This document shows, in pieces, positions 1 through 64,000 of a stretch of DNA of 64,000 nt. This DNA is from Pelosinus fermentans JBW45 (lineage in GTDB: Bacteria > Bacillota > Negativicutes > DSM-13327), in assembly GCF_000271665.2 (NCBI RefSeq), contig NZ_CP010978.1, positions 2,140,501 to 2,204,500 on the forward strand, written 5' to 3'. Both the position numbers and the translations under genes were made by a program. The notes under the pieces were generated by a model that worked only from the letters and a program-made list of their open reading frames with translations, was not told where the DNA came from and ran no database searches. Each line of letters starts with the position of its first letter. The first letter of the stretch is position 1.

Positions 1-1
1 T

Positions 2-262
2 CAAAGTACCTTTCTAAAATCAGAAGACATTACAGAAAATCTGATTTTGAAAGTTGCCATGCTAAATAAGATTGCTGAACAAAGAAAGCAAAGTATGGCA
101 CAGCTGGCTTTAGCTTGGGTTCTGCGCAATAAGCAGATGACTTCTGTTTTAATTGGTGCCAGTAAGGTTAGCCAAATTGATGATTGTGTAGGAGCATTAC
201 AACGTCTTGATTTCACTGTAGAAGAGTTAGATGCGATTGATCGTATTTTAGAGAGTCACTAG
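2..262 (+). CDS. Aldo/keto reductase, C-terminal fragment (YghZ/L-glyceraldehyde 3-phosphate reductase type)
   Basis: This gene runs in from the left edge, so only about the last 86 residues are present. The reading frame is open from base 2 and ends in TAG. The visible part carries the helix and strand pattern typical of the end of YghZ/MgrA-type NADPH-dependent aldo/keto reductases, including the block QLALAWVLRNKQMTSVLIGA followed by S-K-V, which forms part of the cofactor phosphate site in this superfamily. The active-site Tyr, Lys and His would lie upstream of the window. The substrate cannot be told from the fragment. A weak AT-rich hairpin about 110 bases downstream probably ends the transcript, so it is unlikely to be co-transcribed with galK. 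Confidence 0.8.
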   Translation, partial: QSTFLKSEDITENLILKVAMLNKIAEQRKQSMAQLALAWVLRNKQMTSVLIGASKVSQIDDCVGALQRLDFTVEELDAIDRILESH

Positions 263-371
263 TGAGGTAAGTATCATTTTATTATACATAGATGTTAATC
301 CAGAGACTGAACCACTTCTGTTTTGAGGTTTGTATAAATTTAGTCATATACCTAAAATAGACACATATCGT

Positions 372-402
372 AAAATAACTTAGCATTTTGTTAAGTTATT
401 TT
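372..402 (+). terminator. Possible AT-rich terminator after the aldo/keto reductase gene
   Basis: Inverted repeat AAAATAACTTA / TAAGTTATTTT (11 bp arms, 9-base loop), running into T-rich sequence. The stem has almost no GC, so termination may be weak. The rest of the 263-603 gap is AT-rich and holds no gene that I can see. The 11-mer GGTCTTATAAT at 579-589, just before the galK ribosome binding site, matches one arm of the palindrome at 3214-3249. Confidence 0.4.
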
Positions 403-603
403 TATTTATAAAAAAGTTATCGGAAAAAACTGAAAAATGCAGCAATAAAAAAGGAATTTACCAAATAATAGCGAATACATTATTTTACTTAGTAAAACAT
501 TTAAAAAAGTATTGTTATTTGATCATCGATAGAGAAATGGGCATACTGATTCACGCCATAGCAGATTGATTAGCAGAGGGTCTTATAATTAGGAGGGTTA
601 GTC

Positions 604-1776
604 ATGAATGTTCTTCAATTTAAGGACAGATTTCACAAAGAATATGGAAGCAGTAACAATCAGCCAATACATTGCTTTTTCTCACCTGGTAGAGTTAACT
701 TAATCGGTGAACACATTGATTATAATGGCGGTTATGTATTTCCAGCAGCCTTATCTTTAGGGATTTATGGTGCAATACGCTTTCGCTCAGACAACCTAAT
801 TCAGTTGAAATCTGCCAATACAGAGCCGATTGTTTCTGTAGATCTAAAGCAGCCCATTGTATTTAACGAAAAAGATCGTTGGGCTAATTATCCCAAAGGC
901 GTAATAAAACATTTGCTGGATGATGGATGTTTGCTAAAAGGCTGTGACATTTTGTTTTCAGGTAATCTTCCTGATGGAGCAGGTCTTTCCTCCTCGGCAG
1001 CTCTCTTAGTTTTAGTAACCTTCATGTTACGTTATGTTGGCGGAGAAACCAATATGGATAGGGTTGGATTGGCTAAGTTCTGCCAGCAGGTAGAAAATCA
1101 ATTCATGGGAGTTAATTGTGGAATTATGGATCAATTTTCAGTGGCGATGGGAAGGCAAGACCATGCCATATTATTGGATTGTGATACCTTACAATATAAA
1201 TATACTCCTTTTGTATTAGGAGAATATAGTTTAGTCATTATGAATACCAATAAGAAACGAGAATTAGCAGATTCGAAATATAATCAACGCCGAGGCGAAT
1301 GCGAAGCAGTATTAGGGATTATACGAGAGCAGCGTCAAGTGGCGAGTCTTTGCCAAGTATCTTTTGAGGATGTAGAAGAATATGTGAAAGATGATGTATT
1401 GCAGCGTAGAGCGCGTCATGTTATTTCGGAAAGCCGTCGAGTCTTATTAGCCGTTGAGCTTCTGGGCCAAGGGGATCTTACGGGTTTTGCTAATCTTATG
1501 ACTCAGTCTCATATATCTTTAAAGAATGATTATGAAGTAACAGGTTTAGAACTAGATACGATGGTTGAATGTGCCATTAAGAGGACTGAGTGTATTGGTG
1601 CACGTATGACAGGAGCTGGATTTGGCGGTTGTGCTATTGCGTTGGTTGCAACGGATCAATTAGAATTATTCACTGTGGCAGTAAGCCAGGAATATGAACA
1701 AAAGACAGGTTTGAAACCAGACTTTTATGTTGCAAGAATTTCAGATGGTGTAAAAGCCATTGACTGCTCCAGCTAA
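604..1776 (+). CDS. galK: Galactokinase
   Basis: Phosphorylates alpha-D-galactose to galactose 1-phosphate with ATP in the cytoplasm, the first committed step of the Leloir pathway. The 390-residue length is normal. All three GHMP-kinase signatures are visible: the galactokinase motif GRVNLIGEHID at residues 29-39, the ATP-binding loop LPDGAGLSSSAALL at 122-135, and MTGAGFGG at 335-342. The start is set by AGGAGGG seven bases upstream of ATG. It sits directly before a ROK regulator and the mglBAC galactose importer, which supports galactose as the real substrate. No galT or galE lies in the window, so the rest of the pathway must be encoded elsewhere. A GGTCTTATAAT half-site just before the ribosome binding site is shared with the mgl palindrome and may be the operator. 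Confidence 0.96.
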   Translation: MNVLQFKDRFHKEYGSSNNQPIHCFFSPGRVNLIGEHIDYNGGYVFPAALSLGIYGAIRFRSDNLIQLKSANTEPIVSVDLKQPIVFNEKDRWANYPKGVIKHLLDDGCLLKGCDILFSGNLPDGAGLSSSAALLVLVTFMLRYVGGETNMDRVGLAKFCQQVENQFMGVNCGIMDQFSVAMGRQDHAILLDCDTLQYKYTPFVLGEYSLVIMNTNKKRELADSKYNQRRGECEAVLGIIREQRQVASLCQVSFEDVEEYVKDDVLQRRARHVISESRRVLLAVELLGQGDLTGFANLMTQSHISLKNDYEVTGLELDTMVECAIKRTECIGARMTGAGFGGCAIALVATDQLELFTVAVSQEYEQKTGLKPDFYVARISDGVKAIDCSS

Positions 1777-1984
1777 AAGATTGGATATTATAATGATTAC
1801 GCAAAGAATTTTGAATATTTCTAATTATGAAAAAATATTGCGGATGATAATAGCAGGAAGTTGTATAAATATTAAATCCAGGGAAGTGTTGGCATATAAT
1901 CTGAAATGATTTTTAGATATTGTGCTACATTCTTGGGTCCAGAAGAATTTTAATGGTGTGCGCCACTAAAGGGTAGGGGATAGA

Positions 1985-3196
1985 GTGGAAAATGTTATGG
2001 CAAATAGTTTTAAATTAGGAAGCAGTAATGATGCATTAACACTGAATGTGATTCGACGCCAGGGACCCGTATCCAGGGTGGAAATTTCAAAGATGACAGG
2101 TTTAACTCCGCCGACGGTTACCAATATTACAACGAAGTTACTAGAATTGGGTTTGATAGCCGAAGATCGAATTGGGGAGTCCAGTGGTGGGCGTCGGCCA
2201 TTATTATTAAAAATTAATAGTCTTTTGGCAACTGTTATTATTGTATATATTCGCTCTGAAAGAATGATCGGATATGTGATAGATCCCGAATTTCAAATAC
2301 AATTAGAAGACAGCAGAAGTATTAAAGGCAAAAAAGAAGATGAAATTTTAAAGATGTTGCTGGATATTATTAGTGATTGTCGCAAAGGAGCTGGTGTTCC
2401 AGTGCTTGCTGTAGGAGTTGTGGTTCGCGGTCCAGTGAGAAGAAAAGATGGAATTGCTGTATTTGTGCCTAATATTGGCTGGCGGAACACACCCTTGAAA
2501 GGGATTATTGAGGAACATATTGGTTTACCTGCCTTTATTGAAAATGATGTGAAAGCATTAAGTAATGGTGAATATTATTATGGTTCTGTAAAAGATGCCA
2601 AAAGTATGATTTTATTAAAAGTTAGTCATGGTATTGGCGGTGGTATTATCTTTAATGGCAGTCTCTATCGAGGTGTCAATGATAGTGCCGGTGAAGTGGG
2701 TCATACGACAATTGACATTGCGGGTCCTATATGTAGTTGTGGGAATTACGGTTGTTTAGAAGCATTAGCTTCAGAGAATGCTTTAGTGGATGCAGTAGCA
2801 AAAGCGATTAAGGAAGGGCAAAGCTCTATTATTTACGACATGGTAAAGGGAGAGTTGAAAGATCTGACTCCCGAGGTCATTTATAAAGCAGCAGATGCTG
2901 GTGATGAGTTAGCGATTCGTATGTTAGGACAGGTAGCAAGATACTTGGGCATTGGCATTGCAAATCTTGTTAATACTTTTAATCCTGAAATTCTTATAAT
3001 TGGCGGAGGTATAGCGAGAGGACGTCAATATATTGAAGATATAGTTAGACAAATTGTTGAAGATCGATCTTTTGAAAGTTCTAGCAATGTTTTAGAAATT
3101 AGTTTTTTAACTACGACAACAGAAAATACTCTAAAAGGTGCAGCCGATATTGTATTTGCTGAAATTACAGAATCAATATGGCTGGGGCAGCGGTAA
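1985..3196 (+). CDS. ROK-family transcriptional regulator (XylR/NagC type), probably of galactose genes
   Basis: 403 residues with the two-part layout of ROK repressors. An N-terminal winged helix-turn-helix occupies about residues 15-75 (ALTLNVIRRQGPVSRVEISK, then TPPTVTNITTKL), and an actin-like sugar-kinase fold follows. The ROK zinc motif is present: His240 and Cys250, Cys252 and Cys257 in CSCGNYGCLEA. GIGGGIIFNG near 216-225 is the phosphate-loop-like stretch. The start is GTG at 1985 behind a G-rich sequence; an in-frame ATG four codons later is an alternative. Placement between galK and mglBAC implies control of galactose uptake and use, probably relieved by galactose or a phosphorylated derivative. 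That is inferred from context. The intergenic region before it (1777-1984) is AT-rich without an obvious terminator. Confidence 0.88.
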   Translation: MENVMANSFKLGSSNDALTLNVIRRQGPVSRVEISKMTGLTPPTVTNITTKLLELGLIAEDRIGESSGGRRPLLLKINSLLATVIIVYIRSERMIGYVIDPEFQIQLEDSRSIKGKKEDEILKMLLDIISDCRKGAGVPVLAVGVVVRGPVRRKDGIAVFVPNIGWRNTPLKGIIEEHIGLPAFIENDVKALSNGEYYYGSVKDAKSMILLKVSHGIGGGIIFNGSLYRGVNDSAGEVGHTTIDIAGPICSCGNYGCLEALASENALVDAVAKAIKEGQSSIIYDMVKGELKDLTPEVIYKAADAGDELAIRMLGQVARYLGIGIANLVNTFNPEILIIGGGIARGRQYIEDIVRQIVEDRSFESSSNVLEISFLTTTTENTLKGAADIVFAEITESIWLGQR

Positions 3197-3213
3197 TTGC
3201 TAATGGTGGCACT

Positions 3214-3249
3214 ATTATAAGACCAAGAACGTATTCTAGGTTTTATAAT
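3214..3249. promoter_or_regulatory. 36-bp near-perfect palindrome between the ROK gene and mglB
   Basis: The left half ATTATAAGACC-a-AGAA and right half TTCT-a-GGTTTTATAAT flank a four-base centre. There is one G-T exchange in the arms and one A-A mismatch. It lies about 40 bases before mglB with only a short T-run after it, so an operator for the neighbouring ROK regulator is as likely as a terminator. The 11-mer GGTCTTATAAT, the exact complement of the left arm, recurs at 579-589 before galK, which favours an operator shared by both transcription units. Confidence 0.5.
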
Positions 3250-3289
3250 CTGTAATATCCACACTAAATTATTGGAGGAGGGTTAAACT

Positions 3290-4315
3290 ATGAAAAAAAA
3301 CTGGAAGGGACTTATGGTGGCAACGCTCTTAGCTGGGGCATTGGTAGCTGGATGTTCGAGCTCAACACCACCTGCTGCAGATGCAAACAAAGGTGGTAAA
3401 AATTTAATTGGTGTCGCAATCTATAAATTTGATGACACATTCATGAGTGGTGTACGAAGTGCCATCTCCAAAGCTGCTGAAGGCAAGGCCCAATTAGAGA
3501 TCGTTGACAGTCAGAACTCCCAGCCAACTCAGAACGATAAAGTTGATTTATTTATTAACAAAAAAGCAAAAGCTCTTGCCATTAATCCAGTTGATCGCAA
3601 TGCGGCAGGTGTAATTATTGATAAAGCAAAAGCTGCGAATATTCCTGTAGTATTCTTAAACCGTGAACCTTTGCCAGAAGATATGAAAAAGTGGGATAAG
3701 GTATACTATGTGGGAGCCAAGGCTGAGCAATCTGGAATCATGGAAGGCCAATTAGTAGTAGACTACTTTAAAGCTCATCCTACCAAAGATGGAGTCATCC
3801 GCTATGTTATGTTAAAAGGTGAGCCAGGTCATCAAGACGCTGAAATGCGTACTAAATTTGCTATTAAAGCAATTGAAGATGCAGGTTTAAAAGTTGAAAA
3901 AGTAGCTGAAGATACTGCAATGTGGGATCGTGTAAAAGGTCAAGAAAAAATGGCGGCTTTCCTAGCAGCTCATGGGGACAAAATTGATGTTGTGCTTGCA
4001 AATAATGATGATATGGCTTTAGGCGCTATCGAAGCGTTAAAAGCTAAAGGTTATTTTAAAGATGGTAAATTCATGCCTGTAGTTGGTGTTGATGCTACTG
4101 CTCCTGCATTAAAAGCACTGGAAGAAGGTACACTTTATGGTACCGTTTTAAACGATGCTAATAATCAGGGTAAAGCTACTTTTAATCTTACTGATGTATT
4201 GGCTCAAGGTCAGACTCCTAGTAAAGAAAATACTGGTTATACGATCACAGATGGTAAGTATGTCTGGATTGATTATAAAAAGATTACGAAAGAGAACATG
4301 AACGAAGCTAAATAA
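3290..4315 (+). CDS. mglB: Galactose/glucose-binding lipoprotein of the Mgl ABC importer
   Basis: Extracytoplasmic receptor that captures D-galactose or D-glucose and hands it to MglAC. A signal peptide (MKKNWKG, then a hydrophobic stretch) ends in the lipobox LVAGC, so Cys22 should be lipidated. Against my memory of E. coli MglB the sugar contacts are all in place: Asp in YKFDD, Asn in VVFLNREP, His/Asp/Arg in PGHQDAEMR, Trp in TAMWD, Asp in VVGVDAT and Asn in LNDANNQ. The calcium-binding loop of enteric MglB (Asp-x-Asn-x-Asp) appears degenerate here: the equivalent stretch reads HPTKDGVIR and keeps one of those acidic residues. A strong ribosome binding site (GGAGGAGGG) precedes the ATG. 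A hairpin after the gene probably raises its mRNA level above that of mglA. Confidence 0.93.
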   Translation: MKKNWKGLMVATLLAGALVAGCSSSTPPAADANKGGKNLIGVAIYKFDDTFMSGVRSAISKAAEGKAQLEIVDSQNSQPTQNDKVDLFINKKAKALAINPVDRNAAGVIIDKAKAANIPVVFLNREPLPEDMKKWDKVYYVGAKAEQSGIMEGQLVVDYFKAHPTKDGVIRYVMLKGEPGHQDAEMRTKFAIKAIEDAGLKVEKVAEDTAMWDRVKGQEKMAAFLAAHGDKIDVVLANNDDMALGAIEALKAKGYFKDGKFMPVVGVDATAPALKALEEGTLYGTVLNDANNQGKATFNLTDVLAQGQTPSKENTGYTITDGKYVWIDYKKITKENMNEAK

Positions 4316-4343
4316 TTTTCTTCTTTGGGGAACGAAAAATTTT

Positions 4344-4389
4344 AAAATGGCAAGGGTTAATGTATCTTAGATTGTACCCTTGCCATTTT
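4344..4389 (+). terminator. Intercistronic hairpin between mglB and mglA
   Basis: Perfect 14-bp inverted repeat AAAATGGCAAGGGT / ACCCTTGCCATTTT with an 18-base loop. There is no T-run beyond the arm itself. In sugar ABC operons such hairpins partly end transcription or protect the upstream mRNA, giving more binding protein than ATPase. It lies 51 bases before the mglA start. Confidence 0.65.
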
Positions 4390-4439
4390 GATTACTAAGG
4401 GATAGTAAAATGCCTTTGAGAGAAAGAGAGGCGCTTAAA

Positions 4440-5957
4440 ATGACAGAAATTGAATTTTTACTTGAAATGAATAACATCTCTAAAGAATTTCCGGGCGTTA
4501 AAGCACTTGATGACGTAACGCTTAAGGTTAGGCCTGGTACTGTACATGCTCTCATGGGAGAAAACGGTGCAGGAAAATCAACGTTAATGAAATGTCTTTT
4601 TGGGATTTATCAACAAGATGCTGGTGAAATTATCTTAAATCAGCAAAAACTAGAAATACATAATTCTAAAGATGCATTGAATTATGGCATATCCATGATT
4701 CATCAGGAATTGCATCCTGTTCCTCATCGAGATGTAATGGAAAATGTATGGTTAGGACGTTTTCCTATGACAGGTTTTGGTCCCTTTCAATTTGTAGACC
4801 ATAAAAAAATGTATGCCGATACTACTGCTTTATTTCAACAATTGGAAATTGATATTGATCCCAATGCATTGGTTAAAACCCTATCTGTATCAAAAGTGCA
4901 GTCGATTGAAATTGCTAAAGCTGTATCCTTTAATTCGAAAATTATCGTGATGGATGAACCAACATCTTCTTTGACTGGTAATGAGGTGGAACAGTTATTT
5001 AAGATTATACGTGACTTACGAAAAAGAGGAGTTTCGATCATTTATATATCTCATAAAATGGAAGAAATTCTCCAAATATCAGATGATGTTACAATTATGC
5101 GGGATGGTAAATATATTGGTACCTGGAATGCTTCAGAGCTGACCACTGACTTAATTATTTCTAAGATGGTTGGACGTGATCTCACCCAACGCTTTCCAGA
5201 GCGCAGCAATGTACCTGGTGAAGTGGTGCTGAGAGTAGAAAATCTTACGTCGCCCAATCCTCGGTCTTTTAAAAATATTACTTTTGATCTTCGAAAAGGC
5301 GAAGTACTTGGAATCAGTGGGCTTGTAGGTGCCCAACGTACGGAACTGGTGGAAGCAATTTTTGGATTGCGTACCATAGCAGACGGTAAATTTATTTTGA
5401 ATGGGAAAGAGGTCAAAATTAAGTCGCCAGCAGATGCAAAAAAATATAAAATTGCATTACTTACGGAAGAACGACGTGTTACAGGGATCTTTCCGGTTTT
5501 ACCTGTCGTGGAAAATACAGCGATTGCGGACCTAAATGCTTATCAAACATCTTATTTCTTTCTTAACGAGAAAAAGATGAAAGAAGATACAGCGAAGAGT
5601 GTTGAAAAACTTAGAATAAAAACGCCCTCTATCAAGGAGCTAATTAAGAACCTGTCCGGGGGGAATCAGCAAAAAGTTTTAATTGGGCGATGGTTGCTTA
5701 CTGATCCGGATATATTGCTGCTTGATGAGCCAACTCGTGGTATTGACGTTGGAGCAAAATTTGAAATTTACACGATTATTACAGAGCTTGCCAAGCAAGG
5801 GAAGAGCATCATCATGATATCTTCTGAAATGCCTGAAATTTTAGGGATGTCGGATCGAATCCTGGTAATGTGTGAAGGACGACTTACGGGCATACTGGAT
5901 CAAAAGAATGCTACTGAACGAGAAATTATGCGCCATGCAACCTTATATTTGGTGTGA
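4440..5957 (+). CDS. mglA: Galactose/methyl galactoside ABC importer, ATP-binding protein
   Basis: Duplicated ATPase (two ABC domains in one chain) that powers the MglC channel. The first half has Walker A GENGAGKST, signature-like LSVSKVQSIEIAKA and Walker B IIVMDEPTSSLTG. The second half has a degenerate Walker A (GLVGAQRTE), signature LSGGNQQKVLIGRWLL and Walker B ILLLDEPTRGIDVGAKFEIY. This asymmetry is standard for the MglA/RbsA/XylG family. I chose the ATG at 4440 (505 residues, about the length of E. coli MglA) because GAGAGG lies about 10 bases upstream; the ATG at 4410 would add ten residues without similarity to the family. Confidence 0.93.
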   Translation: MTEIEFLLEMNNISKEFPGVKALDDVTLKVRPGTVHALMGENGAGKSTLMKCLFGIYQQDAGEIILNQQKLEIHNSKDALNYGISMIHQELHPVPHRDVMENVWLGRFPMTGFGPFQFVDHKKMYADTTALFQQLEIDIDPNALVKTLSVSKVQSIEIAKAVSFNSKIIVMDEPTSSLTGNEVEQLFKIIRDLRKRGVSIIYISHKMEEILQISDDVTIMRDGKYIGTWNASELTTDLIISKMVGRDLTQRFPERSNVPGEVVLRVENLTSPNPRSFKNITFDLRKGEVLGISGLVGAQRTELVEAIFGLRTIADGKFILNGKEVKIKSPADAKKYKIALLTEERRVTGIFPVLPVVENTAIADLNAYQTSYFFLNEKKMKEDTAKSVEKLRIKTPSIKELIKNLSGGNQQKVLIGRWLLTDPDILLLDEPTRGIDVGAKFEIYTIITELAKQGKSIIMISSEMPEILGMSDRILVMCEGRLTGILDQKNATEREIMRHATLYLV

Positions 5958-5973
5958 AAAAGGAGGTTAAAAA

Positions 5974-6987
5974 ATGAACTTTGATACGAAAAAATTGAAT
6001 GAATTCTTTTTGCAATATGCAATCTATGGTGTCCTAATCGTTCTTATCATAGCAATTACTATCTATAATTCAAATTTTTTATCAATAAATACCCTGCGTG
6101 ATATTTTAATGCAATCTTCTACTAGGGTAATCATTGCTCTCGGTGCTGGCTTTGTATTGATAACAGCAGGTGTTGATCTTTCCGCCGGACGTGTGGTAGG
6201 TTTGGCTGCTGTATTATCCGGTTCCATGTTGCAAATAGCAGATTACTCGCGAAGGTTTTTTCCAAACCTGCCTGATTTGCCAATCTGGATCCCAATTCTT
6301 GTGGCTGTTATTGGCGGTCTTATTGTAGGTATAGTCAATGGATGGATTGTGGCTAAATTTAGTGTACCACCGTTTATTGCAACATTAGGTACCTACGTTA
6401 TGGTTTATGGCGTAAATTCGATTTATTTTGATATGAAGCCAAATGAATCACAGCCAATTGGTGGCTTAAGACCTGATTTTACAATCATCGGCTCGGGATC
6501 AATTGGCACTGGTCCCTATTCGATTCCCTATATCGTGCTGATAGCCCTGATCGTAGCTTTTGTTGTTTGGGTGATTTTCAACAAAACAAAGCTAGGTAAA
6601 AATATGTATGCCATTGGCGGTAATATTAATGCTGCAAAAGTGTCGGGAATTAATGTTGGTCTTAATTTGATTATGATTTATGCAATTGCGGGAGCACTTT
6701 ATGGCTTTGCTGGTGTACTGGAAGCTGCAAGAACAGGTGGTGCGACTAACAATTATGGTAACATGTATGAGTTAGATGCAATTGCTGCTTGTGTCGTAGG
6801 CGGTGTTTCTACGACCGGCGGTATTGGCACAGTGCCAGGCATACTAGTAGGGGTAGTAATTTTTACGGTTATTAACTATGGCTTAACCTTTGTTGGAATG
6901 AACCCTTATTGGCAGCTTATTATAAAAGGTCTCATTATTGTTTCAGCAGTTGCAGTGGATATTCGAAAATATATTTCCAGAACCTAA
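5974..6987 (+). CDS. mglC: Galactose/methyl galactoside ABC importer, permease
   Basis: 337-residue inner-membrane permease of the RbsC/MglC family that forms the sugar channel with MglA. The chain is mostly hydrophobic, with roughly eight to ten membrane segments. Family landmarks are ALGAGFVLITAGVDLSAGRV after the second segment and the EAA-like cytoplasmic loop around GKNMYAIGGNINAAKVSGI. The start follows AAAGGAGG by eight bases. It begins 16 bases after mglA and ends the operon: a hairpin with a T-run follows at 7091. No second permease gene is present, as expected for Mgl systems. Confidence 0.93.
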   Translation: MNFDTKKLNEFFLQYAIYGVLIVLIIAITIYNSNFLSINTLRDILMQSSTRVIIALGAGFVLITAGVDLSAGRVVGLAAVLSGSMLQIADYSRRFFPNLPDLPIWIPILVAVIGGLIVGIVNGWIVAKFSVPPFIATLGTYVMVYGVNSIYFDMKPNESQPIGGLRPDFTIIGSGSIGTGPYSIPYIVLIALIVAFVVWVIFNKTKLGKNMYAIGGNINAAKVSGINVGLNLIMIYAIAGALYGFAGVLEAARTGGATNNYGNMYELDAIAACVVGGVSTTGGIGTVPGILVGVVIFTVINYGLTFVGMNPYWQLIIKGLIIVSAVAVDIRKYISRT

Positions 6988-7026
6988 GAAAAAAACGCTG
7001 CGCGTCCTTTAAAAATAAGACCTTTT

Positions 7027-7063
7027 GAACGCAAAGACACGAAGAATAGGAAGAACACGAAGC
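7027..7063 (+). repeat. Degenerate remnant of the 96-bp repeat family
   Basis: GAACGCAAAGACACGAAG and the following CACGAAGC words resemble one arm of the structured repeats at 40883-40978 and 50315-50410. No clear second arm is visible. It sits between the end of mglC and its terminator. Confidence 0.35.
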
Positions 7064-7090
7064 AAATTATAAACGTTTGCCATGAAAAAG

Positions 7091-7126
7091 CAAAGTGACT
7101 ACCGATTGGCAGCCACTTTGTTTTTT
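7091..7126. terminator. Rho-independent terminator of the mgl operon (bidirectional)
   Basis: CAAAGTG and CACTTTG arms extended by CT/AG and CC/GG pairs around a GATT loop, with six T after it on the plus strand. Read on the minus strand the same hairpin is followed by GCTTTTT, so it can also end the converging minus-strand gene at 7158-7454. Confidence 0.85.
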
Positions 7127-7157
7127 ATGATTGTATCATATTTATTTCCAGTTTATA

Positions 7158-7454
7158 TCAGAAGGGATTAAAGGAAAAAATGCTGGAATTAGCATTAGCA
7201 TAAAGAACTTTTTGCTTTCGTTTTTTTGTTATTGGTGTGTGTTTAGAGTAGTTATACAACAGCTCAGTTGTTATTTCGGAATAGAGTGTACCGTCTGGTC
7301 TTTGGATTTGATCTTCTACCATCCATTTTTTTATATCTGATATGGTAAATTGGGTAGGTAACATTTCAGCATCAACTGCTAATTTCATATCCTCAATCAG
7401 AGATGCTTCACACAATACAAGAGACTCTGCTTTTTTGCCCTGGTTTAATTCCAT
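7158..7454 (-). CDS. Small protein of unknown function
   Basis: 98 residues when started at the ATG at 7454, which has AAGGAG ten bases upstream; longer upstream starts lack a ribosome binding site and would run into the neighbouring gene. No signal peptide, membrane segment or motif that I recognise. The chain is polar with an acidic first half and a basic stretch (KKRKQK) before a hydrophobic C-terminal tail. The next gene upstream on the same strand ends 34 bases before this start, so the two are probably co-transcribed. I cannot assign a function. Confidence 0.6.
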   Translation of the reverse strand: MELNQGKKAESLVLCEASLIEDMKLAVDAEMLPTQFTISDIKKWMVEDQIQRPDGTLYSEITTELLYNYSKHTPITKKRKQKVLYANANSSIFSFNPF

Positions 7455-7488
7455 AATATGAATTCTCCTTTCTAGTAAGGGGCTTTTA

Positions 7489-7941
7489 TTAATAAATGAT
7501 ACGAATACTGCCATCTTTATATATTTCTATATCATTATAGCTATCGAATATTCTTTTTGCTGCATCGCTGCTTACGGTGCTAAGTTCAATGTTGCCATAG
7601 ATAATCTCATGATAATGATTGAAAGTTCCTAGGTTGTTAATTGCCATATAACAGTGAGCGTTATTTCGATAGCCTGTAGGTGCTAGCTTCACGCCATGTT
7701 TTTTTAGCCATTCGACCGTTGCCTCGTGATTTGGAAGGCTTTTGGTCAGATGGGCAATAGCATGGCGATCTGTACCGACATGTCCTATTTTAAAATGATC
7801 CAGACATTCTTGGCAAATACCTTTAGCTCCGACAAAAGCGACTGCTACAGGTTTATCCTCATAGCAATAAAAACAGGTACCATTATTATGACGGTGCCAT
7901 TTATAAATATCTTCATATGTTTTTTTCTTGCGAAAGGTCAT
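7489..7941 (-). CDS. Putative zinc-binding protein of unknown function (paired CxxC)
   Basis: 150 residues from the ATG at 7941, which follows AGGAG by about nine bases; an upstream start would add eleven residues. Two cysteine pairs, CFYC and CQEC, spaced by about 30 residues near the N-terminus suggest a zinc knuckle or ribbon. The middle has several His residues (HVGTDRHAIAH), and the C-terminus looks like a small beta-rich tail (IEIYKDGSIRIIY). The N-terminus is very basic (FRKKKTYEDIYKWHRHNNG). I do not recognise the family. It leads a two-gene minus-strand unit. Confidence 0.6.
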   Translation of the reverse strand: MTFRKKKTYEDIYKWHRHNNGTCFYCYEDKPVAVAFVGAKGICQECLDHFKIGHVGTDRHAIAHLTKSLPNHEATVEWLKKHGVKLAPTGYRNNAHCYMAINNLGTFNHYHEIIYGNIELSTVSSDAAKRIFDSYNDIEIYKDGSIRIIY

Positions 7942-8346
7942 GAGTTCAAATCTCCTATGTATTTTATAGTACAAACCCTAATGGCGCAGGTACAATGTCC
8001 TCACCAATATTCACAAGGCTAGGGATGATGCTGTACTAGTATACCTGTTTATCTTCATCTTGTATACACGGTTTTTGTAGGAAATCAACGTGATTCTGAC
8101 TATTATGAGTATAGTCTAACATCATAGCGATTCTGAAAAAATATAAGGTAGGAGATGAGATAAGCAGGATACTTCTGTCTTATTGCGAATAGTACAAGAA
8201 ATGATGATCGTAATCCTCATTGTATTCATTTAAACTTCTTCTTTCATTATTCTACATTGTTATTTGAAGATAGTAAACATGCTAACTAAGATTTTGCAGG
8301 TATGATTATAAAGAAGCAGAAAGCCACTTTAAGGAGGAAATTAGTT
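7942..8346. other. Divergent intergenic region without a recognised gene
   Basis: About 400 bases between the minus-strand zinc-protein gene and the plus-strand helical-repeat gene. Both must have promoters here, but I see no convincing -35/-10 pair, hairpin or RNA gene. An ATG at 8302 in frame with the next gene lacks a ribosome binding site. Confidence 0.4.
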
Positions 8347-8859
8347 TTGTTAATACCATGGGAAATTGTAGCCGAGGATAGCGAAGAGGCACGTAACCTT
8401 GTAGAAAAATTATTGGAGGTTGCGGCTAGCGATCCTCTTATTTTGAGTGAAATCATGCGGGGGGTATTGCACGAAGATCCCTGTATTAAGATGCAAGCTG
8501 CATCTATGGTAGAAAAGGTGACACGTGTTCGTCCTTTATTCTTGACACCTTATAGAAGAGTATTACTCAATGAATTCTCGAAGATCAATCAGCCTGGAGT
8601 ACGCAGGCAAGTTGCAGTGCTCTATGGGCGCATAATGTGGGATGAATGGGAAATGAAGCAAGTGGTTGTTTTGCTTAGCCAATGGATTGAGACACAAGAA
8701 GATGAAGAGAGTGTTAAGAACTCCATCGAGTCTCTTCATAAACTGGCTATGCAAAAGGAATGGATTCTTCCTAAATTTAGGGAGTGCCTGGTGAAGACTA
8801 TAGAACATGGAAATCCTGGCATCAGCAGTTTAGCAAATGAAATTCTTCATCTGCTTTAA
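8347..8859 (+). CDS. HEAT-repeat-like helical protein, function unknown
   Basis: 170 residues from the TTG at 8347. AAGGAGGAA ends about nine bases before this codon, which makes it a better start than the in-frame ATG at 8302. The sequence is a chain of amphipathic helices with a repeating pattern (ILSEIMRGVLHEDPCIKMQA; ASMVEKVTRVRPLFLTPYRR; VRRQVAVLYGRIMWDEWEMK; SLANEILHLL at the end), the look of HEAT/ARM repeats used as protein-binding scaffolds. No enzyme motif or membrane segment. It stands alone, followed by the insertion sequence, so context gives no hint. The family call is from pattern only. Confidence 0.6.
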   Translation: MLIPWEIVAEDSEEARNLVEKLLEVAASDPLILSEIMRGVLHEDPCIKMQAASMVEKVTRVRPLFLTPYRRVLLNEFSKINQPGVRRQVAVLYGRIMWDEWEMKQVVVLLSQWIETQEDEESVKNSIESLHKLAMQKEWILPKFRECLVKTIEHGNPGISSLANEILHLL

Positions 8860-8964
8860 TTACTAGAAGTGAGTCTCTTAGGTTGGAAGCGCAGTCTTGA
8901 GAGAAGAGAGGATCAATCAAGTAGCAAGAAAAAAATGAACTGCCGCCTAGATTTGTGATATGCT

Positions 8965-9008
8965 ACCCCTATATAGGACACTGAAATATAAAAGTCCTAT
9001 ATGGGGGT
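8965..9008 (+). promoter_or_regulatory. Hairpin covering the orfA ribosome binding site of the IS
   Basis: ACCCCTATATAGGAC pairs with GTCCTATATGGGGGT around a 14-base loop, a 15-bp stem. The right arm contains the G-run that would serve as ribosome binding site for orfA at 9015. A transcript entering from outside would fold the site shut, while a transcript starting inside the stem would not. This is an established way for insertion sequences to block read-through activation; its use here is inference. Confidence 0.55.
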
Positions 9009-9014
9009 ATTTCT

Positions 9015-9701
9015 ATGTCTAGAAAAAGTAAGATTGATCCAGTAGAAAAAGTAAAAATTGTTGAACGATACCTGAATGGCAAAATTGGCATTAGACAAGC
9101 GGGAAGAATTGCAAACGTAGCCTACCAAAGTGTGCAGAGATGGGTGCGAATATATAAAGCAGAAGGTCCTATCGGATTGCTTAATCAAACCAAGAACCGA
9201 AGTTATTCAAAAACGTTAAAGATGAATGCGGTTAATGACTATCTGAGTGGAAAAGGATCACTTGGTGACATTTGTCAAAAGTACGATATTCGTTCTAACA
9301 AGCAACTTTGTGATTGGATAAAGGTGTATAATTCTGGTGGAATACTTAAAGAATCCACTGGAGGTACATACATGACAAAAGCAAGAACAACAACTCCTGA
9401 AGAACGATTACAGGTAGTCAAGGATTGTTTAATGAATGATAAAAACTATGGAGCAATGGCAAGCAAATACAATTGTTCTTATCAACAGATTCGAAACTGG
9501 GTCAAAAAGTATGAAGATATGGGAAGGGCTGGACTTGAAGACAGACGTGGTCACCGTGTTGGTTCGCAGCCAAGTCGTAGTCCAGAAGAAGAGCTACGGG
9601 ATAAGATTGCAGAGTTGGAACGAATGAACACCGATCTACAAATGGAGAATGATCTGTTAAAAAAAGTCAGGGAACTGGAGAGGAGGGATCACTATCTTTA
9701 G
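9015..9701 (+). CDS. IS3-family transposase OrfA
   Basis: 228-residue DNA-binding subunit. It has successive helix-turn-helix units (about residues 15-50, 65-100 and 125-165: IRQAGRIANVAYQSVQRWVR; LGDICQKYDIRSNKQLCDWI; YGAMASKYNCSYQQIRNWVK) followed by a leucine-zipper-like coiled coil (ELERMNTDLQMENDLLKKV). This layout marks the IS150 group. Near its 3' end a run of seven A (9659-9665) provides a slippery site to enter orfB. The start ATG follows the G-run held in the hairpin at 8965-9008. Confidence 0.88.
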   Translation: MSRKSKIDPVEKVKIVERYLNGKIGIRQAGRIANVAYQSVQRWVRIYKAEGPIGLLNQTKNRSYSKTLKMNAVNDYLSGKGSLGDICQKYDIRSNKQLCDWIKVYNSGGILKESTGGTYMTKARTTTPEERLQVVKDCLMNDKNYGAMASKYNCSYQQIRNWVKKYEDMGRAGLEDRRGHRVGSQPSRSPEEELRDKIAELERMNTDLQMENDLLKKVRELERRDHYL

Positions 9702-10594
9702 TACAGTACCTTACAGCCTATATAGCTATCAAGGAATTATCTTCAACCAAAGGCTATCCAACAAAAAAATTATGTAAATATCTTAAAATCACGCGCTCTG
9801 CTTATTATCGTTGGCTCAATCATCCAAAGAGTGATAGTGAAATTAAGAATGAACGTATTTCGGAAGAAATATATACTATCCATAAACAACATCCAGATAT
9901 GGGATACCGCCGTATTCGTGATGAGCTGGATGTAAATTACAAAATTGTTGTGAACGATAAACGCGTTCTTCGTATTTGCAGAAACAAAGGAATTCAATCC
10001 ACCATTAAATGGAGACCAAAAAGTTGTACCAGATCTGCTCGAAATCCGGACCACATCGCAAAAAACTATTTAAACCGTGAATTCCACGCTGATATGCCTA
10101 ATGAAAAATGGCTTACGGATGTTTCTGAATTCAAATATTATATCGGTATTGAAGTTCACAAGATATATCTGAGTGCCATCCTGGATTTATACGACCGCAG
10201 AATTGTAGCCTTTAAAATTAGTAATCATAACGATAATCCATTGGTTATGGATACTTTTGATGAAGCTGTTCGTTTGGAACCGGAGGCTCATCCGCTGTTC
10301 CACAGCGACCGTGGTTATCAATATACAAGTGCTCAATTCCATATGCGTTTAAAAGATCATCACATGAAGCAAAGTATGTCCAGAGTAGCCCATTGCATTG
10401 ACAATGGACCAATGGAAGGATTTTGGGGAATTTTGAAACGAGAAATGTATTATGGTCATCGTTTCACTAATAGAGATAATCTAGTGGAGGCTATAACTGA
10501 TTACATAGATTACTACAATAATCGACGTCTGCAACGCAAGTTAAATGTAATGACACCAATGGCATACCATAATCATTATAGATTGGCAGCATAA
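9659..10594 (+). CDS. IS3-family transposase OrfB (rve/DDE integrase domain), made by -1 frameshift
   Basis: The frame one base back from orfA stays open from the A7 slippery run to the stop at 10594 with no good start codon of its own, so the product is probably an OrfAB fusion. An N-terminal HTH_21-like region (YPTKKLCKYLKITRSAYYRW; MGYRRIRDEL) precedes the catalytic core. The DDE residues are visible: Asp in EKWLTDVSEFKY, Asp in LFHSDRGYQYTS, and Glu in NGPMEGFWGILKREMY. The conserved tail with YNNRRLQRKLNVMTPMAY is also present. An ATG at 9899 would give only a truncated protein. No internal stop is seen. Confidence 0.88.
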   Translation, partial: KKSQGTGEEGSLSLVQYLTAYIAIKELSSTKGYPTKKLCKYLKITRSAYYRWLNHPKSDSEIKNERISEEIYTIHKQHPDMGYRRIRDELDVNYKIVVNDKRVLRICRNKGIQSTIKWRPKSCTRSARNPDHIAKNYLNREFHADMPNEKWLTDVSEFKYYIGIEVHKIYLSAILDLYDRRIVAFKISNHNDNPLVMDTFDEAVRLEPEAHPLFHSDRGYQYTSAQFHMRLKDHHMKQSMSRVAHCIDNGPMEGFWGILKREMYYGHRFTNRDNLVEAITDYIDYYNNRRLQRKLNVMTPMAYHNHYRLAA

Positions 10595-10597
10595 AAA

Positions 10598-10626
10598 TAT
10601 CGCCAACCGTTATCAGGCTGGCGATA
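10598..10626 (+). terminator. Hairpin after the transposase gene
   Basis: TATCGCCA-a-CC and GG-c-TGGCGATA arms with a GTTATCA loop, four bases after the orfB stop. Only an A/T-rich tail follows, so it may act as a weak terminator for the transposase message or as a block to reverse read-through. Confidence 0.55.
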
Positions 10627-10709
10627 GAAAAATTTATTATTTTTTATTGTCCTCTTGACGGGTAGCACACCATTGTAGGCGGCAGTTTATTTTAAGTATT
10701 GTCGTTTTC

Positions 10710-12068
10710 TTACTTTATGTGCTTAACCAGTTCTACAGCCAAGCCGATATACTTTTGTGGCGTTAAAGCGAGTAAGCGAATTTTATCTTCTTTTGGCAAC
10801 TCTACGCTTTCGATAAAAGAACGAATTTCTGCTTCGCCAATTGCTTTTCCTCGAGTAATTTCTTTTAACTTATCATAGGCATTCGTATGTCCATGCTTAC
10901 GCATCACGGTTTGTATAGCTTCTGATAGGACCTCCCAAGCATCGGTCAAGTGACTTTCAATAACCTGATTATTAGTCAGGGTTTTGCCAAAACCTTTTAA
11001 AGCATAAGACAAGGCTATATGAGAATATCCAATGGCAGCTCCTATATTGCGTTGCGCCGAGGAGTCGCTAAGATCTCTTTGTAAGCGGGATATAGGCAGT
11101 TTATTTGCCAGATGATCCAGTAGCGCGTTGCTAAGCCCCAGATTTGCCTCTGAGTTCTCAAAATCGATAGGGTTGACCTTATGAGGCATGGTTGATGAGC
11201 CAACTTCACCACTTATGGTTTTTTGTTTAAAATAACCCAAAGAGATATACAGCCACATATCTCGGTCAAAATCTAGGACAATATTATTAAAACGGTTGAT
11301 GGCATGGAAACATTCTGCCACATAATCATGAGATTCTATTTGGGTTGTCAGCGGATTGTATTCCAGACCCAGTCCCTCAACGAAATTCTTGGCAACATTT
11401 TCCCAGTCGATTTCAGGATAGGCAATTTGATGAGCGTTAAAGTTACCAACGGCTCCATTAAATTTTCCTAGAAACTCAAGACTGCGGATTTGTTTCAACT
11501 GTCGATTCCACCTGTACACAAATACAGCAAGCTCTTTTCCCATAGTGGTAGGAGACGCGGATTGTCCATGAGTATGTGCCAGCATTGCAACGTCTTTTAA
11601 GGTTTCGGCTTTGTTTGCCACTTCGGCAGCAAGCTTTTTAGCAGCTGGCAGCCAAACTTTATGGATGCCGTCCTTTAGCATTAATGCATAGGATAAATTG
11701 TTGATATCCTCAGAAGTACAAGAAAAATGAATAAACTCAAGAACATCAGATAATGAAGTCGTACTCAGTGTATCTCTTAAGAAATATTCAACAGCTTTCA
11801 CATCATGATTCGTAATTTTTTCGATCGCCTTAATTTTTAAAGCAACTTCTTCATCAAAAGTAGTAACAATCTTTCTCAGCAACTGTACTTCGTCAGATGT
11901 AAAAGTTCGTACTTGATTGAATTCGGGGTTAGATGCCATGGTAATCAGCCATTCAATTTCTATATGGGTGCGATATTTCATTAATGCCCATTCTGAAAAA
12001 AAGTCGCCTAATGGTTTGGTAACAGATTCATAGCGTCCGTCAAGCGGAGTTAAAGATTTAATACTCAT
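10710..12068 (-). CDS. purB: Adenylosuccinate lyase (E. coli PurB type)
   Basis: Cytoplasmic enzyme of purine synthesis that releases fumarate from SAICAR and from adenylosuccinate. The 452-residue chain aligns with the E. coli-type enzyme (456 residues) rather than the shorter B. subtilis type usual in this phylum. Fumarase-superfamily blocks are clear: TSEDINN at 118-124, catalytic His in HTHGQS at 165-170, and the flexible signature loop SSTMPHKVNP at 291-300 with the catalytic Ser. The start ATG follows AGAGGG by a normal spacing. It is monocistronic, convergent with the IS element. A hairpin with T-run in its leader (12103-12136) may attenuate it. Confidence 0.96.
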   Translation of the reverse strand: MSIKSLTPLDGRYESVTKPLGDFFSEWALMKYRTHIEIEWLITMASNPEFNQVRTFTSDEVQLLRKIVTTFDEEVALKIKAIEKITNHDVKAVEYFLRDTLSTTSLSDVLEFIHFSCTSEDINNLSYALMLKDGIHKVWLPAAKKLAAEVANKAETLKDVAMLAHTHGQSASPTTMGKELAVFVYRWNRQLKQIRSLEFLGKFNGAVGNFNAHQIAYPEIDWENVAKNFVEGLGLEYNPLTTQIESHDYVAECFHAINRFNNIVLDFDRDMWLYISLGYFKQKTISGEVGSSTMPHKVNPIDFENSEANLGLSNALLDHLANKLPISRLQRDLSDSSAQRNIGAAIGYSHIALSYALKGFGKTLTNNQVIESHLTDAWEVLSEAIQTVMRKHGHTNAYDKLKEITRGKAIGEAEIRSFIESVELPKEDKIRLLALTPQKYIGLAVELVKHIK

Positions 12069-12102
12069 AAATACCCTCTTTATTCTATAGATTTTTGTAA
12101 AA

Positions 12103-12136
12103 ACCCTAAGTAAGCAGCGAAAGCGTAAGATAGGGT
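12103..12136 (-). terminator. Possible attenuator hairpin in the purB leader
   Basis: Read on the minus strand, ACCCTA pairs with TAGGGT, with extra GC pairing inside, followed by a short run of T about 35 bases before the purB start. It could terminate early or pair alternatively with other leader sequence. No riboswitch family was recognised. Confidence 0.35.
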
Positions 12137-12214
12137 GTCAAATGTATGACGCACTGATACTTTTGGGGGTTGCTAGTATTATTTTATCACTATAGTCAAA
12201 CTTTTTCCAAGAAG

Positions 12215-12243
12215 AAATATCGTATTTCGATATATATTGTCAA
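12215..12243 (-). promoter_or_regulatory. Candidate promoter for purB
   Basis: TTGACA on the minus strand (12243-12238) followed at 16-17 bases by GATATT/ATATTT. The -35 is perfect and the -10 is weak. It would give a leader of about 140 bases before purB. The 12069-12523 gap otherwise holds only the leader element at 12421-12487; a 60-codon plus-strand reading frame here does not look real. Confidence 0.35.
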
Positions 12244-12420
12244 AAAAGATAGTGATAGAAACGATAAAGCAACAGTGCTTGCAGCCAATACACTAAGTTT
12301 AAGATATTTATCAAGGGTTCTTTTTAAAGAAGTTAATAAGTGCTGGAGTTAAAAATGACTTGAATTCTAAATCCAAATGCAGTAATATTTAAACGACTAG
12401 TAATTTAGAATAACAAAATT

Positions 12421-12487
12421 AGGACTGAGAAGATATTTAAGGCTAAGATCGTTGTATCCTGATAAAGGAGATGTCTTAGTCTTTTTT
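12421..12487 (+). promoter_or_regulatory. Structured leader with terminator upstream of the cysteine desulfurase gene
   Basis: GGCTAAGA (12441-12448) pairs with TCTTAGTC (12474-12481) and is followed by six T, an intrinsic terminator. Inside its loop lies a small hairpin TCCT-GATAA-AGGA. Upstream, GACTGAG (12423-12429) can pair with the same CTTAGTC arm, an alternative fold that would prevent termination. The words TAACAA, AAGGCTAA and GATAA also occur in the tandem elements at 21806-21934. I cannot match it to a known riboswitch. Confidence 0.5.
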
Positions 12488-12523
12488 AGATTTGTAGTTT
12501 AATAGTAGGAAGGTGTAGTTTCT

Positions 12524-13681
12524 ATGATCTATCTGGATAATGCTGCCACCTCTTGGCCTAAGCCGGAAAGCGTATATCAAATGGTTGACAAGGTTATGCG
12601 ACAAATCGGAGCAAATCCTGGCCGTTCGGGGCATACCATGGCAATTGAAGCTGGCAGACTAGTTCAAGAAACAAGAGAATTAGCGGCAGCATTGTTTGCG
12701 ATTCCTCATCCGTCTCAGGTGGTATTTACCTTAAATGTTACTGATTCTCTTAATCTGGCTTTAAAAGGATTGCTGCAGCCAGGTGATCATGTTATTACCA
12801 GTTCTATGGAACATAATGCTATGGCTCGCCCCTTAGAAGCGCTGCGTAAAAATGGAGTAACTGTTACCAAGGTGGCGACATCGCCTGTTAATGGAATTTC
12901 TCTCCGGGAGATTCAGAATGCTATTCAGGCAAATACTAAGTTAATTGCCATAACTCATGCTTCTAATGTGACTGGTACATTAAATCCCATTGGGGAAATT
13001 GGACAAATTGCAAGAGAGTTTGGTGTTGCCTTTTTAGTAGATTGTGCCCAAACTGCAGGAGTTTTTCCAATCAATGTCCAGGAAATGGGAATTGACCTTT
13101 TGGCTTTTCCTGGTCATAAATCTTTATTAGGCTGTCAGGGGGTTGGCGGGCTATATGTCCATAAGGGGATTACTCTAAAAACCTTGCGTGAAGGCGGTAC
13201 TGGCAGCCATTCCGAGTCTTTAGAACAACCGGATGAATTACCAGAACGTTATGAGAGCGGCACACTTAATACTTCAGGAATTGCCGGACTTGGAGCCGGC
13301 ATTCGATATATCATGGAAACTGGTATGGAAAAGATAAAGCAGCGGGAAGAAGAATTGACAAATCTGTTAGTAGCAGGTTTGGCGAAAATACCGGGAGTGG
13401 TGCTTTATGGTCCGCCATTGGGACAGCAGCGAGCTGCTGTTGTGTCATTTAATCTTGAGCAGATCAGTGCGAATGAGCTGTGTATGATTTTGGATAAATC
13501 CTTTCAGATTGCTGTCCGTCCAGGTCTGCATTGTGCCCCGGATGCTCATCGAGTACTGGGAACCTTGCAGGGGGGCACAATCCGTATTAGTCCAGGCTAT
13601 TTTACTAGAGAAGAAGAAATAGAAACGTGCTTACAGGCAATTACTGCGATTGGGAAAGAATTGGTGGAGGAAATGAAATGA
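12524..13681 (+). CDS. Cysteine desulfurase family protein (SufS/Csd-like aminotransferase class V)
   Basis: PLP enzyme expected to take sulfur from cysteine and hold it as a persulfide. 385 residues. Visible landmarks: His97 in SMEHNA, Asp173 in VDCAQTAG, the PLP-binding Lys199 in FPGHKSLLG, and a catalytic Cys337 in RPGLHCAPDAH. The short N-terminus (MIYLDNAATSWPKPE) fits the clostridial subgroup often annotated as a cysteine desulfurase family protein rather than IscS. The next gene, a ThiF/MoeB-like E1 enzyme, overlaps its stop codon (ATGA), so sulfur is probably passed to a carrier-protein C-terminus. The leader at 12421-12487 suggests control by early termination. The final sulfur acceptor is unknown. 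Confidence 0.85.
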   Translation: MIYLDNAATSWPKPESVYQMVDKVMRQIGANPGRSGHTMAIEAGRLVQETRELAAALFAIPHPSQVVFTLNVTDSLNLALKGLLQPGDHVITSSMEHNAMARPLEALRKNGVTVTKVATSPVNGISLREIQNAIQANTKLIAITHASNVTGTLNPIGEIGQIAREFGVAFLVDCAQTAGVFPINVQEMGIDLLAFPGHKSLLGCQGVGGLYVHKGITLKTLREGGTGSHSESLEQPDELPERYESGTLNTSGIAGLGAGIRYIMETGMEKIKQREEELTNLLVAGLAKIPGVVLYGPPLGQQRAAVVSFNLEQISANELCMILDKSFQIAVRPGLHCAPDAHRVLGTLQGGTIRISPGYFTREEEIETCLQAITAIGKELVEEMK

Positions 13682-14700
13682 TACATGTACCAGAACGATA
13701 CTCCAGGCAAGCTATTTTTCAAGGTATCGGTTCAGCGGGTCAGGAGAAGATTGGGCACAGTCGGGTGGCGATCATTGGTTTAGGAGCACTGGGAACTGTA
13801 GTTGCCAATAACTTGGTGAGAGCTGGGATTGGATATATACGCTTAATTGACCGTGATTTTGTAGAGATAAGCAATTTACAGCGGCAAACGATTTTTGATG
13901 AAGCGGATGTTCGTGAGCAACTTCCTAAAGCCGTTGCTGCTGCTCAGCATTTGGAAAAGGTCAATTCAGAAATAACACTAGAGGCAATCGTCAGCGATGT
14001 GAATGCCTCAAATATTGAAACGCTGTTAACGGATATTGACCTTGTCATGGATGGCACGGATAATTTTGAGACTCGCTTCCTTTTAAATGATGTCTGTTTA
14101 AAAAAGAATATTCCTTGGGTGCACGGGGCTGTATTAGGGAGTTATGGTCTTACTGCGAACATGATTCCAGGACAAACTCCATGTTATCGATGCTTCATGC
14201 CTGAAATGCCAGAAACAGGGGCTGGCGGCACTTGCAGCTCAGTTGGAGTGCTGAATATGATTACGGGTATCATTTCATCTTATGCATCGGCAGAAGCTTT
14301 AAAAATACTGGTTGGCAGTTCTGATATCAGAAAGTCAGCCCTTTTCATTGATGTTTGGAATAACTCTTTTCATAGCAAAGAGCTATCGAGGCAATCAGAT
14401 TGTCCTGCCTGTGTTAAACATGAATATCATTATCTTGCTAAAGGAAAAGGTACCTATACGACTTTGCTATGCGGGCAAAAAGCAGTGCAGATTGTGCCAG
14501 GTCAGGTTCGCAAGATGGATTTTTCCGATATTCTAAAGCGTTTGGCCCATGTTGGAGAAATTCAATCCAATCCTTTTCTTTTGCGTTTGAAAATTCATGA
14601 GATAGAAATAACTCTTTTTGCTGACGGACGGGCGATTATCAAAAATGTTGAAAATGAAAATAAAGCAAAGGCCCTCTATACAGAGTATTTTGGATTGTGA
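13678..14700 (+). CDS. ThiF/MoeB/HesA-family adenylyltransferase (E1-like)
   Basis: Activates the C-terminal glycine of a ubiquitin-like sulfur carrier by adenylation. 340 residues from the ATG that overlaps the upstream stop (ATGA). The Rossmann nucleotide loop IGLGALG is at 33-39, with the family segments RLIDRDFVEISNLQRQ and DGTDNFETRFLLND. Zinc ligands are Cys169/Cys172 (CYRC) and Cys242/Cys245 (CPAC). A Cys186 in GGTCSSVG fits the persulfide or catalytic position. The last 80 residues form an extra C-terminal domain not found in ThiF itself. No carrier gene (ThiS or MoaD) lies in the window. Coupling to the desulfurase gene makes sulfur transfer for thiamine, molybdopterin or amino-acid synthesis likely; which one cannot be told. 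Confidence 0.85.
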   Translation: MIHVPERYSRQAIFQGIGSAGQEKIGHSRVAIIGLGALGTVVANNLVRAGIGYIRLIDRDFVEISNLQRQTIFDEADVREQLPKAVAAAQHLEKVNSEITLEAIVSDVNASNIETLLTDIDLVMDGTDNFETRFLLNDVCLKKNIPWVHGAVLGSYGLTANMIPGQTPCYRCFMPEMPETGAGGTCSSVGVLNMITGIISSYASAEALKILVGSSDIRKSALFIDVWNNSFHSKELSRQSDCPACVKHEYHYLAKGKGTYTTLLCGQKAVQIVPGQVRKMDFSDILKRLAHVGEIQSNPFLLRLKIHEIEITLFADGRAIIKNVENENKAKALYTEYFGL

Positions 14701-14748
14701 TCAATATGCAATGCATTACACATTTGTATATTTTTGGGATCATGACAT

Positions 14749-14931
14749 TTAGTGATTGTCAATATGATTGTCCCGAGTGTAACTTTTCTTTTCTCAGCAG
14801 TGTAGCTGCTGCCTGAAGAGCAATTAACGAGTGGTATTACAGAGGATCTTATACGCCTATCCATTGGACTGGAAGATATAAATGATTTACTGTATTATCT
14901 CGATAAAGCACTTACTGAGTCAGTAATATAA
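14749..14931 (+). pseudogene. C-terminal remnant of a Cys/Met-metabolism PLP enzyme (MetB/MetY/MGL family)
   Basis: Reading on from a stop at 14803, the frame to 14931 encodes LPEEQLTSGITEDLIRLSIG followed by LEDINDLLYYLDKAL. This is the unmistakable C-terminus of the trans-sulfuration family (cystathionine synthase/lyase, O-acetylhomoserine sulfhydrylase, methionine lyase). The preceding stretch in the same frame holds a decayed version of the HPASxTHS block with a TAG. The catalytic core is gone. It follows the desulfurase and E1 genes, which suggests that this was once a larger sulfur amino acid operon. Confidence 0.65.
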
Positions 14932-14970
14932 AATAAACCGGTCTCTACAGTTGAGACCGGTTTATTTTTA
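14930..14970. terminator. Bidirectional terminator
   Basis: Perfect 16-bp inverted repeat AAAATAAACCGGTCTC / GAGACCGGTTTATTTT with a seven-base loop, giving T-runs on both strands. It ends the sulfur gene unit and the converging minus-strand gene, whose stop codon lies at its edge. Confidence 0.9.
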
Positions 14971-15360
14971 TACTGTTTTCATCCACTTTTCAAATTCCTC
15001 AACGACTTCCTCACGTGCAACTTGTACGGCCTCGCCGCTCCACTCTTGTCCGGTATCCCCATCATACCAGAGGTCTTTATTGCTGAATGTACCTGTAGGG
15101 TATAATTTTTCTTGTATGGCTGTATGCATGCCATCAAGTAGGCTTTGCTTAATGGTTTTACGTGATGTTCTATGACCTGATTTTTCTGTAGGGGTTACTT
15201 CAAGACCCGTCTCCCCTTTGCTGATTTCAATATGAGATAACACTTTTCCTTGTGCTTGGGCTGCTGAAATGGACTGTCTGGCAGCACTAGTTGCTTGTTC
15301 ATGGCTAATCGTATCGTCAGACACAGTAATTCTAATATTTCCTATGATTAGTTTATACAT
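14968..15360 (-). CDS. Hypothetical protein
   Basis: 130 residues from the ATG at 15360; GGAGGTG lies seven bases upstream, so a GTG start inside that ribosome binding site is unlikely. The sequence is soluble and hydrophilic, starting with a short beta-like stretch (MYKLIIGNIRITVSDDTISH) and then an Ala/Gln-rich helix (ATSAARQSISAAQAQGK). Charged residues dominate the C-terminal half, which ends in an acidic helix (AREEVVEEFEKWMKTV). No motif that I recognise. It is transcribed alone, opposite to its neighbours, upstream of the leuS T-box. Function unknown. Confidence 0.6.
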   Translation of the reverse strand: MYKLIIGNIRITVSDDTISHEQATSAARQSISAAQAQGKVLSHIEISKGETGLEVTPTEKSGHRTSRKTIKQSLLDGMHTAIQEKLYPTGTFSNKDLWYDGDTGQEWSGEAVQVAREEVVEEFEKWMKTV

Positions 15361-15477
15361 AGAATACACCTCCCAAGAAAAAATATATGCATTTTAAAAA
15401 AATATAGAACTAGATAATAGACACCAATAGTGTTAATTTGACTTTCAAGATAGGGTGGGATATAATATTATTCAAGT

Positions 15478-15712
15478 CCTAAGATACAGAGTAGTAGGCT
15501 TTGTTTATGGTGCAGAAAGTTGGCGGATGATGCGAGCCAGCCCTTAAATTTGCTGAACTCACTGTGGAGGATCAGCTATGAATTAGTAATAGCTGACGCT
15601 TGATTAGTGTTAACAATCATTGAGAGGATGGCAATAGCTGTCAATCAGGGTGGTATCGCGGGTGTATATAACTCGTCCCTGGCTAATAAGCCAAGGGGCG
15701 GTTTTTTATTTT
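15478..15712 (+). ncRNA. T-box leader (tRNA-Leu sensing) upstream of leuS
   Basis: Contains the conserved T-box sequence AGGGTGGTATCGCG at 15647-15660, followed by a terminator (CGTCCCTGGCT / AGCCAAGGGGCG with six T, 15674-15710). The upstream stem I region includes GAACTC, in which CTC would be the leucine specifier codon. Uncharged tRNA-Leu should bind and favour the antiterminator, turning on leuS. The position directly before leuS agrees. Confidence 0.93.
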
Positions 15713-15733
15713 TTATAAATAGGAGGATTTTAA

Positions 15734-18214
15734 ATGAACGAAAGATATAATCCTAAAGAAATTGAATCTAAATGGCAGAAATACTGGACTGAAAATAATG
15801 CTTTTAAAACGGAACTCAATCGTCAGCGTCCAGAATATTATGTTTTAGAAATGTTTCCTTATCCTTCCGGCAATTTACATATGGGTCATGTTCGCAACTA
15901 TTCCATTGGTGATGTAATTGCGAGATTCAAAAGCATGCAAGGTTATAATGTACTTCATCCTATGGGATGGGATTCTTTTGGGATGCCTGCTGAAAATGCG
16001 GCGATCAAGCATGGTGTTCATCCTGCAGAGTGGACCTGGGAAAATATTGCCAATATGCGGCGTCAACAGCAGGAATTAGGTTTATCTTATGATTGGGATC
16101 GTGAAGTGGCAACCTGTCATCCTGATTATTATCGCTGGACCCAATGGTTATTCTTATTGTTCGTAGAGCGTGGACTTGCCTATAAGAAGAAAGCTGCAGT
16201 GAATTGGTGTAATGAATGTAATACCGTGCTCGCAAATGAGCAAGTAATTGATGGTGCTTGCTGGCGCTGCGATTCTGTCGTAGTTAAAAAAGAATTAGAA
16301 CAGTGGTTTTTCAAAATTACAGACTATGCGGATCGGCTTTTAAATGATCTTAGTGAGCTTAAGGGCTGGCCTGAGAGAGTTAAAACGATGCAGGAAAATT
16401 GGATTGGTCGTAGTGAAGGAGCGGAATTCAGCTTTGCTGTGGCAGGTTCTGAAGAAAAAATTGCTGTATATACAACACGACATGATACGGCTTTTGGTGT
16501 AAGTTATGTAGTATTGGCACCGGAGCATAAATTGGTAGAAAAGCTGATTGCTGGTAAAGACAATGCAGGGGAAATTCGTCAATTTGTTGATAAAGTACGC
16601 AATATGAGCGAGATTAGCCGAACCTCCAGTGAGTTTGAAAAAGAAGGTATATTTACAGGGGCTTATGCTATAAATCCGTTCACTGGTCAAGAGGTGCCAA
16701 TTTGGGTAGCAAATTATGTTTTGGTGGAATATGGTACTGGAGCAGTTATGGGCGTTCCAGCCCATGATGAACGAGACTGGCAATTTGCCAATAAATATAA
16801 TTTAACTAAAAAGATCGTTGTGCAGCCTGAAGGGCAGGAATTGGCACTAGACACGATGGAAGGCGCATACAGCGGCGATGGTATCATGGTCAATTCTGGG
16901 CAGTTTAGTGGTATGAAGAGTGAAGCAGGTAAAGTAGCAATCGCAAAATGGTTAGAAGAACAAGGCTATGGCAAGCGCCATGTAAATTATCGTTTGCGCG
17001 ATTGGCTGGTATCTCGTCAACGCTATTGGGGGGCACCAATTCCTCTTATCAATTGTGCTGACTGTGGTAGTGTGCCTGTTCCAAAGGAACAGTTACCTGT
17101 TTTATTGCCCGAGAATGTAAATTTTGCTGCAGGCTCGGTTTCGCCGTTAGCCAAGGTAGAAGAGTTTGTAAATTGTACATGTCCTAAATGTGGTGGCCCT
17201 GCGAAGCGTGAGACTGATACGATGGATACTTTTATTTGTTCCTCATGGTATTATATGCGTTATGCAGACCCTAAGAATACAAATCTTCCTTTTGAGTCCT
17301 CAAAGGCTGATTATTGGGCACCTGTCGATCAATATATTGGTGGTATTGAGCATGCGATATTACATCTTTTATATTCAAGGTTTTTTACAAAAGTGCTTAA
17401 AGATGCAGGATTAGTAAATGTAAATGAGCCATTTAAGAACCTATTAACACAAGGAATGGTTATAAAAGATGGTTCCAAAATGTCTAAGTCTAAGGGGAAT
17501 GTCGTGTCTCCTGAAGAAATTATTGCAAAATATGGGGCTGATACAGCTCGATTGTTTATTTTATTTGCTGCTCCGCCGGAACGTGACTTAGAATGGAATG
17601 ATCAAGGCGTAGAAGGTTCTTATCGATTCCTTGGACGTCTGTGGAGAATTGTGGATCACTATGCTTCTTTCATGGCAGGAGAAGAGTCGGGATATGACAA
17701 TAGCACTCTTAGTAAAGAGGAACGAAATCTTAGACGTGTATTGCATGCAACGATTAAGAAAGTAACAGAAGATATTGGTGATCGCTTCAACTTTAATACC
17801 GCCATTAGTTCTATTATGGAATTAGTAAATGCAATGTATACCGCTAAGGATCAGAATCTAGCTGTCAATCCTGGGTTAGTGCGAGAACTTGTTTCAAGTT
17901 TATTATGCTTGTTAGCCCCTTTCGCGCCTCATATCACAGAAGAATTGTGGAGCGAAACCATTGGCCAAGGTAGTGTGCATAAACATATATGGCCTGTGTT
18001 TGATGAGGATGCTATAAAGTTAGAAGAAGTAGAAATTGTTGTACAGATTAATGGGAAAGTGCGGGAAAAAATTGTTGTTTCTGCCACACTTACGCCAAAG
18101 GAGTTAGAAGAAAAAGTATTAGAGCAAGAAAAAGTGCAGGCACTGATTCATGAGAAACAAGTGATAAAAGTAATTGCCATAGCAGGAAAATTAGTTAATA
18201 TTGTAGTACGTTAA
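15734..18214 (+). CDS. leuS: Leucyl-tRNA synthetase
   Basis: Class I synthetase that charges tRNA-Leu. 826 residues, normal bacterial size. The HIGH-type motif is HMGH at 49-52 ([15 protein letters not shown]) and the KMSKS loop is near 582-586 ([10 protein letters not shown]). The zinc-domain Cys pairs are present (CNEC and CWRC near residues 160-175; later CADC and CPKC). The editing (CP1) domain lies between, with [19 protein letters not shown] near 250-270, including the Thr-rich and Asp positions used for hydrolysis of mischarged tRNA. The start ATG follows AGGAGG. A single-gene unit regulated by the T-box leader. Confidence 0.98.
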
Positions 18215-18230
18215 TGATTTATTTTAGAAT

Positions 18231-18289
18231 GTAATGATATAGAAATAGTCCGGTCGAATATATCGATCGGACTATTTCTATATCATTAC
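18231..18289. terminator. 59-bp near-perfect inverted repeat after leuS
   Basis: Arms GTAATGATATAGAAATAGTC-CGGTCGA and TCGATCG-GACTATTTCTATATCATTAC, with only one G-T exchange in 27 bp and a centre of about five bases. It begins 17 bases after the leuS stop. There is no T-run outside the stem, so it may act as a factor-independent hairpin, an mRNA-stabilising end or a roadblock. Confidence 0.7.
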
Positions 18290-18393
18290 GTGGAACTGCT
18301 ACTTAAAAAGAAGATATCCTTTAATTGAATCAAGAACCTTTTCTGAAAATAAATTGCCAAGAGAATCAAGGACATGTATAATAATACTAATAA

Positions 18394-18429
18394 GATAATA
18401 TCAAAATGATAATATCAAAATGATGATAT
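18394..18429. repeat. Tandem 14-bp repeat upstream of the NrtR-like gene
   Basis: GATAATATCAAAAT occurs twice head to tail, followed by the partial copy GATGATAT. Each unit contains the palindrome GATAATATC. It lies about 115 bases before the Nudix regulator gene and is a candidate operator array. The rest of 18290-18542 shows nothing else. Confidence 0.55.
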
Positions 18430-18542
18430 AAGAATTATCTTAAATGGAAACCGCCAATTACTCTATTTTTTTCTAAAGAAGACTTGATTCTGGTGGGGTT
18501 TTAACTTCCATCGGATATGATAATTAGCGGGAGGTTAAGGAT

Positions 18543-19454
18543 ATGAATGAATCCAAACATGGTTTTTTTAAAGATGATGGCAGCAATCATCAAATACATT
18601 CCTCGAATACGGTAGATATGGTTATTTTCAGTGCAATTGATAGTGAAGATAAAGATCCAAGACGACTGCCTGATAAGGTACTGCAAATTCTTTTGGTAAA
18701 AAAGAAAAAGGACGTATTAAAAACAAATGGCAATGCATCCCAAGAGGGAAAATGGTCTTTGCCGGGAGGGTTTGTTAATTACGAAGAAAGCATTGATGAA
18801 GCTGCTATAAGGGAATTAAAGGAAGAAACAAACTTGGAGAATGTATATATGGAGCAGCTTTATACATGGGGGCGAGTTTATACTAACCTTCATAGAAGGG
18901 TGATAAGCACATCCTACATGGCCTTGGTAGATCGAAAAAAGTTTACTGTAAAATCAGGTGAAGATGCAGAAGATGTACGATGGTTTAATGTCCGCAGTAA
19001 TGTAATTGGCAAATATAAACATCCAACGATAAATGGATATATTCTTGAACAAACCTTTGAAATTATAATAGAAAATAAAGAAATAACCATAAAAGATCAT
19101 GTGATAGTAAAAAATACAGTGGAGGGACATATCTCCAAAACAGAAAACACGTATGTCGAGAATAAAGATGGCTTAGCTTTTGAACATGCTAAAGTTATAC
19201 AGTATGCTCTTGATAGGTTGAAAAATAAAGTAATGTATACAGACATTGCTTTTAGCTTGATGCCAGAATTATTTACGCTTACTGAACTGCAAAAAGTGTA
19301 TGAGGTTTTATATCGCCGGGAATTAGCAGATGCTTATTTTCGAAAAAAAGTTAAACGAATGCTTACAAAAACAGCATTATTATCAGAAGGTAAGCAGTTT
19401 AGACCTTCCAAGTTATATCTTTTTAATCCTCGATGGAAAGATGAAGAGGAATAA
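18543..19454 (+). CDS. nrtR: Nudix-domain transcriptional regulator, NrtR type (NAD metabolism)
   Basis: 303 residues with a Nudix domain at about 20-170 and a C-terminal winged helix-turn-helix at about 205-300 (HAKVIQYALDRLKNKVMYTD, then FTLTELQKVYEVLYRRELAD), the two-part form of NrtR repressors. The Nudix box reads GGFVNYEESIDEAAIREL followed by KEETNL: the REL-x-EE core is kept, but the usual Gly before the last Leu is Asn, so ADP-ribose hydrolysis may be weak or lost. NrtR proteins bind ADP-ribose and repress NAD salvage or synthesis genes. Here the next gene is nicotinate phosphoribosyltransferase, exactly the expected target. GGGAGG precedes the ATG. Confidence 0.85.
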   Translation: MNESKHGFFKDDGSNHQIHSSNTVDMVIFSAIDSEDKDPRRLPDKVLQILLVKKKKDVLKTNGNASQEGKWSLPGGFVNYEESIDEAAIRELKEETNLENVYMEQLYTWGRVYTNLHRRVISTSYMALVDRKKFTVKSGEDAEDVRWFNVRSNVIGKYKHPTINGYILEQTFEIIIENKEITIKDHVIVKNTVEGHISKTENTYVENKDGLAFEHAKVIQYALDRLKNKVMYTDIAFSLMPELFTLTELQKVYEVLYRRELADAYFRKKVKRMLTKTALLSEGKQFRPSKLYLFNPRWKDEEE

Positions 19455-19544
19455 TAGAGTGAGGCACTACAAAGAAACAAAGAATCATAGTTTGTAAGTT
19501 TAAATAGTCTGTATCTTTATTCAATGTGAGAGAGGGGCAAAAAA

Positions 19545-20885
19545 ATGGCTATATTTAATGGTGAAAGATTAGCAGCAGAAATTTTTAAAATTGAAGCAGA
19601 TAAAATTCGGCGAGGCTGGTATTCTGATAAATATTTTAGTAATAATGTAATCTTATTAGAAGCATTGGCAAAGGAAGGGTATACGTTTTCCGGCAATAGT
19701 GACATTAAAGATGTGGATTGTTCTATGGTGCAGGTTGGCGATGTAGAAGTTGAAATGCAATTTTTTACTCGCAGAAGACCATGGAGTTTAGTCGCTGGGG
19801 TAGATGAGGCTTTAGCAATTATAAAAATGTGTACTGGCTACTTTGATGAAGAAGGAAAATTCGTAAATACCTACCATACATTAGAGGTTGAAGCAGTGCA
19901 GGATGGCACCTTCGTTGAGTATGATGGAGATCCATTGAGTGTACAACCCGTTATTAGAATTCGTGGCCGTTACCGGGATTTTGCTAATCTAGAGACGGTG
20001 ATCTTAGGGGTTATTGCTGAGCCAACTCGAATTGCCACGAATGTATATAATACGTTAGTCGCTAGTCGCTCTAAAGATATTTTATTTTTTCCTGCACGAT
20101 TTGCTCACTATAAAATGCAGGCTTTGCATGGATATGCCTATTCATTGGCGATTCAAGCCTACAACCAAAAATATAGTAAGAAAAATTCTCGATTTGTAAG
20201 TACAGATGAACAGGGAACTTGGTGGGGTGGAGAAGGTGGAGGAACCATTGCCCATGCGACAATTTGTTGTTTCTTGGGAGATACCGTTGAGACTATGATG
20301 CAGTATTCCCGCATTTTTGACAAAATCGTTTCCAGATTGGTATTAGTTGATTTTCATAATGATTGTGTCGGTGAAACGAAAGCTGTAATGACGCAGATGT
20401 TTGCTGCTTATCTTGCTTATTATAAGAAAGGTCAATTTGATGAAGCGGAAAAATATAAGCTATATGGGGTACGTCCTGACACCTCTAAAAATATGCGGGA
20501 TAAATCCATTGTTCCTACGGGAAATAAGCAGCAGGATATGGGAGTATCACCGAGACTTGTGTGGAATTTGCGAGAAGCAATTGACAGCGTTTATCATGAG
20601 TGGGACCTAAATGAAGAGGAAACTGCAATTGCCAAAGAGTGGTGTGAAGAAGTCAAGATTTGTGTCACAGGGGGATTTAATGCAAAAAAAATAAGAGAGT
20701 TTGAAGAGATGGATGTACCTGTGGACATTTATGGAGTTGGTTCTTCTTTACTGGAAAACTCCGATGAAACCAATAATGATTTTACTGCGGATATCGTTCG
20801 TGTAAAGATTAATAGTCAATGGTGCAATCTTTCTAAAATTGGCCGCTCTGTCTGCGAAAACCCTAATTTAGAAAAAATTCAATAA
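19545..20885 (+). CDS. pncB: Nicotinate phosphoribosyltransferase
   Basis: Joins nicotinate and PRPP to nicotinate mononucleotide, coupled to ATP use, in NAD salvage (Preiss-Handler pathway). 446 residues. Family features include VAGVDEALAIIKMCTGYFDE, AEPTRIATNVYNTLVASRSK (ILGVIAEPTRI block), the FFPARFAHYKMQALHGYAYS segment, FVSTDEQGTWWGGEGGGTIA with a glycine-rich phosphate region, and ITGG-like VCVTGGFNAKKI near the C-terminus, where phosphate of PRPP is held. The start follows AGAGGGG. It lies 90 bases after the NrtR-like regulator gene and is probably repressed by it. The symbol is by function and could also be written nadV-like or napRT. Confidence 0.87.
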   Translation: MAIFNGERLAAEIFKIEADKIRRGWYSDKYFSNNVILLEALAKEGYTFSGNSDIKDVDCSMVQVGDVEVEMQFFTRRRPWSLVAGVDEALAIIKMCTGYFDEEGKFVNTYHTLEVEAVQDGTFVEYDGDPLSVQPVIRIRGRYRDFANLETVILGVIAEPTRIATNVYNTLVASRSKDILFFPARFAHYKMQALHGYAYSLAIQAYNQKYSKKNSRFVSTDEQGTWWGGEGGGTIAHATICCFLGDTVETMMQYSRIFDKIVSRLVLVDFHNDCVGETKAVMTQMFAAYLAYYKKGQFDEAEKYKLYGVRPDTSKNMRDKSIVPTGNKQQDMGVSPRLVWNLREAIDSVYHEWDLNEEETAIAKEWCEEVKICVTGGFNAKKIREFEEMDVPVDIYGVGSSLLENSDETNNDFTADIVRVKINSQWCNLSKIGRSVCENPNLEKIQ

Positions 20886-20901
20886 TCATATAAGAAATAA
20901 T

Positions 20902-20959
20902 CCCTATTGTAAAGGAAAAACTATGTTTTTGTCGAAGGAATAGGCAAGTTACAATAGGG
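20902..20959 (+). promoter_or_regulatory. Hairpin reaching into the comEA ribosome binding site
   Basis: CCCTATTGTAA (20902-20912) pairs perfectly with TTACAATAGGG (20949-20959). The right arm overlaps the start of the G-rich ribosome binding site of comEA, ten bases before its ATG. The fold would partly hide the site, so translation may be conditional. Confidence 0.45.
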
Positions 20960-20969
20960 GGGGATATCG

Positions 20970-21560
20970 ATGGTTGAGCAGCGGAATAAGTTATTATTTA
21001 TTGTGATGCTGGCGATATTGATTGTAGCAAGCAGTTTCTATAGTTTTTGGCAGAAGAACACGGTGGCGGAAGTGGTATCTTCCGATGAAGTTGCAGTTAA
21101 AAATGACTTTCGTCAGCCAGAGCAATCTGATGAGATCTTTGTATATATAAGCGGTGCTGTTCATAAACCAGGTGTATTTAAAGCGTCTCCTAATGCTAGA
21201 GTATTTGATATTGTAGCGATGGCTGGCGGTCTTACAGATGAGGCTGATAGAGCTAAAACCAATTTAGCTCAGAGTATCAAAGACGGTATGCATATTCATG
21301 TAGTGGATATGCTTCCGGTTTCCAATGAACATTCAGCAACGACTGGCACCACCAAGACAAAAGTAGGTAATAAAGTCAATATTAATCATGCTGATAAAAG
21401 CGAACTAGACACACTGCCAGGTGTGGGACCTGCGTTAGCAGAGCGAATCATTGAATATCGCCAAACAAATGGCAGTTTTACCAGTATTGATGAGCTAAAG
21501 AATGTTCCTGGGATCGGATCAAGTAAATTTGAAAAAATGAAAGAAAAAATCACAAATTGA
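20970..21560 (+). CDS. comEA: Competence protein ComEA (DNA receptor)
   Basis: 196-residue DNA-binding protein for transformation. An N-terminal membrane anchor (about residues 8-25, LLFIVMLAILIVASSFYSFW) is followed by a SLBB domain (about 50-112, IFVYISGAVHKPGVFKASPN; AMAGGLTDEADRAKTNLAQS) and C-terminal paired helix-hairpin-helix motifs (NINHADKSELDTLPGVGPAL; RIIEYRQTNGSFTSIDELKN; VPGIGSSKFEKMKEKI) that hold double-stranded DNA. This is the full Gram-positive ComEA layout. Its usual partner comEC starts only at 24467; a sulfur gene island lies between them. A terminator overlaps the stop codon, so the two are probably not one transcript. Confidence 0.93.
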   Translation: MVEQRNKLLFIVMLAILIVASSFYSFWQKNTVAEVVSSDEVAVKNDFRQPEQSDEIFVYISGAVHKPGVFKASPNARVFDIVAMAGGLTDEADRAKTNLAQSIKDGMHIHVVDMLPVSNEHSATTGTTKTKVGNKVNINHADKSELDTLPGVGPALAERIIEYRQTNGSFTSIDELKNVPGIGSSKFEKMKEKITN

Positions 21561-21583
21561 TAATTAGATCAGTTTGTGATTTT
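21546..21583 (+). terminator. Terminator overlapping the comEA stop codon
   Basis: AAAATCACAAA-t-TGA and TCA-g-TTTGTGATTTT arms with an eight-base loop; the T-run is within the right arm. It makes read-through to the downstream island limited. Confidence 0.65.
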
Positions 21584-21779
21584 CTAAAACTAGAGACGCT
21601 ATAGGCCGGATATTGTGGAAAATGCCGATATTTCCAAAGTATTCTAACTGGTGCTGAGTAGAGCACAACTATATGTCTAATATCTAACATTATATGGATT
21701 TCCATAATATGGACGTAAACTTGCAATTTATAAAAAATACTGGATAGGTTGAAAAGATGTTGATGTAGTTCAATTTTTG

Positions 21780-21802
21780 TGTTATACTTTTTAAGTATAA
21801 CA
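21780..21802. promoter_or_regulatory. 23-bp perfect palindrome, operator candidate of the sulfur island
   Basis: TGTTATACTT-TTT-AAGTATAACA, fully symmetric. It lies just upstream of the tandem leader elements, where the promoter of the DUF2325 gene should be, and includes TATACT, which could be a -10 box. The GTTATA/TATAAC half-sites recall ModE operators, but other regulators would fit as well. The 21584-21779 stretch before it shows no gene. Confidence 0.55.
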
Positions 21803-21805
21803 ATT

Positions 21806-21867
21806 GCTGATCAGGATAACTGAAGGCTAAAGGTGTCTCTATAACGGAGATTCTTTTAGCCTTTTTT
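21806..21867 (+). promoter_or_regulatory. Leader element, first tandem copy, with terminator
   Basis: Begins GCTGATCAGGATAACTGA, where TCAG-GATAA-CTGA is a small hairpin, and continues into AAGGCTAAAG ... CTTTTAGCCTT with six T, an intrinsic terminator. The terminator loop holds a second small stem (TCTC / GGAGA). The same plan repeats at 21877. I do not recognise the element. Confidence 0.55.
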
Positions 21868-21876
21868 ATATACTAA

Positions 21877-21934
21877 GCTGACTGGATAACCAGAGGCTGG
21901 CTTCTTTCGTAAAAGCGAAGGAACCAGTCTTTTT
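21877..21934 (+). promoter_or_regulatory. Leader element, second tandem copy, with terminator
   Basis: Begins GCTGACTGGATAACCAG, where CTGG-ATAA-CCAG is a small hairpin, then GGCTGG-c-TTC ... GAA-CCAGTC with five T. The arrangement and the words GCTGA, GGATAAC and AGGCT match the copy at 21806. It ends 20 bases before the DUF2325 gene, so both terminators must be passed for expression. Confidence 0.55.
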
Positions 21935-21954
21935 GATTTTAGGGAAGTGAGAAA

Positions 21955-22248
21955 ATGTCAATTATGCTAGTTGGCGCAGATCATTTAGGAAATATCGAAA
22001 AAAAATTGCAGACATTAGGAATTCATGCAATTCATCATGTTACAGGTAGAAATGTTTCTGATCGAAAACGCTTTAAGTTTCCCTTATCTACAACTTTGAT
22101 TGTTATTTTTATTGATTATATTAATCATACTACAGCGAAAAATATTAAGCAGCTGGCCAAATCTCAAGGGGTTCCCCTCGTGTTCGCAAATCGTTCTTGG
22201 AGTTCATTACAAGATAAATTAGTCGATTTCAATTTAAAAGAACTATGA
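21955..22248 (+). CDS. DUF2325 family small protein
   Basis: 97 residues, soluble, with the pattern of DUF2325: MSIMLVGADHLGNIEKKLQT at the start, a middle strand (TLIVIFIDYINHTTAKNIKQ) and a C-terminal strand/helix (VPLVFANRSWSSLQDKL). The fold looks like a small alpha/beta domain. The function of the family is not established to my knowledge. It starts seven bases after GGGAAG and overlaps the next reading frame by an ATGA, but the next real start is the GTG at 22284. It follows the two leader terminators and precedes YezD-like genes and a cystathionine beta-lyase, so a role in sulfur metabolism is likely by context. Confidence 0.7.
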   Translation: MSIMLVGADHLGNIEKKLQTLGIHAIHHVTGRNVSDRKRFKFPLSTTLIVIFIDYINHTTAKNIKQLAKSQGVPLVFANRSWSSLQDKLVDFNLKEL

Positions 22249-22283
22249 TAACTATGTTTTTTATTAAGACGGAGGTCTTTGTA

Positions 22284-22457
22284 GTGCAGTCCTGTTCGGA
22301 TGCGAAGAATAATGTGGCAAATTTAAGAGGGGCGATTAAACCATTGCCTTCTCAAGTGTTTGATATTATTGAGCATTTTTTATTAAACGTTCAACATGGT
22401 CACTTAATTTTAATGATACAAGATGGATTTGTTGTTAAAATAGATAAAATAGAATAG
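22284..22457 (+). CDS. YezD family (DUF2292) small protein
   Basis: 57 residues from the GTG at 22284, which has GGAGGT seven bases upstream; the longer frame from 22245 would include this ribosome binding site. The core QVFDIIEHFLLNVQHGHLIL followed by MIQDGFVVKIDK is the YezD pattern (helix, then two strands with a Q-D-G turn). YezD-like proteins are commonly found next to sulfur-assimilation genes in Bacillota, but their activity is unknown. Co-transcribed with the DUF2325 gene. A shortened second copy lies at 22522. Confidence 0.75.
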   Translation: MQSCSDAKNNVANLRGAIKPLPSQVFDIIEHFLLNVQHGHLILMIQDGFVVKIDKIE

Positions 22458-22521
22458 TTTATGATCTCGGCTAAAAAGTAGAGAGGGTGGTTATTCAATA
22501 AAGGCAAAGAAAAATCATCCT

Positions 22522-22599
22522 ATGCAAATGAAAATTTTATCTGATTTACAAAGCATACGATACGGACAATTGGTCATTGATGTGAATAATGGGCAATGA
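22522..22599 (+). pseudogene. Truncated second YezD-like gene
   Basis: Encodes 25 residues, MQMKILSDLQSIRYGQLVID then VNNGQ, before TGA. This matches the YezD core (LxxIxYGxLxIxVxxGQ) but stops where the final strand should begin, so the gene is cut short. Probably a decayed tandem duplicate. Confidence 0.55.
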
Positions 22600-22833
22600 A
22601 ATCTGAGAAGTCTTTTTAGCTTCGGTAACTATAAAATAAAGGTATACTCTTGTAATGATTTTTTTAATTCTTTATTTATAAAATACTCTGATGCACTGGT
22701 TACTACTCTTGTAACCAAAGATCGGATCACAGGTCATAACCCAGTTGCGGCTTTATATACGACTCACTCATACTATAGGCGATTACTGCAAGCAAAAGTA
22801 ATTCAGCTTTTTTGTATGTTCAAGAAAATGTGA
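22600..22833 (+). other. Decayed coding stretch, unrecognised
   Basis: The frame after the YezD-like stop stays open to TGA at 22831-22833 without a start codon or ribosome binding site. It contains a coding-looking patch (TLVTKDRITGHNPVAALYTT then HSYYRRLL). It may be a fragment of a transporter or other lost gene; I cannot name it. Confidence 0.3.
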
Positions 22834-22855
22834 ATGACTTTTGAGGTGGAGTAGT

Positions 22856-23039
22856 ATGATACAAGTAAAGGGGTACACAAATCATTTGGAAAGCAGCAAG
22901 TATTAAATGGAATTGACCTTACCGTAGAGAAAGGTGGGTAGTTGTGCTATTAGGTCCCAGTGGCTCTGGCAAGACAACTTTTTTACGGTGCCTAAATTTT
23001 TTGGAGCATCCAGATGATGGAGAAACGAATTTTACCTGC
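22856..23039 (+). pseudogene. Broken N-terminus of a polar amino acid ABC transporter ATPase
   Basis: Starting at ATG 22856, the DNA encodes, after allowing two one-base frame slips, IQVKG ... HKSFGKQQVLNGIDLTVEKG ... VVVLLGPSGSGKTTFLRCLN then FLEHPDDGETNF. This is the first 60 residues of a GlnQ/TcyC-type ATPase with an intact Walker A. The frame slips are near 22875 and 22935, and the rest of the gene is missing. Lying beside a C-S lyase gene, it probably came from a cystine or similar uptake system. Confidence 0.75.
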
Positions 23040-23123
23040 TTCGGATTATTCTATATAAAGACAGTAATTGTACTGTTTAAATATATAATTGAACAACAGA
23101 ATGTTCAGTGAGGATGTGGTAAC

Positions 23124-24323
23124 ATGACAAATCGTAATATACTATTTGATTTTGATAAAATAATACCTCGCCAAGGGACTGGCAGCCGCAAATGGGATGC
23201 TTTGGAGAATGTATTTGGCAGTAATGATGTACTGCCTCTTTGGATCGCTGATATGGATTTTTCTTCACCCAAAGCAGTGTCCACTGCGATCATAGAACGT
23301 GCTAAGCATCCAATCTATGCGTACAATACTCAGGAGAAATCTCTTTATCAGTCCGTAATCGAGTGGGCGAAGAAACGTCATGGCTGGGAAATTGAAGAAG
23401 AGTGGATCCTGCTTGCTCCTGGTGTTGTTCCATCTATAAGTCTGTCAATTTTTGCACTTTCAGAACCAGGCGATGGTATTATTATTCAACCTCCTGTGTA
23501 CCCGCCATTTTTTGCTTCTATTAAAGATAATGAACGTAAGGTCGTTGAAAATCCCCTTCTTTTAAAAAATGGACGCTATGAAATCGACTTTGAGGACTTA
23601 GAGCAAAAACTAGCTGATCCAAATAATAAATTGCTTTTATTATGCAGTCCCCATAATCCTGTTGGTCGTGTGTGGAGCAGAGAAGAGCTGGAAAAGGTAT
23701 ATGAACTTTGCCAAAAATATGAGGTTGATGTATTGGCAGATGAGATACACAATGATTTAGTATTTCAAGGTCACAAGCATACTGTTTTTGCTTCATTAGG
23801 CACACCCGTATGTAAACAAAGTGTTACCTTTATGGCTGCTAGCAAGACTTTCAATGTGGCTGGGCTCAATTTCTCTTTTATAATTGTTCCGTGTAAAAGC
23901 AGACGTGGGTTGATTCAGAATTGGATTACCAAGTTGCATATCAGCCGCAATAATGTTTTTGGTGGAATTGGTACTGAAGCTGCTTACAGAGACGGCGAAG
24001 CCTGGTTGGATGCATTGCTGATATACCTTGAAAAAAATGCAGATATATTGGTTGAGTTTATTCAAACCAGGTTGACGGAAGTGAAAGTAAGTAAACCAGA
24101 AGGCACTTATTTAGTATGGTTAGATTTCCGTGCATATTTTACAAATGATAAAGAATTGCAGAAGTTTCTTGTACACACGGCGAAGGTTGGATTAAACGCA
24201 GGCAAAAATTTCGGAACGCAAGGTGAAGGGTTTGCTCGTATTAATATTGCCACGCAAAGAAGTGTCTTGCTAGAAGCGTTAACAAGAATTGAAAAAGCAT
24301 TGTTGAACTACAAAAAAATATAA
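23124..24323 (+). CDS. patB: Cystathionine beta-lyase / C-S lyase, PatB/MalY type
   Basis: PLP-dependent aminotransferase-fold enzyme that splits carbon-sulfur bonds of cystathionine, cystine or related compounds to give pyruvate, ammonia and a thiol. 399 residues. Family blocks: LPLWIADMDFSSPKAVSTAI near the start, PVYPPFFASIKDNERKVVEN, CSPHNPVGRVWSREEL (PLP Asn), ADEIHNDLVFQGHKHTVFAS (Asp-Glu-Ile-His), and the PLP Lys in MAASKTFNVAGLNFSF. ARINIATQRSVL near the end carries the carboxylate-binding Arg. It is the only full-size gene left in the island between comEA and comEC. GAGGATG precedes the ATG. Cystathionine lyase and C-S lyase roles cannot be told apart from sequence. Confidence 0.87.
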   Translation: MTNRNILFDFDKIIPRQGTGSRKWDALENVFGSNDVLPLWIADMDFSSPKAVSTAIIERAKHPIYAYNTQEKSLYQSVIEWAKKRHGWEIEEEWILLAPGVVPSISLSIFALSEPGDGIIIQPPVYPPFFASIKDNERKVVENPLLLKNGRYEIDFEDLEQKLADPNNKLLLLCSPHNPVGRVWSREELEKVYELCQKYEVDVLADEIHNDLVFQGHKHTVFASLGTPVCKQSVTFMAASKTFNVAGLNFSFIIVPCKSRRGLIQNWITKLHISRNNVFGGIGTEAAYRDGEAWLDALLIYLEKNADILVEFIQTRLTEVKVSKPEGTYLVWLDFRAYFTNDKELQKFLVHTAKVGLNAGKNFGTQGEGFARINIATQRSVLLEALTRIEKALLNYKKI

Positions 24324-24340
24324 GACTAGACAAAAGAAAC

Positions 24341-24380
24341 AATACAAAAATACTGCACATTCATGCAGGATTTTTGTATT
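24341..24380 (+). terminator. Terminator after patB
   Basis: AATACAAAAAT-a-CTGCA and TGCAG-g-ATTTTTGTATT arms around a six-base loop, 18 bases after the patB stop. It closes off the sulfur island before comEC. Confidence 0.75.
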
Positions 24381-24466
24381 TTAGTGGAAAACCTATATGG
24401 TTATAAAGAATAACGGTGTCTTGATCATTGAGAGGTAAAAGTAATCATTGAAGGGGTAATTGTCAT

Positions 24467-26848
24467 ATGCCCAATATCATTATTTTGATTACAGCAGCAT
24501 TTACAGCTGGTATTTGGTGCGCTAGTTATTTTATGTGGTTGTTACCTTTTTTATATGTTGGCAGTTTTATTATTACTGTTATTCTGATTTGGAGAATTCA
24601 CAAACAGCAGTCAGTGACTTGGCTGCTGCCTGTATTATTTTTTATAATTGGTATGTTGCGCTTTATTCATGCAGATGCTTTTGCTATAAACGATATCAGC
24701 CGATATGAGGGGGAAACGATAACTGTATATGCTACGATTGAAGAAACACCTCATGTGACGTATTTAGCACAAGAGAAAAGTAGAATTAGCTATATCCTAG
24801 CAATTAATGAAGCGCAAGCTAAAAATACTAAAAAAGAAACTGCTTCAGGGAAATTGTATCTGTATGCTAGACAAGCAAATCAGGAGCGGGTTTTTAAAGC
24901 GGGAGACAAGATTAAAGTAACTGCTGAAGTTATTGCTTTACATGGATATAATAATCCAGGACAGTATGATAGTGTCGCTGCTGCACATCTGCAGGGTATT
25001 AGAGGTCGTATGTCTGTTGCGGGTAATGCGATACACTTAGTTAGTGAGAATCACTCATTCTGGAAAGAAATTATGGAAAAATGGCGGATAGCGATAATCA
25101 GTAATATTGAACGTGTAATGCCACCGAGCCATAAGGCGATTCTTGTAGGAATGCTGTTTGGTGGTTATGGCGGAATTCCTCGGGATGTGGTGGCTGATTT
25201 TGCTACAACAGGAATTGTACATATCTTGTCCGTATCCGGCTCACATATTGCTTTGGTAGTAGGGGTCATAACCGTAATAGGCACAGGAATATTCAGGCGC
25301 TTTACCTTTGCGGATCAACTAATCCCCTTATTTGCAGCTCTTTTTATTACTTTATATGCCGTGTTTTGTGGATTGACACCACCAGTGTTGCGTTCTCTTA
25401 TAATGGGGTTGATTGGGTTAGGTGCGGTATGTCTGAATCGGGAGAAAGATGCTGCAGTTGCATTATGTTTATCCGTGTTAGGGATGCTGATTTATCAACC
25501 AGCATTAATTTATGACTTAAGCTTTCAATTATCTTTTACCGCAACAGCAGGCTTAGTGTTTTTAAATGCTAAAACTGTAAAAATGCTGGAAAGTACGATT
25601 CCACTTTGCCTGGCTCGGCCTTTGGGTGTTACCATAGCTGCCCAAGTAGGTGTATTGCCTTTTATTGCTTGGCATTTTAATAGTTTTTCTCTTAGCTCTT
25701 TTGTAGCGAACTTATTCATTGTTCCTATTATTGAAGGGATTGTCATATTGGGCTTGTTTGGTGCCTTTAGTAGTATGATCGTTGGTTTTATTGGAGCAAT
25801 ATGCTTAGTGACTTGCAGTTTAATGATTAGCTTGGTTTTACAATTGACGGAATGGCTGGCAGACATGCCTGCGGCAAAGATGTATGTGCCTTCAATTGGA
25901 CTGGCTGGTAGTATAATATATTATGTTTTGGTAAGCTGGGTATATGGGTATAAACCGAAAAATATGTTATCCTTAAAAGATACGGTGGAAAGATGGCCTC
26001 AAAGAAGTGCTGTAGTAGTGTTGATTCTTGTTTTTTGCATCCTAGTATATCGTGTTTATCCTGCTCCTCTTTCTGTTCATTTTATTGATGTAGGACAGGG
26101 AGATGCGGCTCTTATCACAACACCCCATGGACGGGCAATTTTAGTGGATACAGGAGGCACTCTAGGGGAAAGTACAGATTTTGATATTGGTTATAGAGTT
26201 CTGCTGCCGTATTTAAGACATTATGGTGTGCTGACAATTGATTATCTTTTTTTGACCCATGGTCATCAAGATCATGCTGGGGGAGCGGCAGGAATCGCTG
26301 GAGAGATACCGATAAAGCACATTATGTTGTCTCGTGAGAACTATACTCAGGCAGTGTTAAACCTATTGAAGGCAGCACCTAACAGTACCCGTATTGCGGT
26401 TTATGAAGGGCAAAAAATAGAGCTTGATGGTGCAGTTGTTAACGTATTGCATGCTGATACAGGATTGAGCCAAAAACAACCAAGTAATGAGGTGTCCAGC
26501 GTCATACAGGTACGTTATGGAAAGCATAGTTTTTTATTCACCGGAGATCTTCCAGCCCAAGGAGAAGAAGAGATGCTACATAGTGGTAGGGATATTTTGA
26601 GTACGGTATTAAAAGTAGGTCATCACGGTTCAAAAACATCTTCTACCGTAAAATTCTTGCAGACTGTTGATCCGGAATATGCAGTTATTTCTGTAGGAAA
26701 AAATAATTCTTTCGGGCATCCTCATGAAGAGATCATCCAGCGCTTGTTGGTTTATGGGAGTAAAATCTATCGCACAGATGAGCAGGGAGCTATCGTATTT
26801 AAGACGAATGGCAGTACAATAACAGTTGATACGTTTTTAAAAGATTGA
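24467..26848 (+). CDS. comEC: ComEC/Rec2 competence membrane channel protein
   Basis: 793-residue inner-membrane protein that takes single-stranded DNA into the cell. The N-terminal part has membrane helices around a soluble OB-like region (residues about 70-190). The competence domain with many helices (about 215-510) includes GIVHILSVSGSHIALVVGVI. The C-terminal metallo-beta-lactamase-like domain (about 535-793) has DVGQGDAALI, THGHQDHAGG and VGHHGSKTSS, the likely nuclease part. Length and order are complete. The start is ATG at 24467 after GAAGGGG. It overlaps nothing upstream, since the island separates it from comEA, and it is followed 19 bases later by holA. Confidence 0.95.
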   Translation: MPNIIILITAAFTAGIWCASYFMWLLPFLYVGSFIITVILIWRIHKQQSVTWLLPVLFFIIGMLRFIHADAFAINDISRYEGETITVYATIEETPHVTYLAQEKSRISYILAINEAQAKNTKKETASGKLYLYARQANQERVFKAGDKIKVTAEVIALHGYNNPGQYDSVAAAHLQGIRGRMSVAGNAIHLVSENHSFWKEIMEKWRIAIISNIERVMPPSHKAILVGMLFGGYGGIPRDVVADFATTGIVHILSVSGSHIALVVGVITVIGTGIFRRFTFADQLIPLFAALFITLYAVFCGLTPPVLRSLIMGLIGLGAVCLNREKDAAVALCLSVLGMLIYQPALIYDLSFQLSFTATAGLVFLNAKTVKMLESTIPLCLARPLGVTIAAQVGVLPFIAWHFNSFSLSSFVANLFIVPIIEGIVILGLFGAFSSMIVGFIGAICLVTCSLMISLVLQLTEWLADMPAAKMYVPSIGLAGSIIYYVLVSWVYGYKPKNMLSLKDTVERWPQRSAVVVLILVFCILVYRVYPAPLSVHFIDVGQGDAALITTPHGRAILVDTGGTLGESTDFDIGYRVLLPYLRHYGVLTIDYLFLTHGHQDHAGGAAGIAGEIPIKHIMLSRENYTQAVLNLLKAAPNSTRIAVYEGQKIELDGAVVNVLHADTGLSQKQPSNEVSSVIQVRYGKHSFLFTGDLPAQGEEEMLHSGRDILSTVLKVGHHGSKTSSTVKFLQTVDPEYAVISVGKNNSFGHPHEEIIQRLLVYGSKIYRTDEQGAIVFKTNGSTITVDTFLKD

Positions 26849-26867
26849 AGAATAACGGGAGGTATTT

Positions 26868-27905
26868 ATGGGGTATGCAGAGGTTATTCAAGGGCTAAAA
26901 AAAGGGCAGGTGAAATCTGTTTACCTATTATACGGCGAAGAGGCTTATTTTATAAAGCAGCTCGAGCAGGCAGTGATCACTGCCGTATTAGTACCTGAGG
27001 AAATAGACATGAATCTTCTTACTTTAGATAAGGACCCTGCTATAAATGAATTAATTGCCTTAATTGAAACGGTTCCATTTATGGGGGGGAAGAATGTAAT
27101 TCATATTCGGGGCACTGCATTACTGCGTCCACGAAAAAATGGTGGAAATGAGCAAGGGGAAATCAGTGACAAGGTTGAGGAACGCTTATTTAAGGTCATC
27201 AGTGATATGCCAGATTATACGCATTTGATTCTTTCGACTACGGATAAAGTAGATAAACGGCGTAAATTGTTTAAGCTAATCGAAAAGCATGGAGCTACTG
27301 TAGAATTAGTCAATATCAAGGCAAAGGATGTGAGAGGCTGGCTTACGGCAAAATTGGCTGATCTGAACAAAAGAATGGATAGCGATGCTACGGAGTATTT
27401 TCTAGGAGTAGTTAGCATTATGCCTCAGATATCCCTAAATTTTTTGCATAACGAATTAGAGAAAGCTGCTTTATTTACAGACGGAAAAACTAGAATTAGT
27501 CAATCTGATCTTATAACGATTATGTCGAGTATACCGGAAATTTCTATATTTTCAATGATTGATGCAGTTAGTCAAAAGCAAATGGGCAAAGCATTACAGT
27601 TAATGGGAGAGCAGTTAAAGTCGGGAGAACATCCTCTTAAGTTGGTATCTTTATTAGCCCGGCAAGTACGCTTGATGTGGCAGGCTAAAGAGATGTCAAA
27701 GGATGGATATGGCAGTAGAGAAATCGCCGAAAGACTTGGCTTAGTGCCTTTTATCGGTGAAAAAATGCTGAAACAAAGTAAGAATTTTACCCCAGAGATA
27801 TTAAAGGAAATTACATTAGCCTTAGCGGCAGCTGACTATGATCTAAAATCTGGTAGGGCTAATAAATCGGCTTTAGAGGAAATCATTATTGCTATGTGTA
27901 GATAA
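26868..27905 (+). CDS. holA: DNA polymerase III subunit delta
   Basis: Clamp-loader subunit that opens the sliding clamp. 345 residues with the YqeN/HolA layout: an N-terminal AAA-like domain without a functional Walker A (VYLLYGEEAYFIKQLEQAVI), then the family segment LILSTTDKVDKRRKLFKLIE, and a C-terminal helical collar (LLARQVRLMWQAKEM; ADYDLKSGRANKSALEEIII). The GGGAGG ribosome binding site is six bases before the ATG. It is always found beside comEC and rpsT in Bacillota, as here. It ends right before a very long hairpin. Confidence 0.93.
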   Translation: MGYAEVIQGLKKGQVKSVYLLYGEEAYFIKQLEQAVITAVLVPEEIDMNLLTLDKDPAINELIALIETVPFMGGKNVIHIRGTALLRPRKNGGNEQGEISDKVEERLFKVISDMPDYTHLILSTTDKVDKRRKLFKLIEKHGATVELVNIKAKDVRGWLTAKLADLNKRMDSDATEYFLGVVSIMPQISLNFLHNELEKAALFTDGKTRISQSDLITIMSSIPEISIFSMIDAVSQKQMGKALQLMGEQLKSGEHPLKLVSLLARQVRLMWQAKEMSKDGYGSREIAERLGLVPFIGEKMLKQSKNFTPEILKEITLALAAADYDLKSGRANKSALEEIIIAMCR

Positions 27906-27962
27906 AGGTAGAGGGAGAAGAATCAGTGGGTGCGCCCACCTGATTCTTCTCCCTCTACCTTT
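27904..27962. terminator. Long hairpin after holA
   Basis: AAAGGTAGAGGGAGAAGAAT-CAG and CTG-ATTCTTCTCCCTCTACCTTT make a perfect 23-bp stem, extended by TGGG/CCCA with one bulged base around a four-base loop. It overlaps the holA stop codon. The stem is unusually long for an intrinsic terminator and ends in TTT only. Confidence 0.75.
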
Positions 27963-27978
27963 AGTAGAATGATAACGT

Positions 27979-28018
27979 AAAAAGCCTCTGAACATAGCAA
28001 AATGAACAGAGGCTTTAA
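27979..28018 (-). terminator. Rho-independent terminator of rpsT
   Basis: Read on the minus strand, TTAAAGCCTCTG and CAGAGGCTTTTTA arms, with the T-run following the right arm, six bases beyond the rpsT stop. Confidence 0.85.
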
Positions 28019-28024
28019 TCTTAA

Positions 28025-28291
28025 TTAATTAGCTAAAGCGTTAATTTTACGAGCTAATCTCGATTTTTTACGAGCTGCGGCATTTTTATGAACAACACCT
28101 TTGCTGGCTGCCTTGTCAATAGTTTTGCTGGCATTAATTAGAAGAGCTTTCGCTTCATCAGTGTTACCAGCAGTTACAGACTCAACTACTTTGCGAGATA
28201 CAGTTCTAATGGTTGATCTCACCGCAAAGTTTCTAGCACGTCGCTCAGCATCAGTTTTTACGCTACGTTCAGATGACTTAATGTTTGGCAA
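28025..28291 (-). CDS. rpsT: 30S ribosomal protein S20
   Basis: 88-residue primary 16S rRNA-binding protein, all helical and rich in Lys/Arg/Ala. The start is TTG at 28291, giving MPNIKSSERSVKTDAERRAR; AAGGAGGTGA lies directly upstream, which settles it over a longer frame from 28315 that would include the ribosome binding site. The C-terminus VHKNAAARKKSRLARKINAL is typical. It is transcribed against its neighbours, the same arrangement as in B. subtilis. A TTG start in an abundant ribosomal protein may be part of its known translational autocontrol. Confidence 0.96.
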   Translation of the reverse strand: MPNIKSSERSVKTDAERRARNFAVRSTIRTVSRKVVESVTAGNTDEAKALLINASKTIDKAASKGVVHKNAAARKKSRLARKINALAN

Positions 28292-28510
28292 GTGATTCAC
28301 CTCCTTAAAGAGCATGTTACCTATAGTATCTTAGCATGTGATTATGGAAAATGCAAGTAACAAATAATAATTTATAGCTATAAGTTGGGAATTTCTCAAT
28401 GGTTTGCATACTTATAGGAAGATACTTTTATTACGGGATGTGTTAATTGCATAGCTAGTAATATTTTAGGGCAAAATAATTTTGATTTTAGACCTAAGGA
28501 GTGGATAAAA

Positions 28511-29482
28511 GTGGAGCATTTTACAGGTACTTCTCGTACTGATTTAGCATTAGAAGCAAGAGAATTATTAACCAAACAAGTGAGTGAAGATATTCCAGGG
28601 GTTTTGGTGGAAACATCCGAAGATGAGGAGGTTGTTCTTACTAAAGTTGATATCACTACACCGGAAGCGGAAAAGATCATGGGAAAGAAACAGGGAACCT
28701 ATGTCACGATAGAAGCTCAGGGACTCCGTTATAAGAATACTCCTTTGCAAGAAAAAATAATGAAACTATTAGCAGATGAGTTGGTAGGTATGGCGGAACT
28801 ATCCAAAAAAGCAACAGTCTTAGTCATTGGTTTAGGCAATCGTAATATTACTCCAGATGCTTTAGGTCCGCGGGCTATTGACAAAATTGTAGTAACACGA
28901 CATTTGCAGGAAATCTTATCCCCTGAGCTCAAGGGAGGAGTACGGTCAATTTGTGCCATCGCTCCAGGTGTTTTAGGGATTACTGGTATGGAGACTGTAG
29001 AGATTGTACAGGGATTGGTTAGTAAAATAAAACCGGATCTGGTTATTGCTATTGATGCCCTAGCGGCAGCTTCTAGCCGTAGAGTGATTACCACTGTACA
29101 ATTAGCCAATACAGGTATCAGCCCTGGTTCTGGTGTAGGGAATAAACGATTTGGTTTGACCCAGGAATCCTTAGGGGTGCCTGTAATTGCTATTGGCGTA
29201 CCGACCGTTGTTCATGCTTCTACCATTGCCATGGATACAATTAATATCTTACAAGAACATGCGCCATTCGCTCGTTACTTTAAAAGCATGGAGAATTTAT
29301 CCGATGCGGATCGCAATACGATTGTGCGTCAAGTGTTACCAGAGGTATTAGGTGATTTGATGGTAACTCCCAAAGAGGTAGATCGTTTTATTGACGATAT
29401 TGCGGTGGCTGTTGCTGGGGGAATTAATCAAGCTATGCACCCTCATATTGATTACGAAAATATACATGCTTATTTGCATTAA
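28511..29482 (+). CDS. gpr: Germination protease
   Basis: Degrades the small acid-soluble DNA-protecting spore proteins when the spore germinates; made as a zymogen in the forespore. 323 residues. The N-terminus (FTGTSRTDLALEARELL) resembles the propeptide region of GPR, which mimics the cleavage site in SASPs. Conserved blocks: VLVIGLGNRNITPDALGPRA, IAPGVLGITGMETVEIVQGL, VIAIDALAAASSRRVITTVQ and TGISPGSGVGNKR. The start is GTG after AAGGAG. Its presence shows that the organism makes endospores. The promoter should be forespore-type, but no clear sigma-G box was picked out by eye. Confidence 0.96.
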   Translation: MEHFTGTSRTDLALEARELLTKQVSEDIPGVLVETSEDEEVVLTKVDITTPEAEKIMGKKQGTYVTIEAQGLRYKNTPLQEKIMKLLADELVGMAELSKKATVLVIGLGNRNITPDALGPRAIDKIVVTRHLQEILSPELKGGVRSICAIAPGVLGITGMETVEIVQGLVSKIKPDLVIAIDALAAASSRRVITTVQLANTGISPGSGVGNKRFGLTQESLGVPVIAIGVPTVVHASTIAMDTINILQEHAPFARYFKSMENLSDADRNTIVRQVLPEVLGDLMVTPKEVDRFIDDIAVAVAGGINQAMHPHIDYENIHAYLH

Positions 29483-29642
29483 TAAAATGTAACACTGGTA
29501 GAAAAAAGCTTTATTCCTCCTATGGATCTCTAAGCGTATTTCTGTACTATCCCTTTCCTCCCAAGCATATACATTGTATGTAAACAAAAAAGTGTGACAA
29601 CCTGTGCCTTATTTCTTAGCGCAGATGTCAAGGGAGGAAAGG

Positions 29643-30701
29643 ATGTTAACAAGGCGTGCACGTCACCAGGCAAGGTATCGGTATAAAAAAATAGGATTTG
29701 CAATACTTGCTCTGCTTTTCTTAAGCGTAGTAACGTGGCAAGGTTTAGATAAATCTCAAGATGTTATCCCAGCAAGTGCAAATGGTTCCTTGCGACAAGA
29801 ACAATATGGATTGCCTCAATGGCGTGATATATTATTTTCAGGCATTCCCGGTTTGATTCGTACTACAGAGCCTAGACCAGTAGTAATTGTAAAAAATGAG
29901 CAGAATGTACAGCAGCTGCTAAGAGAGACGATGCGGTTTTTAATTGGCGTAGATATTGCTGATATACGTTCTATATTGCAGGTTGAAATTCCCTTGTTGA
30001 CAAAGGTTAAATCTTTACCTCAAACGGTGAGTGCTATGACCTTGCCCAACTTTCCTAAGTTTGAAAAAAAAGAAACGGTACCAAGCGGCAAGCCTTTGGT
30101 TGGTCTTTATTATACGCATACAGCAGAATCCTATGTTCCTAATACGGGTGCTACTCATAAACCTGGAGGGCAGCTAGGCGATATTGTAGATGTAGGGGGA
30201 GCACTAGCCAAGCAATTAGGTACTTATGGTATTTCTACGCTGCAAAATACTACTGTTAATGATTATCCAAGTTTTATGAAAGCTTATGATGCTTCAGAGG
30301 TTACAGTAAGAAAAATGATAGCTGAGAACCCATCAATTCAGATGTTTTTTGACATTCATCGTGATGCTGGTAACAAAGAAAGTCACACCGCGATGGTAAA
30401 TGGTGTAGAAGTTGCGAAAATTAAAATACTAGTTTGCATAGGGCAGCAGGATTTAGTTCAGCCTCATTGGCAGCAGAATCATGCTTTTGCTAAGTTAATT
30501 GATGCTAAATTAAATCAGCGTTTTCCAGGTCTTTCTTTTGGAATTCAAATGGAAAATTGGCGATATAATCAACATCTTCATCCACGGGCTTTATTGCTTG
30601 AGGTAGGGTGCCAGGAGAATACAAAAGAAGAAGCGCAGCGCGCCATGGAAATGTTCGGTGATGTATTAGCTGAGATTATTAATGAAAATAATATACAATA
30701 A
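29643..30701 (+). CDS. spoIIP: Stage II sporulation protein P
   Basis: Peptidoglycan amidase/endopeptidase that works with SpoIID and SpoIIM in forespore engulfment. 352 residues from the ATG at 29643, which has GGGAGG about five bases upstream; a GTG at 29604 would add 13 residues but lacks a ribosome binding site. A basic N-terminus and one membrane anchor (about 18-34, IGFAILALLFLSVVTWQG) precede an extracytoplasmic SpoIIP domain. Catalytic region signs: GLYYTHTAESYVPN, FFDIHRDAGNKE with a metal-binding His, and ALLLEVGCQENTKEEAQRAM near the end. It follows gpr as in B. subtilis. Confidence 0.94.
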   Translation: MLTRRARHQARYRYKKIGFAILALLFLSVVTWQGLDKSQDVIPASANGSLRQEQYGLPQWRDILFSGIPGLIRTTEPRPVVIVKNEQNVQQLLRETMRFLIGVDIADIRSILQVEIPLLTKVKSLPQTVSAMTLPNFPKFEKKETVPSGKPLVGLYYTHTAESYVPNTGATHKPGGQLGDIVDVGGALAKQLGTYGISTLQNTTVNDYPSFMKAYDASEVTVRKMIAENPSIQMFFDIHRDAGNKESHTAMVNGVEVAKIKILVCIGQQDLVQPHWQQNHAFAKLIDAKLNQRFPGLSFGIQMENWRYNQHLHPRALLLEVGCQENTKEEAQRAMEMFGDVLAEIINENNIQ

Positions 30702-30739
30702 AGAATGTAGATGTATATTTTATATTAAGAGGTGAGGAT

Positions 30740-31153
30740 GTGTTTTGCTCCTTAGCTTATAGGGATGTTTTAATGATTGTTCGTGGTTTAATGATTTTAG
30801 TTGTAGTTATAGCCCTAGGGTTATCTGTAGCAGAACAACAATTAAATACGTTAACACAGCGGCAGGAATTTGTACGTATTTTTGATATAAGCCGCAATCA
30901 CGAGGGTGTTTATACTATGGAAGTATTAGGCTCTGGCTGCAGTATCAGTGCAGTGTATGCAATCGCTGAAATTAAGAATCAGGATGCTAGTGTAAGTATT
31001 AAGACTCCTTTGATTAGCTGGACGGTTCCTAAGTATTTATATATTGATTGCCGCAAAGAGCTGGCTTGGCTGACTTCAAAAATGAAGCATTTGGAAAAGT
31101 ATCTAAGACAAGGATGGGAAATCACAAATGTTTATTTACGGCAATTTAGGTAA
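30740..31153 (+). CDS. Small membrane-anchored protein of unknown function (YqxA position)
   Basis: 137 residues from GTG at 30740, or 126 from the ATG at 30773. GAGGTGAGG ends only two bases before the GTG, so the true start is uncertain. An N-terminal hydrophobic segment (VRGLMILVVVIALGLSVAEQ) is followed by about 100 soluble residues, predicted mixed alpha/beta. Two Cys (GSGCS and IDCRK) might form a disulfide outside the cell. It lies between spoIIP and lepA, where B. subtilis has yqxA, also a small protein with one N-terminal membrane helix. Whether they are homologous cannot be settled by eye. Confidence 0.6.
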   Translation: MFCSLAYRDVLMIVRGLMILVVVIALGLSVAEQQLNTLTQRQEFVRIFDISRNHEGVYTMEVLGSGCSISAVYAIAEIKNQDASVSIKTPLISWTVPKYLYIDCRKELAWLTSKMKHLEKYLRQGWEITNVYLRQFR

Positions 31154-31228
31154 TACTTGCAGGTGTTAGGTTCCAGGTGTTATAATCAATAGCAGTAATT
31201 ATGCTATTGATTTCGAGAGGAGGCCTAT

Positions 31229-33025
31229 ATGAAGACGAATAATATCCGCAATTTCTCGATAATTGCTCATATAGATCATGGAAAATCCACCCTTGCTGAT
31301 CGCCTGATTGAGTATACAGGCACCCTATCTTCCCGGCAGATGGAAGCTCAGGTTTTGGATAATATGGATCTGGAACGAGAACGTGGTATTACAATAAAAG
31401 CCCAATCTGTAAGGCTGGAATATACGGCTAAAGATGGCGAGACTTACATGTTAAATCTTATCGATACACCAGGACACGTTGACTTTACCTATGAGGTATC
31501 ACGTAGTTTGGCAGCTTGCGAAGGAGCACTCTTGATTGTAGATGCTGCCCAGGGGATTGAAGCCCAAACCTTGGCAAATGTGTATTTAGCTTTAGACAAT
31601 GATTTAGAAATCATTACAGTTATTAATAAAATAGACCTGCCAAGTGCTGATCCAGAAAGAGTAAAACAAGAAGTAGAAGATGTAATTGGTCTGGATACTT
31701 CAGAGGCTGTGCTAACTAGTGCTAAATCGGGTATTGGCATTGAAGAGGTACTAGAAGCCATTGTAAAGAAAATTCCACCTCCTAAAGGTACCATTGAAGA
31801 ACCATTATGTGCACTTATTTTTGACTCTCATTTTGATGCTTATAAAGGTGTTATTGCCTATGTAAGAGTAATCAATGGTATTATTAAGCCGGGTATGAAA
31901 ATGAAGATGATGGCTACAAATAAAATTGTAGAAGTAACTGAAGTAGGCGTCTTTAGACCTGCTATGACTAATGTCAGTGAACTTGCACCTGGCCATGTGG
32001 GGTTTGTAGCTGGGAGTATTAAAAATGTAAAAGATGTTCGTGTTGGCGATACGATTACAGATGCCGACCGTCCCGTTGCCGAGGCACTGTCAGGCTATCG
32101 TAAAGTTACGCCCATGGTATATTGTGGCTTGTATCCAGTAGACAGTTCTGAATATGATCTTTTGCGAGATGCTTTGGAAAAATTAAAGCTGAATGATGCA
32201 TCCTTGGTCTTTGAACCAGAGACTTCTAGCGCTTTAGGTTTTGGTTTTCGTTGTGGATTCTTAGGGCTATTACATATGGAAGTGATTCAAGAGCGATTAG
32301 AACGAGAGTATAATATTACCTTAATTACAACAGCACCAAGTGTTATTTATAAAGTCTTCAAGACAGATGGAGAAATCTTTGAAATTGAAAACCCTTCTAA
32401 ATTACCAACACCTCAGGAAATTGAGCATATTGAGGAACCATATGTTAAGGCAATGGTTATAGTGCCTAATGACTATGTAGGTGTGGTCATGGAACTATCA
32501 CAAGAAAAACGTGGCGAATTTAAAGATATGAAGTATTTAGATGTGACGAGAGTGATGCTGACATATGAATTGCCTTTGAGTGAAATCATTTATGATTATT
32601 TTGACCGTCTAAAATCGGCTACAAGAGGCTATGCATCCTTAGATTATGAATTATTGGGTTACCGAGAATCTAAGCTTGTAAAATTAGATATTTTACTAAA
32701 TACAGAACCTGTGGATGCTTTGTCAATTATTGTACATCGTGATAAAGCAACCTATCGAGGACGAATTTTGGTCGAAAAGTTAAGAGGAATCATTCCCAGA
32801 CAAATGTTTGAAATTCCCATTCAAGCTGCGATTGGCAATAAAGTAATTGCTCGTGAAACAGTAAGAGCCATGCGTAAAGATGTTTTAGCGAAATGCTACG
32901 GCGGCGATATTAGCCGTAAACGTAAACTTTTAGAAAAACAAAAAGAAGGTAAAAAACGTATGAAGCAGGTAGGTAATGTAGAAGTACCGCAAGAAGCCTT
33001 TATGGCTATATTAAAGATTGATTAA
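31229..33025 (+). CDS. lepA: Elongation factor 4 (LepA)
   Basis: Ribosome-bound GTPase that helps stalled or mispositioned translation complexes. 598 residues, the normal length. G motifs: [15 protein letters not shown] near 10-23, the switch I/II region [16 protein letters not shown] and [13 protein letters not shown], and [13 protein letters not shown]. The C-terminal LepA-specific domain is present, ending with [20 protein letters not shown] and [27 protein letters not shown] precedes the ATG. hemW follows after nine bases, so the two are co-transcribed. Confidence 0.98.
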
Positions 33026-33034
33026 GGTGATGAA

Positions 33035-34171
33035 ATGAAGACGGGTTTATACATTCATATTCCTTTTTGTCAGCAAAAATGTTTATATTGCGATTTTCCT
33101 TCCTATGATAATCTTACCCATTTATATCAGCCTTATGTTGCCGCCTTATGCCAGGAAATTTCTGGCTGGGGCGGTGTTTTATCTGGCACCTTGATTGATA
33201 CAATCTATATTGGCGGCGGAACACCGACTCTTTTACCCGCAGATGCTTTAAAAACCATCTTAACTAAAGTGCATGAAAGTTTTTCCATTGACGCAGCTGC
33301 AGAAATTAGCGTAGAAGCCAATCCCGGCACAACGAATCAAGAGAAATTATTAGCCTTAAAATCAGGTGGTGTCAACCGGATTAGCTTTGGTGTGCAAACT
33401 TTTTCCGATGCATTATTAATGTCAATTGGCAGGATACATAGTGCTGAGCAGGCTGAAAGATCAGTAAAGGAAGCGCAAGATGCAGGTTTTAGTAATATTA
33501 ATCTTGACTTGATGTATGGATTGCCAGGTCAATCCTGTAAGGATTTAAAGGTTAGTATCCAAGAGGCAATCAAACTTGATGTTACTCATATCTCGGCTTA
33601 TGGATTGAAAGTAGAAGAAGGGACACCTTTTGCTGCTATGGATCAGTTAGGAACACTTATATTGCCAGAAGAAGATGATGATGAAGAGATGTATACCTTT
33701 ACAACTGAATATTTACCTCAGCATGGCTTTAGGCGCTATGAAATATCTAATTTTTCTAAAGTCGGGTATGAATGTCGTCATAATTTTAAATATTGGAAAT
33801 ATCATCCTTATGCAGGGGTGGGAGCCGCGGCTCATTCCTTTTTCCAGAAAGAGCGGCTTAGTAACATAACTGATGTATCCCAATATATAGATTGTGTGAA
33901 AAAAGGTAAGCTGCCAATTGAATTTCGAGAAAATCCTAGCATTGCGATCGCTATGGCAGAATATATTTTTTTAGCCTTGCGGACGGTACAGGGTTTATCT
34001 ATTTTAGAATTTCAGGAATATTTCAACCGTGGATTTTATTTGGAGTATGGAGAAATTGTGTCAGAACTACTTCAAAAAAAGTTGATTGCTGTAAAAGAGA
34101 ATCAGATAAATCTTACTGTTTTAGGCATGAAGTATGGAAATGTTGTATTTCGTGCATTTTTACCTGGATAA
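33035..34171 (+). CDS. hemW: HemW, radical SAM heme chaperone
   Basis: 378-residue protein formerly annotated as coproporphyrinogen III oxidase-like (HemN-like). The radical SAM cluster motif is CQQKCLYC near residues 12-19. GGGTPTLLP follows near 70-78, and SFGVQTFSDALLMSIGRIHS near 125-145. HNFKYWKYHPYAGVGAAAHS near 245-265 is the family heme-binding-region landmark. The extra N-terminal Cys found in true HemN (CxxxCxxCxC) is replaced here by Asp (CDF), which fits HemW, thought to insert heme into respiratory proteins rather than make it. AAGGTGATG precedes the start. Confidence 0.93.
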   Translation: MKTGLYIHIPFCQQKCLYCDFPSYDNLTHLYQPYVAALCQEISGWGGVLSGTLIDTIYIGGGTPTLLPADALKTILTKVHESFSIDAAAEISVEANPGTTNQEKLLALKSGGVNRISFGVQTFSDALLMSIGRIHSAEQAERSVKEAQDAGFSNINLDLMYGLPGQSCKDLKVSIQEAIKLDVTHISAYGLKVEEGTPFAAMDQLGTLILPEEDDDEEMYTFTTEYLPQHGFRRYEISNFSKVGYECRHNFKYWKYHPYAGVGAAAHSFFQKERLSNITDVSQYIDCVKKGKLPIEFRENPSIAIAMAEYIFLALRTVQGLSILEFQEYFNRGFYLEYGEIVSELLQKKLIAVKENQINLTVLGMKYGNVVFRAFLPG

Positions 34172-34186
34172 ATCAATTATTATATC

Positions 34187-34215
34187 TTGACATTCGGGCG
34201 CAGGAGTGGTATTTT
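34187..34215 (+). promoter_or_regulatory. Sigma-A promoter of the hrcA-dnaK operon
   Basis: TTGACA at 34187-34192 and TATTTT at 34210-34215 with a 17-base spacer, immediately upstream of the CIRCE operator. The -35 is perfect. Confidence 0.75.
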
Positions 34216-34226
34216 TTTAGTAGGTG

Positions 34227-34253
34227 TTAGCACTCTACAAGGTCGAGTGCTAA
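34227..34253. promoter_or_regulatory. CIRCE operator (HrcA binding site)
   Basis: TTAGCACTC-N9-GAGTGCTAA, a perfect match to the CIRCE consensus. It lies at the expected transcription start of hrcA, 20 bases before its ATG, so HrcA represses its own operon, including the chaperonin, grpE, dnaK and dnaJ. Confidence 0.97.
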
Positions 34254-34273
34254 CAATAGGAGGTGGAACTCGT

Positions 34274-35302
34274 ATGCTAGATAAGAGAAAACGTAGTATT
34301 CTTCAAGCGATTGTTGATGATTATATTTCCACCGCAGAGCCTATTGGCTCACGAACTATTGCCCGCAAACATGATTTAGGGGTTAGCCCTGCAACCATTC
34401 GTAATGAAATGGCTGATCTTGAACTATTGGGTTATATTGAGCAGCTTCATACTTCATCAGGGAGAATTCCTTCTGCAAAAGGGTATCGCTTTTATGTAGA
34501 TTCTTTATTATCACCAACGCAAATGTCTGAAAGGGAAATTGCGTTAATTAAAAATTGGTATCAGGAGAAAACTCGCCATGTTGAAGAGGTTTTTCAGGAA
34601 ACTGCAAAGATATTATCCAAAATAACAAGTAATATTTCATTAGTTTTAGTGCCGCAAGTAACCCAATGTGCCTTTAAGTATCTAAAATTTCTACCTTTTG
34701 ATGACTGCCGCACAATTTTAGTTGTCGTGACAGATACAGGATTTGTAGAAAACAAGGTGATTGATATACCGACAGGGCTTTCATTTAATGATTTGCAGCG
34801 TATTGCAGAACACATTAATAGACGTTTATCAGGATTATCCTTTGAGAATATCGAATTATCCATTCTGCGAGAAATTCAAAATGAAATGCTAATTGATGTG
34901 GACTTGTTTGAAACTGCATTAGGGATACTAAAACAGGCATTGGTTGTGGAAAAGAATGAGCGATTGTATCTTGGTGGCACCACGCAATTATTAAGTCAGC
35001 CAGAATTTAAAAATATCGAAAAAGTAAAATCTTTTTTAGATATGCTGGAAGAAGAACATTTGCTGGCGAATATTTTGCAAAAACAAAAAAATGATGGTGT
35101 TATTGTTACTATTGGCGATGAAAATAAATATAGCGGAATTCAAGACTGCAGTATGGTGCAGGCTACTTATCGTATTGATGGTCAAGTAGTGGGAACGGTA
35201 GCTGTATTAGGTCCGACCAGGATGGATTATGGCAAGGTCATGTCAGTTTTAGAGTTTATGCATAATCATTTAGGAGAAGTACTTAAGAAGTATAAAATAT
35301 AG
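34274..35302 (+). CDS. hrcA: Heat-inducible transcription repressor HrcA
   Basis: 342 residues from the ATG at 34274, which follows AGGAGG; a frame from 34187 would run through the promoter and CIRCE. N-terminal winged helix (RKRSILQAIVDDYISTAEPI; GVSPATIRNEMADLELLGYI) binds CIRCE; GAF-like and dimerisation domains follow. The segment IEQLHTSSGRIPSAKGYRFY is a hallmark of the family. It represses heat-shock chaperone genes and is itself kept folded by a chaperonin in organisms with GroEL. In this operon a group III chaperonin follows, so it might take that sensing role; this is inference. Confidence 0.96.
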   Translation: MLDKRKRSILQAIVDDYISTAEPIGSRTIARKHDLGVSPATIRNEMADLELLGYIEQLHTSSGRIPSAKGYRFYVDSLLSPTQMSEREIALIKNWYQEKTRHVEEVFQETAKILSKITSNISLVLVPQVTQCAFKYLKFLPFDDCRTILVVVTDTGFVENKVIDIPTGLSFNDLQRIAEHINRRLSGLSFENIELSILREIQNEMLIDVDLFETALGILKQALVVEKNERLYLGGTTQLLSQPEFKNIEKVKSFLDMLEEEHLLANILQKQKNDGVIVTIGDENKYSGIQDCSMVQATYRIDGQVVGTVAVLGPTRMDYGKVMSVLEFMHNHLGEVLKKYKI

Positions 35303-35306
35303 AGTG

Positions 35307-35340
35307 GTAATACTCTTCCTTCTATAGTAAAGGGTATTAC
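35307..35340 (+). promoter_or_regulatory. Intercistronic hairpin between hrcA and the chaperonin gene
   Basis: GTAATACTCTT pairs with AAGGGTATTAC (one G-U) around a 12-base loop, with no T-run. It may mark an mRNA processing or stability site that sets the amount of the repressor apart from the chaperones. Confidence 0.5.
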
Positions 35341-35388
35341 TGGCTCTATTATACATATAATAGAACTGTAATTTGGGAGGAACCAGGG

Positions 35389-36921
35389 ATGAAGCTAAAG
35401 CAAGCTAATAGTGGTTCTGAAGTAGATGAAAAGTTAGCGGCACTAATGACAAATGGGAATGCCATCAGAGTGGTTACGTCAGCTGTTGAGGGCACTATTG
35501 GTCCTAAGGGGCTAGATACCATGTTATTGGGTTCTTCCGGTGAAGTCATAATTACAAATGATGGCGTTACTATTTTAGATAAAATGGATGTAGATCACCC
35601 GGCAGCCAGAATGCTGATCAATGTTGCCAGAGCCCAGCAAGCTGAAATTGGAGATGGCACAACAACTGCAACTATTATGGCTGGTGGTTTGGTAGGAGAA
35701 GGCGTAAATCAAGTCATAAGAGGTGTGCCCATTGCCCGTGTCATCGAGGGAATCAGACATGGTGTGACGCTGGCATTAGAGCAGATTAAGGATCGAGCAA
35801 AACATATTTTTGATATACAAGATCCCATCCTACACCGTATTGCTATGATTGCTGGCCGCGAATATAGTGATATTGCTCAATTGGTTATTAAGGCTGCAGG
35901 GCTTATCGGTATTGAAAAATTACGTGAGTCCAGTTTTAAACTGTCAGAGATTATTTTCTCTCAGGAAGGCGCTGAGAACGAGGTCTTTATGGGCGTTATC
36001 GTTGATAAACAGCGATTAAATCAAGATATGCCTGTAGAGAGTAGTCAAGTAAAAGTATTGGTCATTGATGATGCCTTAGAGCCTGAAGAAATTGGTGATG
36101 AGGCGTTAAGTACAGAAGCTGGTTTTAAGCGGTATCTGGAATTGCAAAATGAGTTTAAGACCAATGTACATAAGATTGTAGAACTTGGTGTTAAGGTAGT
36201 ATTGGTAGATCGGGGTGTCCATGATAGTGCAGAAGAAATACTGACAGATGCCGGTATTATGGTAATTCAGCGAGTGGTGCCAGAGGAACTGCGTCGTGCC
36301 GCGGATCATGTAGGAGCGCGTATGATTAAACGCACAGGTCTTAAGAAAGATATTGCGAACATTACTAGCTCTTTGGGTTTGGCGACAAAAGTGTATGAAG
36401 ATGAAAAATTGAAGCATATTCGTATGTTGGGCGGTGCTGGCAAGCCTATGGCTACCATTTTAGTGGGGGCTGCTACCAAAGAAGTGGTTGGTGAACGGCA
36501 ACGTATTGCCAAAGATGCAGCCTCTAGTGTGCAAGCTGCTGTTAAGGGTGGTTATGTGCCTGGTGGCGGGTCTATTGAAATTGCTATTAGCCGTGACATT
36601 GCTAAGACTAGGGATGCAGTTAAAGGTATGGCGGCTTATGGGGTAGATTGTGTAATACATGCATTACGCAGACCGTTAGCGCAAATTGTAGAAAATGCTG
36701 GCTATAATCCTTTGGAAAAGGTGGAGGATGTCATTGCAGCCCATGCTAATCAAAATAAAGATTCTTTAGGCATTGATTGCGATACTGGTGAAGTGGTTGA
36801 TATGATGACTCTTGGCGTAGTGGATCCTACAACGGTGAAATTACATGCCGTGAAGGCGGCGGGAGAAGTTGCTATTGCTATTTTACGCATTGATACGATT
36901 ATTAAGAAAAAAGAAGAATAG
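35389..36921 (+). CDS. Group III (archaeal-like, TCP-1/thermosome type) chaperonin
   Basis: 510-residue ATP-driven folding chamber subunit, related to thermosomes rather than GroEL. Visible ATPase signatures: GTIGPKGLDTML near 33-44, ITNDGVTILDKMDVDHPAAR near 55-74, IGDGTTTATIMAGGLV near 87-102 with the catalytic Asp, GGYVPGGGSIEIAIS near 385-399, and DCDTGEVVDMMTLGVVDPTT near 465-484. The apical domain is group II-like, with a built-in lid expected, so no GroES is needed. Such bacterial genes were described from Carboxydothermus and relatives (Techtmann and Robb), in dnaK operons, as here between hrcA and grpE. GGGAGG precedes the ATG. No groES/groEL lies in the window. Confidence 0.9.
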   Translation: MKLKQANSGSEVDEKLAALMTNGNAIRVVTSAVEGTIGPKGLDTMLLGSSGEVIITNDGVTILDKMDVDHPAARMLINVARAQQAEIGDGTTTATIMAGGLVGEGVNQVIRGVPIARVIEGIRHGVTLALEQIKDRAKHIFDIQDPILHRIAMIAGREYSDIAQLVIKAAGLIGIEKLRESSFKLSEIIFSQEGAENEVFMGVIVDKQRLNQDMPVESSQVKVLVIDDALEPEEIGDEALSTEAGFKRYLELQNEFKTNVHKIVELGVKVVLVDRGVHDSAEEILTDAGIMVIQRVVPEELRRAADHVGARMIKRTGLKKDIANITSSLGLATKVYEDEKLKHIRMLGGAGKPMATILVGAATKEVVGERQRIAKDAASSVQAAVKGGYVPGGGSIEIAISRDIAKTRDAVKGMAAYGVDCVIHALRRPLAQIVENAGYNPLEKVEDVIAAHANQNKDSLGIDCDTGEVVDMMTLGVVDPTTVKLHAVKAAGEVAIAILRIDTIIKKKEE

Positions 36922-36978
36922 CATAAGGCCATAAAATTGGCAGCAGAAGTTCGTATATTTTAAGATGGGGTGATTTAT

Positions 36979-37530
36979 TTGAACGAAACAAAAGAAGAAG
37001 TAGAAGAAATAATTGAGGATCGATGTGTTGCACCTGATGAAACGATAGAAGTTCTAGATGAGATAGAAAATACTAAAATGCAGACGGAACTTGCAGATAA
37101 AGAGCGTCTGTTAGAAGAGAGTAATGACCGCTATAAACGATTACAGGCTGATTTTGATAATTTTCGAAGACGTACTCGTCAGGAAAAAGAAGAGCTGTCA
37201 AATATCGTAGCACAAAATCTTATTTTAGAATTACTGCCTATTATTGATAATTTCGAGAGAGCCTTATGCAGTGTTGCTACTCAGGATGCGAATAAAATGC
37301 TGTCAGGAGTAGAAATGATTTACCGTCAATTAATGCAGGGGTTGGAAAAAAATGGACTGATGAATGTAGAGGCAGTTGGCAAAACCTTTAACCCTCAAGA
37401 GCATGAAGCTGTAATGAGAGTGGAGGATGCTGATCAGCCAGACGGTATAATTGTAGAAGAACTGCAAAAAGGATATTCCGTAAAAGGTAAGGTTATTAGA
37501 CCCAGTATGGTCAAGGTTGTAAGTAATTAG
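36979..37530 (+). CDS. grpE: Nucleotide exchange factor GrpE
   Basis: Releases ADP from DnaK. 183 residues from a TTG at 36979 with GGGGTG six bases upstream; a GTG at 36970 is an alternative that adds three residues. A Glu-rich N-terminal tail and long coiled coil (about 35-90, including [20 protein letters not shown]) lead to the beta-wing domain ([40 protein letters not shown]), all standard. It is third in the operon, after the chaperonin gene and before dnaK. Confidence 0.95.
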
Positions 37531-37594
37531 AAGTTACTTAAAAAAACTTCATTTTAAAAATAAAATTTTACATATTTCAAGGAGGAATAAAACA

Positions 37595-39421
37595 ATGGCA
37601 AAAGTAATTGGTATAGATCTTGGTACTACAAATTCATGTGTGGCAGTAATGGAAGGTGGAGAGCCAGTTGTTATTGCAAATGCTGAAGGAAACAGAATTA
37701 CTCCTTCCGTAGTAGGTTTTTCTAAAAATGATGAGCGTTTGGTTGGTCAATTGGCAAAGCGCCAAGCTGTGTCCAATCCTGAACGTACGATTAGTTCCAT
37801 TAAAAGACATATGGGTACTGATCATAAAGTGAAAATTGATGATAAGTCTTATACTCCTCAAGAAATTTCTGCAATGATTTTGCAAAAATTAAAAACAGAT
37901 GCAGAAGCTTATTTGGGTCAAACCGTTACGCAAGCTGTTATTACTGTACCTGCTTATTATAATGATAGTCAACGTCAAGCAACAAAAGATGCTGGAACCA
38001 TTGCAGGTTTAGAAGTACTTCGTATTATCAATGAACCAACAGCTGCAGCTTTAGCTTATGGTATTGATAAAGGCAACGATCATACGGTATTGGTTTTTGA
38101 CTTAGGTGGTGGTACTTTTGACGTATCTATCTTAGAACTTGGCGAAGGTGTGTTTGAGGTAAAGGCTACCAATGGTAATAATCGTTTAGGCGGAGATGAC
38201 TTCGATGAACGTGTTATGAAATGGTTAGTTGCAGAGTTCAAAAAAGAAAATGGTATTGATTTATCAAAAGATCGTATGGCAGAACAACGCCTGCGTGAAG
38301 CTGCTGAAAAAGCAAAAATTGAACTTTCTGGTGTATTGACAACTAATATTAATTTACCATTTATTACTGCGGATCAAACTGGTCCTAAACATTTAGAAGT
38401 GAACTTAACAAGAGCTAAATTTGATGAACTAACTGCTGATTTGGTTGAATCTACTATGGGTCCAACTCGTCAGGCAATGAGCGATGCGGGTTTGTCACCT
38501 AAGGATATTGAAAAAGTAATTTTGGTGGGTGGTTCTACTCGTATTCCTGCAGTGCAAGAAGCTATCAAAGGCTTCCTGGGTAAAGAACCGCATCGTGGTG
38601 TAAATCCTGATGAGTGTGTAGCGGTAGGTGCTGCGATTCAAGCTGGTGTATTAGTAGGAGAAGTTAAAGACGTTCTTTTACTTGATGTAACTCCATTATC
38701 ATTGGGAATTGAAACATTAGGTGGAGTATACACTAAAATTATTGAACGTAATACCACTATCCCTACATCAAAAAGCCAAGTGTTCTCTACTGCGGCTGAT
38801 AATCAACCATCTGTAGATATTCATGTTCTGCAAGGTGAAAGAGAAATGGCTGCTTATAATAAAACATTAGGACGTTTTGAACTAAAAGATATTCCACCTG
38901 CACAACGTGGCGTACCTCGTATTGAAGTTTCCTTTGACATTGACGCTAACGGCATTGTTCATGTATCAGCTAAAGATTTGGGTACTGGTAAAGAACAAAA
39001 AATTACCATCACTTCTTCCGGCGGCATGAGCAAAGATGATATTGATCGTATGGTAAAAGAAGCAGAAGCACATGCAGCGGAAGATAAGGCTCGTAAGGAT
39101 GAAGTAGAAGTTCGTAACAATGCCGATTCCTTGGTATACCAAGCTGAAAAGACAATCAAAGACATGGGTGATAAAGTCGAAGATAAGGAATTGCTTGAAA
39201 AAGTACAAAAAGCTGCTGACGCATTAAGAGAAAGCCTTAAAGGTACTGATACCGAAAAAATTAAAGCAGATACAGAAGAATTAACAAAGCCATTGTATGA
39301 AATGACATCTGCAGTTTATAATAAAGAGCAAGAGGCTACTGCTGAACAAGCGCCTGGTACAGGCACTGAAGAAAAAGTGGTTGATGCTGAGTATAAAGTA
39401 GTAGATGAAGATAAAAAATAG
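37595..39421 (+). CDS. dnaK: Molecular chaperone DnaK (Hsp70)
   Basis: ATP-dependent chaperone that binds unfolded segments, working with DnaJ and GrpE. 608 residues, as in other Bacillota, lacking the 24-residue insertion of proteobacterial DnaK. ATPase signatures: [14 protein letters not shown] at 5-18, [14 protein letters not shown] near 170, and [20 protein letters not shown] near 308-327. Linker [19 protein letters not shown] leads to the substrate-binding domain. The C-terminus ends in an acidic tail ([17 protein letters not shown]). AGGAGG precedes the ATG. A hairpin follows the gene. Confidence 0.99.
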
Positions 39422-39472
39422 GATAGTTGTTATAAGAAGGTTTAGTCATTGAATCAAGTAAGTTGACTTATG

Positions 39473-39503
39473 TTTGGCAGGGATATTTGCTTTCCCTGCC
39501 AAA
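39473..39503 (+). terminator. Intercistronic hairpin between dnaK and dnaJ
   Basis: TTTGGCAGGGA / TCCCTGCCAAA, a perfect 11-bp stem with a nine-base loop and no T-run. It probably lets part of the transcripts end after dnaK, giving more DnaK than DnaJ. A second, AT-rich hairpin (AAAACACA / TGTGTTTT) lies at 39536-39568 before dnaJ. Confidence 0.65.
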
Positions 39504-39617
39504 TACTATATAATTGGTAACAGGAAATAACCGCTAAAACACATGGGGCTTTTATGGCATTGTGTTTTGGTGGTTCAACTGTTTTTCTATTAAATATAAG
39601 TTTTAGGATGGTGTAAT

Positions 39618-40757
39618 GTGAGTAAACGCGACTACTATGAAGTATTGGGCGTCAACAAAGGTGCGTCTGATGATGAAATAAAAAAAGCATTTCGTAAAAT
39701 GGCCCGTAAGTACCATCCTGACGTAAATCGCGATAAGACAAAAGAAGCCGAAGAGCAATTTAAAGAAGTCAATGAAGCATATGAGGTTTTGTCAAATAGT
39801 GAGCGTCGGGCGCAATACGATCAATTTGGTCATGCTGCTTTTGATGGCAATGGCGGCGGCGGTGGTGGTTTTGGTGGATTTGGCGGCGGTAGCAGCGGTG
39901 GATTTAATGATATATTTGATATGTTCTTTGGTGGGCAATCTGGTTTTGGCGGAAGACAGCCAGGACCTGAAAAAGGATCAGATTTGCGTTATGACATGGA
40001 AATTACTTTTGAACAGGCTGCGTTTGGCGTAGAGATGGAAATCCAAATCCCAAGAACAGAAGATTGTCAAAAATGTAGTGGATCAGGAGCCGCGCCAGGA
40101 ACTCATGCTGAGACTTGCAGCCAGTGTAAAGGGACGGGGCAGATTCAAGTGGCGCAGAATACACCTTTTGGCCGAATGGTTAATACGAGGACTTGTGATC
40201 GTTGCCATGGAGAAGGAAAAATTGTACAAACACCTTGTAAAGAATGCCACGGACAAGGTAAAACCCGCGTAAAACGCAAGATTAAAGTGAAGATACCTGC
40301 AGGTGTTGATAATGGGTCAAGACTTCGTGTCAGCCATGAAGGAGAAGCGGGTATGCGTGGCGGTCCTCCAGGGGATTTATATGTTTATATCTTTGTAAAA
40401 TCTCATAAGCTATTTACTCGTGAAGGCAGTGAGGTTATATGTGAAGTACCAATCAGTTTCGTTCAAGCTACATTAGGAGATGAAATTGAGGTTCCTACTT
40501 TAGATGGTAAAGTAAAATTAAAGGTTACAGAGGGCACACAGTCTGGGACGATTTTCCGGTTACGGGAAAAAGGCATTCCTCACTTAAGAGGTAATGGACG
40601 TGGTGACCAGCATGTAAGAGTGAAAGTGTTGACACCGCAAAAATTAAATGAAAAACAGCGTGAGCTTTTACAAGAATTTGCAAAAGCGAGCGGTGAAAAT
40701 ATTAATCCTGAACAAAAGAATTTTTTCAAGAAAGTAAAGGATGTGTTTGGGGTATAA
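39618..40757 (+). CDS. dnaJ: Chaperone DnaJ (Hsp40)
   Basis: Stimulates the DnaK ATPase and delivers substrates. 379 residues, full type I layout: J domain with HPD ([11 protein letters not shown]) at about 5-70, a Gly/Phe-rich linker (about 76-115, many GGG and GGFGG), four zinc repeats ([32 protein letters not shown]) at about 155-222, then the substrate-binding C-terminal domains. The start is GTG after GGATGGTG. It ends the chaperone part of the operon: a strong terminator follows 11 bases after the stop, although prmA follows downstream. Confidence 0.98.
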
Positions 40758-40768
40758 GTAGGTTTAAT

Positions 40769-40808
40769 AAACCACCAATGCACAACAGTGATTGTGCATT
40801 GGTGGTTT
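40769..40808 (+). terminator. Terminator after dnaJ
   Basis: AAACCACCAATGCACAA / TTGTGCATTGGTGGTTT, a perfect 17-bp stem with a six-base loop, its right arm ending in TTT. It separates the chaperone operon from prmA. Confidence 0.8.
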
Positions 40809-40882
40809 AAAATACCTTTTGTAACTAGCCGGGCTTTTTGTTAAGTATAAGTTTTATAGGTGGTAAAAAGATGAGATTTTAT

Positions 40883-40978
40883 GAACCACAAAGGCACAAT
40901 GCTGCTGATGCGGCACACAAAGGCGTGCACAAAAGAATATAAATAAAATCCTTTGTGTCCTTTGCGTCTTTGGGGTTC
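40883..40978. repeat. 96-bp structured repeat, copy A
   Basis: Starts GAACCACAAAGGCACAATG and ends TTTGCGTCTTTGGGGTTC; the two ends are imperfect inverted repeats built of CAAAG words. Inside the left arm, TGCTGC-TGAT-GCGGCA makes a smaller hairpin. A second copy of exactly the same length is at 50315-50410. It lies between the dnaJ terminator and prmA. Confidence 0.75.
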
Positions 40979-41046
40979 GATTCATTTATCTGTTTTAAGA
41001 AATATGTTAACGTTTTTCTTAGCAGAGAAGAAAAGGGGCGATTGGT

Positions 41047-41985
41047 ATGAAATGGGCTGAAATAAGCATTCTGACGACACATGAGGCTGCTGAAACGGTG
41101 GCTAATATTTTTCATGAATTAGGATCGAGTGGTGTGGTTATTGAAGACCCCGAGCTTGTGAATTCATACCTTGCTTCAGGTGTATGGGACTATTCGGATA
41201 TTCTTCAGGAAAGTAATACGGAAGTGGTAACGGTTAAAGCATACTTACCTGTTGATCATCAGTTAGATGATAAGTTGCGGAGTTTTGAAGAAGAGTTTCA
41301 GCAGATTTCTTCCCGTGGCATGGATAAAGGTAGAGGAGAAATGCAGTGCCGAGAGGTGCAGGAAGAAGATTGGGCATCCTCGTGGAAAGCGTTTTTTCAC
41401 CCGATAAAAGTAGGTCAATATATTGTAATAAAACCTTCTTGGGAAGAGTATGTAGCTACTGCTAACGATCTAGTTATTGAACTCGATCCTGGCATGGCCT
41501 TTGGTACGGGTACTCACCAGACAACAGCTATGTGCTGCCGAGCATTGGAAGAAACGGTAAAAGCCGGTGATCTTATTTTTGATGTTGGTACAGGGTCGGG
41601 CATATTATCCATAGCTGCGGCTAAACTCGGTGCTGCTAGTGTACAAGCAGTAGACTTAGATCATGGTGCAGTTCGAGTTGCCAAAGAAAATGTTGCTATC
41701 AATCAGGTAGAGAATATAGTACAGGTAGGTCAAGGCGACTTATTGACAGGTGTCACTGGTCAAGCTGATATTGTGATTGCAAATATTATCGCAGATGTAG
41801 TTATTAAGTTATTGGTGGATATACCAGTACGTTTGAAAGACGAAGGAATCTTTATTGCCAGCGGCATTATCGCGGAACGGCTTAGTGATGTTGCTGCAGC
41901 TATGATAGAGTATAATCTGATAGTAGAAAAAGTCATTGAAGAAGGCGGCTGGGTTGCGATTATAGCACGCAAAGGGGGCCGATAA
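41047..41985 (+). CDS. prmA: Ribosomal protein L11 methyltransferase
   Basis: Trimethylates Lys and N-terminal residues of L11 using SAM. 312 residues: an N-terminal recognition domain (MKWAEISILTTHEAAETVAN) and a class I methyltransferase domain with LDPGMAFGTGTHQTTAMCCR near 148-168, motif I DVGTGSGILSIAAAKLGA near 180-197, and IVIANIIADVVIKLLVD near 242-258. GGGGCG precedes the ATG. rsmE follows after one base. It is the usual neighbour of the dnaK operon in Bacillota. Confidence 0.95.
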   Translation: MKWAEISILTTHEAAETVANIFHELGSSGVVIEDPELVNSYLASGVWDYSDILQESNTEVVTVKAYLPVDHQLDDKLRSFEEEFQQISSRGMDKGRGEMQCREVQEEDWASSWKAFFHPIKVGQYIVIKPSWEEYVATANDLVIELDPGMAFGTGTHQTTAMCCRALEETVKAGDLIFDVGTGSGILSIAAAKLGAASVQAVDLDHGAVRVAKENVAINQVENIVQVGQGDLLTGVTGQADIVIANIIADVVIKLLVDIPVRLKDEGIFIASGIIAERLSDVAAAMIEYNLIVEKVIEEGGWVAIIARKGGR

Positions 41986-41986
41986 C

Positions 41987-42721
41987 TTGCGTCGGTTTTT
42001 TATTAAGACATCTTTATCTGAAGAAATGTTTATTGCTGGACAAGATGCGCATCATATTAGTAAAGTACTTAGACTGCAAGTTGGCGATAAGATTATAGTG
42101 ATACCTCCTGATGGACGAGCGGGCACAGCCCAAATAATAGAGATTGCTGTCGATAAAGTTAGGCTGCTCCTACAGGGGACTCTAGAGGAAGATAAAGAAG
42201 CACCTATACAAGTTTATTTAGCTCAAGGATTGCCGAAAAGTGATAAAATGGACTATATTATTCAAAAAGCAGTAGAGTTAGGGGTATCAGCCATATTTCC
42301 CATACAAATGGATCATTCAGTGGTACAGTATGATAATGCTAAAAAAAAATCCCGAGGCGACCGCTGGCAGAAAATTTCTGTAGAGGCAGCAAAACAGTGT
42401 GGACGTAGCTTTGTGCCTTCTGTGGAACCTATTCAAGGCTTGGCAGAATTGTTTTCCCATATTTCGGATGAGGTAGTTATTATTATGTTATATGAGGGAC
42501 AAACTGAAAAGGGTTTAAAACAAGTTTTAGCAGAAAATCCGGCAAAAGCCTATCTTTTGTTAATTGGACCAGAGGGCGGATTTAGTGATCAGGAAGTTAT
42601 TATTTCTCAAAAACATGGAGCTTTGGTTGTTACTATGGGACCGCGCATTTTACGTACAGAAACTGCATCCTTAGCTGCTGTGGCTATGATTATGTATGAA
42701 TATGGTGATATGGGGGGCTAA
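41987..42721 (+). CDS. rsmE: 16S rRNA m3U1498 methyltransferase RsmE
   Basis: SPOUT-class enzyme that methylates U1498 of 16S rRNA in the assembled small subunit. 244 residues. The N-terminal PUA-like domain (MRRFFIKTSLSEEMFIAGQD, AHHISKVLRL) precedes the knotted SAM-binding domain, with QGLPKSDKMDYIIQKAVELG and the C-terminal knot LLLIGPEGGFSDQEVI and MGPRILRTETASLAAVAMI. The start is TTG at 41987, one base after the prmA stop, with AAAGGGGG upstream. Adjacent to mtaB, with which it is co-transcribed. Confidence 0.95.
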   Translation: MRRFFIKTSLSEEMFIAGQDAHHISKVLRLQVGDKIIVIPPDGRAGTAQIIEIAVDKVRLLLQGTLEEDKEAPIQVYLAQGLPKSDKMDYIIQKAVELGVSAIFPIQMDHSVVQYDNAKKKSRGDRWQKISVEAAKQCGRSFVPSVEPIQGLAELFSHISDEVVIIMLYEGQTEKGLKQVLAENPAKAYLLLIGPEGGFSDQEVIISQKHGALVVTMGPRILRTETASLAAVAMIMYEYGDMGG

Positions 42722-42723
42722 GT

Positions 42724-44031
42724 GTGCCGCAAGTTGCGTTTACTACATTAGGATGTAAAGTGAATCAGTTTGAAACAGAAGTTATGGAAGGGTTATTTAA
42801 GCAGCGGGGCTATGAAAAGGTTCCTTTTGATCAAGTTGCTGATGTTTATGTTATTAATACTTGCTCTGTTACCCATTTGGGTGAAAAAAAATCTCGGCAA
42901 ATTATTAGGCGGGCGATACGCCTTAATCCTGAGGCAGTTGTAGCTGTAGCTGGATGTTATGCCCAAATCTCACCGAAAGAAATTGAAGCGATAGAAGGCG
43001 TAAAAGTAATTGTTGGTACACAAGATCGTAAACGTATAGTGGATTTAGTAGAGCAAGCTGCTCATTGCATGAGTCCAGTAAATGTTGTGACCAATATTAT
43101 GAATGCAGAGCATTTTGAAGATATTCCTTTATTTGAAGCCCCTGGGCGTACACGAGCTTTTCTGAAAATCCAGGAAGGTTGTACTAATTTTTGCACTTAT
43201 TGTATTATTCCATATGCCCGTGGGCCTTTAAGATCCCGTTCTTTGGCGAGTATCATTCAAGAAACCGAAAAACTGATTGCCGCAGGCTTTAAAGAAATTG
43301 TATTAACAGGAATTCATCTAGGAGCATATGGTCATGATGTTGAAGATAAGATTACGCTGGCAGATGTTGTAAGATCAATCCTAAGTATAAAAGGTCTTGT
43401 TCGTCTTCGTTTAGGTTCTTTGGAGTCTATTGAAATATCAGATGAATTAATTGCCCTTATGAAGCAGGATGATAGGCTATGCAGTCATCTGCACTTACCT
43501 TTGCAAGCCGGTGATGCTGCTATTTTGAAAGCTATGAACAGGCATTATACCCTAGATGAATACCAACAGCTTATTACTAATATTAGAAATAAAGTTGAAG
43601 ATATTGCCATTTCTACGGATATTATTGTCGGTTTCCCCGGTGAAACGCCAGAGATGTTTAATAATGCATTAACCTTTGTAGAAAAGATGAATTTTTCTCG
43701 CATGCATATTTTTCCTTACTCAAGGCGTAGTGGTACGCCTGCTGCTGAATATTCCGGGCAAATACCAGAAGAAGAAAAAAAACGACGAGTACAAATTATG
43801 CAGGAATTAGCAGAAAAAAAAGCGGATGAATTTCTGCAGCGTTTTCTTAATCGGCAGTTCACTGTTTTATTTGAGATGGAAAATCAAAAAAATGCGAATA
43901 TTATCGATGGTTTAACTGGAAACTATATTCGTGTTTATACGAATGGCAATCAAAATATGCAAGGAAAATCGTATCAGGTGTTATTGGAAAAACCATATCG
44001 TGATGGAGTATGGGGAAAAATAGTAGATTAA
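42724..44031 (+). CDS. mtaB: tRNA t6A37 methylthiotransferase MtaB
   Basis: Radical SAM enzyme that adds a methylthio group to t6A37 of tRNAs reading ANN codons. 435 residues: an N-terminal UPF0004 domain with cluster-binding Cys (TLGCKVNQFETE; NTCSVTHLGEKKSRQIIRRA; VAGCYAQISP), a radical SAM core with CTNFCTYC near 150-157, and a C-terminal TRAM domain. The start is GTG at 42724, two bases after rsmE. It ends the prmA-rsmE-mtaB unit. The following 170 bases have no gene. Confidence 0.95.
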   Translation: MPQVAFTTLGCKVNQFETEVMEGLFKQRGYEKVPFDQVADVYVINTCSVTHLGEKKSRQIIRRAIRLNPEAVVAVAGCYAQISPKEIEAIEGVKVIVGTQDRKRIVDLVEQAAHCMSPVNVVTNIMNAEHFEDIPLFEAPGRTRAFLKIQEGCTNFCTYCIIPYARGPLRSRSLASIIQETEKLIAAGFKEIVLTGIHLGAYGHDVEDKITLADVVRSILSIKGLVRLRLGSLESIEISDELIALMKQDDRLCSHLHLPLQAGDAAILKAMNRHYTLDEYQQLITNIRNKVEDIAISTDIIVGFPGETPEMFNNALTFVEKMNFSRMHIFPYSRRSGTPAAEYSGQIPEEEKKRRVQIMQELAEKKADEFLQRFLNRQFTVLFEMENQKNANIIDGLTGNYIRVYTNGNQNMQGKSYQVLLEKPYRDGVWGKIVD

Positions 44032-44199
44032 ATTTGCAAAAAGAAGTCATTGGCGGCAGGATATCTGAGAAAAAAGCAGAATAATTTTAAAGACTCAGAT
44101 AGAATATGTGTATGAATTATACTAGTAATAAAGATTAACCGATTTAGTCTTTATAGTTGTGCTATTTGGGTAGTAATAAGAGAAGGGAGGTGTTGTAGT

Positions 44200-44547
44200 A
44201 TGCCGCAGGAATGTATTTTTTGTAAGATTGCAGCCAAGGAGATTCCTGTAACTGTTTTATATGAGGACGAGCATATGATCGTTTTTCCTGATATAAATCC
44301 AGTTGCCCCTGTCCATGTGTTAGTAATTCCCAAAAAGCATATTGCTAATCTCCTAGAACTAGCGCCTGAAGATGCATCACTAGTAGGTCATATCGTATTT
44401 ACCATTTCCCAGCTTGCTTCTCAGTTAGGAATTGAGGAAGATGGATTTCGACTGGTTGTAAATACGAAAGATAATGGTGGACAAACGGTTCATCATTTGC
44501 ATTGGCATGTACTTGGTGGTAGATTTATGACTTGGCCACCAGGTTGA
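44200..44547 (+). CDS. HIT family protein (HinT-like purine nucleoside phosphoramidase)
   Basis: 115 residues. The histidine triad is HHLHWHVLGG near 98-107 (H-x-H-x-H), and CIFCKIAAKEIPVTVLYEDE near the start carries two Cys that bind zinc in some homologs. The enzyme hydrolyses AMP linked through phosphoramidate or similar bonds; its cellular role is not well known. GGGAGGTG precedes the ATG. It lies between mtaB and rpsU and may share their transcript. Confidence 0.9.
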   Translation: MPQECIFCKIAAKEIPVTVLYEDEHMIVFPDINPVAPVHVLVIPKKHIANLLELAPEDASLVGHIVFTISQLASQLGIEEDGFRLVVNTKDNGGQTVHHLHWHVLGGRFMTWPPG

Positions 44548-44642
44548 TATTGACAATGCTTACCTATATCGTGTATAATTTCTAGGTGTATGTAGAACAA
44601 ATACACTTCCCCATATCGGTTCAGTGGAGGGAGGGATATCAG

Positions 44643-44816
44643 ATGTCAGAAGTTAAAGTAGGAAAAAATGAAACAATTGATAGTGCACTCCGCAGATTTA
44701 AACGTACTTGTCAAAAAGCCGGCACTCTTGCTGAAATAAGAAAGCGCGAACATTATGAAAAACCTAGCGTAAAGCGCAAGAAAAAATCCGAAGCAGCGCG
44801 TAAACGCAAGTTTTAA
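44643..44816 (+). CDS. rpsU: 30S ribosomal protein S21
   Basis: 57 residues, very basic, from the ATG at 44643; GAGGGAGGG is about nine bases upstream, which settles the start over a frame beginning at 44586. The sequence [20 protein letters not shown] and the Arg/Lys-rich tail [14 protein letters not shown] are typical. It helps the small subunit to bind mRNA leaders. yqeY follows after 30 bases, the common Bacillota arrangement. Confidence 0.96.
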
Positions 44817-44846
44817 TTAGAGTTTCTAAGTTTCGGAGGTTTTTAT

Positions 44847-45299
44847 ATGTCTTTAAAAGAAAGATTGACAGAAGATATGAAGCAGGCTATGAAGGATAAA
44901 GAGTCAGGTAAATTGCGCCTTTCTGTTATTCGCATGGTACGTGCTAACATAAAGAATGTCGAGATAGACAGTAAACAAGAGCTTTCTGACGATGAGGTTT
45001 TAGGTGTTGTTTCCAAAGAAGTAAAGATGCGTCGCGATTCAATTGAAGAGTTCACGAAAGGCAATCGTTTAGATTTAGTTGAAAATCTTGAACAGGAAAT
45101 TGAAGTTTTGATGAAGTATTTACCGGAGCAACTTAGTGAAACCGAAGTTCGTACTTTAGTGGAGCAGGCTGTGGCAGAATCCAAAGCGGTTAGTCCTAAA
45201 GAAATGGGCAAAGTAATGGCTGTCCTAATGCCGAAGGTCAAAGGACGTGCTGATGGTAAACTAGTTAATACCATAGTACGTGAGATGCTAAATCAATGA
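44847..45299 (+). CDS. yqeY: YqeY/GatB-tail domain protein
   Basis: 150 residues, all helical, with the YqeY signature (MSLKERLTEDMKQAMKDKES; LRLSVIRMVRANIKN; ILMKYLPEQLSE-like; PKEMGKVMAVLMPKVKGRAD). The C-terminal half resembles the tRNA-binding tail of GatB amidotransferase subunits, so tRNA contact is plausible, but its function is not established. CGGAGG precedes the ATG. It ends the rpsU unit and is followed by a strong terminator. Confidence 0.93.
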   Translation: MSLKERLTEDMKQAMKDKESGKLRLSVIRMVRANIKNVEIDSKQELSDDEVLGVVSKEVKMRRDSIEEFTKGNRLDLVENLEQEIEVLMKYLPEQLSETEVRTLVEQAVAESKAVSPKEMGKVMAVLMPKVKGRADGKLVNTIVREMLNQ

Positions 45300-45302
45300 G
45301 TT

Positions 45303-45345
45303 AATCTGGCACTTATTTTTAAATAAGTGCCAGATTTTAATTTTT
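45303..45345 (+). terminator. Terminator after yqeY
   Basis: AATCTGGCACTTATTT / AAATAAGTGCCAGATT, a perfect 16-bp stem with a two-base loop, then TT and TTTTT within the next ten bases. Confidence 0.9.
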
Positions 45346-45447
45346 CAGGGTAAATGTATAACAAAAATAGCCCTGTTACTAGAAAATGAGTTCTTGTAAC
45401 CATTATCTCTAGAAGAAGGGCTTTGGGAATTGCTTCATGATGTGATA

Positions 45448-45482
45448 AAAAATAAGACAAGCAGAAAGCTTGTCTTATTTTT
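45448..45482. terminator. Second bidirectional terminator-like hairpin
   Basis: AAAAATAAGACAAGC / GCTTGTCTTATTTTT, a perfect 15-bp stem with a five-base loop and T-runs on both strands, though no gene ends next to it. A weaker pairing AGCCCT / AGGGCT spans 45368-45422, so some lost gene or small RNA may have occupied 45345-45450. Confidence 0.7.
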
Positions 45483-45839
45483 AAATGTAATTGTAAGTGA
45501 AACATAAAGGTTATTATTTTAGCTATTACAAAAATAATTATAGATACAAAACAATAAATACAGTTAATAATACAATAGTGATTAAAGAGTTATAATAGAA
45601 AGTAGTAGAAAATAGTTATATATCGTAGAGATTACTTATAAAAATGAAAGTAATAACAATGTTGCGATAATTGGCATTTTAAATATGAATAGTAGAACAT
45701 GTGATACAAATATGTAGTATAATTAGAGTGCGTAAATTATGTCACTTATTCCTTACAATTTAGACATTAACATACAAACTTCGACAAGTCAAGATGTTTG
45801 CTGTAAAAAAATAAAATAAAAGTAAAGGAGGAATAATAG
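45483..45839. other. AT-rich intergenic region upstream of nfeD
   Basis: About 350 bases with no gene. TATAAT at 45718-45723 preceded by TG could be an extended -10 promoter for nfeD; no matching -35 is clear. AGGAGG at 45826 is the nfeD ribosome binding site. Nothing else was seen. Confidence 0.4.
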
Positions 45840-47129
45840 ATGAAAATCATATTAAGAATAGTTGTTGCATGTATATTTATTAGTATGCTGGCATGTGTCT
45901 ATGAGCCGATAGTGGCTAATGCTCAGCAGGTAGTACTTATAAATATTAAAGGTGAGATTGACGGTGGCCAAGCTGCATTAGTAAATCGAGCCGTACTTGA
46001 GGCTGAAAAAAACAATGCTGCTGCTATAATCATTGAAATGGATACTTTTGGTGGTTTGGTTGACTCTGCTGTTAAAATTCGTGATATGATTAGTCAGACC
46101 CCAATTACAACGATTTGTTATATTAAGAATCGAGCTTGGTCGGCTGGAGCCTTAATTGCCATTGCTCATAAGCACATTGCCATTGCACCAGGCGGCAGTA
46201 TTGGCGCAGCGGAACCGATACCGACCACGGAGAAAACCATTGCCGCATTAAAGGCTGAATTTGCTGCCACTGCAAATAAAAGTGGGCGTAATGTGAAAGT
46301 CGCGGAAGCGATGGTGGATAAAACGGTAGGTTTCCCGGGATATGCTGAACCAGGACAGATTCTAGCTCTTACTGATTACCAGGCAAAAGAAGTGGGCTAT
46401 GCTGATGTACTCGCTGCTGATCGCAAAGATGTATTAGTTCATTATGGATTAATGGATCATGAGATAGTCGAATATCATCTTGGCTGGACGGAAAAAATAG
46501 CAGGATGGCTTTCTGACCCGGCAGTAAAGTCATTTTTAGTCTCCATTATCTTTCTAGCTGTATTTACAGAAATTAAAACTGCTGGTATGGGAGTAGCAGC
46601 ATTCATTGGTTTATTAGCGGCAATGTTATTTTTTGGCAGTCAATGGCTGACAGGTTTAGCGGGATGGTTTGAGCTTATTTTATTTGCTAGTGGTGTGTTA
46701 CTAATTCTAATTGAATTATTTGTTCCAGGTTTTGGTTTTTGGGGTATTAGTGGCGTTAGTTGTATTTTGGTAAGCATGTTTCTTACTTTAGGTGGAAATG
46801 CAACAGCTCTTAGCTTATTATCCATTAGTTTACTTATGGCAATTGCTGCTTTCTTATTCATACTTAAGTATCTGCCCTCAAGTAGATTGTGGGCTAAATT
46901 AATTTTAAAGGACTCGGAAACAACAGAAGCAGGGTTTAGCAGCAGTCATGACTATAGTGCTTATGTGGGACGAGAGGGTGTTGTTGTTACGTTGCTAAGA
47001 CCATCGGGTTTAGTTGATTTTGATGGTGTGCAGCTGGATGTAATATCAGAGGGGCAATATATTGAACCAGGAATACGAGTAAAGGTGGTGAGCAGCAACG
47101 GCAGTCGAATTGTTGTAAAGCGAGTTTAA
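45840..47129 (+). CDS. yqeZ: NfeD-family membrane serine protease (YqeZ type)
   Basis: 429 residues. A signal peptide (about 1-28, MKIILRIVVACIFISMLACV) leads to a ClpP-like protease domain with the Ser101 of AWSAGALIAIAHKHIAIAPG and a Lys near 138 as likely Ser-Lys dyad. Several membrane helices follow (about 225-345), and a C-terminal OB-fold NfeD domain closes the protein (YVGREGVVVTLLRPSGLVDF; GQYIEPGIRVKVVS). Paired with a flotillin-like gene 21 bases downstream, as in B. subtilis yqeZ-yqfA, where the pair contributes to membrane organisation and stress response. The substrate is unknown. Confidence 0.9.
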   Translation: MKIILRIVVACIFISMLACVYEPIVANAQQVVLINIKGEIDGGQAALVNRAVLEAEKNNAAAIIIEMDTFGGLVDSAVKIRDMISQTPITTICYIKNRAWSAGALIAIAHKHIAIAPGGSIGAAEPIPTTEKTIAALKAEFAATANKSGRNVKVAEAMVDKTVGFPGYAEPGQILALTDYQAKEVGYADVLAADRKDVLVHYGLMDHEIVEYHLGWTEKIAGWLSDPAVKSFLVSIIFLAVFTEIKTAGMGVAAFIGLLAAMLFFGSQWLTGLAGWFELILFASGVLLILIELFVPGFGFWGISGVSCILVSMFLTLGGNATALSLLSISLLMAIAAFLFILKYLPSSRLWAKLILKDSETTEAGFSSSHDYSAYVGREGVVVTLLRPSGLVDFDGVQLDVISEGQYIEPGIRVKVVSSNGSRIVVKRV

Positions 47130-47150
47130 AATGGAGTAGGAGGTAATAGA

Positions 47151-48161
47151 ATGGGAATTTTCAGTGTAATAGGACCTTTATTTTTAGTGTTATTGGTAGT
47201 AGTGGGTATTGCTATCTTTTTGCATTTTGTACCCCTTGGTTTATGGATTTCAGCCATTGCTGCTGGAGTGCGCGTAGGCATCTTTACGCTAGTTGGAATG
47301 AGGCTTCGGCGCGTGCCGCCTGCTAATATTGTATTACCTTTGATTAAAGCCAATAAAGCAGGACTTGAGGTAACTGTAAATCAATTAGAAGCTCATTATT
47401 TAGCAGGAGGGAATGTGGATCGCGTGGTAGATGCTTTAATTGCTGCCCACCGAGCCGAAATTCCTTTGCCTTTTGCCAGGGCTGCTGCTATTGATTTAGC
47501 AGGCAGAAATGTTTTAGAAGCCGTACAGATGAGTGTTAATCCTAAAGTTATTGAGACACCAGTTGTAGCTGCTGTAGCAAAGAATGGGATTGAGCTTAAA
47601 GTAAAAGCCCGCGTAACCGTAAGGGCCAATATTGATCGCTTAGTCGGCGGTGCTGGTGAAGCTACTGTATTAGCCAGGGTTGGTGAGGGAATCATTACCA
47701 CAGTTGGTTCTTCAAACGACCATAAAGACGTATTAGCTAATCCGGATCATATTTCGAAGACTGTCTTATCTAAAGGGCTTGATGCAGGAACGGCATTTGA
47801 AATATTATCAATTGATATTGCGGATGTGGATGTGGGACGTAATATTGGTGCGGAACTAATGACAGATCAGGCAGAAGCTGAAAAACGTATCGCTCAGGCA
47901 AAAGCAGAAGAACGAAGAGCCATGGCTGTTGCTCAAGAGCAGGAGATGAAGGCATATACACAGGAAATGCAAGCTAAGGTTGTAGAAGCCCAGGCAGAAG
48001 TTCCTCATGCCCTTTCAGTAGCCTTAACCGAAGGACGTATTGGGGTCATGGATTATTATAATATGAATAATATTATGGCAGATACGCAAATGCGGGAGAC
48101 TATAAGTAAAGCGGGTCCAGCAACGCCATCTTCTAATAGACCTGAAGAACCAAGGAAATAG
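47151..48161 (+). CDS. floA: Flotillin-like protein FloA
   Basis: 336 residues. An N-terminal membrane hairpin (about 1-40, [20 protein letters not shown]) is followed by a SPFH-like domain (about 60-230, [20 protein letters not shown] type) and an Ala/Glu/Gln-rich coiled coil ([40 protein letters not shown]). It builds membrane microdomains on the cytoplasmic face. GGAGG precedes the ATG. The partner NfeD protease gene is directly upstream and a small membrane-protein gene follows after eight bases. Confidence 0.95.
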
Positions 48162-48169
48162 GTGATACT

Positions 48170-48517
48170 ATGGATGATTTAGTACCTTTACTATTGGTTG
48201 CTATCATGTACTTAGTACCAGCCGTGTGGCGCAGATTTATAGCGAAGAATCAGACACAAACGACGCATGTGCCGGAGCAGGTGATCATTCCTGAAATTGA
48301 ATTTATCCCAGAAGAAAGTCCAGGGGAGACAAAGGATTATAGCGCAAATTTGCCATTGGCAATTACCTCTCAAATAGAAAGTATCCATGCTATTGAAGAG
48401 GAAACATTGCCGTGGCAAGGTAAACTGACAGAAAATGTAGTAGTCAATGGTGTAATTTTTGCAGAAATCCTTCAGCCTCCCCGTGCATATCGTCCCTTTG
48501 TAAGAAGGATGAAATAA
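48170..48517 (+). CDS. Small membrane-anchored protein of unknown function
   Basis: 115 residues. A hydrophobic N-terminus (DDLVPLLLVAIMYLVPAVWR) probably spans or enters the membrane; then come an acidic Pro/Glu-rich linker (PEQVIIPEIEFIPEESPGET) and a C-terminal patch (VVVNGVIFAEILQPPRAYRP) ending in basic FVRRMK. It begins eight bases after floA with AGGTGATACT upstream, so it belongs to the nfeD-floA unit and may act with flotillin. This is the slot of yqfB in B. subtilis, but similarity to it is not apparent. Confidence 0.65.
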   Translation: MDDLVPLLLVAIMYLVPAVWRRFIAKNQTQTTHVPEQVIIPEIEFIPEESPGETKDYSANLPLAITSQIESIHAIEEETLPWQGKLTENVVVNGVIFAEILQPPRAYRPFVRRMK

Positions 48518-48574
48518 GGATAATCATTGTATTTAATTGCAAAAAAAAATTACCATAAAATTTTAGATTTAGAG

Positions 48575-48610
48575 AAAAATAACAGGAAAATAACCCCTGT
48601 TATTTTTTTT
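48575..48610 (+). terminator. Terminator of the nfeD-floA operon
   Basis: AAAAATAACAGG / CCTGTTATTTTT, a 12-bp stem with a nine-base loop, continuing into a run of eight T. Confidence 0.9.
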
Positions 48611-48714
48611 GCTATTTTGTACAACATACATATGTAAGGGTGACTGTTTTTATAAGACATAAGGAGAAGTTTAACATTAATTCATATAAATAGTAGAAAG
48701 GGGCGTGAACATCT

Positions 48715-50238
48715 GTGGAGACAGAGTATAAAGGAAGATTAACCTATGCAAAAGGCACATCAATCGAATTTGTGGTCGCACCTAACCAAGATGTTGACTT
48801 TGGTGATATTTTAGTAATAGAAGGTAATAATAATGATCGTTTTTACATCAGGGCTCATGATTTTAAGGTGAAGTCACGCTGGTCAGGTTTAAATGGTGTA
48901 GGTTACTTAATGAGTAAATTAGATGAGAATGGTCAGGTAGAAAATCAAGAAGAATTAGATTTTTATATGGGTGGTAACCATACTGTGAAAATTGGTATGG
49001 CAGAACAATTGTGCTATGTTGATGATAAAGGGCAACTATTGAATCCTAAAACCTGCCCAGATTTTTTTTGTCAAGTAAGAACGTTAAATGCTCAAGATTC
49101 AAGTTTGCTTTCTGAAATTAAAGGTGATTTAGAAATTGGATTCTTGAAAAGCGGGCGAGGAGTATTGACAATGCCTGTTGGAATTTATGGTGCTAAATCC
49201 ATAACGGAACATATTGGTATATTTGGGACTACGGGATCAGGAAAAAGTAATGTAGTAAAAGTGCTTGCAAGTTCCGTAATTGATAGTGGAAATTATGGTT
49301 TGCTAATTTTTGATGTGCATAATGAATATTTTAAAGACTTATCCTCTCATCCAATGTCAAGGGAGCGTTTATGTGTGTATCATACAGATGACAAACAGTA
49401 TGGAAAAACGATCGAAGTTAATTTCGCGGAAGTTGGTCCAGAAGATATTACTGCTTGCGCTACCTTCACAGAACCTCAGCTGGATGCAATTTATAAATTG
49501 TCATCTATGTGGAAAGAAGATTGGATGCGCTATGTTCTGCAATACGATACAAAAGATATAATCGATGAATTGGCTGGATGCACAGGGCAAAAATTTCACT
49601 CTCGAACCATCGGGAAAATAAAAAGCATTTGTTGGAACTTAGAGCAGGAGTTGCATGTAAAGCAGGAAGAAGCTACAGTCATTTCTCAAATTATCACTGA
49701 ATTAGAACAGGGCAAGGTTGTACTTGTAGAGTTGAAGAATATTTCACCCGTAGGGGAGCAAGCCTTATCCACCTTATTATCTAAAAAACTTTTAAATAAT
49801 TATGCTGGCAAAACGGAAGAAGAACGTAGCCAAATAAAGCCAGTATTAATTGTGTTGGAAGAAGCTCATCGATTTTTAGGTAAAAAAGAAAATAGCAGTA
49901 GCAATGTATTCTCTCGTTTGGTGAGCGAGGCACGAAAATTTAATTTGGGAATGTGCGTAGTGGATCAACAGCCTCGTTTGCTGGCAGATAAAGTATTATC
50001 TCAGTTAAATACGCTATTCATTCTTGGCTTGGCTTCTAAGGCTGATCGCAGCAAGATAGAGGCAATGTGTCGTAAAGATATATTGCAGCAGCGTAATGAA
50101 ATAAAAAATTTAGATTGTGGTGAAATGATAGTAGCAACCAACTATATGCGCTTTGCAGCCCCTGTAAAAGTTCATAAATATGAAAATTTCTTGCAGCAGC
50201 GATATGCTGATTATATACCAGCATTGCCTATTGTATAA
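48715..50238 (+). CDS. HerA-like ATPase (FtsK-HerA superfamily, DUF87), orphan
   Basis: 507 residues. An N-terminal beta-barrel-like (HAS-type) region (about 1-110, GRLTYAKGTSIEFVVAPNQD) precedes a RecA-like motor domain: Walker A GTTGSGKS at 171-178, IFDVHNEYFKDL near 198-210 (typical of HerA), Walker B VLIVLEEAHRFLG near 382-394, and a sensor/arginine region SRLVSEARKFNLGMCVVDQQ followed by PRLLADKVLSQLNT. HerA proteins form hexameric DNA pumps, usually with the nuclease NurA in archaea or with SIR2-like and other effectors in bacterial defence. No such partner is next to it. GTG start after AAAGGGG. It stands between terminators as a single-gene unit, inserted in a conserved sporulation-linked block. 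Confidence 0.88.
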   Translation: METEYKGRLTYAKGTSIEFVVAPNQDVDFGDILVIEGNNNDRFYIRAHDFKVKSRWSGLNGVGYLMSKLDENGQVENQEELDFYMGGNHTVKIGMAEQLCYVDDKGQLLNPKTCPDFFCQVRTLNAQDSSLLSEIKGDLEIGFLKSGRGVLTMPVGIYGAKSITEHIGIFGTTGSGKSNVVKVLASSVIDSGNYGLLIFDVHNEYFKDLSSHPMSRERLCVYHTDDKQYGKTIEVNFAEVGPEDITACATFTEPQLDAIYKLSSMWKEDWMRYVLQYDTKDIIDELAGCTGQKFHSRTIGKIKSICWNLEQELHVKQEEATVISQIITELEQGKVVLVELKNISPVGEQALSTLLSKKLLNNYAGKTEEERSQIKPVLIVLEEAHRFLGKKENSSSNVFSRLVSEARKFNLGMCVVDQQPRLLADKVLSQLNTLFILGLASKADRSKIEAMCRKDILQQRNEIKNLDCGEMIVATNYMRFAAPVKVHKYENFLQQRYADYIPALPIV

Positions 50239-50264
50239 GCGTGGAAAATATCCACGCTTTTTCT
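50237..50264 (+). terminator. Terminator after the HerA-like gene
   Basis: AAGCGTGGA / TCCACGCTT, nine-bp stem with a five-base loop, followed by TTT and CTT; it overlaps the stop codon of the HerA-like gene. Confidence 0.85.
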
Positions 50265-50314
50265 TATAATATAGAATTTATAAGTTTTGCAGGCAAGAAA
50301 ATATAAGATGATAT

Positions 50315-50410
50315 GAACCACAAAAGCGCAATGCCGCTGATGCGGCACAAAGGAGTACACAAAATAGGTTATAAATAGACCCCGTTGTGTACTTTGCGTC
50401 TTTGTGGTTC
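50315..50410. repeat. 96-bp structured repeat, copy B
   Basis: Starts GAACCACAAAAGCGCAATG and ends ACTTTGCGTCTTTGTGGTTC; the ends pair as GAACCACAAA / TTTGTGGTTC exactly. The internal mini-hairpin TGCCGC-TGAT-GCGGCA is perfect here. Same length and plan as 40883-40978. The rest of the 50265-50534 gap holds no gene. Confidence 0.8.
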
Positions 50411-50534
50411 CTTTCTATGTTTTATAGGATCAAAAGTATTTTCTTATTTGCCTGTGCTATTTGGTGTTGTTTTAGCCTTTTGTACTACATGTTGGTTTTA
50501 AGCATATATATTTATATAGAGGGAGGGGGTTGTT

Positions 50535-50813
50535 GTGCAGTATCGTAGAAATAGGCATTTACAACGTTTAGCTGGCATATTAGAAATTCCTCAGGATATT
50601 GTGCTGGATTTGCCCCGCATTACGATGTTGGGTAACAAACAGTTACTATTGGAAAATCATAAAGGCATTATTGAGTATACTCCTTCGTTGGTACGTATAA
50701 AATTAGAACAGGGTGAACTCATCATCAGCGGTAAAGAACTAACACTTGGTAATTTACAGGTGGAACAAATATTGGTTGAAGGTACTGTGGAGGAAGTCAA
50801 GTATGATACGTAA
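50535..50813 (+). CDS. yqfC: Sporulation protein YqfC
   Basis: 92 residues of the YqfC/YabP-like family, needed in the mother cell during sporulation; paired with YqfD as always. The pattern LAGILEIPQDIVLDLPRITM, then LENHKGIIEYTPSLVRIKLE and ISGKELTLGNLQVEQILVEG is that of the family (beta-rich). The start is GTG behind GGAGGGGG. It overlaps yqfD by 11 bases. Confidence 0.88.
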   Translation: MQYRRNRHLQRLAGILEIPQDIVLDLPRITMLGNKQLLLENHKGIIEYTPSLVRIKLEQGELIISGKELTLGNLQVEQILVEGTVEEVKYDT

Positions 50814-52041
50814 TATGTCCCATTACATTCATGGTACTGTTAAAATAAAGGTTAGTGGGCCTATGCCTGAGAAGTTTATTAATTTGTGTGTAATGAAAAA
50901 TATCTTTCTATGGGGCCTTACTAAGAAAAATGAAGGACTTTTTGTTTGTATGAGTCTTTCAGATTTTTTTTCCATTAGACCTATCGTACGTAATAGTAAG
51001 AATCACATTAAAGTAGTAAAGTATTATGGATTTCCATTTGTGATAAAGAAAATAAAAAAACGTAAAATGATGGTAATTGGTCTAATTCTATTTTTATGTG
51101 TACTTAATACTTTGGTATCTTACATCTGGTTTATCGATATTATAGGTAATAAAGCGATACCTGCTCAGCAAATTAGAGATCTTATAGCGGAAAATGGGTT
51201 AAGACCAGGTATGCTTAAAAGTGATATTCCTGTAAAAAATATTGAAAATCAAGTAGCAATGACATTGCCTGAGGTTGCTTGGGTCGGAATTCGTTTCACT
51301 GGTATACATGCAGTCGTAGAAATCGTGGAGAAAACAATTTCTAAGCCTCAAGATAAAGAGCCAGCCGATATTGTGGCAGTAAAAGATGGCGTTATTACAG
51401 AAATTATTGCCTTATCTGGACAGAGTGTTGTTAAAAAAGGTGATACAGTGAAAAAAGGAGATGTACTGATTAAAGGAGTTAGCTATGAGGGAGCGATGGT
51501 GGATTCTACTACGATAAACCCACCTCAGCAAAAAATTAGAGCCAAGGGTATTATTAAAGCGCGGGTTTGGTATGAAAGTTATGGAGAATCTGAATTGTTA
51601 ACAACTGTTCATGAAAGGACAGGACGCCAGGAAATTGGTGTTGACTTAAGAGTTGGACAACAGGAATTCCAATTGAAAAAAGTTGCAGTAAAACCAGGTG
51701 ATTTAGTGGAAGTAGATACCTTTAAGAAAAAGCTTTTTTGGTGGAGGAATCACGATATAATTGTCGAATCTACTATAAGTACATATTATGAACTTGATGA
51801 AAAGAAAGTTGAAATAGGTATAGAGGAAGCGAAAGAACAAAGTAAGTCTAGGGCTTTTACATCATTACAATCCTTGATTCCTGAAACAGCACATGTATTA
51901 TCAAGGAATATTGAAGTATTACAAATGCCCGAAAAGAATTTGATTCGCGTTAAAGTTAATGTAGAGACAGTTGAAGATATTGGTGAATTTACGAGTATAA
52001 CTATAAAAAATGAGGTTAGTGCACCGCCAAAATATAATTGA
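50803..52041 (+). CDS. yqfD: Sporulation protein YqfD
   Basis: 412 residues from the ATG at 50803, which has GGAGGAAG upstream and overlaps the end of yqfC; a longer frame from 50746 has no support. A soluble N-terminal part is followed by one membrane helix (about 87-107, MMVIGLILFLCVLNTLVSYI) and a large extracytoplasmic domain. Family landmarks: GNKAIPAQQIRDLIAENGLR, MTLPEVAWVGIRFTGIHAVV, KGDVLIKG. It acts in the mother cell, probably at the forespore membrane. phoH, which normally follows, is absent. Confidence 0.9.
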   Translation: MIRNMSHYIHGTVKIKVSGPMPEKFINLCVMKNIFLWGLTKKNEGLFVCMSLSDFFSIRPIVRNSKNHIKVVKYYGFPFVIKKIKKRKMMVIGLILFLCVLNTLVSYIWFIDIIGNKAIPAQQIRDLIAENGLRPGMLKSDIPVKNIENQVAMTLPEVAWVGIRFTGIHAVVEIVEKTISKPQDKEPADIVAVKDGVITEIIALSGQSVVKKGDTVKKGDVLIKGVSYEGAMVDSTTINPPQQKIRAKGIIKARVWYESYGESELLTTVHERTGRQEIGVDLRVGQQEFQLKKVAVKPGDLVEVDTFKKKLFWWRNHDIIVESTISTYYELDEKKVEIGIEEAKEQSKSRAFTSLQSLIPETAHVLSRNIEVLQMPEKNLIRVKVNVETVEDIGEFTSITIKNEVSAPPKYN

Positions 52042-52061
52042 TGATAAAGTTAAAATATGAT

Positions 52062-52120
52062 AAAGGGCTTGCATTTTGCTATAATCTGACAAGATGCCTA
52101 GGAAAGCCCTTTCTTCTTTT
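52062..52120 (+). terminator. Terminator after yqfD
   Basis: AAAGGGCTT and AAGCCCTTT arms (nine bp) with a long 33-base loop, then TCTTCTTTTATTG. The 52121-52300 stretch to pgpH holds no gene; phoH is not here. Confidence 0.6.
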
Positions 52121-52300
52121 ATTGCTTTTATTCACTCATAGGAATGATCACAGTGATCTACTTGGAAGTTCTTAAAATGACGAGAACAAGTGTGTTAAGA
52201 ATAGGATTTAAGGTAATGGGGTAAACTCTTATTGTTATTTATTGCCAAAAATCTGGTTGTAAATTGAATCTCATGTTGCTAAAATATGGAGTTGAAATTC

Positions 52301-54484
52301 GTGATATCATTAAATAATAAGTTGCGAGAATTTTTTACTCAGCCTACAAGTATATATGGAAAGCCAATTGCACGGCGACTTGTATTAGGAGTAGCTTTTT
52401 TTCTGTTGTTCATGATTATTTTATCATCCGATTTTGTCTCGGATAAAGTATCTCTTGAAGTAGGACAAGTTAGTGATCGTGATGTAATAGCACCAAGGAC
52501 GGTTGCATATGTAGATGTAATAAAGACGAAAAAATTTGAGGATGAAGTATTAGCCAGTGTAGCGAATGTCTATGATTTAGATGTTACTGCAATCGCTAAA
52601 GCCGAAGAAAATATAGGCGCGATTTTTAGCGAGGCAAAGCAGGTTGTGGGAAATAAGGAGCTAGTTTCTGCAGAGCAAAAAAAGGAAAAATTACAGCAAG
52701 GGTTGCAGCTGCCATTGCCTAATAATGTTCTTGATGGATTAGTTCACCTTGACGCGGCATCAATGATCAATGCAGAGGAGCAGTCTAAATCTATTTTACG
52801 TAAATTCTTTCAGAGAGGTATTCGTGATGATGATTTAGATATTGCCAGGAAGCATATTGTAATTGAAACAGAAGAAATGGGTTTAGACAAAAGGGTTGAG
52901 TCTGTAATAGCTGGAATTGGACAAGCACTGTTAAAACCAAATTTTATTTTAAACGTTCGTGAAACAGATAAACGTAAACAGTCCGCTATAAACAGTATGG
53001 AACCAGTACGGGAAACGGTAAAAAAAGGTCAGATAATGGTAAGGCGCGGAGATATTGTCACTCCTGAACAAATTCACGCTGTAGAAGAATTGGGCTTATC
53101 CAAAGGGCATGTTAATGAAATGCGTATATTTGGACTTGCCATTTTTGTTATAGCTGTCATGATTATTATTTTGGGATACATGTATCGGTTTGCTTACCCT
53201 ATTTATACAAATGATTTATATTTAGTGTTATTAGGATTAATTACGCTGGTAACCTTATTACTAGGTAAGGCTGCTCATTATTATTCTGATTTTTCAGCTC
53301 CAATTGCTGCTGGAGCTCTTCTCGTCGCCATCTTGATTGATGCTCGCCTAGGAGTAGTGATTAGTATCGCTTTAGCACTGTTATTTGGTATTATTGTTGA
53401 ACATGATTTACGAGCAGTATCAACAGTGTTAATTGCAAGCTTGATTGGTGTTTATAGTGTATCGAAGATGGCTCATGGCTATAGCCTGACAAAAACAGGA
53501 ATTATCATTGCTGGCGTTAATTTTGTAGTGATTGGTGCCACTGGTTTTATTGAGCAATTAAATAGTGCGCAAATTCTCATGCAAGGAGTACAGGGCATTG
53601 TAAGCGGTATTGCAGCTTCTGTCATTACAACAGGGCTCCTGCCTTATTTAGAAAATGCTTTTAATATCACTACACCCTTAAAGTTATTGGATTTAGCACA
53701 GCCTAATCATCCGTTGCTGCAACGACTGCTTTTAGATGCTCCAGGAAGTTACCATCATAGTGTTTTAGTTGGAAATTTAGCAGAAACGGCTGCAGGTTAT
53801 ATCCATGCAGATCCTGTGACCGTTCGCGTAGGGGCATATTATCATGATATTGGTAAAATTAAACGACCTTACTTTTTTGTGGAAAATCAAGCAGGGAATG
53901 AAAATCCTCATGATAAAATAGCACCTTCGTTAAGTACCCTGATTGTAACCTCACATATCAAGGATGGCGTTGATTTGTGCCGTGAGTATAAATTGCCTCA
54001 GATTATTATTGATATTGTGCAGCAGCATCACGGAACGATGTTAGTGTCCTATTTTTATAAAAGGGCTACCGAAAATGAGCATAGTGAATGCATTATTGAG
54101 GCGGATTTTCGGTATGAAGGTCCACGTCCTCAGAGTAAAGAAGCAGCTCTTATTATGCTAGCGGATGCTTGTGAGGCGGCAGTACGTTCCATTGGCAAAC
54201 CCAACAAAAATCGAATAGAAGCAACTGTTCGTAAAATCATTCGTGAACGTTTGCATGATGGACAATTAGATGAATGCAATGTAACATTAAAAGACTTGAA
54301 CGTAATCGGCGATGTATTTATTCGAGTTCTTTCCAGTATGTTTCATACCCGAATTGAATATCCCGATACATTGAAAGAGTTGGAGAGGAGAAAAGCAAAG
54401 AATGGAAATAGCAATAAGCAGTCCTCTGCAAAAGATGATAGTAACGCTGGAAATGGAACAGATAGTGAAATCGGTGTTAAATAA
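52301..54484 (+). CDS. pgpH: Membrane HD-domain phosphohydrolase (PgpH/YqfF type, c-di-AMP phosphodiesterase family)
   Basis: Around 727 residues from GTG 52301 (GGAG nine bases upstream); an ATG at 52286 would add five residues without a ribosome binding site. Layout: one N-terminal membrane helix ([19 protein letters not shown]), an extracytoplasmic 7TMR-HDED domain (about 40-265), seven further membrane helices (about 275-450), and a cytoplasmic HD domain with [35 protein letters not shown] and [13 protein letters not shown], the metal ligands. PgpH breaks c-di-AMP to pApA in Listeria; the same is expected here. It overlaps ybeY by 83 bases. Confidence 0.92.
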
Positions 54485-54869
54485 AACTGCTGAAGTCTAC
54501 GGAATCGAGCCTCATATAGAGGTGAGTGTTGTTTTGGCTGATGATGGTTACATTCATCAGTTGAATCGACAATATCGAGGAAAAGACTGCTCTACTGATG
54601 TATTATCCTTTGCGTTAAATGAAGGAGAAGAGCCTCAAATCGTTAATGGACCAGAAGAGGTTTTGTTAGGTGATATTATTATTTCTCTTGAAACTGCAGC
54701 GCGGCAGGCGGAGGAATATGGACATAGTTTAGAGCGTGAATTGGCTTACTTAACAACTCATGGCATCTTGCATCTATTGGGATATGACCATATGACAGAG
54801 GATGAAAAAGCAGAAATGCGTCAGGAAGAAGAACATATTTTATTTTTGTTAGGCATTACTCGTGTATAA
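54402..54869 (+). CDS. ybeY: Endoribonuclease YbeY (rRNA maturation factor)
   Basis: 155 residues. The zinc motif [11 protein letters not shown] (H-x3-H-x5-H) is near 119-129, after the family segments [20 protein letters not shown] and [20 protein letters not shown]. It takes part in 16S rRNA 3' end processing and ribosome quality control. The start ATG at 54402 has GGAGAGGAG upstream and gives the usual N-terminal length, so it really overlaps the last 83 bases of pgpH in another frame, an unusually long overlap. It also abuts dgkA (TAATG). Confidence 0.94.
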
Positions 54870-55222
54870 TGAGAAAGAAGCAAAGTTTGCTAATCTCCAT
54901 TAAAAGTGCTTTTGGGGGGATTTATCATTGCGCTACCCATGAGCGCAATATGAAAATTCACATTGGAGCGGGGTTAACTGTAGGATTTTTGTCTTGGTGG
55001 CTCGCATTAGATAAATATGAAATACTGATCTTATTAGTAACGGTAGAAGGTGTATTAGTAGCAGAGATGATCAATACGGTGGTGGAAACTCTGGTGAATA
55101 TGATATCGCCAAAGTTTCATCCTCTCGCAAAAATAGCTAAAGATGTAGCTGCTGGAGCTGTTCTGATTACTGCTATATTTTCATTAGTTGTTGGGTATAT
55201 GCTCTTTTTTTCAAAACTTTAA
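54869..55222 (+). CDS. dgkA: Diacylglycerol/undecaprenol kinase DgkA
   Basis: 117-residue membrane kinase, in Gram-positives mostly acting on undecaprenol to recycle the cell-wall lipid carrier. Three membrane helices; the conserved ERNMKIH (substrate and ATP side), EMINTVVETLVNMISPKFHP with its catalytic Glu and Asn, and IAKDVAAGAVLITAIFSLVV. It starts one base inside the ybeY stop, so translation is coupled. The start has no strong ribosome binding site of its own, which agrees with coupling. Confidence 0.94.
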   Translation: MRKKQSLLISIKSAFGGIYHCATHERNMKIHIGAGLTVGFLSWWLALDKYEILILLVTVEGVLVAEMINTVVETLVNMISPKFHPLAKIAKDVAAGAVLITAIFSLVVGYMLFFSKL

Positions 55223-55238
55223 AGTAAAGGGGCGTATT

Positions 55239-55643
55239 ATGAAAAAATTAATTCAAGCAGCAAAATCTGGAAGAGAGTGTGCTTATGTGCCTTATTCAAA
55301 CTTTAAAGTGGGGGCTGCAGTATTAACAAAGAATGGAAAGATATATGTGGGCTGTAATGTTGAAAATGCTTCTTATGGCTTGTCTAATTGTGCAGAACGT
55401 ACAGCTATTTTTAAGGCTGTTTCTGAAGGGAATCAAGAGTTGACAGCGATTGCTATTGTGGCGGATACGGTAAAGCCTGTAGCGCCTTGCGGAGCTTGCA
55501 GGCAGGTAATGTCTGAGTTTGGTATTAGTAAAGTGATTATGAGTAATTTGCAAGAGGAAGAATACATTGTTACTCTAGAAGATTTATTACCCTATTCATT
55601 CGAAAAAAAACATTTGTCAGGAGAAAAGAATCATGGATGTTAA
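55239..55643 (+). CDS. cdd: Cytidine deaminase
   Basis: 134 residues from the ATG at 55239 (AAAGGGGCG upstream). Turns cytidine or deoxycytidine into uridine forms in salvage. Zinc site: Cys and catalytic Glu in NCAERTAIF, and PCGACRQVM, the homotetramer type with three Cys. The N-terminus AYVPYSNFKVGAAVLTKNGK is typical. It overlaps era by 11 bases, the classic dgkA-cdd-era order. Confidence 0.96.
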   Translation: MKKLIQAAKSGRECAYVPYSNFKVGAAVLTKNGKIYVGCNVENASYGLSNCAERTAIFKAVSEGNQELTAIAIVADTVKPVAPCGACRQVMSEFGISKVIMSNLQEEEYIVTLEDLLPYSFEKKHLSGEKNHGC

Positions 55644-56529
55644 TAAAGATCATAAGTCAGGGTTTGTTTCAGTAATTGGCAGACCAAACGTTGGTAAATC
55701 TACTTTAATTAATAGTCTTATTGGACAAAAAGTCGTGATTATGTCGGATAAACCTCAGACAACACGTAATAAGATTATGTGTGTTCTTACACTCGATGAT
55801 GCACAAATTTTATTTATTGATACGCCTGGTATACATAAACCTAAGCATAAATTAGGCGAATACATGCTTAAAGCAGCAGAAAATACGCTGCGCGAAGTAG
55901 ACGTCATTTTTTTTGTTGTAGATGCTACTGAGGATATTGGTGGAGGCGAGCGATACATACTGGAATTATTATCACTAGTTAAAACACCAGTTATTTTGGT
56001 AGTCAATAAAATTGATAAGATCGAGAAAACCAAACTGCTGCCAATCATACAAAAGTATTCTGCTTGTTATGAATTTGTAGGTGTGGTACCTATTTCCGCG
56101 ATGGAACATACCAATCTGGATGGTTTGATTATAGAGGTGAAAAAATATTTAGAGCCTGGTCCTCAATATTATCCGGAAGATATGATTACGGATCAACCGG
56201 AACGTTTAGTAATTGCCGAGATGATTCGTGAGAAAGTTCTTCATGCTACACGAGATGAAATTCCCCATTCTATTGCTGTGGATATTGAGGAAATTACAAC
56301 TAGAGCAAATGAAGATTTATACATCCGAGCTGTGGTTTATGTAGAGCGGGAATCCCAGAAGGGAATTGTAATTGGTGCTAAAGGACAATTACTAAAAGAA
56401 GTGGGGAAACTGGCACGGATTGATATTGAAAATCTTTTAGGATCAAAAATATTTTTAGATTTATGGGTTAAAGTGAAAAAAGACTGGCGGAATAAAGAAG
56501 GCAGCTTGCGAAGCTTTGGTTATGAGTAA
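55633..56529 (+). CDS. era: GTPase Era
   Basis: 298-residue GTPase for small-subunit assembly and 16S rRNA 3' end maturation. G motifs: GRPNVGKSTLINSLIGQKVV near 17-36, DTPGIHKPKHKLGEYM, NKIDKIEKTK, and SAMEHTN. The C-terminal KH domain carries GIVIGAKGQLLKEVGKLARI. The start overlaps the end of cdd. The last gene before a strong palindromic terminator and the inserted CNNM-type gene. Confidence 0.97.
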   Translation: MDVNKDHKSGFVSVIGRPNVGKSTLINSLIGQKVVIMSDKPQTTRNKIMCVLTLDDAQILFIDTPGIHKPKHKLGEYMLKAAENTLREVDVIFFVVDATEDIGGGERYILELLSLVKTPVILVVNKIDKIEKTKLLPIIQKYSACYEFVGVVPISAMEHTNLDGLIIEVKKYLEPGPQYYPEDMITDQPERLVIAEMIREKVLHATRDEIPHSIAVDIEEITTRANEDLYIRAVVYVERESQKGIVIGAKGQLLKEVGKLARIDIENLLGSKIFLDLWVKVKKDWRNKEGSLRSFGYE

Positions 56530-56569
56530 AAGTTGGTTGCTAAAACTTCATTAGGTAAATTATTTACTG

Positions 56570-56592
56570 TGGCTGTCACATTGTGACAGCCA
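56570..56592. terminator. Palindromic terminator after era
   Basis: TGGCTGTCACA-T-TGTGACAGCCA, a perfect 11-bp stem with almost no loop, followed by TTCTTTATT. The near-zero loop also suits a protein-binding operator. The 56593-56834 stretch contains no gene. Confidence 0.6.
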
Positions 56593-56834
56593 TTCTTTAT
56601 TGACCGAAATGCTACAAGATGGTATCATTTGTAAAGAGAGGTGAAATCGGTCTTTATGTTGGAAGGGGTTAATATTATTATGACAAATTGGGTTATAATA
56701 AATTAAGGGATAAATCATTGAAGGTTTTCTAGTTAGATAAATTGTTTTTGCAAATTAGATTGCAAGAGCTGCATAGGAAGCATTAAGACTAGTTTTCACT
56801 GCTGAACCGTAATATTTTGAGGGAGAGATGCGCT

Positions 56835-58166
56835 ATCGAGTCGCCTTTATATAGCTCGCTAAGTTTATTGGCAGCTTTTTTATTGGTTTTACTAAATGGT
56901 TTTTTTGTAGTTGCGGAATTTTCTTTGGTGAAGATTCGTAAAACTCGTATAGAAGAACTAGTACAGCAAGGGAATTCACGAGCTGAATTAGCATTAAAAA
57001 TTATATCTTCTTTAGATACGTATCTAAGCGCAATTCAATTGGGGATTACACTCGCTTCATTGGCTTTAGGTTGGATTGGGGAACCTGCCATGTCCTCTAT
57101 TTTACAGCCTTTAATATTTGCCTATTTACCAGGATCACAATTAGTATTACACACCATAACAGTTGCTATTGGATTTACTATTATTACTTTACTGCATGTA
57201 GTGATCGGTGAATTGATTCCGAAGTCATTGGCTATTCAAAAAGCGGAAAGCATGCTGCTTTGGGTAGTATGGCCATTATATATATTCCATAAAATTGGTT
57301 ATCCTGTGATTACGCTATTTGATCATACTGCTTGGTTTTTCCTGAAGCTTTTAGGTGTCAAGCCAACGAGTGAATCTGACTTAGCTCATTCGGAAGAAGA
57401 ATTAAGGATGATTGTTAGCGCCAGCCACCGAGGCGGGGTTTTAGACCAAATGGAAAGTGATCTTCTAGATAATGTTTTTGATTTCGCTGATCGTTTAGCA
57501 CGCGAGGTTATGGTGCCTCGTCAAGACATTGTTTGTTTATTTGCTGATGACTCATACGAAGAAAACATAAAAGTAGTCCGTGAAACGCATCATACTCGAT
57601 TTCCACTATGTTTAGAAGATAAAGATCATATTATGGGCATGATCCATCTTAGAGATCTAATGGACTTCGATCTTTGCAATACAGAGCAAAAAGATTTAAC
57701 AACGATTATGAGGGAAATTTTGGTAATTCCTGAAGGCATGTCAGTAGCTAAAATCTTACAGATGATGCGGCGAAAGCGTATTCATCTTGCGGTTGTGGTT
57801 GATGAATACGGCGGTACTGCGGGACTTGTTGCCATGGAAGATATTATTGAAGAAATCGTTGGTGATATTAAAGATGAGCACGATGAATTGATTCAACCAG
57901 AAATTCAACGTATGCCTGATAATACCTATGAATTTGATGGCAGAGTATTGTTAGAGGATGTAGCGGATTTATTAAATATTCGCTTGGAAGAACATGAAGA
58001 GGATACCATTGGCGGATATATATTTGGCGTATTAGGGCGTCGTCCTGAAATTGGGGATGAGGTAACAATTGGTGAATATAGCTTTGTTCTGCTACAAGTC
58101 AATGGTTTTCGTGTAGTTCGGGTAAAAGCCTTGCCTCTTCCTAAAGCAGATGAGAGTGAAGCTTAG
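56835..58166 (+). CDS. CNNM/CorC-type transporter (hemolysin-like, DUF21 plus CBS plus CorC_HlyC)
   Basis: About 443 residues. An N-terminal DUF21 domain with four membrane helices (LAAFLLVLLNGFFVVAEFSL; LSAIQLGITLASLALGWIGE; HVVIGELIPKSLAIQ) is followed by two CBS domains (about 210-335, VMVPRQDIVCLFADDSYEEN; VVVDEYGGTAGLVAMEDIIE) and a C-terminal CorC_HlyC domain (about 350-435). Such proteins export or regulate Mg2+ or other divalent ions. The only codon at the right distance (nine bases) from GAGGGAG is AUC at 56835, which would start MESPLYSS; a TTG at 56817 lies before that ribosome binding site. It is inserted between era and yqzL. Confidence 0.85.
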   Translation: MESPLYSSLSLLAAFLLVLLNGFFVVAEFSLVKIRKTRIEELVQQGNSRAELALKIISSLDTYLSAIQLGITLASLALGWIGEPAMSSILQPLIFAYLPGSQLVLHTITVAIGFTIITLLHVVIGELIPKSLAIQKAESMLLWVVWPLYIFHKIGYPVITLFDHTAWFFLKLLGVKPTSESDLAHSEEELRMIVSASHRGGVLDQMESDLLDNVFDFADRLAREVMVPRQDIVCLFADDSYEENIKVVRETHHTRFPLCLEDKDHIMGMIHLRDLMDFDLCNTEQKDLTTIMREILVIPEGMSVAKILQMMRRKRIHLAVVVDEYGGTAGLVAMEDIIEEIVGDIKDEHDELIQPEIQRMPDNTYEFDGRVLLEDVADLLNIRLEEHEEDTIGGYIFGVLGRRPEIGDEVTIGEYSFVLLQVNGFRVVRVKALPLPKADESEA

Positions 58167-58255
58167 CTATAAAAGAAGATACTTGGAAAGGAGGTTTATA
58201 AGGCGAGGAAGTTGGAAGGTCGTGTCAAAAAATATGTGCGAAGGGATGATGTCAA

Positions 58256-58387
58256 GTGTTGTTACGGGATTTAATGTGGGAAGTTTTCCAAAGCACCGGA
58301 CAAATTGAAGCATATTTGATCTATCGTTCATGCACTGAATCTAACGTGATACCTGAAACACCACCAGTTACTAAGATCGACTTATAA
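58256..58387 (+). CDS. yqzL: YqzL family small protein
   Basis: 43 residues, MLLRDLMWEVFQSTGQIEAY then LIYRSCTESNVIPETPPVTK. The W-x-V-F-x-x-T-G-x-I-x-A-Y-L core is that of YqzL, a small protein always found between era and recO in Bacillota. The start is GTG at 58256 (or TTG at 58259) behind AAGGGATG. The position agrees even though a CNNM-type gene now lies between era and it. Function unknown. Confidence 0.75.
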   Translation: MLLRDLMWEVFQSTGQIEAYLIYRSCTESNVIPETPPVTKIDL

Positions 58388-58497
58388 TCTCTTGGAATTA
58401 AAATCATATAGATTTAAACAAAATAGGGGCGTATGCATTGTGAACGCCTCTTACATATTCAAATTATATTTTAAGCAGTAGGTTAATTGAGGGAAAT

Positions 58498-59253
58498 ATG
58501 GCACAATATCAAACAGAAGCCATCTTAGTTGCAGCACGTGATTGGGGTGAAGCGGATAAGATGGTAACTTTATTTTCTCGGGAGCATGGCAAGATTATTG
58601 CTTTTGCCAATGGAGCTAGGCGGCCTAAGAGCCCCTTAGCTGGTGGCATGCAACTTTTTACCCATATGGATGTAAGGGTGGTTTCAGGGAAAAACTATGA
58701 TTCAGTGAAACAATGTGAGATGAAAAATTCTTTTCGTCAAGTACAAGAAGATTTTAACTGTATGGCTTATGGTACATTTATTGCAGAACTAGTAGCAGAA
58801 CTTTGTCCGGAAAAGCAGCCTGAACCTCAAGTATTTGATTTGTTATTAGAAGTACTAAAAATACTTCCTATGCGTAATCCTCGCATGGTAGCCTTAGCTT
58901 GGGCTTGGCAAATGCTATTTATTATGGGATATTATCCTGACTTTAAGCAATGTGTTATTTGTGGACAGGCTTTAGTATTACCTAGTTATTTTTGTTTTTT
59001 AAACGGAGGCTGCATCTGCTCGAACTGTGACCATGGAAAACTGCCAGAAGTGAATGGAAAAATAGTTGATTTTATCGATTGTTTATTACATATCAACTGG
59101 AAAAATCCGGTTGAATTTACTGTAAGTGGCGCAGTTTTAATGCAAACAGAGAAAATCTTAATGGAGTATTTGACGCAATGTTTGGACAAGCCACTTAAAT
59201 CTATGAGGTTTATAAAACAAGTTGCTGAGGTAATGCAAAATGAGAACAGCTAA
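58498..59253 (+). CDS. recO: DNA repair protein RecO
   Basis: 251 residues. Works with RecF and RecR to load RecA on SSB-covered DNA. An N-terminal OB fold (QTEAILVAARDWGEADKMVT; GKIIAFANGARRPKSPLAGG), helical middle, and a C-terminal zinc site with CVICGQ and CSNC, four Cys as in many Gram-positive RecO proteins. GAGGGAAAT precedes the ATG. Confidence 0.95.
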   Translation: MAQYQTEAILVAARDWGEADKMVTLFSREHGKIIAFANGARRPKSPLAGGMQLFTHMDVRVVSGKNYDSVKQCEMKNSFRQVQEDFNCMAYGTFIAELVAELCPEKQPEPQVFDLLLEVLKILPMRNPRMVALAWAWQMLFIMGYYPDFKQCVICGQALVLPSYFCFLNGGCICSNCDHGKLPEVNGKIVDFIDCLLHINWKNPVEFTVSGAVLMQTEKILMEYLTQCLDKPLKSMRFIKQVAEVMQNENS

Positions 59254-59350
59254 AAGTTGTTGCCGCAATAATGTAACAAACTGGAATTTTTGAATAAGGA
59301 TTATCACTATTGGAAATAATAACATAAATATTTCTTAGGAGGATTTCATC

Positions 59351-59809
59351 ATGGAAGAAATAACATTAGAAAAAATTGATATTATACGAGGGCGTACGGG
59401 TCTTTCCTATCGAGAGGCTAAAGAAGCATTAGAACGGAATCAAGGAATTTTACTTGATACGTTAATCGAATTAGATGAGAAGAAAGAAACAAACTGGACA
59501 GAGGGCTTTTCTGTACGATCTGGAGAAGTGATTGATAAGGTAAAAGCTCTTATCCACGAAGGCAATGTTAATAAAATTAGTATAAAGAGTGAAGGACGTA
59601 CCTTAGTTGAAATTCCTGTAACACTTGGCGCTCTAGGAGCTGTAGTGTTACCGCAAATTGCAGCATTAGGAGTATTAATAGCAATGTTTAAACGGTGTAG
59701 TATCGAAGTTGTGCGCAATGATGGCAGTACTACAGAGACAAAAATATCAGATGATGATACAGCAGTTGATGAAGAAAAAAATGAGTTTCATAAAAATAGT
59801 GGACTTTAG
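59351..59809 (+). CDS. UBA/TS-N and DUF4342-like protein
   Basis: 152 residues. The first 45 (IDIIRGRTGLSYREAKEALE; RNQGILLDTLIEL) form a UBA/TS-N-like three-helix motif. A DUF4342-like segment follows (FSVRSGEVIDKVKALIHEGN; ISIKSEGRTLVEIPVTLGAL) with a hydrophobic stretch (GAVVLPQIAALGVLIAMF) that may touch the membrane, then an acidic C-terminal tail. AGGAGG precedes the ATG. It is inserted between recO and the glyQS leader and probably shares the recO transcript. Function unknown. Confidence 0.75.
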   Translation: MEEITLEKIDIIRGRTGLSYREAKEALERNQGILLDTLIELDEKKETNWTEGFSVRSGEVIDKVKALIHEGNVNKISIKSEGRTLVEIPVTLGALGAVVLPQIAALGVLIAMFKRCSIEVVRNDGSTTETKISDDDTAVDEEKNEFHKNSGL

Positions 59810-59868
59810 ACGCTGCTATATACCATTGACAATATAAATAACTTTTGTTATGATTTTAACTAAATTAA

Positions 59869-60124
59869 GGCAATGAAGGAAAAAAGTAACCTATTGTTTT
59901 TAGCGAGTCAGGGATGGTGCAAGCTTGGCAATGTAATGGGTGAAAGGCATTCCTAAGCCGTAAGAGGAAATTCTGCGCATTCGCTCGATAGAGTTTTTAT
60001 GTGGAAGAGTAAAACTTGCTATAACTTAAGGTGGATCATGTTCTCATGGTCAATCAGGGTGGAACCGCGGGAAAAACCTCTCGTCCCTGTAACGATATGT
60101 TACTGTGGACAGGGAGGTTTTTAT
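59869..60124 (+). ncRNA. T-box leader (tRNA-Gly sensing) upstream of glyQS
   Basis: Contains the T-box sequence AGGGTGGAACCGCGG at 60056-60070, followed by a terminator built of AAACCTC ... TCCCTGT pairing with ACAGGGAGGTTT and T-run. The stem I region includes AAAGGCATTCC, in which GGC would be the glycine specifier. Uncharged tRNA-Gly should lift termination before glyQ. Confidence 0.93.
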
Positions 60125-60234
60125 TTGTAAACAGCAGTCGCATACGTTTATTTTCATAAGCAAGGCTGGGGATTGCATTTGGCAGAGACTTGATGTAGAT
60201 CAAGTTTTTTACTATTAAGGGAGGCGTATTATTA

Positions 60235-61110
60235 GTGACTTTTCAAGAGATTATTTTGACACTACAAAATTTTTGGGCTGGACAGAAATGTATTTTAATG
60301 CAACCGTATGATGTGGAAAAGGGGGCAGGTACAATGAATCCTGCTACCTTTTTACGAGCGTTAGGACCAGAACCTTGGAATGTTGCATATGTGGAACCTT
60401 CCCGTCGTCCTGCAGATGGACGTTATGGAGATAATCCTAATCGTTTGTTACAGCATCATCAATTTCAAGTTATCATGAAACCTTCACCTGCTAATATTCA
60501 AGAACTCTATTTAGAAAGTTTGGTAGGTTTGGGAATTGATCCCAGTAAGCATGATATTCGTTTTGTTGAAGATAACTGGGAATCTCCAACCTTAGGTGCA
60601 TGGGGACTTGGCTGGGAAGTGTGGTTAGATGGTATGGAAATTACCCAATTTACTTATTTCCAACAAGTTGGCAGTATTGATGTAAAACCTGTCTCTGTGG
60701 AAATTACCTATGGTTTAGAGCGTTTGGCAATGTATATTCAAGGAAAAGAAAATGTGTATGAACTAGAATGGGTAGATGGCGTTACTTATGGCGATGTTTT
60801 TCACCGTAATGAAGTAGAACAATCTCATTATAATTTTGAAATTGCTGATACGGATTTGCTATTCCAGTTGTTTGATATGTATGAAAAAGAAGCTATCCGA
60901 GTCATTGAAGCAGGCTATGTATTACCGGCCTATGATTATGTGTTAAAATGCTCTCATACTTTCAATCTATTAGATGCCCGTGGTGCGATTAGTGTTAGTG
61001 AACGTACTGGTTTTATTGGAAGAGTTCGTAATATGGCCAGATTATGCGCACAAGGCTATTTAGAACAACGAGAAAAATTAGGCTTTCCCTTGCTTAAGGA
61101 GGGTAAATAA
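60235..61110 (+). CDS. glyQ: Glycyl-tRNA synthetase alpha chain
   Basis: 291-residue catalytic subunit of the heterotetrameric (alpha2-beta2) bacterial enzyme. Class II motifs: [20 protein letters not shown] near the start, [20 protein letters not shown] (motif 2), and [20 protein letters not shown] (motif 3, with the Arg). The start is GTG at 60235 after GGGAGG. glyS follows after two bases. Regulated by the upstream T-box. Confidence 0.98.
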
Positions 61111-61112
61111 TT

Positions 61113-63173
61113 ATGGCAAAAGATTTATTATTTGAAATTGGTACAGAAGAAATTCCTGCAAGATTTATGGCAGGCGCTTTAAGCCAACTTGAGAATATTG
61201 CTAGAAATAAATTTGATGAACTTAGAGTTGGCTATAGAGATATTCAAGTGCTAGGGACTCCTCGACGATTAGCATTAATTGTGAGAGATGTATTAGAAGA
61301 ACAAGCAGATAAGAATAGTGAAAATAAAGGCCCTTCTATAAAGATTGCATTTGATGCAAATCATCTGCCAACAAAAGCTGCTCAAGGATTTGCCCGGGGG
61401 CAAGGTGTCGATCCAGCTGATTTGGTGGTAAGAGATGGATATGTTTATGCTCTTGTACATGAAGTGGGCAAACCTGTCACGACCTTGTTGCCTGAGATCT
61501 TAAGCAATATTATTGATAGTCTTAATTTTCCTAAGAATATGCGATGGGCTAACTTTGATAGAAAGTTTGTCAGGCCTATCCGTTGGATAGTAGCACTTTT
61601 TGGTAGCGAGATCATTCCTTTTACCATTACAGAAGTATCAACGGGGAATGCGACTCGCGGCCATCGTTTTTTAAGTAAAGGCGAATTAATCGTAAATTCT
61701 GTGGATGATTATTTTACTGTATTGCAGGAAAACTACGTTATGGTAAATCAAGAAGAGCGACGCAGCGTTATTCGTGAGCAAGTTCAGGAAATTGCCCTAA
61801 GTCAAGGTGGTACTGCTGCTATTGATGAAGATTTATTAGAAGAAGTAGTATATCTTGTGGAATATCCGACAGCTCTTTGCGGACGATTTGAAGAAAAATA
61901 TTTATCATTGCCTCCAGAGGCTGTTATTACGCCTATGCGCGAGCATCAGCGGTATTTTCCTGTAGTCTCAAAAGATGGAAAGCTCTTACCTGTATTTATT
62001 ACGGTACGTAACGGTTCCGCCGACCATATTGATATTGTTCGTCATGGTAATGAAAGGGTACTCAAAGCAAGATTAGCCGACGCTCAGTTCTTTTTTGAGG
62101 AAGATAAGAAGATAAAATTAATTGATCGCTTAGATAAACTTAAGACGATTGTTTTTCAAGAGGGATTAGGCACTGTTTATGATAAAACCATACGTATTGA
62201 GCATCTCGCGTTAGCTATTGCAAAATTTATAGGTACTGAAAATGTAAATAGGATTATTGAACGGAGTGCCAAACTTGCAAAGGCTGATTTGGTAACAGGG
62301 ATGGTTTGTGAGTTTACCGAACTGCAAGGGACTATGGGGAAAGAATATGCATTGTTAAATGGAGAACAACCTGAGGTAGCTCAGGCAATATTCGAACACT
62401 ATTTACCCCGTTTTGCTGGTGATATTTTGCCGGAAAGTGTAGCAGGAAAGGTGATTAGTATCGCTGACAAACTGGATAATATCGTAGCAACTTTCAGTCG
62501 TGGTCTAATACCAACGGGTTCTCAAGATCCTTATGCATTAAGACGCCAGGCATTAGGGATTGTTAATATCTTAATTGATAGCAACTATCATGTTTCGATG
62601 AATGCTATGCTGGTTCAAACTATGGATTTACTGGGTATTGTTCCTGAAAAGCGAGAGAAGTTGCTCATAGAAATTCAGGAGTTTTTCCGATTACGAATTA
62701 AGAATGTCTTAGCTGATGAAAACATTCGTTATGATATCGTTGATGCTGTAATGGGCACTAGCGTAGATGATATATATGATACTTGGTTGAGGGCTAAAGC
62801 TATTGCAAATGATGGCGGCAGCAGCGAAATGCAGAAGGCTGTCCAAGCATTTACTCGGGTTGGTAATTTGGTCAAAAATGTTACAGATGTTCAGGCAATT
62901 GATGAGAGCTTATTTACAGTAGATGAAGAACGCGTTCTCTATTTTGCCTATAAAGATGCATATGAAGAGATTCAAAGTATGACAGAAAGAAAAGACTATT
63001 GTGGTATACTCAATGCAATGCTCAGGATGACTGAGCCAATTGATGCGTTTTTTGGTGCAGTTATGGTTATGGTTGAAGATGTAGCAGTAAAAAATAATCG
63101 TTTAGCATTACTCAAAGGAATTACAGGTCTTACTACGAATGTAGCAGATTTAAGTAAAATTGTAGCTTTATAA
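61113..63173 (+). CDS. glyS: Glycyl-tRNA synthetase beta chain
   Basis: 686-residue tRNA-binding subunit, normal length. N-terminal LFEIGTEEIPARFMAGALSQ and GTPRRLALIVRDVLEEQADK; middle MREHQRYFPVVSKDGKLLPV and ADAQFFFEEDKK; an HD-like segment (VISIADKLDNIVATFSRGLI followed by PTGSQDPYALRRQALGI); and a C-terminal anticodon-binding domain ending FFGAVMVMVEDVAVKNNRLA. GGAGGG precedes the ATG. A terminator follows 10 bases after the stop. Confidence 0.98.
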   Translation: MAKDLLFEIGTEEIPARFMAGALSQLENIARNKFDELRVGYRDIQVLGTPRRLALIVRDVLEEQADKNSENKGPSIKIAFDANHLPTKAAQGFARGQGVDPADLVVRDGYVYALVHEVGKPVTTLLPEILSNIIDSLNFPKNMRWANFDRKFVRPIRWIVALFGSEIIPFTITEVSTGNATRGHRFLSKGELIVNSVDDYFTVLQENYVMVNQEERRSVIREQVQEIALSQGGTAAIDEDLLEEVVYLVEYPTALCGRFEEKYLSLPPEAVITPMREHQRYFPVVSKDGKLLPVFITVRNGSADHIDIVRHGNERVLKARLADAQFFFEEDKKIKLIDRLDKLKTIVFQEGLGTVYDKTIRIEHLALAIAKFIGTENVNRIIERSAKLAKADLVTGMVCEFTELQGTMGKEYALLNGEQPEVAQAIFEHYLPRFAGDILPESVAGKVISIADKLDNIVATFSRGLIPTGSQDPYALRRQALGIVNILIDSNYHVSMNAMLVQTMDLLGIVPEKREKLLIEIQEFFRLRIKNVLADENIRYDIVDAVMGTSVDDIYDTWLRAKAIANDGGSSEMQKAVQAFTRVGNLVKNVTDVQAIDESLFTVDEERVLYFAYKDAYEEIQSMTERKDYCGILNAMLRMTEPIDAFFGAVMVMVEDVAVKNNRLALLKGITGLTTNVADLSKIVAL

Positions 63174-63183
63174 ATCATATAAG

Positions 63184-63216
63184 AAAGAGCCTGTACAATG
63201 GATGCAGGCTCTTTTA
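63184..63216 (+). terminator. Terminator of glyQS
   Basis: AAAGAGCCTG / CAGGCTCTTT with an 11-base loop, followed by TATA. Ten bases after the glyS stop. Confidence 0.88.
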
Positions 63217-63376
63217 TACTTTTAACATGTAATAATTATCTATGTTTATTGGCAGAATGTTATAAAGAGAGTCTTTTAGAAGAGGATTTTGTATGATTTT
63301 AACGTATTATATAAATTGGAATTGGCTTTTATTAAAATAAATATACAATAGAATTATTAGTATAGGAGGGAGCATC

Positions 63377-64000
63377 ATAGCTAAATCATCAGTAATTTAT
63401 GCTTTATCGGATTCTATTGGTGAAACGGCGGAAATGATAGCTAGAGCCACAGCAAGTCAATTTAAAGCTGGAGCGTTTGAAATTATTCGTATTCCGTATA
63501 TTAATAGTACCATTCAGATTGAAAGAATTTTAGAAGATGCAGCAAATTATACCAGTGTGATTTGTCATACCATTGTAGGACGTGAATTAAGAGAAGCGTT
63601 ATTAGAACAGGCACAACGTTATAACATTCCTACGATTGATATTATGGGACCCATGATTGATGCTGTACAGCATGTATCAGGATTTGTTCCGCAATTAAAG
63701 CCAGGATTGGTTCATACTTTGGATCAAGCTTACTTCAAACGGGTTGCAGCAATTGAATTTGCGGTAAAATATGATGATGGGAAAAATCCTGACGGTATAC
63801 TAAAAGCCGATGTGGTACTGGTTGGAGTATCGCGTACCTCAAAGACACCCTTGAGCATGTATCTGGCTCATAAAGAATTACGGGTTGCCAATGTACCGAT
63901 GGTGCCTGAAGTGGCTCCGCCAAAAGAATTATTCGAAATTCCTACAGAAAAAATTGTCGGTTTAATTATTGATCCTGCCAAATTAAATAATATTCGGGCC
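63377..64000 (+). CDS. Pyruvate, phosphate dikinase regulatory protein (PDRP/YqfL), C-terminus cut by window edge
   Basis: About 208 residues are visible; the rest lies beyond the window. PDRP phosphorylates pyruvate phosphate dikinase with ADP and removes the phosphate again with Pi. The N-terminus SSVIYALSDSIGETAEMIAR and the P-loop GVSRTSKTPLSMYLAHK are diagnostic; VPMVPEVAPPKELFEI and IVGLIIDPAKLNNIR follow in order. No ATG, GTG or TTG fits the start: after AGGAGGG the in-frame codons are AGC, ATC, ATA, then GCT AAA. The natural start would be AUA at 63377 (six bases after the ribosome binding site), giving MAKSSVIYALSD, the expected family N-terminus. A later ATG (63434) would lose conserved residues. 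Confidence 0.87.
   Translation, partial: MAKSSVIYALSDSIGETAEMIARATASQFKAGAFEIIRIPYINSTIQIERILEDAANYTSVICHTIVGRELREALLEQAQRYNIPTIDIMGPMIDAVQHVSGFVPQLKPGLVHTLDQAYFKRVAAIEFAVKYDDGKNPDGILKADVVLVGVSRTSKTPLSMYLAHKELRVANVPMVPEVAPPKELFEIPTEKIVGLIIDPAKLNNIRA

What the first reader, a model, noticed from the sequence alone, without database searches (positions are those of the whole stretch)
12421..12487. A related leader before the cysteine desulfurase/E1 pair suggests a shared sulfur regulon
The element before the desulfurase gene has TAACAA, AAGGCTAA, a GATAA-loop hairpin (TCCT-GATAA-AGGA) and a six-T terminator, features also found in the tandem units at 21806-21934, though the small hairpin is inside the terminator loop here. 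GACTGAG upstream can compete for the terminator arm. Both loci are sulfur-related by gene content and both carry remnants of lost sulfur genes.
Basis: partly seen in the sequence, partly recalled or inferred. Interest (0 to 1): 0.52.

Follow-up and report, generated by a model that had tools for sequence, protein, structure and literature searches.

The report
Decayed copy of a sulfur antiterminator
The RNA leader before this sulfur-handling gene looks like a worn-down copy of a widespread RNA switch that seems to turn on sulfur-scavenging genes, and a small protein of unknown function (DUF2292/OscA) is its likely partner.

Summary
The csd leader (12420-12487) shares ancestry with the tandem units at 21802-21934. 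They belong to an RNA family without an Rfam match: hits in 60 of 150 Negativicutes, 42 of 299 Bacilli and three deltaproteobacterial MAGs. Its core, AGCY-GA-YYRG-loop-CYRR-A-GGCU, overlaps a terminator's 5' arm, so hairpin and terminator exclude each other; both helices covary, the outer one weakly. It precedes cysK, sulfate, sulfonate and methionine transport, cysH-like and nitrogenase-like genes, so a shared sulfur regulon is right. The csd copy keeps the terminator but at best a marginal trace of the switch hairpin; a copy in another genus is one base from canonical. The likely trans factor is DUF2292 (OscA/YezD): present in 26/26 element-bearing close genomes against 2/14 others, often encoded just upstream of an element, sometimes behind a SAM riboswitch. 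Many Negativicutes copies end in GDGI like E. coli CysE's tail, suggesting O-acetylserine sensing through CysK. RNA binding and sulfur response are inferred, not shown.

The parts
12360..12388 (+). candidate promoter of the csd leader: TTGAAT-17-TAATAT (8 of 12 consensus letters)
   Evidence: read by eye and present in the 5-genome alignment; not among the sites, so inference
12422..12438 (+). segment where the family's switch hairpin (P1/P2) should be; here degenerate (GGACTGAGAAGATATTT)
   Evidence: only a weak look-alike fold, -1.0 kcal/mol, 71% of shuffles at least as stable; 13 of 17 columns invariant in 5 genomes
12439..12487 (+). intrinsic terminator of the csd leader: AAGGCTAAG / CTTAGTCTT, six T
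   Evidence: R1 21.0 bits for this part alone; arms invariant but for a G-U to G-C change in G007
12457..12469 (+). TCCT-GATAA-AGGA hairpin inside the terminator loop; not the family's conserved hairpin
   Evidence: loop differs in G002
12524..13681 (+). cysteine desulfurase family protein (TIGR01977)
   Evidence: E 2.3e-145, above cut-off
13675..14700 (+). MoeB/ThiF-type E1 adenylyltransferase
   Evidence: best PRK12475 E 8.6e-113 (below that model's cut-off)
21806..21828 (+). unit 1 antiterminator hairpin: P1 GCT/GGC, internal loop GA/A, P2 TCAG/CTGA, loop GATAA
   Evidence: 72.4 bits; -7.5 kcal/mol
21823..21867 (+). unit 1 terminator AAGGCTAAAG...CTTTTAGCCTTTTTT
21876..21898 (+). unit 2 antiterminator hairpin: P1 AGCT/GGCT, GA/A, P2 CTGG/CCAG, loop ATAA
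   Evidence: 51.5 bits; -10.0 kcal/mol
21895..21934 (+). unit 2 terminator
21955..22248 (+). DUF2325 protein, controlled by the tandem units (inferred)
   Evidence: Pfam PF10087 E 3.6e-13
22245..22597 (+). broken DUF2292 gene (proposed regulator family): internal stop after the first domain, then a frameshift; the end is approximate
   Evidence: intact 129-aa relatives L131, L134
14806..14931 (+). remnant of the C-terminus of a Cys/Met-metabolism PLP enzyme after the E1 gene
   Evidence: frame read; family assigned by eye

Best explanation
The csd leader is a decayed member of a sulfur antitermination family. In intact members RNA polymerase by default meets an intrinsic terminator placed before the gene. 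A hairpin of about 22-27 nt (P1 3-4 bp, a nearly invariant GA/A internal loop, P2 4 bp, A-rich loop) uses the terminator's 5' arm (GGCU) as its 3' side, so hairpin and terminator cannot coexist. It is weaker than the terminator, so a trans factor is needed to stabilise it under sulfur starvation (inferred). The best candidate is the small protein DUF2292 (OscA/YezD family), encoded behind a SAM riboswitch in some genomes and in Negativicutes possibly restrained by CysK through a CysE-like GDGI tail. The csd copy keeps the terminator but hardly any hairpin, so it should act as a constitutive or nearly unregulated attenuator. Shown here: family, structure, exclusivity, gene content, co-occurrence, gene adjacency. 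Inferred: RNA binding, direction, signal.
For: Family: R1 hits in 60 of 150 Negativicutes at E<=1e-4, up to 25 per genome, and 42 of 299 Bacilli at E<=1e-3. Structure: P1+P2 in A3 (145 distinct rows, mostly Negativicutes): 96.1% of cells paired, 63 double-change cells against 11.2 in shuffles; in A5 (60 distinct rows, none from Negativicutes genomes, 9 elements also in A3): 94.9%, 62 against 19.0. Partial transcripts fold to P1+P2 in 134 of 142 and 56 of 60. Whole-switch changes: GACU..GGUC..GAUC in L033-L035, AACU..GGUU..AACC, GGUU..GACU..AGUC. Genes: 58 of 114 downstream genes fall in ten named clusters, cysK, MetN, sulfate-binding protein and DUF2292 among them. DUF2292: 26/26 against 2/14 close genomes, own included (p 1.6e-8), 37/42 against 83/257 Bacilli (p 5.8e-12), 8/8 other genomes. 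The hairpin lies within 350 nt of DUF2292 in 10 of 15 loci from Bacilli that R1 had missed, against 1 of 680 mononucleotide-shuffled windows. SAM riboswitch just upstream of DUF2292 in 15 of 57 loci searched. csd decay; near-canonical csd leader in G009.
Against: No transcript, binding or expression data. DUF2292 could be a regulon member rather than the factor. 83 Bacilli have DUF2292 without an R1 hit (R1 is tuned to Negativicutes terminators), and 5 R1+ Bacilli lack it (all E>=5.5e-5; two inspected, L256 and L264, look false). No hairpin was found beside DUF2292 in the six loci of the five Paenibacillaceae genomes, nor in L265, L266, L274, L276, so adjacency is common, not general. P1 varies little; its outer pair is unpaired in 32 of 144 A3 and 19 of 58 A5 cells, and on the small set A2 the number of pair types is below the shuffles (5 against 6.4). 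Predicted DUF2292 fold has no convincing relative, so RNA binding gets no support from fold. Some sites precede genes with no plain sulfur link. The csd leader's membership rests on 31 bits, two thirds of it terminator, and on one intermediate (G009); and its best fold in G000 is still a faint P1/P2 look-alike.
Confidence: 0.66

Rival explanations
1. The element family is real but the signal is read by a small molecule (a minimal riboswitch) or by an unknown protein; DUF2292 is only a co-regulated target that travels with sulfur genes.
For: DUF2292 genes are themselves downstream of elements (9 of 114 genes). Co-occurrence cannot tell target from regulator. Some Bacilli have DUF2292 and no R1 hit, and some DUF2292 genes have no hairpin beside them.
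Against: The core RNA is only about 22-27 nt with a variable loop, small for a metabolite aptamer. DUF2292 often sits UPSTREAM of the element, i.e. not under it (own genome cysK locus L063; G195, G352, G242, G244, G267, G274, G174, G368, G210), and in 15 loci it is behind a SAM riboswitch instead. It is homologous to OscA, named for the sulfur starvation response.
Confidence: 0.25
2. The csd leader is still a functional switch, by GACUGAG (12423-12429) pairing with the terminator's 3' arm CUUAGUC, or by a weak P1/P2-like hairpin with a bulged A.
For: GACUGAG:CUUAGUC is 7 pairs in G000, G001, G002, G004. The best partial fold in G000 is a faint P1/P2 look-alike, -1.0 kcal/mol. The leader is better conserved than the region further upstream.
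Against: The enforced 3'-arm alternative is 4.9 kcal/mol worse than the terminator (-14.5 against -19.4). In G007 both sides changed without compensation and the look-alike is absent in G002 and G007. The family's rare P1 variants follow the 5' arm, not the 3' arm.
Confidence: 0.15
3. The csd leader is an ordinary terminator that resembles the family by chance.
For: Two thirds of its R1 score is terminator. Plain terminators with similar arms reach 23-25 bits (L078, L081).
Against: It ends 36 nt before a sulfur gene. Genome-wide E is 0.0013 with an independent model. The orthologous leader in G009 has GCTGA-TAAG-TAAA-CTGA-AGGCT at 34.8 bits, one base from canonical P2.
Confidence: 0.12
4. The hairpin is not an antiterminator: the bound factor could promote termination, or act on mRNA stability or translation.
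For: Direction of regulation was not measured.
Against: Hairpin and terminator share GGCU and exclude each other. The recalled phenotype of oscA mutants (failure to use organosulfur compounds) is that of a lost activator.
Confidence: 0.08

Closest known systems
RAT / BglG-LicT-SacY protein-dependent antitermination (recalled)
   Same: Short imperfect hairpin overlapping the terminator's 5' arm, excluded by the terminator. The regulator gene is often next to the site.
   Different: One internal loop instead of two. No CAT RNA-binding domain protein in 15 of 26 element-bearing close genomes. Sulfur genes instead of sugar genes.
Bacillus subtilis ssu operon attenuation (van der Ploeg, Barone, Leisinger 2001; only the title seen, in the reference list of PMC10708946)
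   Same: Sulfonate genes controlled at transcription termination in a bacterium whose genome has a DUF2292 gene (control).
   Different: Its leader sequence was not seen here, so identity with this family is untested.
Sulfonate-operon attenuator cluster in bacilli (Naville and Gautheret 2010, PMC2965389; section 14 read)
   Same: A common terminator-type element before a sulfonate ABC operon and another gene.
   Different: The alignment is in a supplement not readable here; no structure, factor or wider regulon is stated in the section read.
OscA, sulfur starvation response protein (NF033785; Viti et al. 2009, seen only as cited in passages of PMC2996968, and PMC3596284)
   Same: All 7 DUF2292 proteins scanned match the OscA model at E 1.6e-14 to 8.1e-6 (an eighth protein scanned, from L115, is not DUF2292). 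oscA forms a unit with sbp.
   Different: All score below the model's cut-off of 85 bits. No RNA role of OscA is stated in the passages seen.
SAM-I riboswitch (S box, RF00162) and T-box
   Same: Transcription attenuation of sulfur or amino-acid genes in Bacillota.
   Different: No Rfam match on the elements. SAM-I instead precedes DUF2292 in 15 of 57 loci searched.
CymR-CysK of B. subtilis (cited in PMC4961446, passages)
   Same: CysK as a sulfur-status subunit of a regulator; CysK partners usually end in isoleucine.
   Different: CymR binds DNA; here the proposed partner is a DUF2292 protein with a GDGI tail, and the site is RNA.

Membership tests
Sulfur antiterminator family defined here (for the csd leader) | intrinsic terminator with AAGGCY 5' arm before a gene | tested here: met
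Sulfur antiterminator family defined here (for the csd leader) | P2 hairpin of 4 bp (YYRG/CYRR) directly before the terminator arm | tested here: not met
   two of four P2 pairs non-standard in the R1 alignment; at most three weak pairs GAA/UUU in G000, none in G002 and G007
Sulfur antiterminator family defined here (for the csd leader) | P1 (AGCY/GGCU) with GA/A internal loop | tested here: not met
   only GG(A)CU/GGCU with a bulged A and a GA/AA loop, -1.0 kcal/mol, in G000; not in G002 and G007
Sulfur antiterminator family defined here (for the csd leader) | common descent with intact members | tested here: met
   R1 31.3 bits without csd training; near-canonical orthologue in G009. So filed as derived and decayed, not as a working member
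BglG/LicT RAT systems | CAT RNA-binding domain protein in the genome | tested here: not met
   PF03123 in only 11 of 26 element-bearing close genomes
BglG/LicT RAT systems | hairpin overlapping the terminator's 5' arm | tested here: met
Rfam families (SAM, T-box and all others) | covariance-model match on the element | tested here: not met
   none on elements at gathering score in the window nor at E<=1 in 11 loci
ANTAR target RNAs | two hairpins with six-base loops (recalled) | tested here: not met
   P2 loops of 4-5 nt in 104 of the 120 best elements; usually one such hairpin per element
OscA equivalog (for the DUF2292 proteins) | NF033785 above its cut-off | tested here: not met
   homologous but below 85 bits in all 7 DUF2292 proteins scanned
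Antiterminator proteins (for DUF2292) | specific RNA binding | not testable with these tools
   no binding assay; fold comparison uninformative

The most novel reading that the evidence does not exclude
DUF2292 (OscA/YezD), a family for which no solved relative was found here, is a new class of RNA-binding antiterminator that runs a cross-phylum sulfur-starvation regulon through a hairpin of about 22-27 nt. Its dose is set by a SAM riboswitch in some bacteria, and its activity in Negativicutes by CysK, which captures a C-terminal GDGI tail like that of E. coli CysE until O-acetylserine displaces it. The csd leader is a copy that lost the hairpin, and the surrounding nitrogenase-like sulfur island has been deleted here.
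Probability: 0.35. Interest if true: 0.9.

Novelty: new variant of a known kind. Interest (0 to 1): 0.76.

Why it matters
It proposes a function for DUF2292/OscA/YezD, a widespread small-protein family; yezD is listed as 'Unknown' in a table of a 2019 paper (PMC6385201, passages). It may explain how sulfonate and sulfate genes are controlled at termination in Bacillota. It gives a compact, testable RNA-protein switch with a specific sensor hypothesis (CysK and O-acetylserine). It also points to nitrogenase-like sulfur-associated clusters as targets of RNA-level control.

Tried and rejected
Rfam at gathering score (window) and at E<=1 (11 loci) gave no match on the elements. BglG/LicT-type factor: rejected as the general one, PF03123 in only 11 of 26 element-bearing close genomes. 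Competition by GACTGAG for the 3' arm as the family's switch: rejected on G007 and on the L033-L035 variants. CysE as the bearer of the GDGI tail in these genomes: 0 of 30 CysE-type ORFs read, one per locus, end in GDGI; second CysE copies such as G000:C1:4345802 were not read. Foldseek and VIA-align 2 on the DUF2292 model (pLDDT 73.5): no match at E<=0.001, best Z 4.4, so no fold family named; that shows neither a new fold nor the lack of relatives. No PDB sequence relative (best E 0.096). Two viral contigs pattern hits (L171, L172), the Bacteroidota hit L109 and L149 gave no R1 match at E<=0.01 and look like chance coding matches. Paper searches: in openly licensed PMC papers only; Mansilla 2000 and van der Ploeg 2001 are not held.

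Full report
1. What is at the coordinates. Downstream are a cysteine desulfurase family gene (TIGR01977) and a MoeB/ThiF-type E1. The window lies in a 5.38-Mb single-contig genome.

2. The related elements are one RNA family. The arm pattern shared by the csd leader and unit 1 occurs 3 times in the genome, 0 in the reversed control, and in 19 of 40 close genomes, own included. A covariance model R1 was built from 20 such elements, csd leaders left out. It finds 14 sites in the genome at E<0.002: unit 1 at 72.4 bits, unit 2 at 51.5, csd thirteenth at 31.3. In Negativicutes 60 of 150 genomes have hits at E<=1e-4, up to 25 per genome; this genome has 9, the seven other same-genus genomes 13-24. 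An exact-core scan of the named genome collection gave 84 stretches, mostly Sporomusa, Pelosinus and relatives, but also Paenibacillus, Fontibacillus and three deltaproteobacterial MAGs, one of them Candidatus Adiutrix. R1 then hit all 8 of those non-Negativicutes genomes tried and 42 of 299 Bacilli at E<=1e-3.

3. Structure and switch. P2 is a 4-bp hairpin; P1 pairs AGCY with GGCU, and GGCU is also the terminator's 5' arm. In A3 (145 distinct rows, the best 150 of 166 matches) the P1+P2 helix has 96.1% of cells paired and 63 double-change cells against 11.2 in shuffles. In A5 (60 distinct rows from Bacilli and deltaproteobacteria; 9 of its elements are also in A3) it has 94.9% and 62 against 19.0. 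Slid versions fall to 20-56% paired. The alignments were fitted to P2 and the terminator, not to P1. Most covariation is in P2; P1 adds fewer double changes, chiefly in its outer pair, which is also the least paired (32 of 144 A3 and 19 of 58 A5 cells unpaired). On the small training set A2 one measure, further pair types, is below the shuffles. The GA/A internal loop is nearly invariant (140, 132 and 141 of 142). Some members changed P1, the terminator's 5' arm and its 3' arm together: GACU-GGUC-GAUC, AACU-GGUU-AACC, GGUU-GACU-AGUC. That is what two mutually exclusive helices would leave. Truncated transcripts ending before the 3' arm fold to P1+P2 in 134 of 142 (one of the 142 is the G007 csd leader) and 56 of 60.

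4. Gene content. From 147 non-overlapping hits (22 upstream members of tandems and 11 without an ORF set aside) 114 downstream genes fall in 48 clusters. Ten clusters were named: cysK 17, DUF2292 9, MetN 6, nitrogenase-alpha/NifE-like 6, an aminotransferase followed by taurine-type ABC genes (by eye) 5, sulfate-binding protein 5, YeiH-like 3, sulfopropanediol-dehydratase-like 3, NifH-like 2, NifB-like 2; 58 of 114 in all. The labels are best NCBIfam models for one representative cut to 300 residues, several below cut-off. The other 56 genes were not scanned one by one; by eye some are of sulfur type (PatB-like 6), many cannot be assigned. In this genome the sites precede, among others, cysK, two Cys/Met PLP enzyme genes, an SsuA-like binding protein, a dicarboxylate-symporter-family transporter and DUF2325. 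Not all fit: a histidine kinase, a chemotaxis-type protein, a flavin reductase and a small membrane protein are also downstream, and one site (L070) has no gene close by. In Bacilli and the deltaproteobacteria the sites precede cysH-like, sulfate ABC, SsuD-like and cysK-like genes, and a MarR-type regulator in seven loci (read by eye).

5. The csd leader is decayed. Its R1 score is two thirds terminator (21.0 of 31.3 bits; unit 1: 33.9 of 72.4). Partial transcripts: G000 -1.0 kcal/mol, a faint P1/P2 look-alike with a bulged A and three P2 pairs, no better than shuffles (71% at least as stable); G002 -0.3 and G007 -2.8, other folds; G009 -3.1, P1 with two P2 pairs. Family medians are -8.5 and -8.8. 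In G009, another genus of the family, the csd leader reads GCTGA-TAAG-TAAA-CTGA-AGGCT, 34.8 bits, one base from canonical. In five same-genus genomes the terminator arms are 9/9 and 14/15 invariant and the switch segment 13/17. In relatives csd and E1 sit in a large island with nitrogenase-like genes, a cysK-like gene and several intact elements (gene names partly by eye). In this window that island is gone and csd-E1 are followed by a short remnant. A simple history is loss of the hairpin before loss of the island, since the island-bearing relatives already lack it; the order is inferred.

6. A candidate factor. DUF2292 (PF10055) is present in 26 of 26 close genomes with R1 hits (own included) and 2 of 14 without (p 1.6e-8). 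The two exceptions (G019, G036) belong to family f11, other members of which have weak hits. In Bacilli 37 of 42 R1-positive and 83 of 257 R1-negative genomes have it (p 5.8e-12); the five misses are weak hits, E>=5.5e-5. All 8 non-Negativicutes genomes have it. Related genomes are not independent, so these p values overstate. Gene order is telling: DUF2292 lies just upstream of an element in this genome (then cysK; L063), in Candidatus Adiutrix (G155; then a cysK-like gene) and in nine Bacilli genomes (G195, G352, G242, G244, G267, G274, G174, G368, G210). In six of the nine the next gene was read: cysH-like in three, sulfate-transport type in three. As a test on loci R1 had not flagged, a hairpin matcher found the core beside DUF2292 in 10 of 15 loci from R1-negative Bacilli (9 downstream, 1 upstream), and in 15 of 34 gene entries in all (one G155 gene entered twice), against 1 of 680 mononucleotide-shuffled windows. 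Those 15 are the best-scoring DUF2292 loci, not a random draw, and include close relatives. It found none in the six Paenibacillaceae entries (L269-L273, L277) nor in L265, L266, L274 and L276. A SAM riboswitch sits directly before DUF2292 in 15 of the 57 loci searched, some of them close relatives. DUF2292 proteins are relatives of OscA, 'sulfur starvation response protein' (NF033785). Inactivating oscA made Pseudomonas corrugata chromate-sensitive, and oscA forms a unit with sbp, as cited in PMC2996968 (passages). CAT-domain antiterminators are excluded as the general factor.

7. A sensor idea. 28 of 65 distinct DUF2292 ORFs end in GDGI; none of the other ORFs does among the 7571 of 40-260 residues read from the loci then held. 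E. coli K-12 CysE ends in EYGDGI, the tail that plugs CysK (recalled). CysK partners usually end in isoleucine (PMC4961446, passages). None of 30 CysE-type ORFs read from these Negativicutes has GDGI. The tail has low confidence in the AlphaFold model (alpha-beta-beta twice; pLDDT 73.5, tail under 50). So CysK may hold DUF2292 when O-acetylserine is low. This is inference, and the single-domain Bacilli proteins read lack the tail.

8. What is known. Control of sulfonate genes at termination is on record for B. subtilis (title only), and a sulfonate-operon attenuator cluster in bacilli was noted in 2010 without a factor (section 14 of PMC2965389). Whether either is this element was not testable. 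Searches listed no paper joining DUF2292 or YezD to RNA (openly licensed papers; 30 of 184 listed, mostly unrelated words; passages read in two).

9. Verdict. The csd leader itself is most likely a relic, and the interesting object is the family and its probable DUF2292 partner.

Noticed in passing
22245-22597: The window's DUF2292 gene is broken (internal stop, frameshift) while relatives keep an intact 129-aa gene; an intact copy remains elsewhere in the genome beside cysK (L063).
   Followed up: yes
14700-14931: Between E1 and the next gene lie two remnants: a stretch resembling the start of the gene after E1 in G001/G004 and a C-terminus of a Cys/Met PLP enzyme, marking a deletion of the sulfur island (by eye).
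   Followed up: partly
22900-23030: Remnant of an ABC transporter ATPase (LLGPSGSGKTTFLRCLNFLEHPDDGE) before the PatB gene.
   Followed up: no
L202, L204, L205: Nitrogenase-like clusters in same-genus and same-family genomes carry several sulfur antiterminator elements, suggesting a sulfur-scavenging role rather than nitrogen fixation.
   Followed up: partly
L258, L260, L261, L263, L217, L219, L250: In seven Bacilli loci the element precedes a MarR-like regulator gene (by eye), a possible further sulfur regulator.
   Followed up: no
L295-L297: DUF2292 directly followed by a DUF2325-like gene in some Bacilli (by eye); in the window DUF2325 is followed by DUF2292. The two may work together.
   Followed up: no
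15472-15683 and 59864-60091: Two T-box leaders (RF00230), the first before an aminoacyl-tRNA synthetase-like gene at 15734.
   Followed up: no
12320-12340: This genome lacks a 12-nt segment containing TTGACA that the four other same-genus csd upstream regions keep.
   Followed up: no
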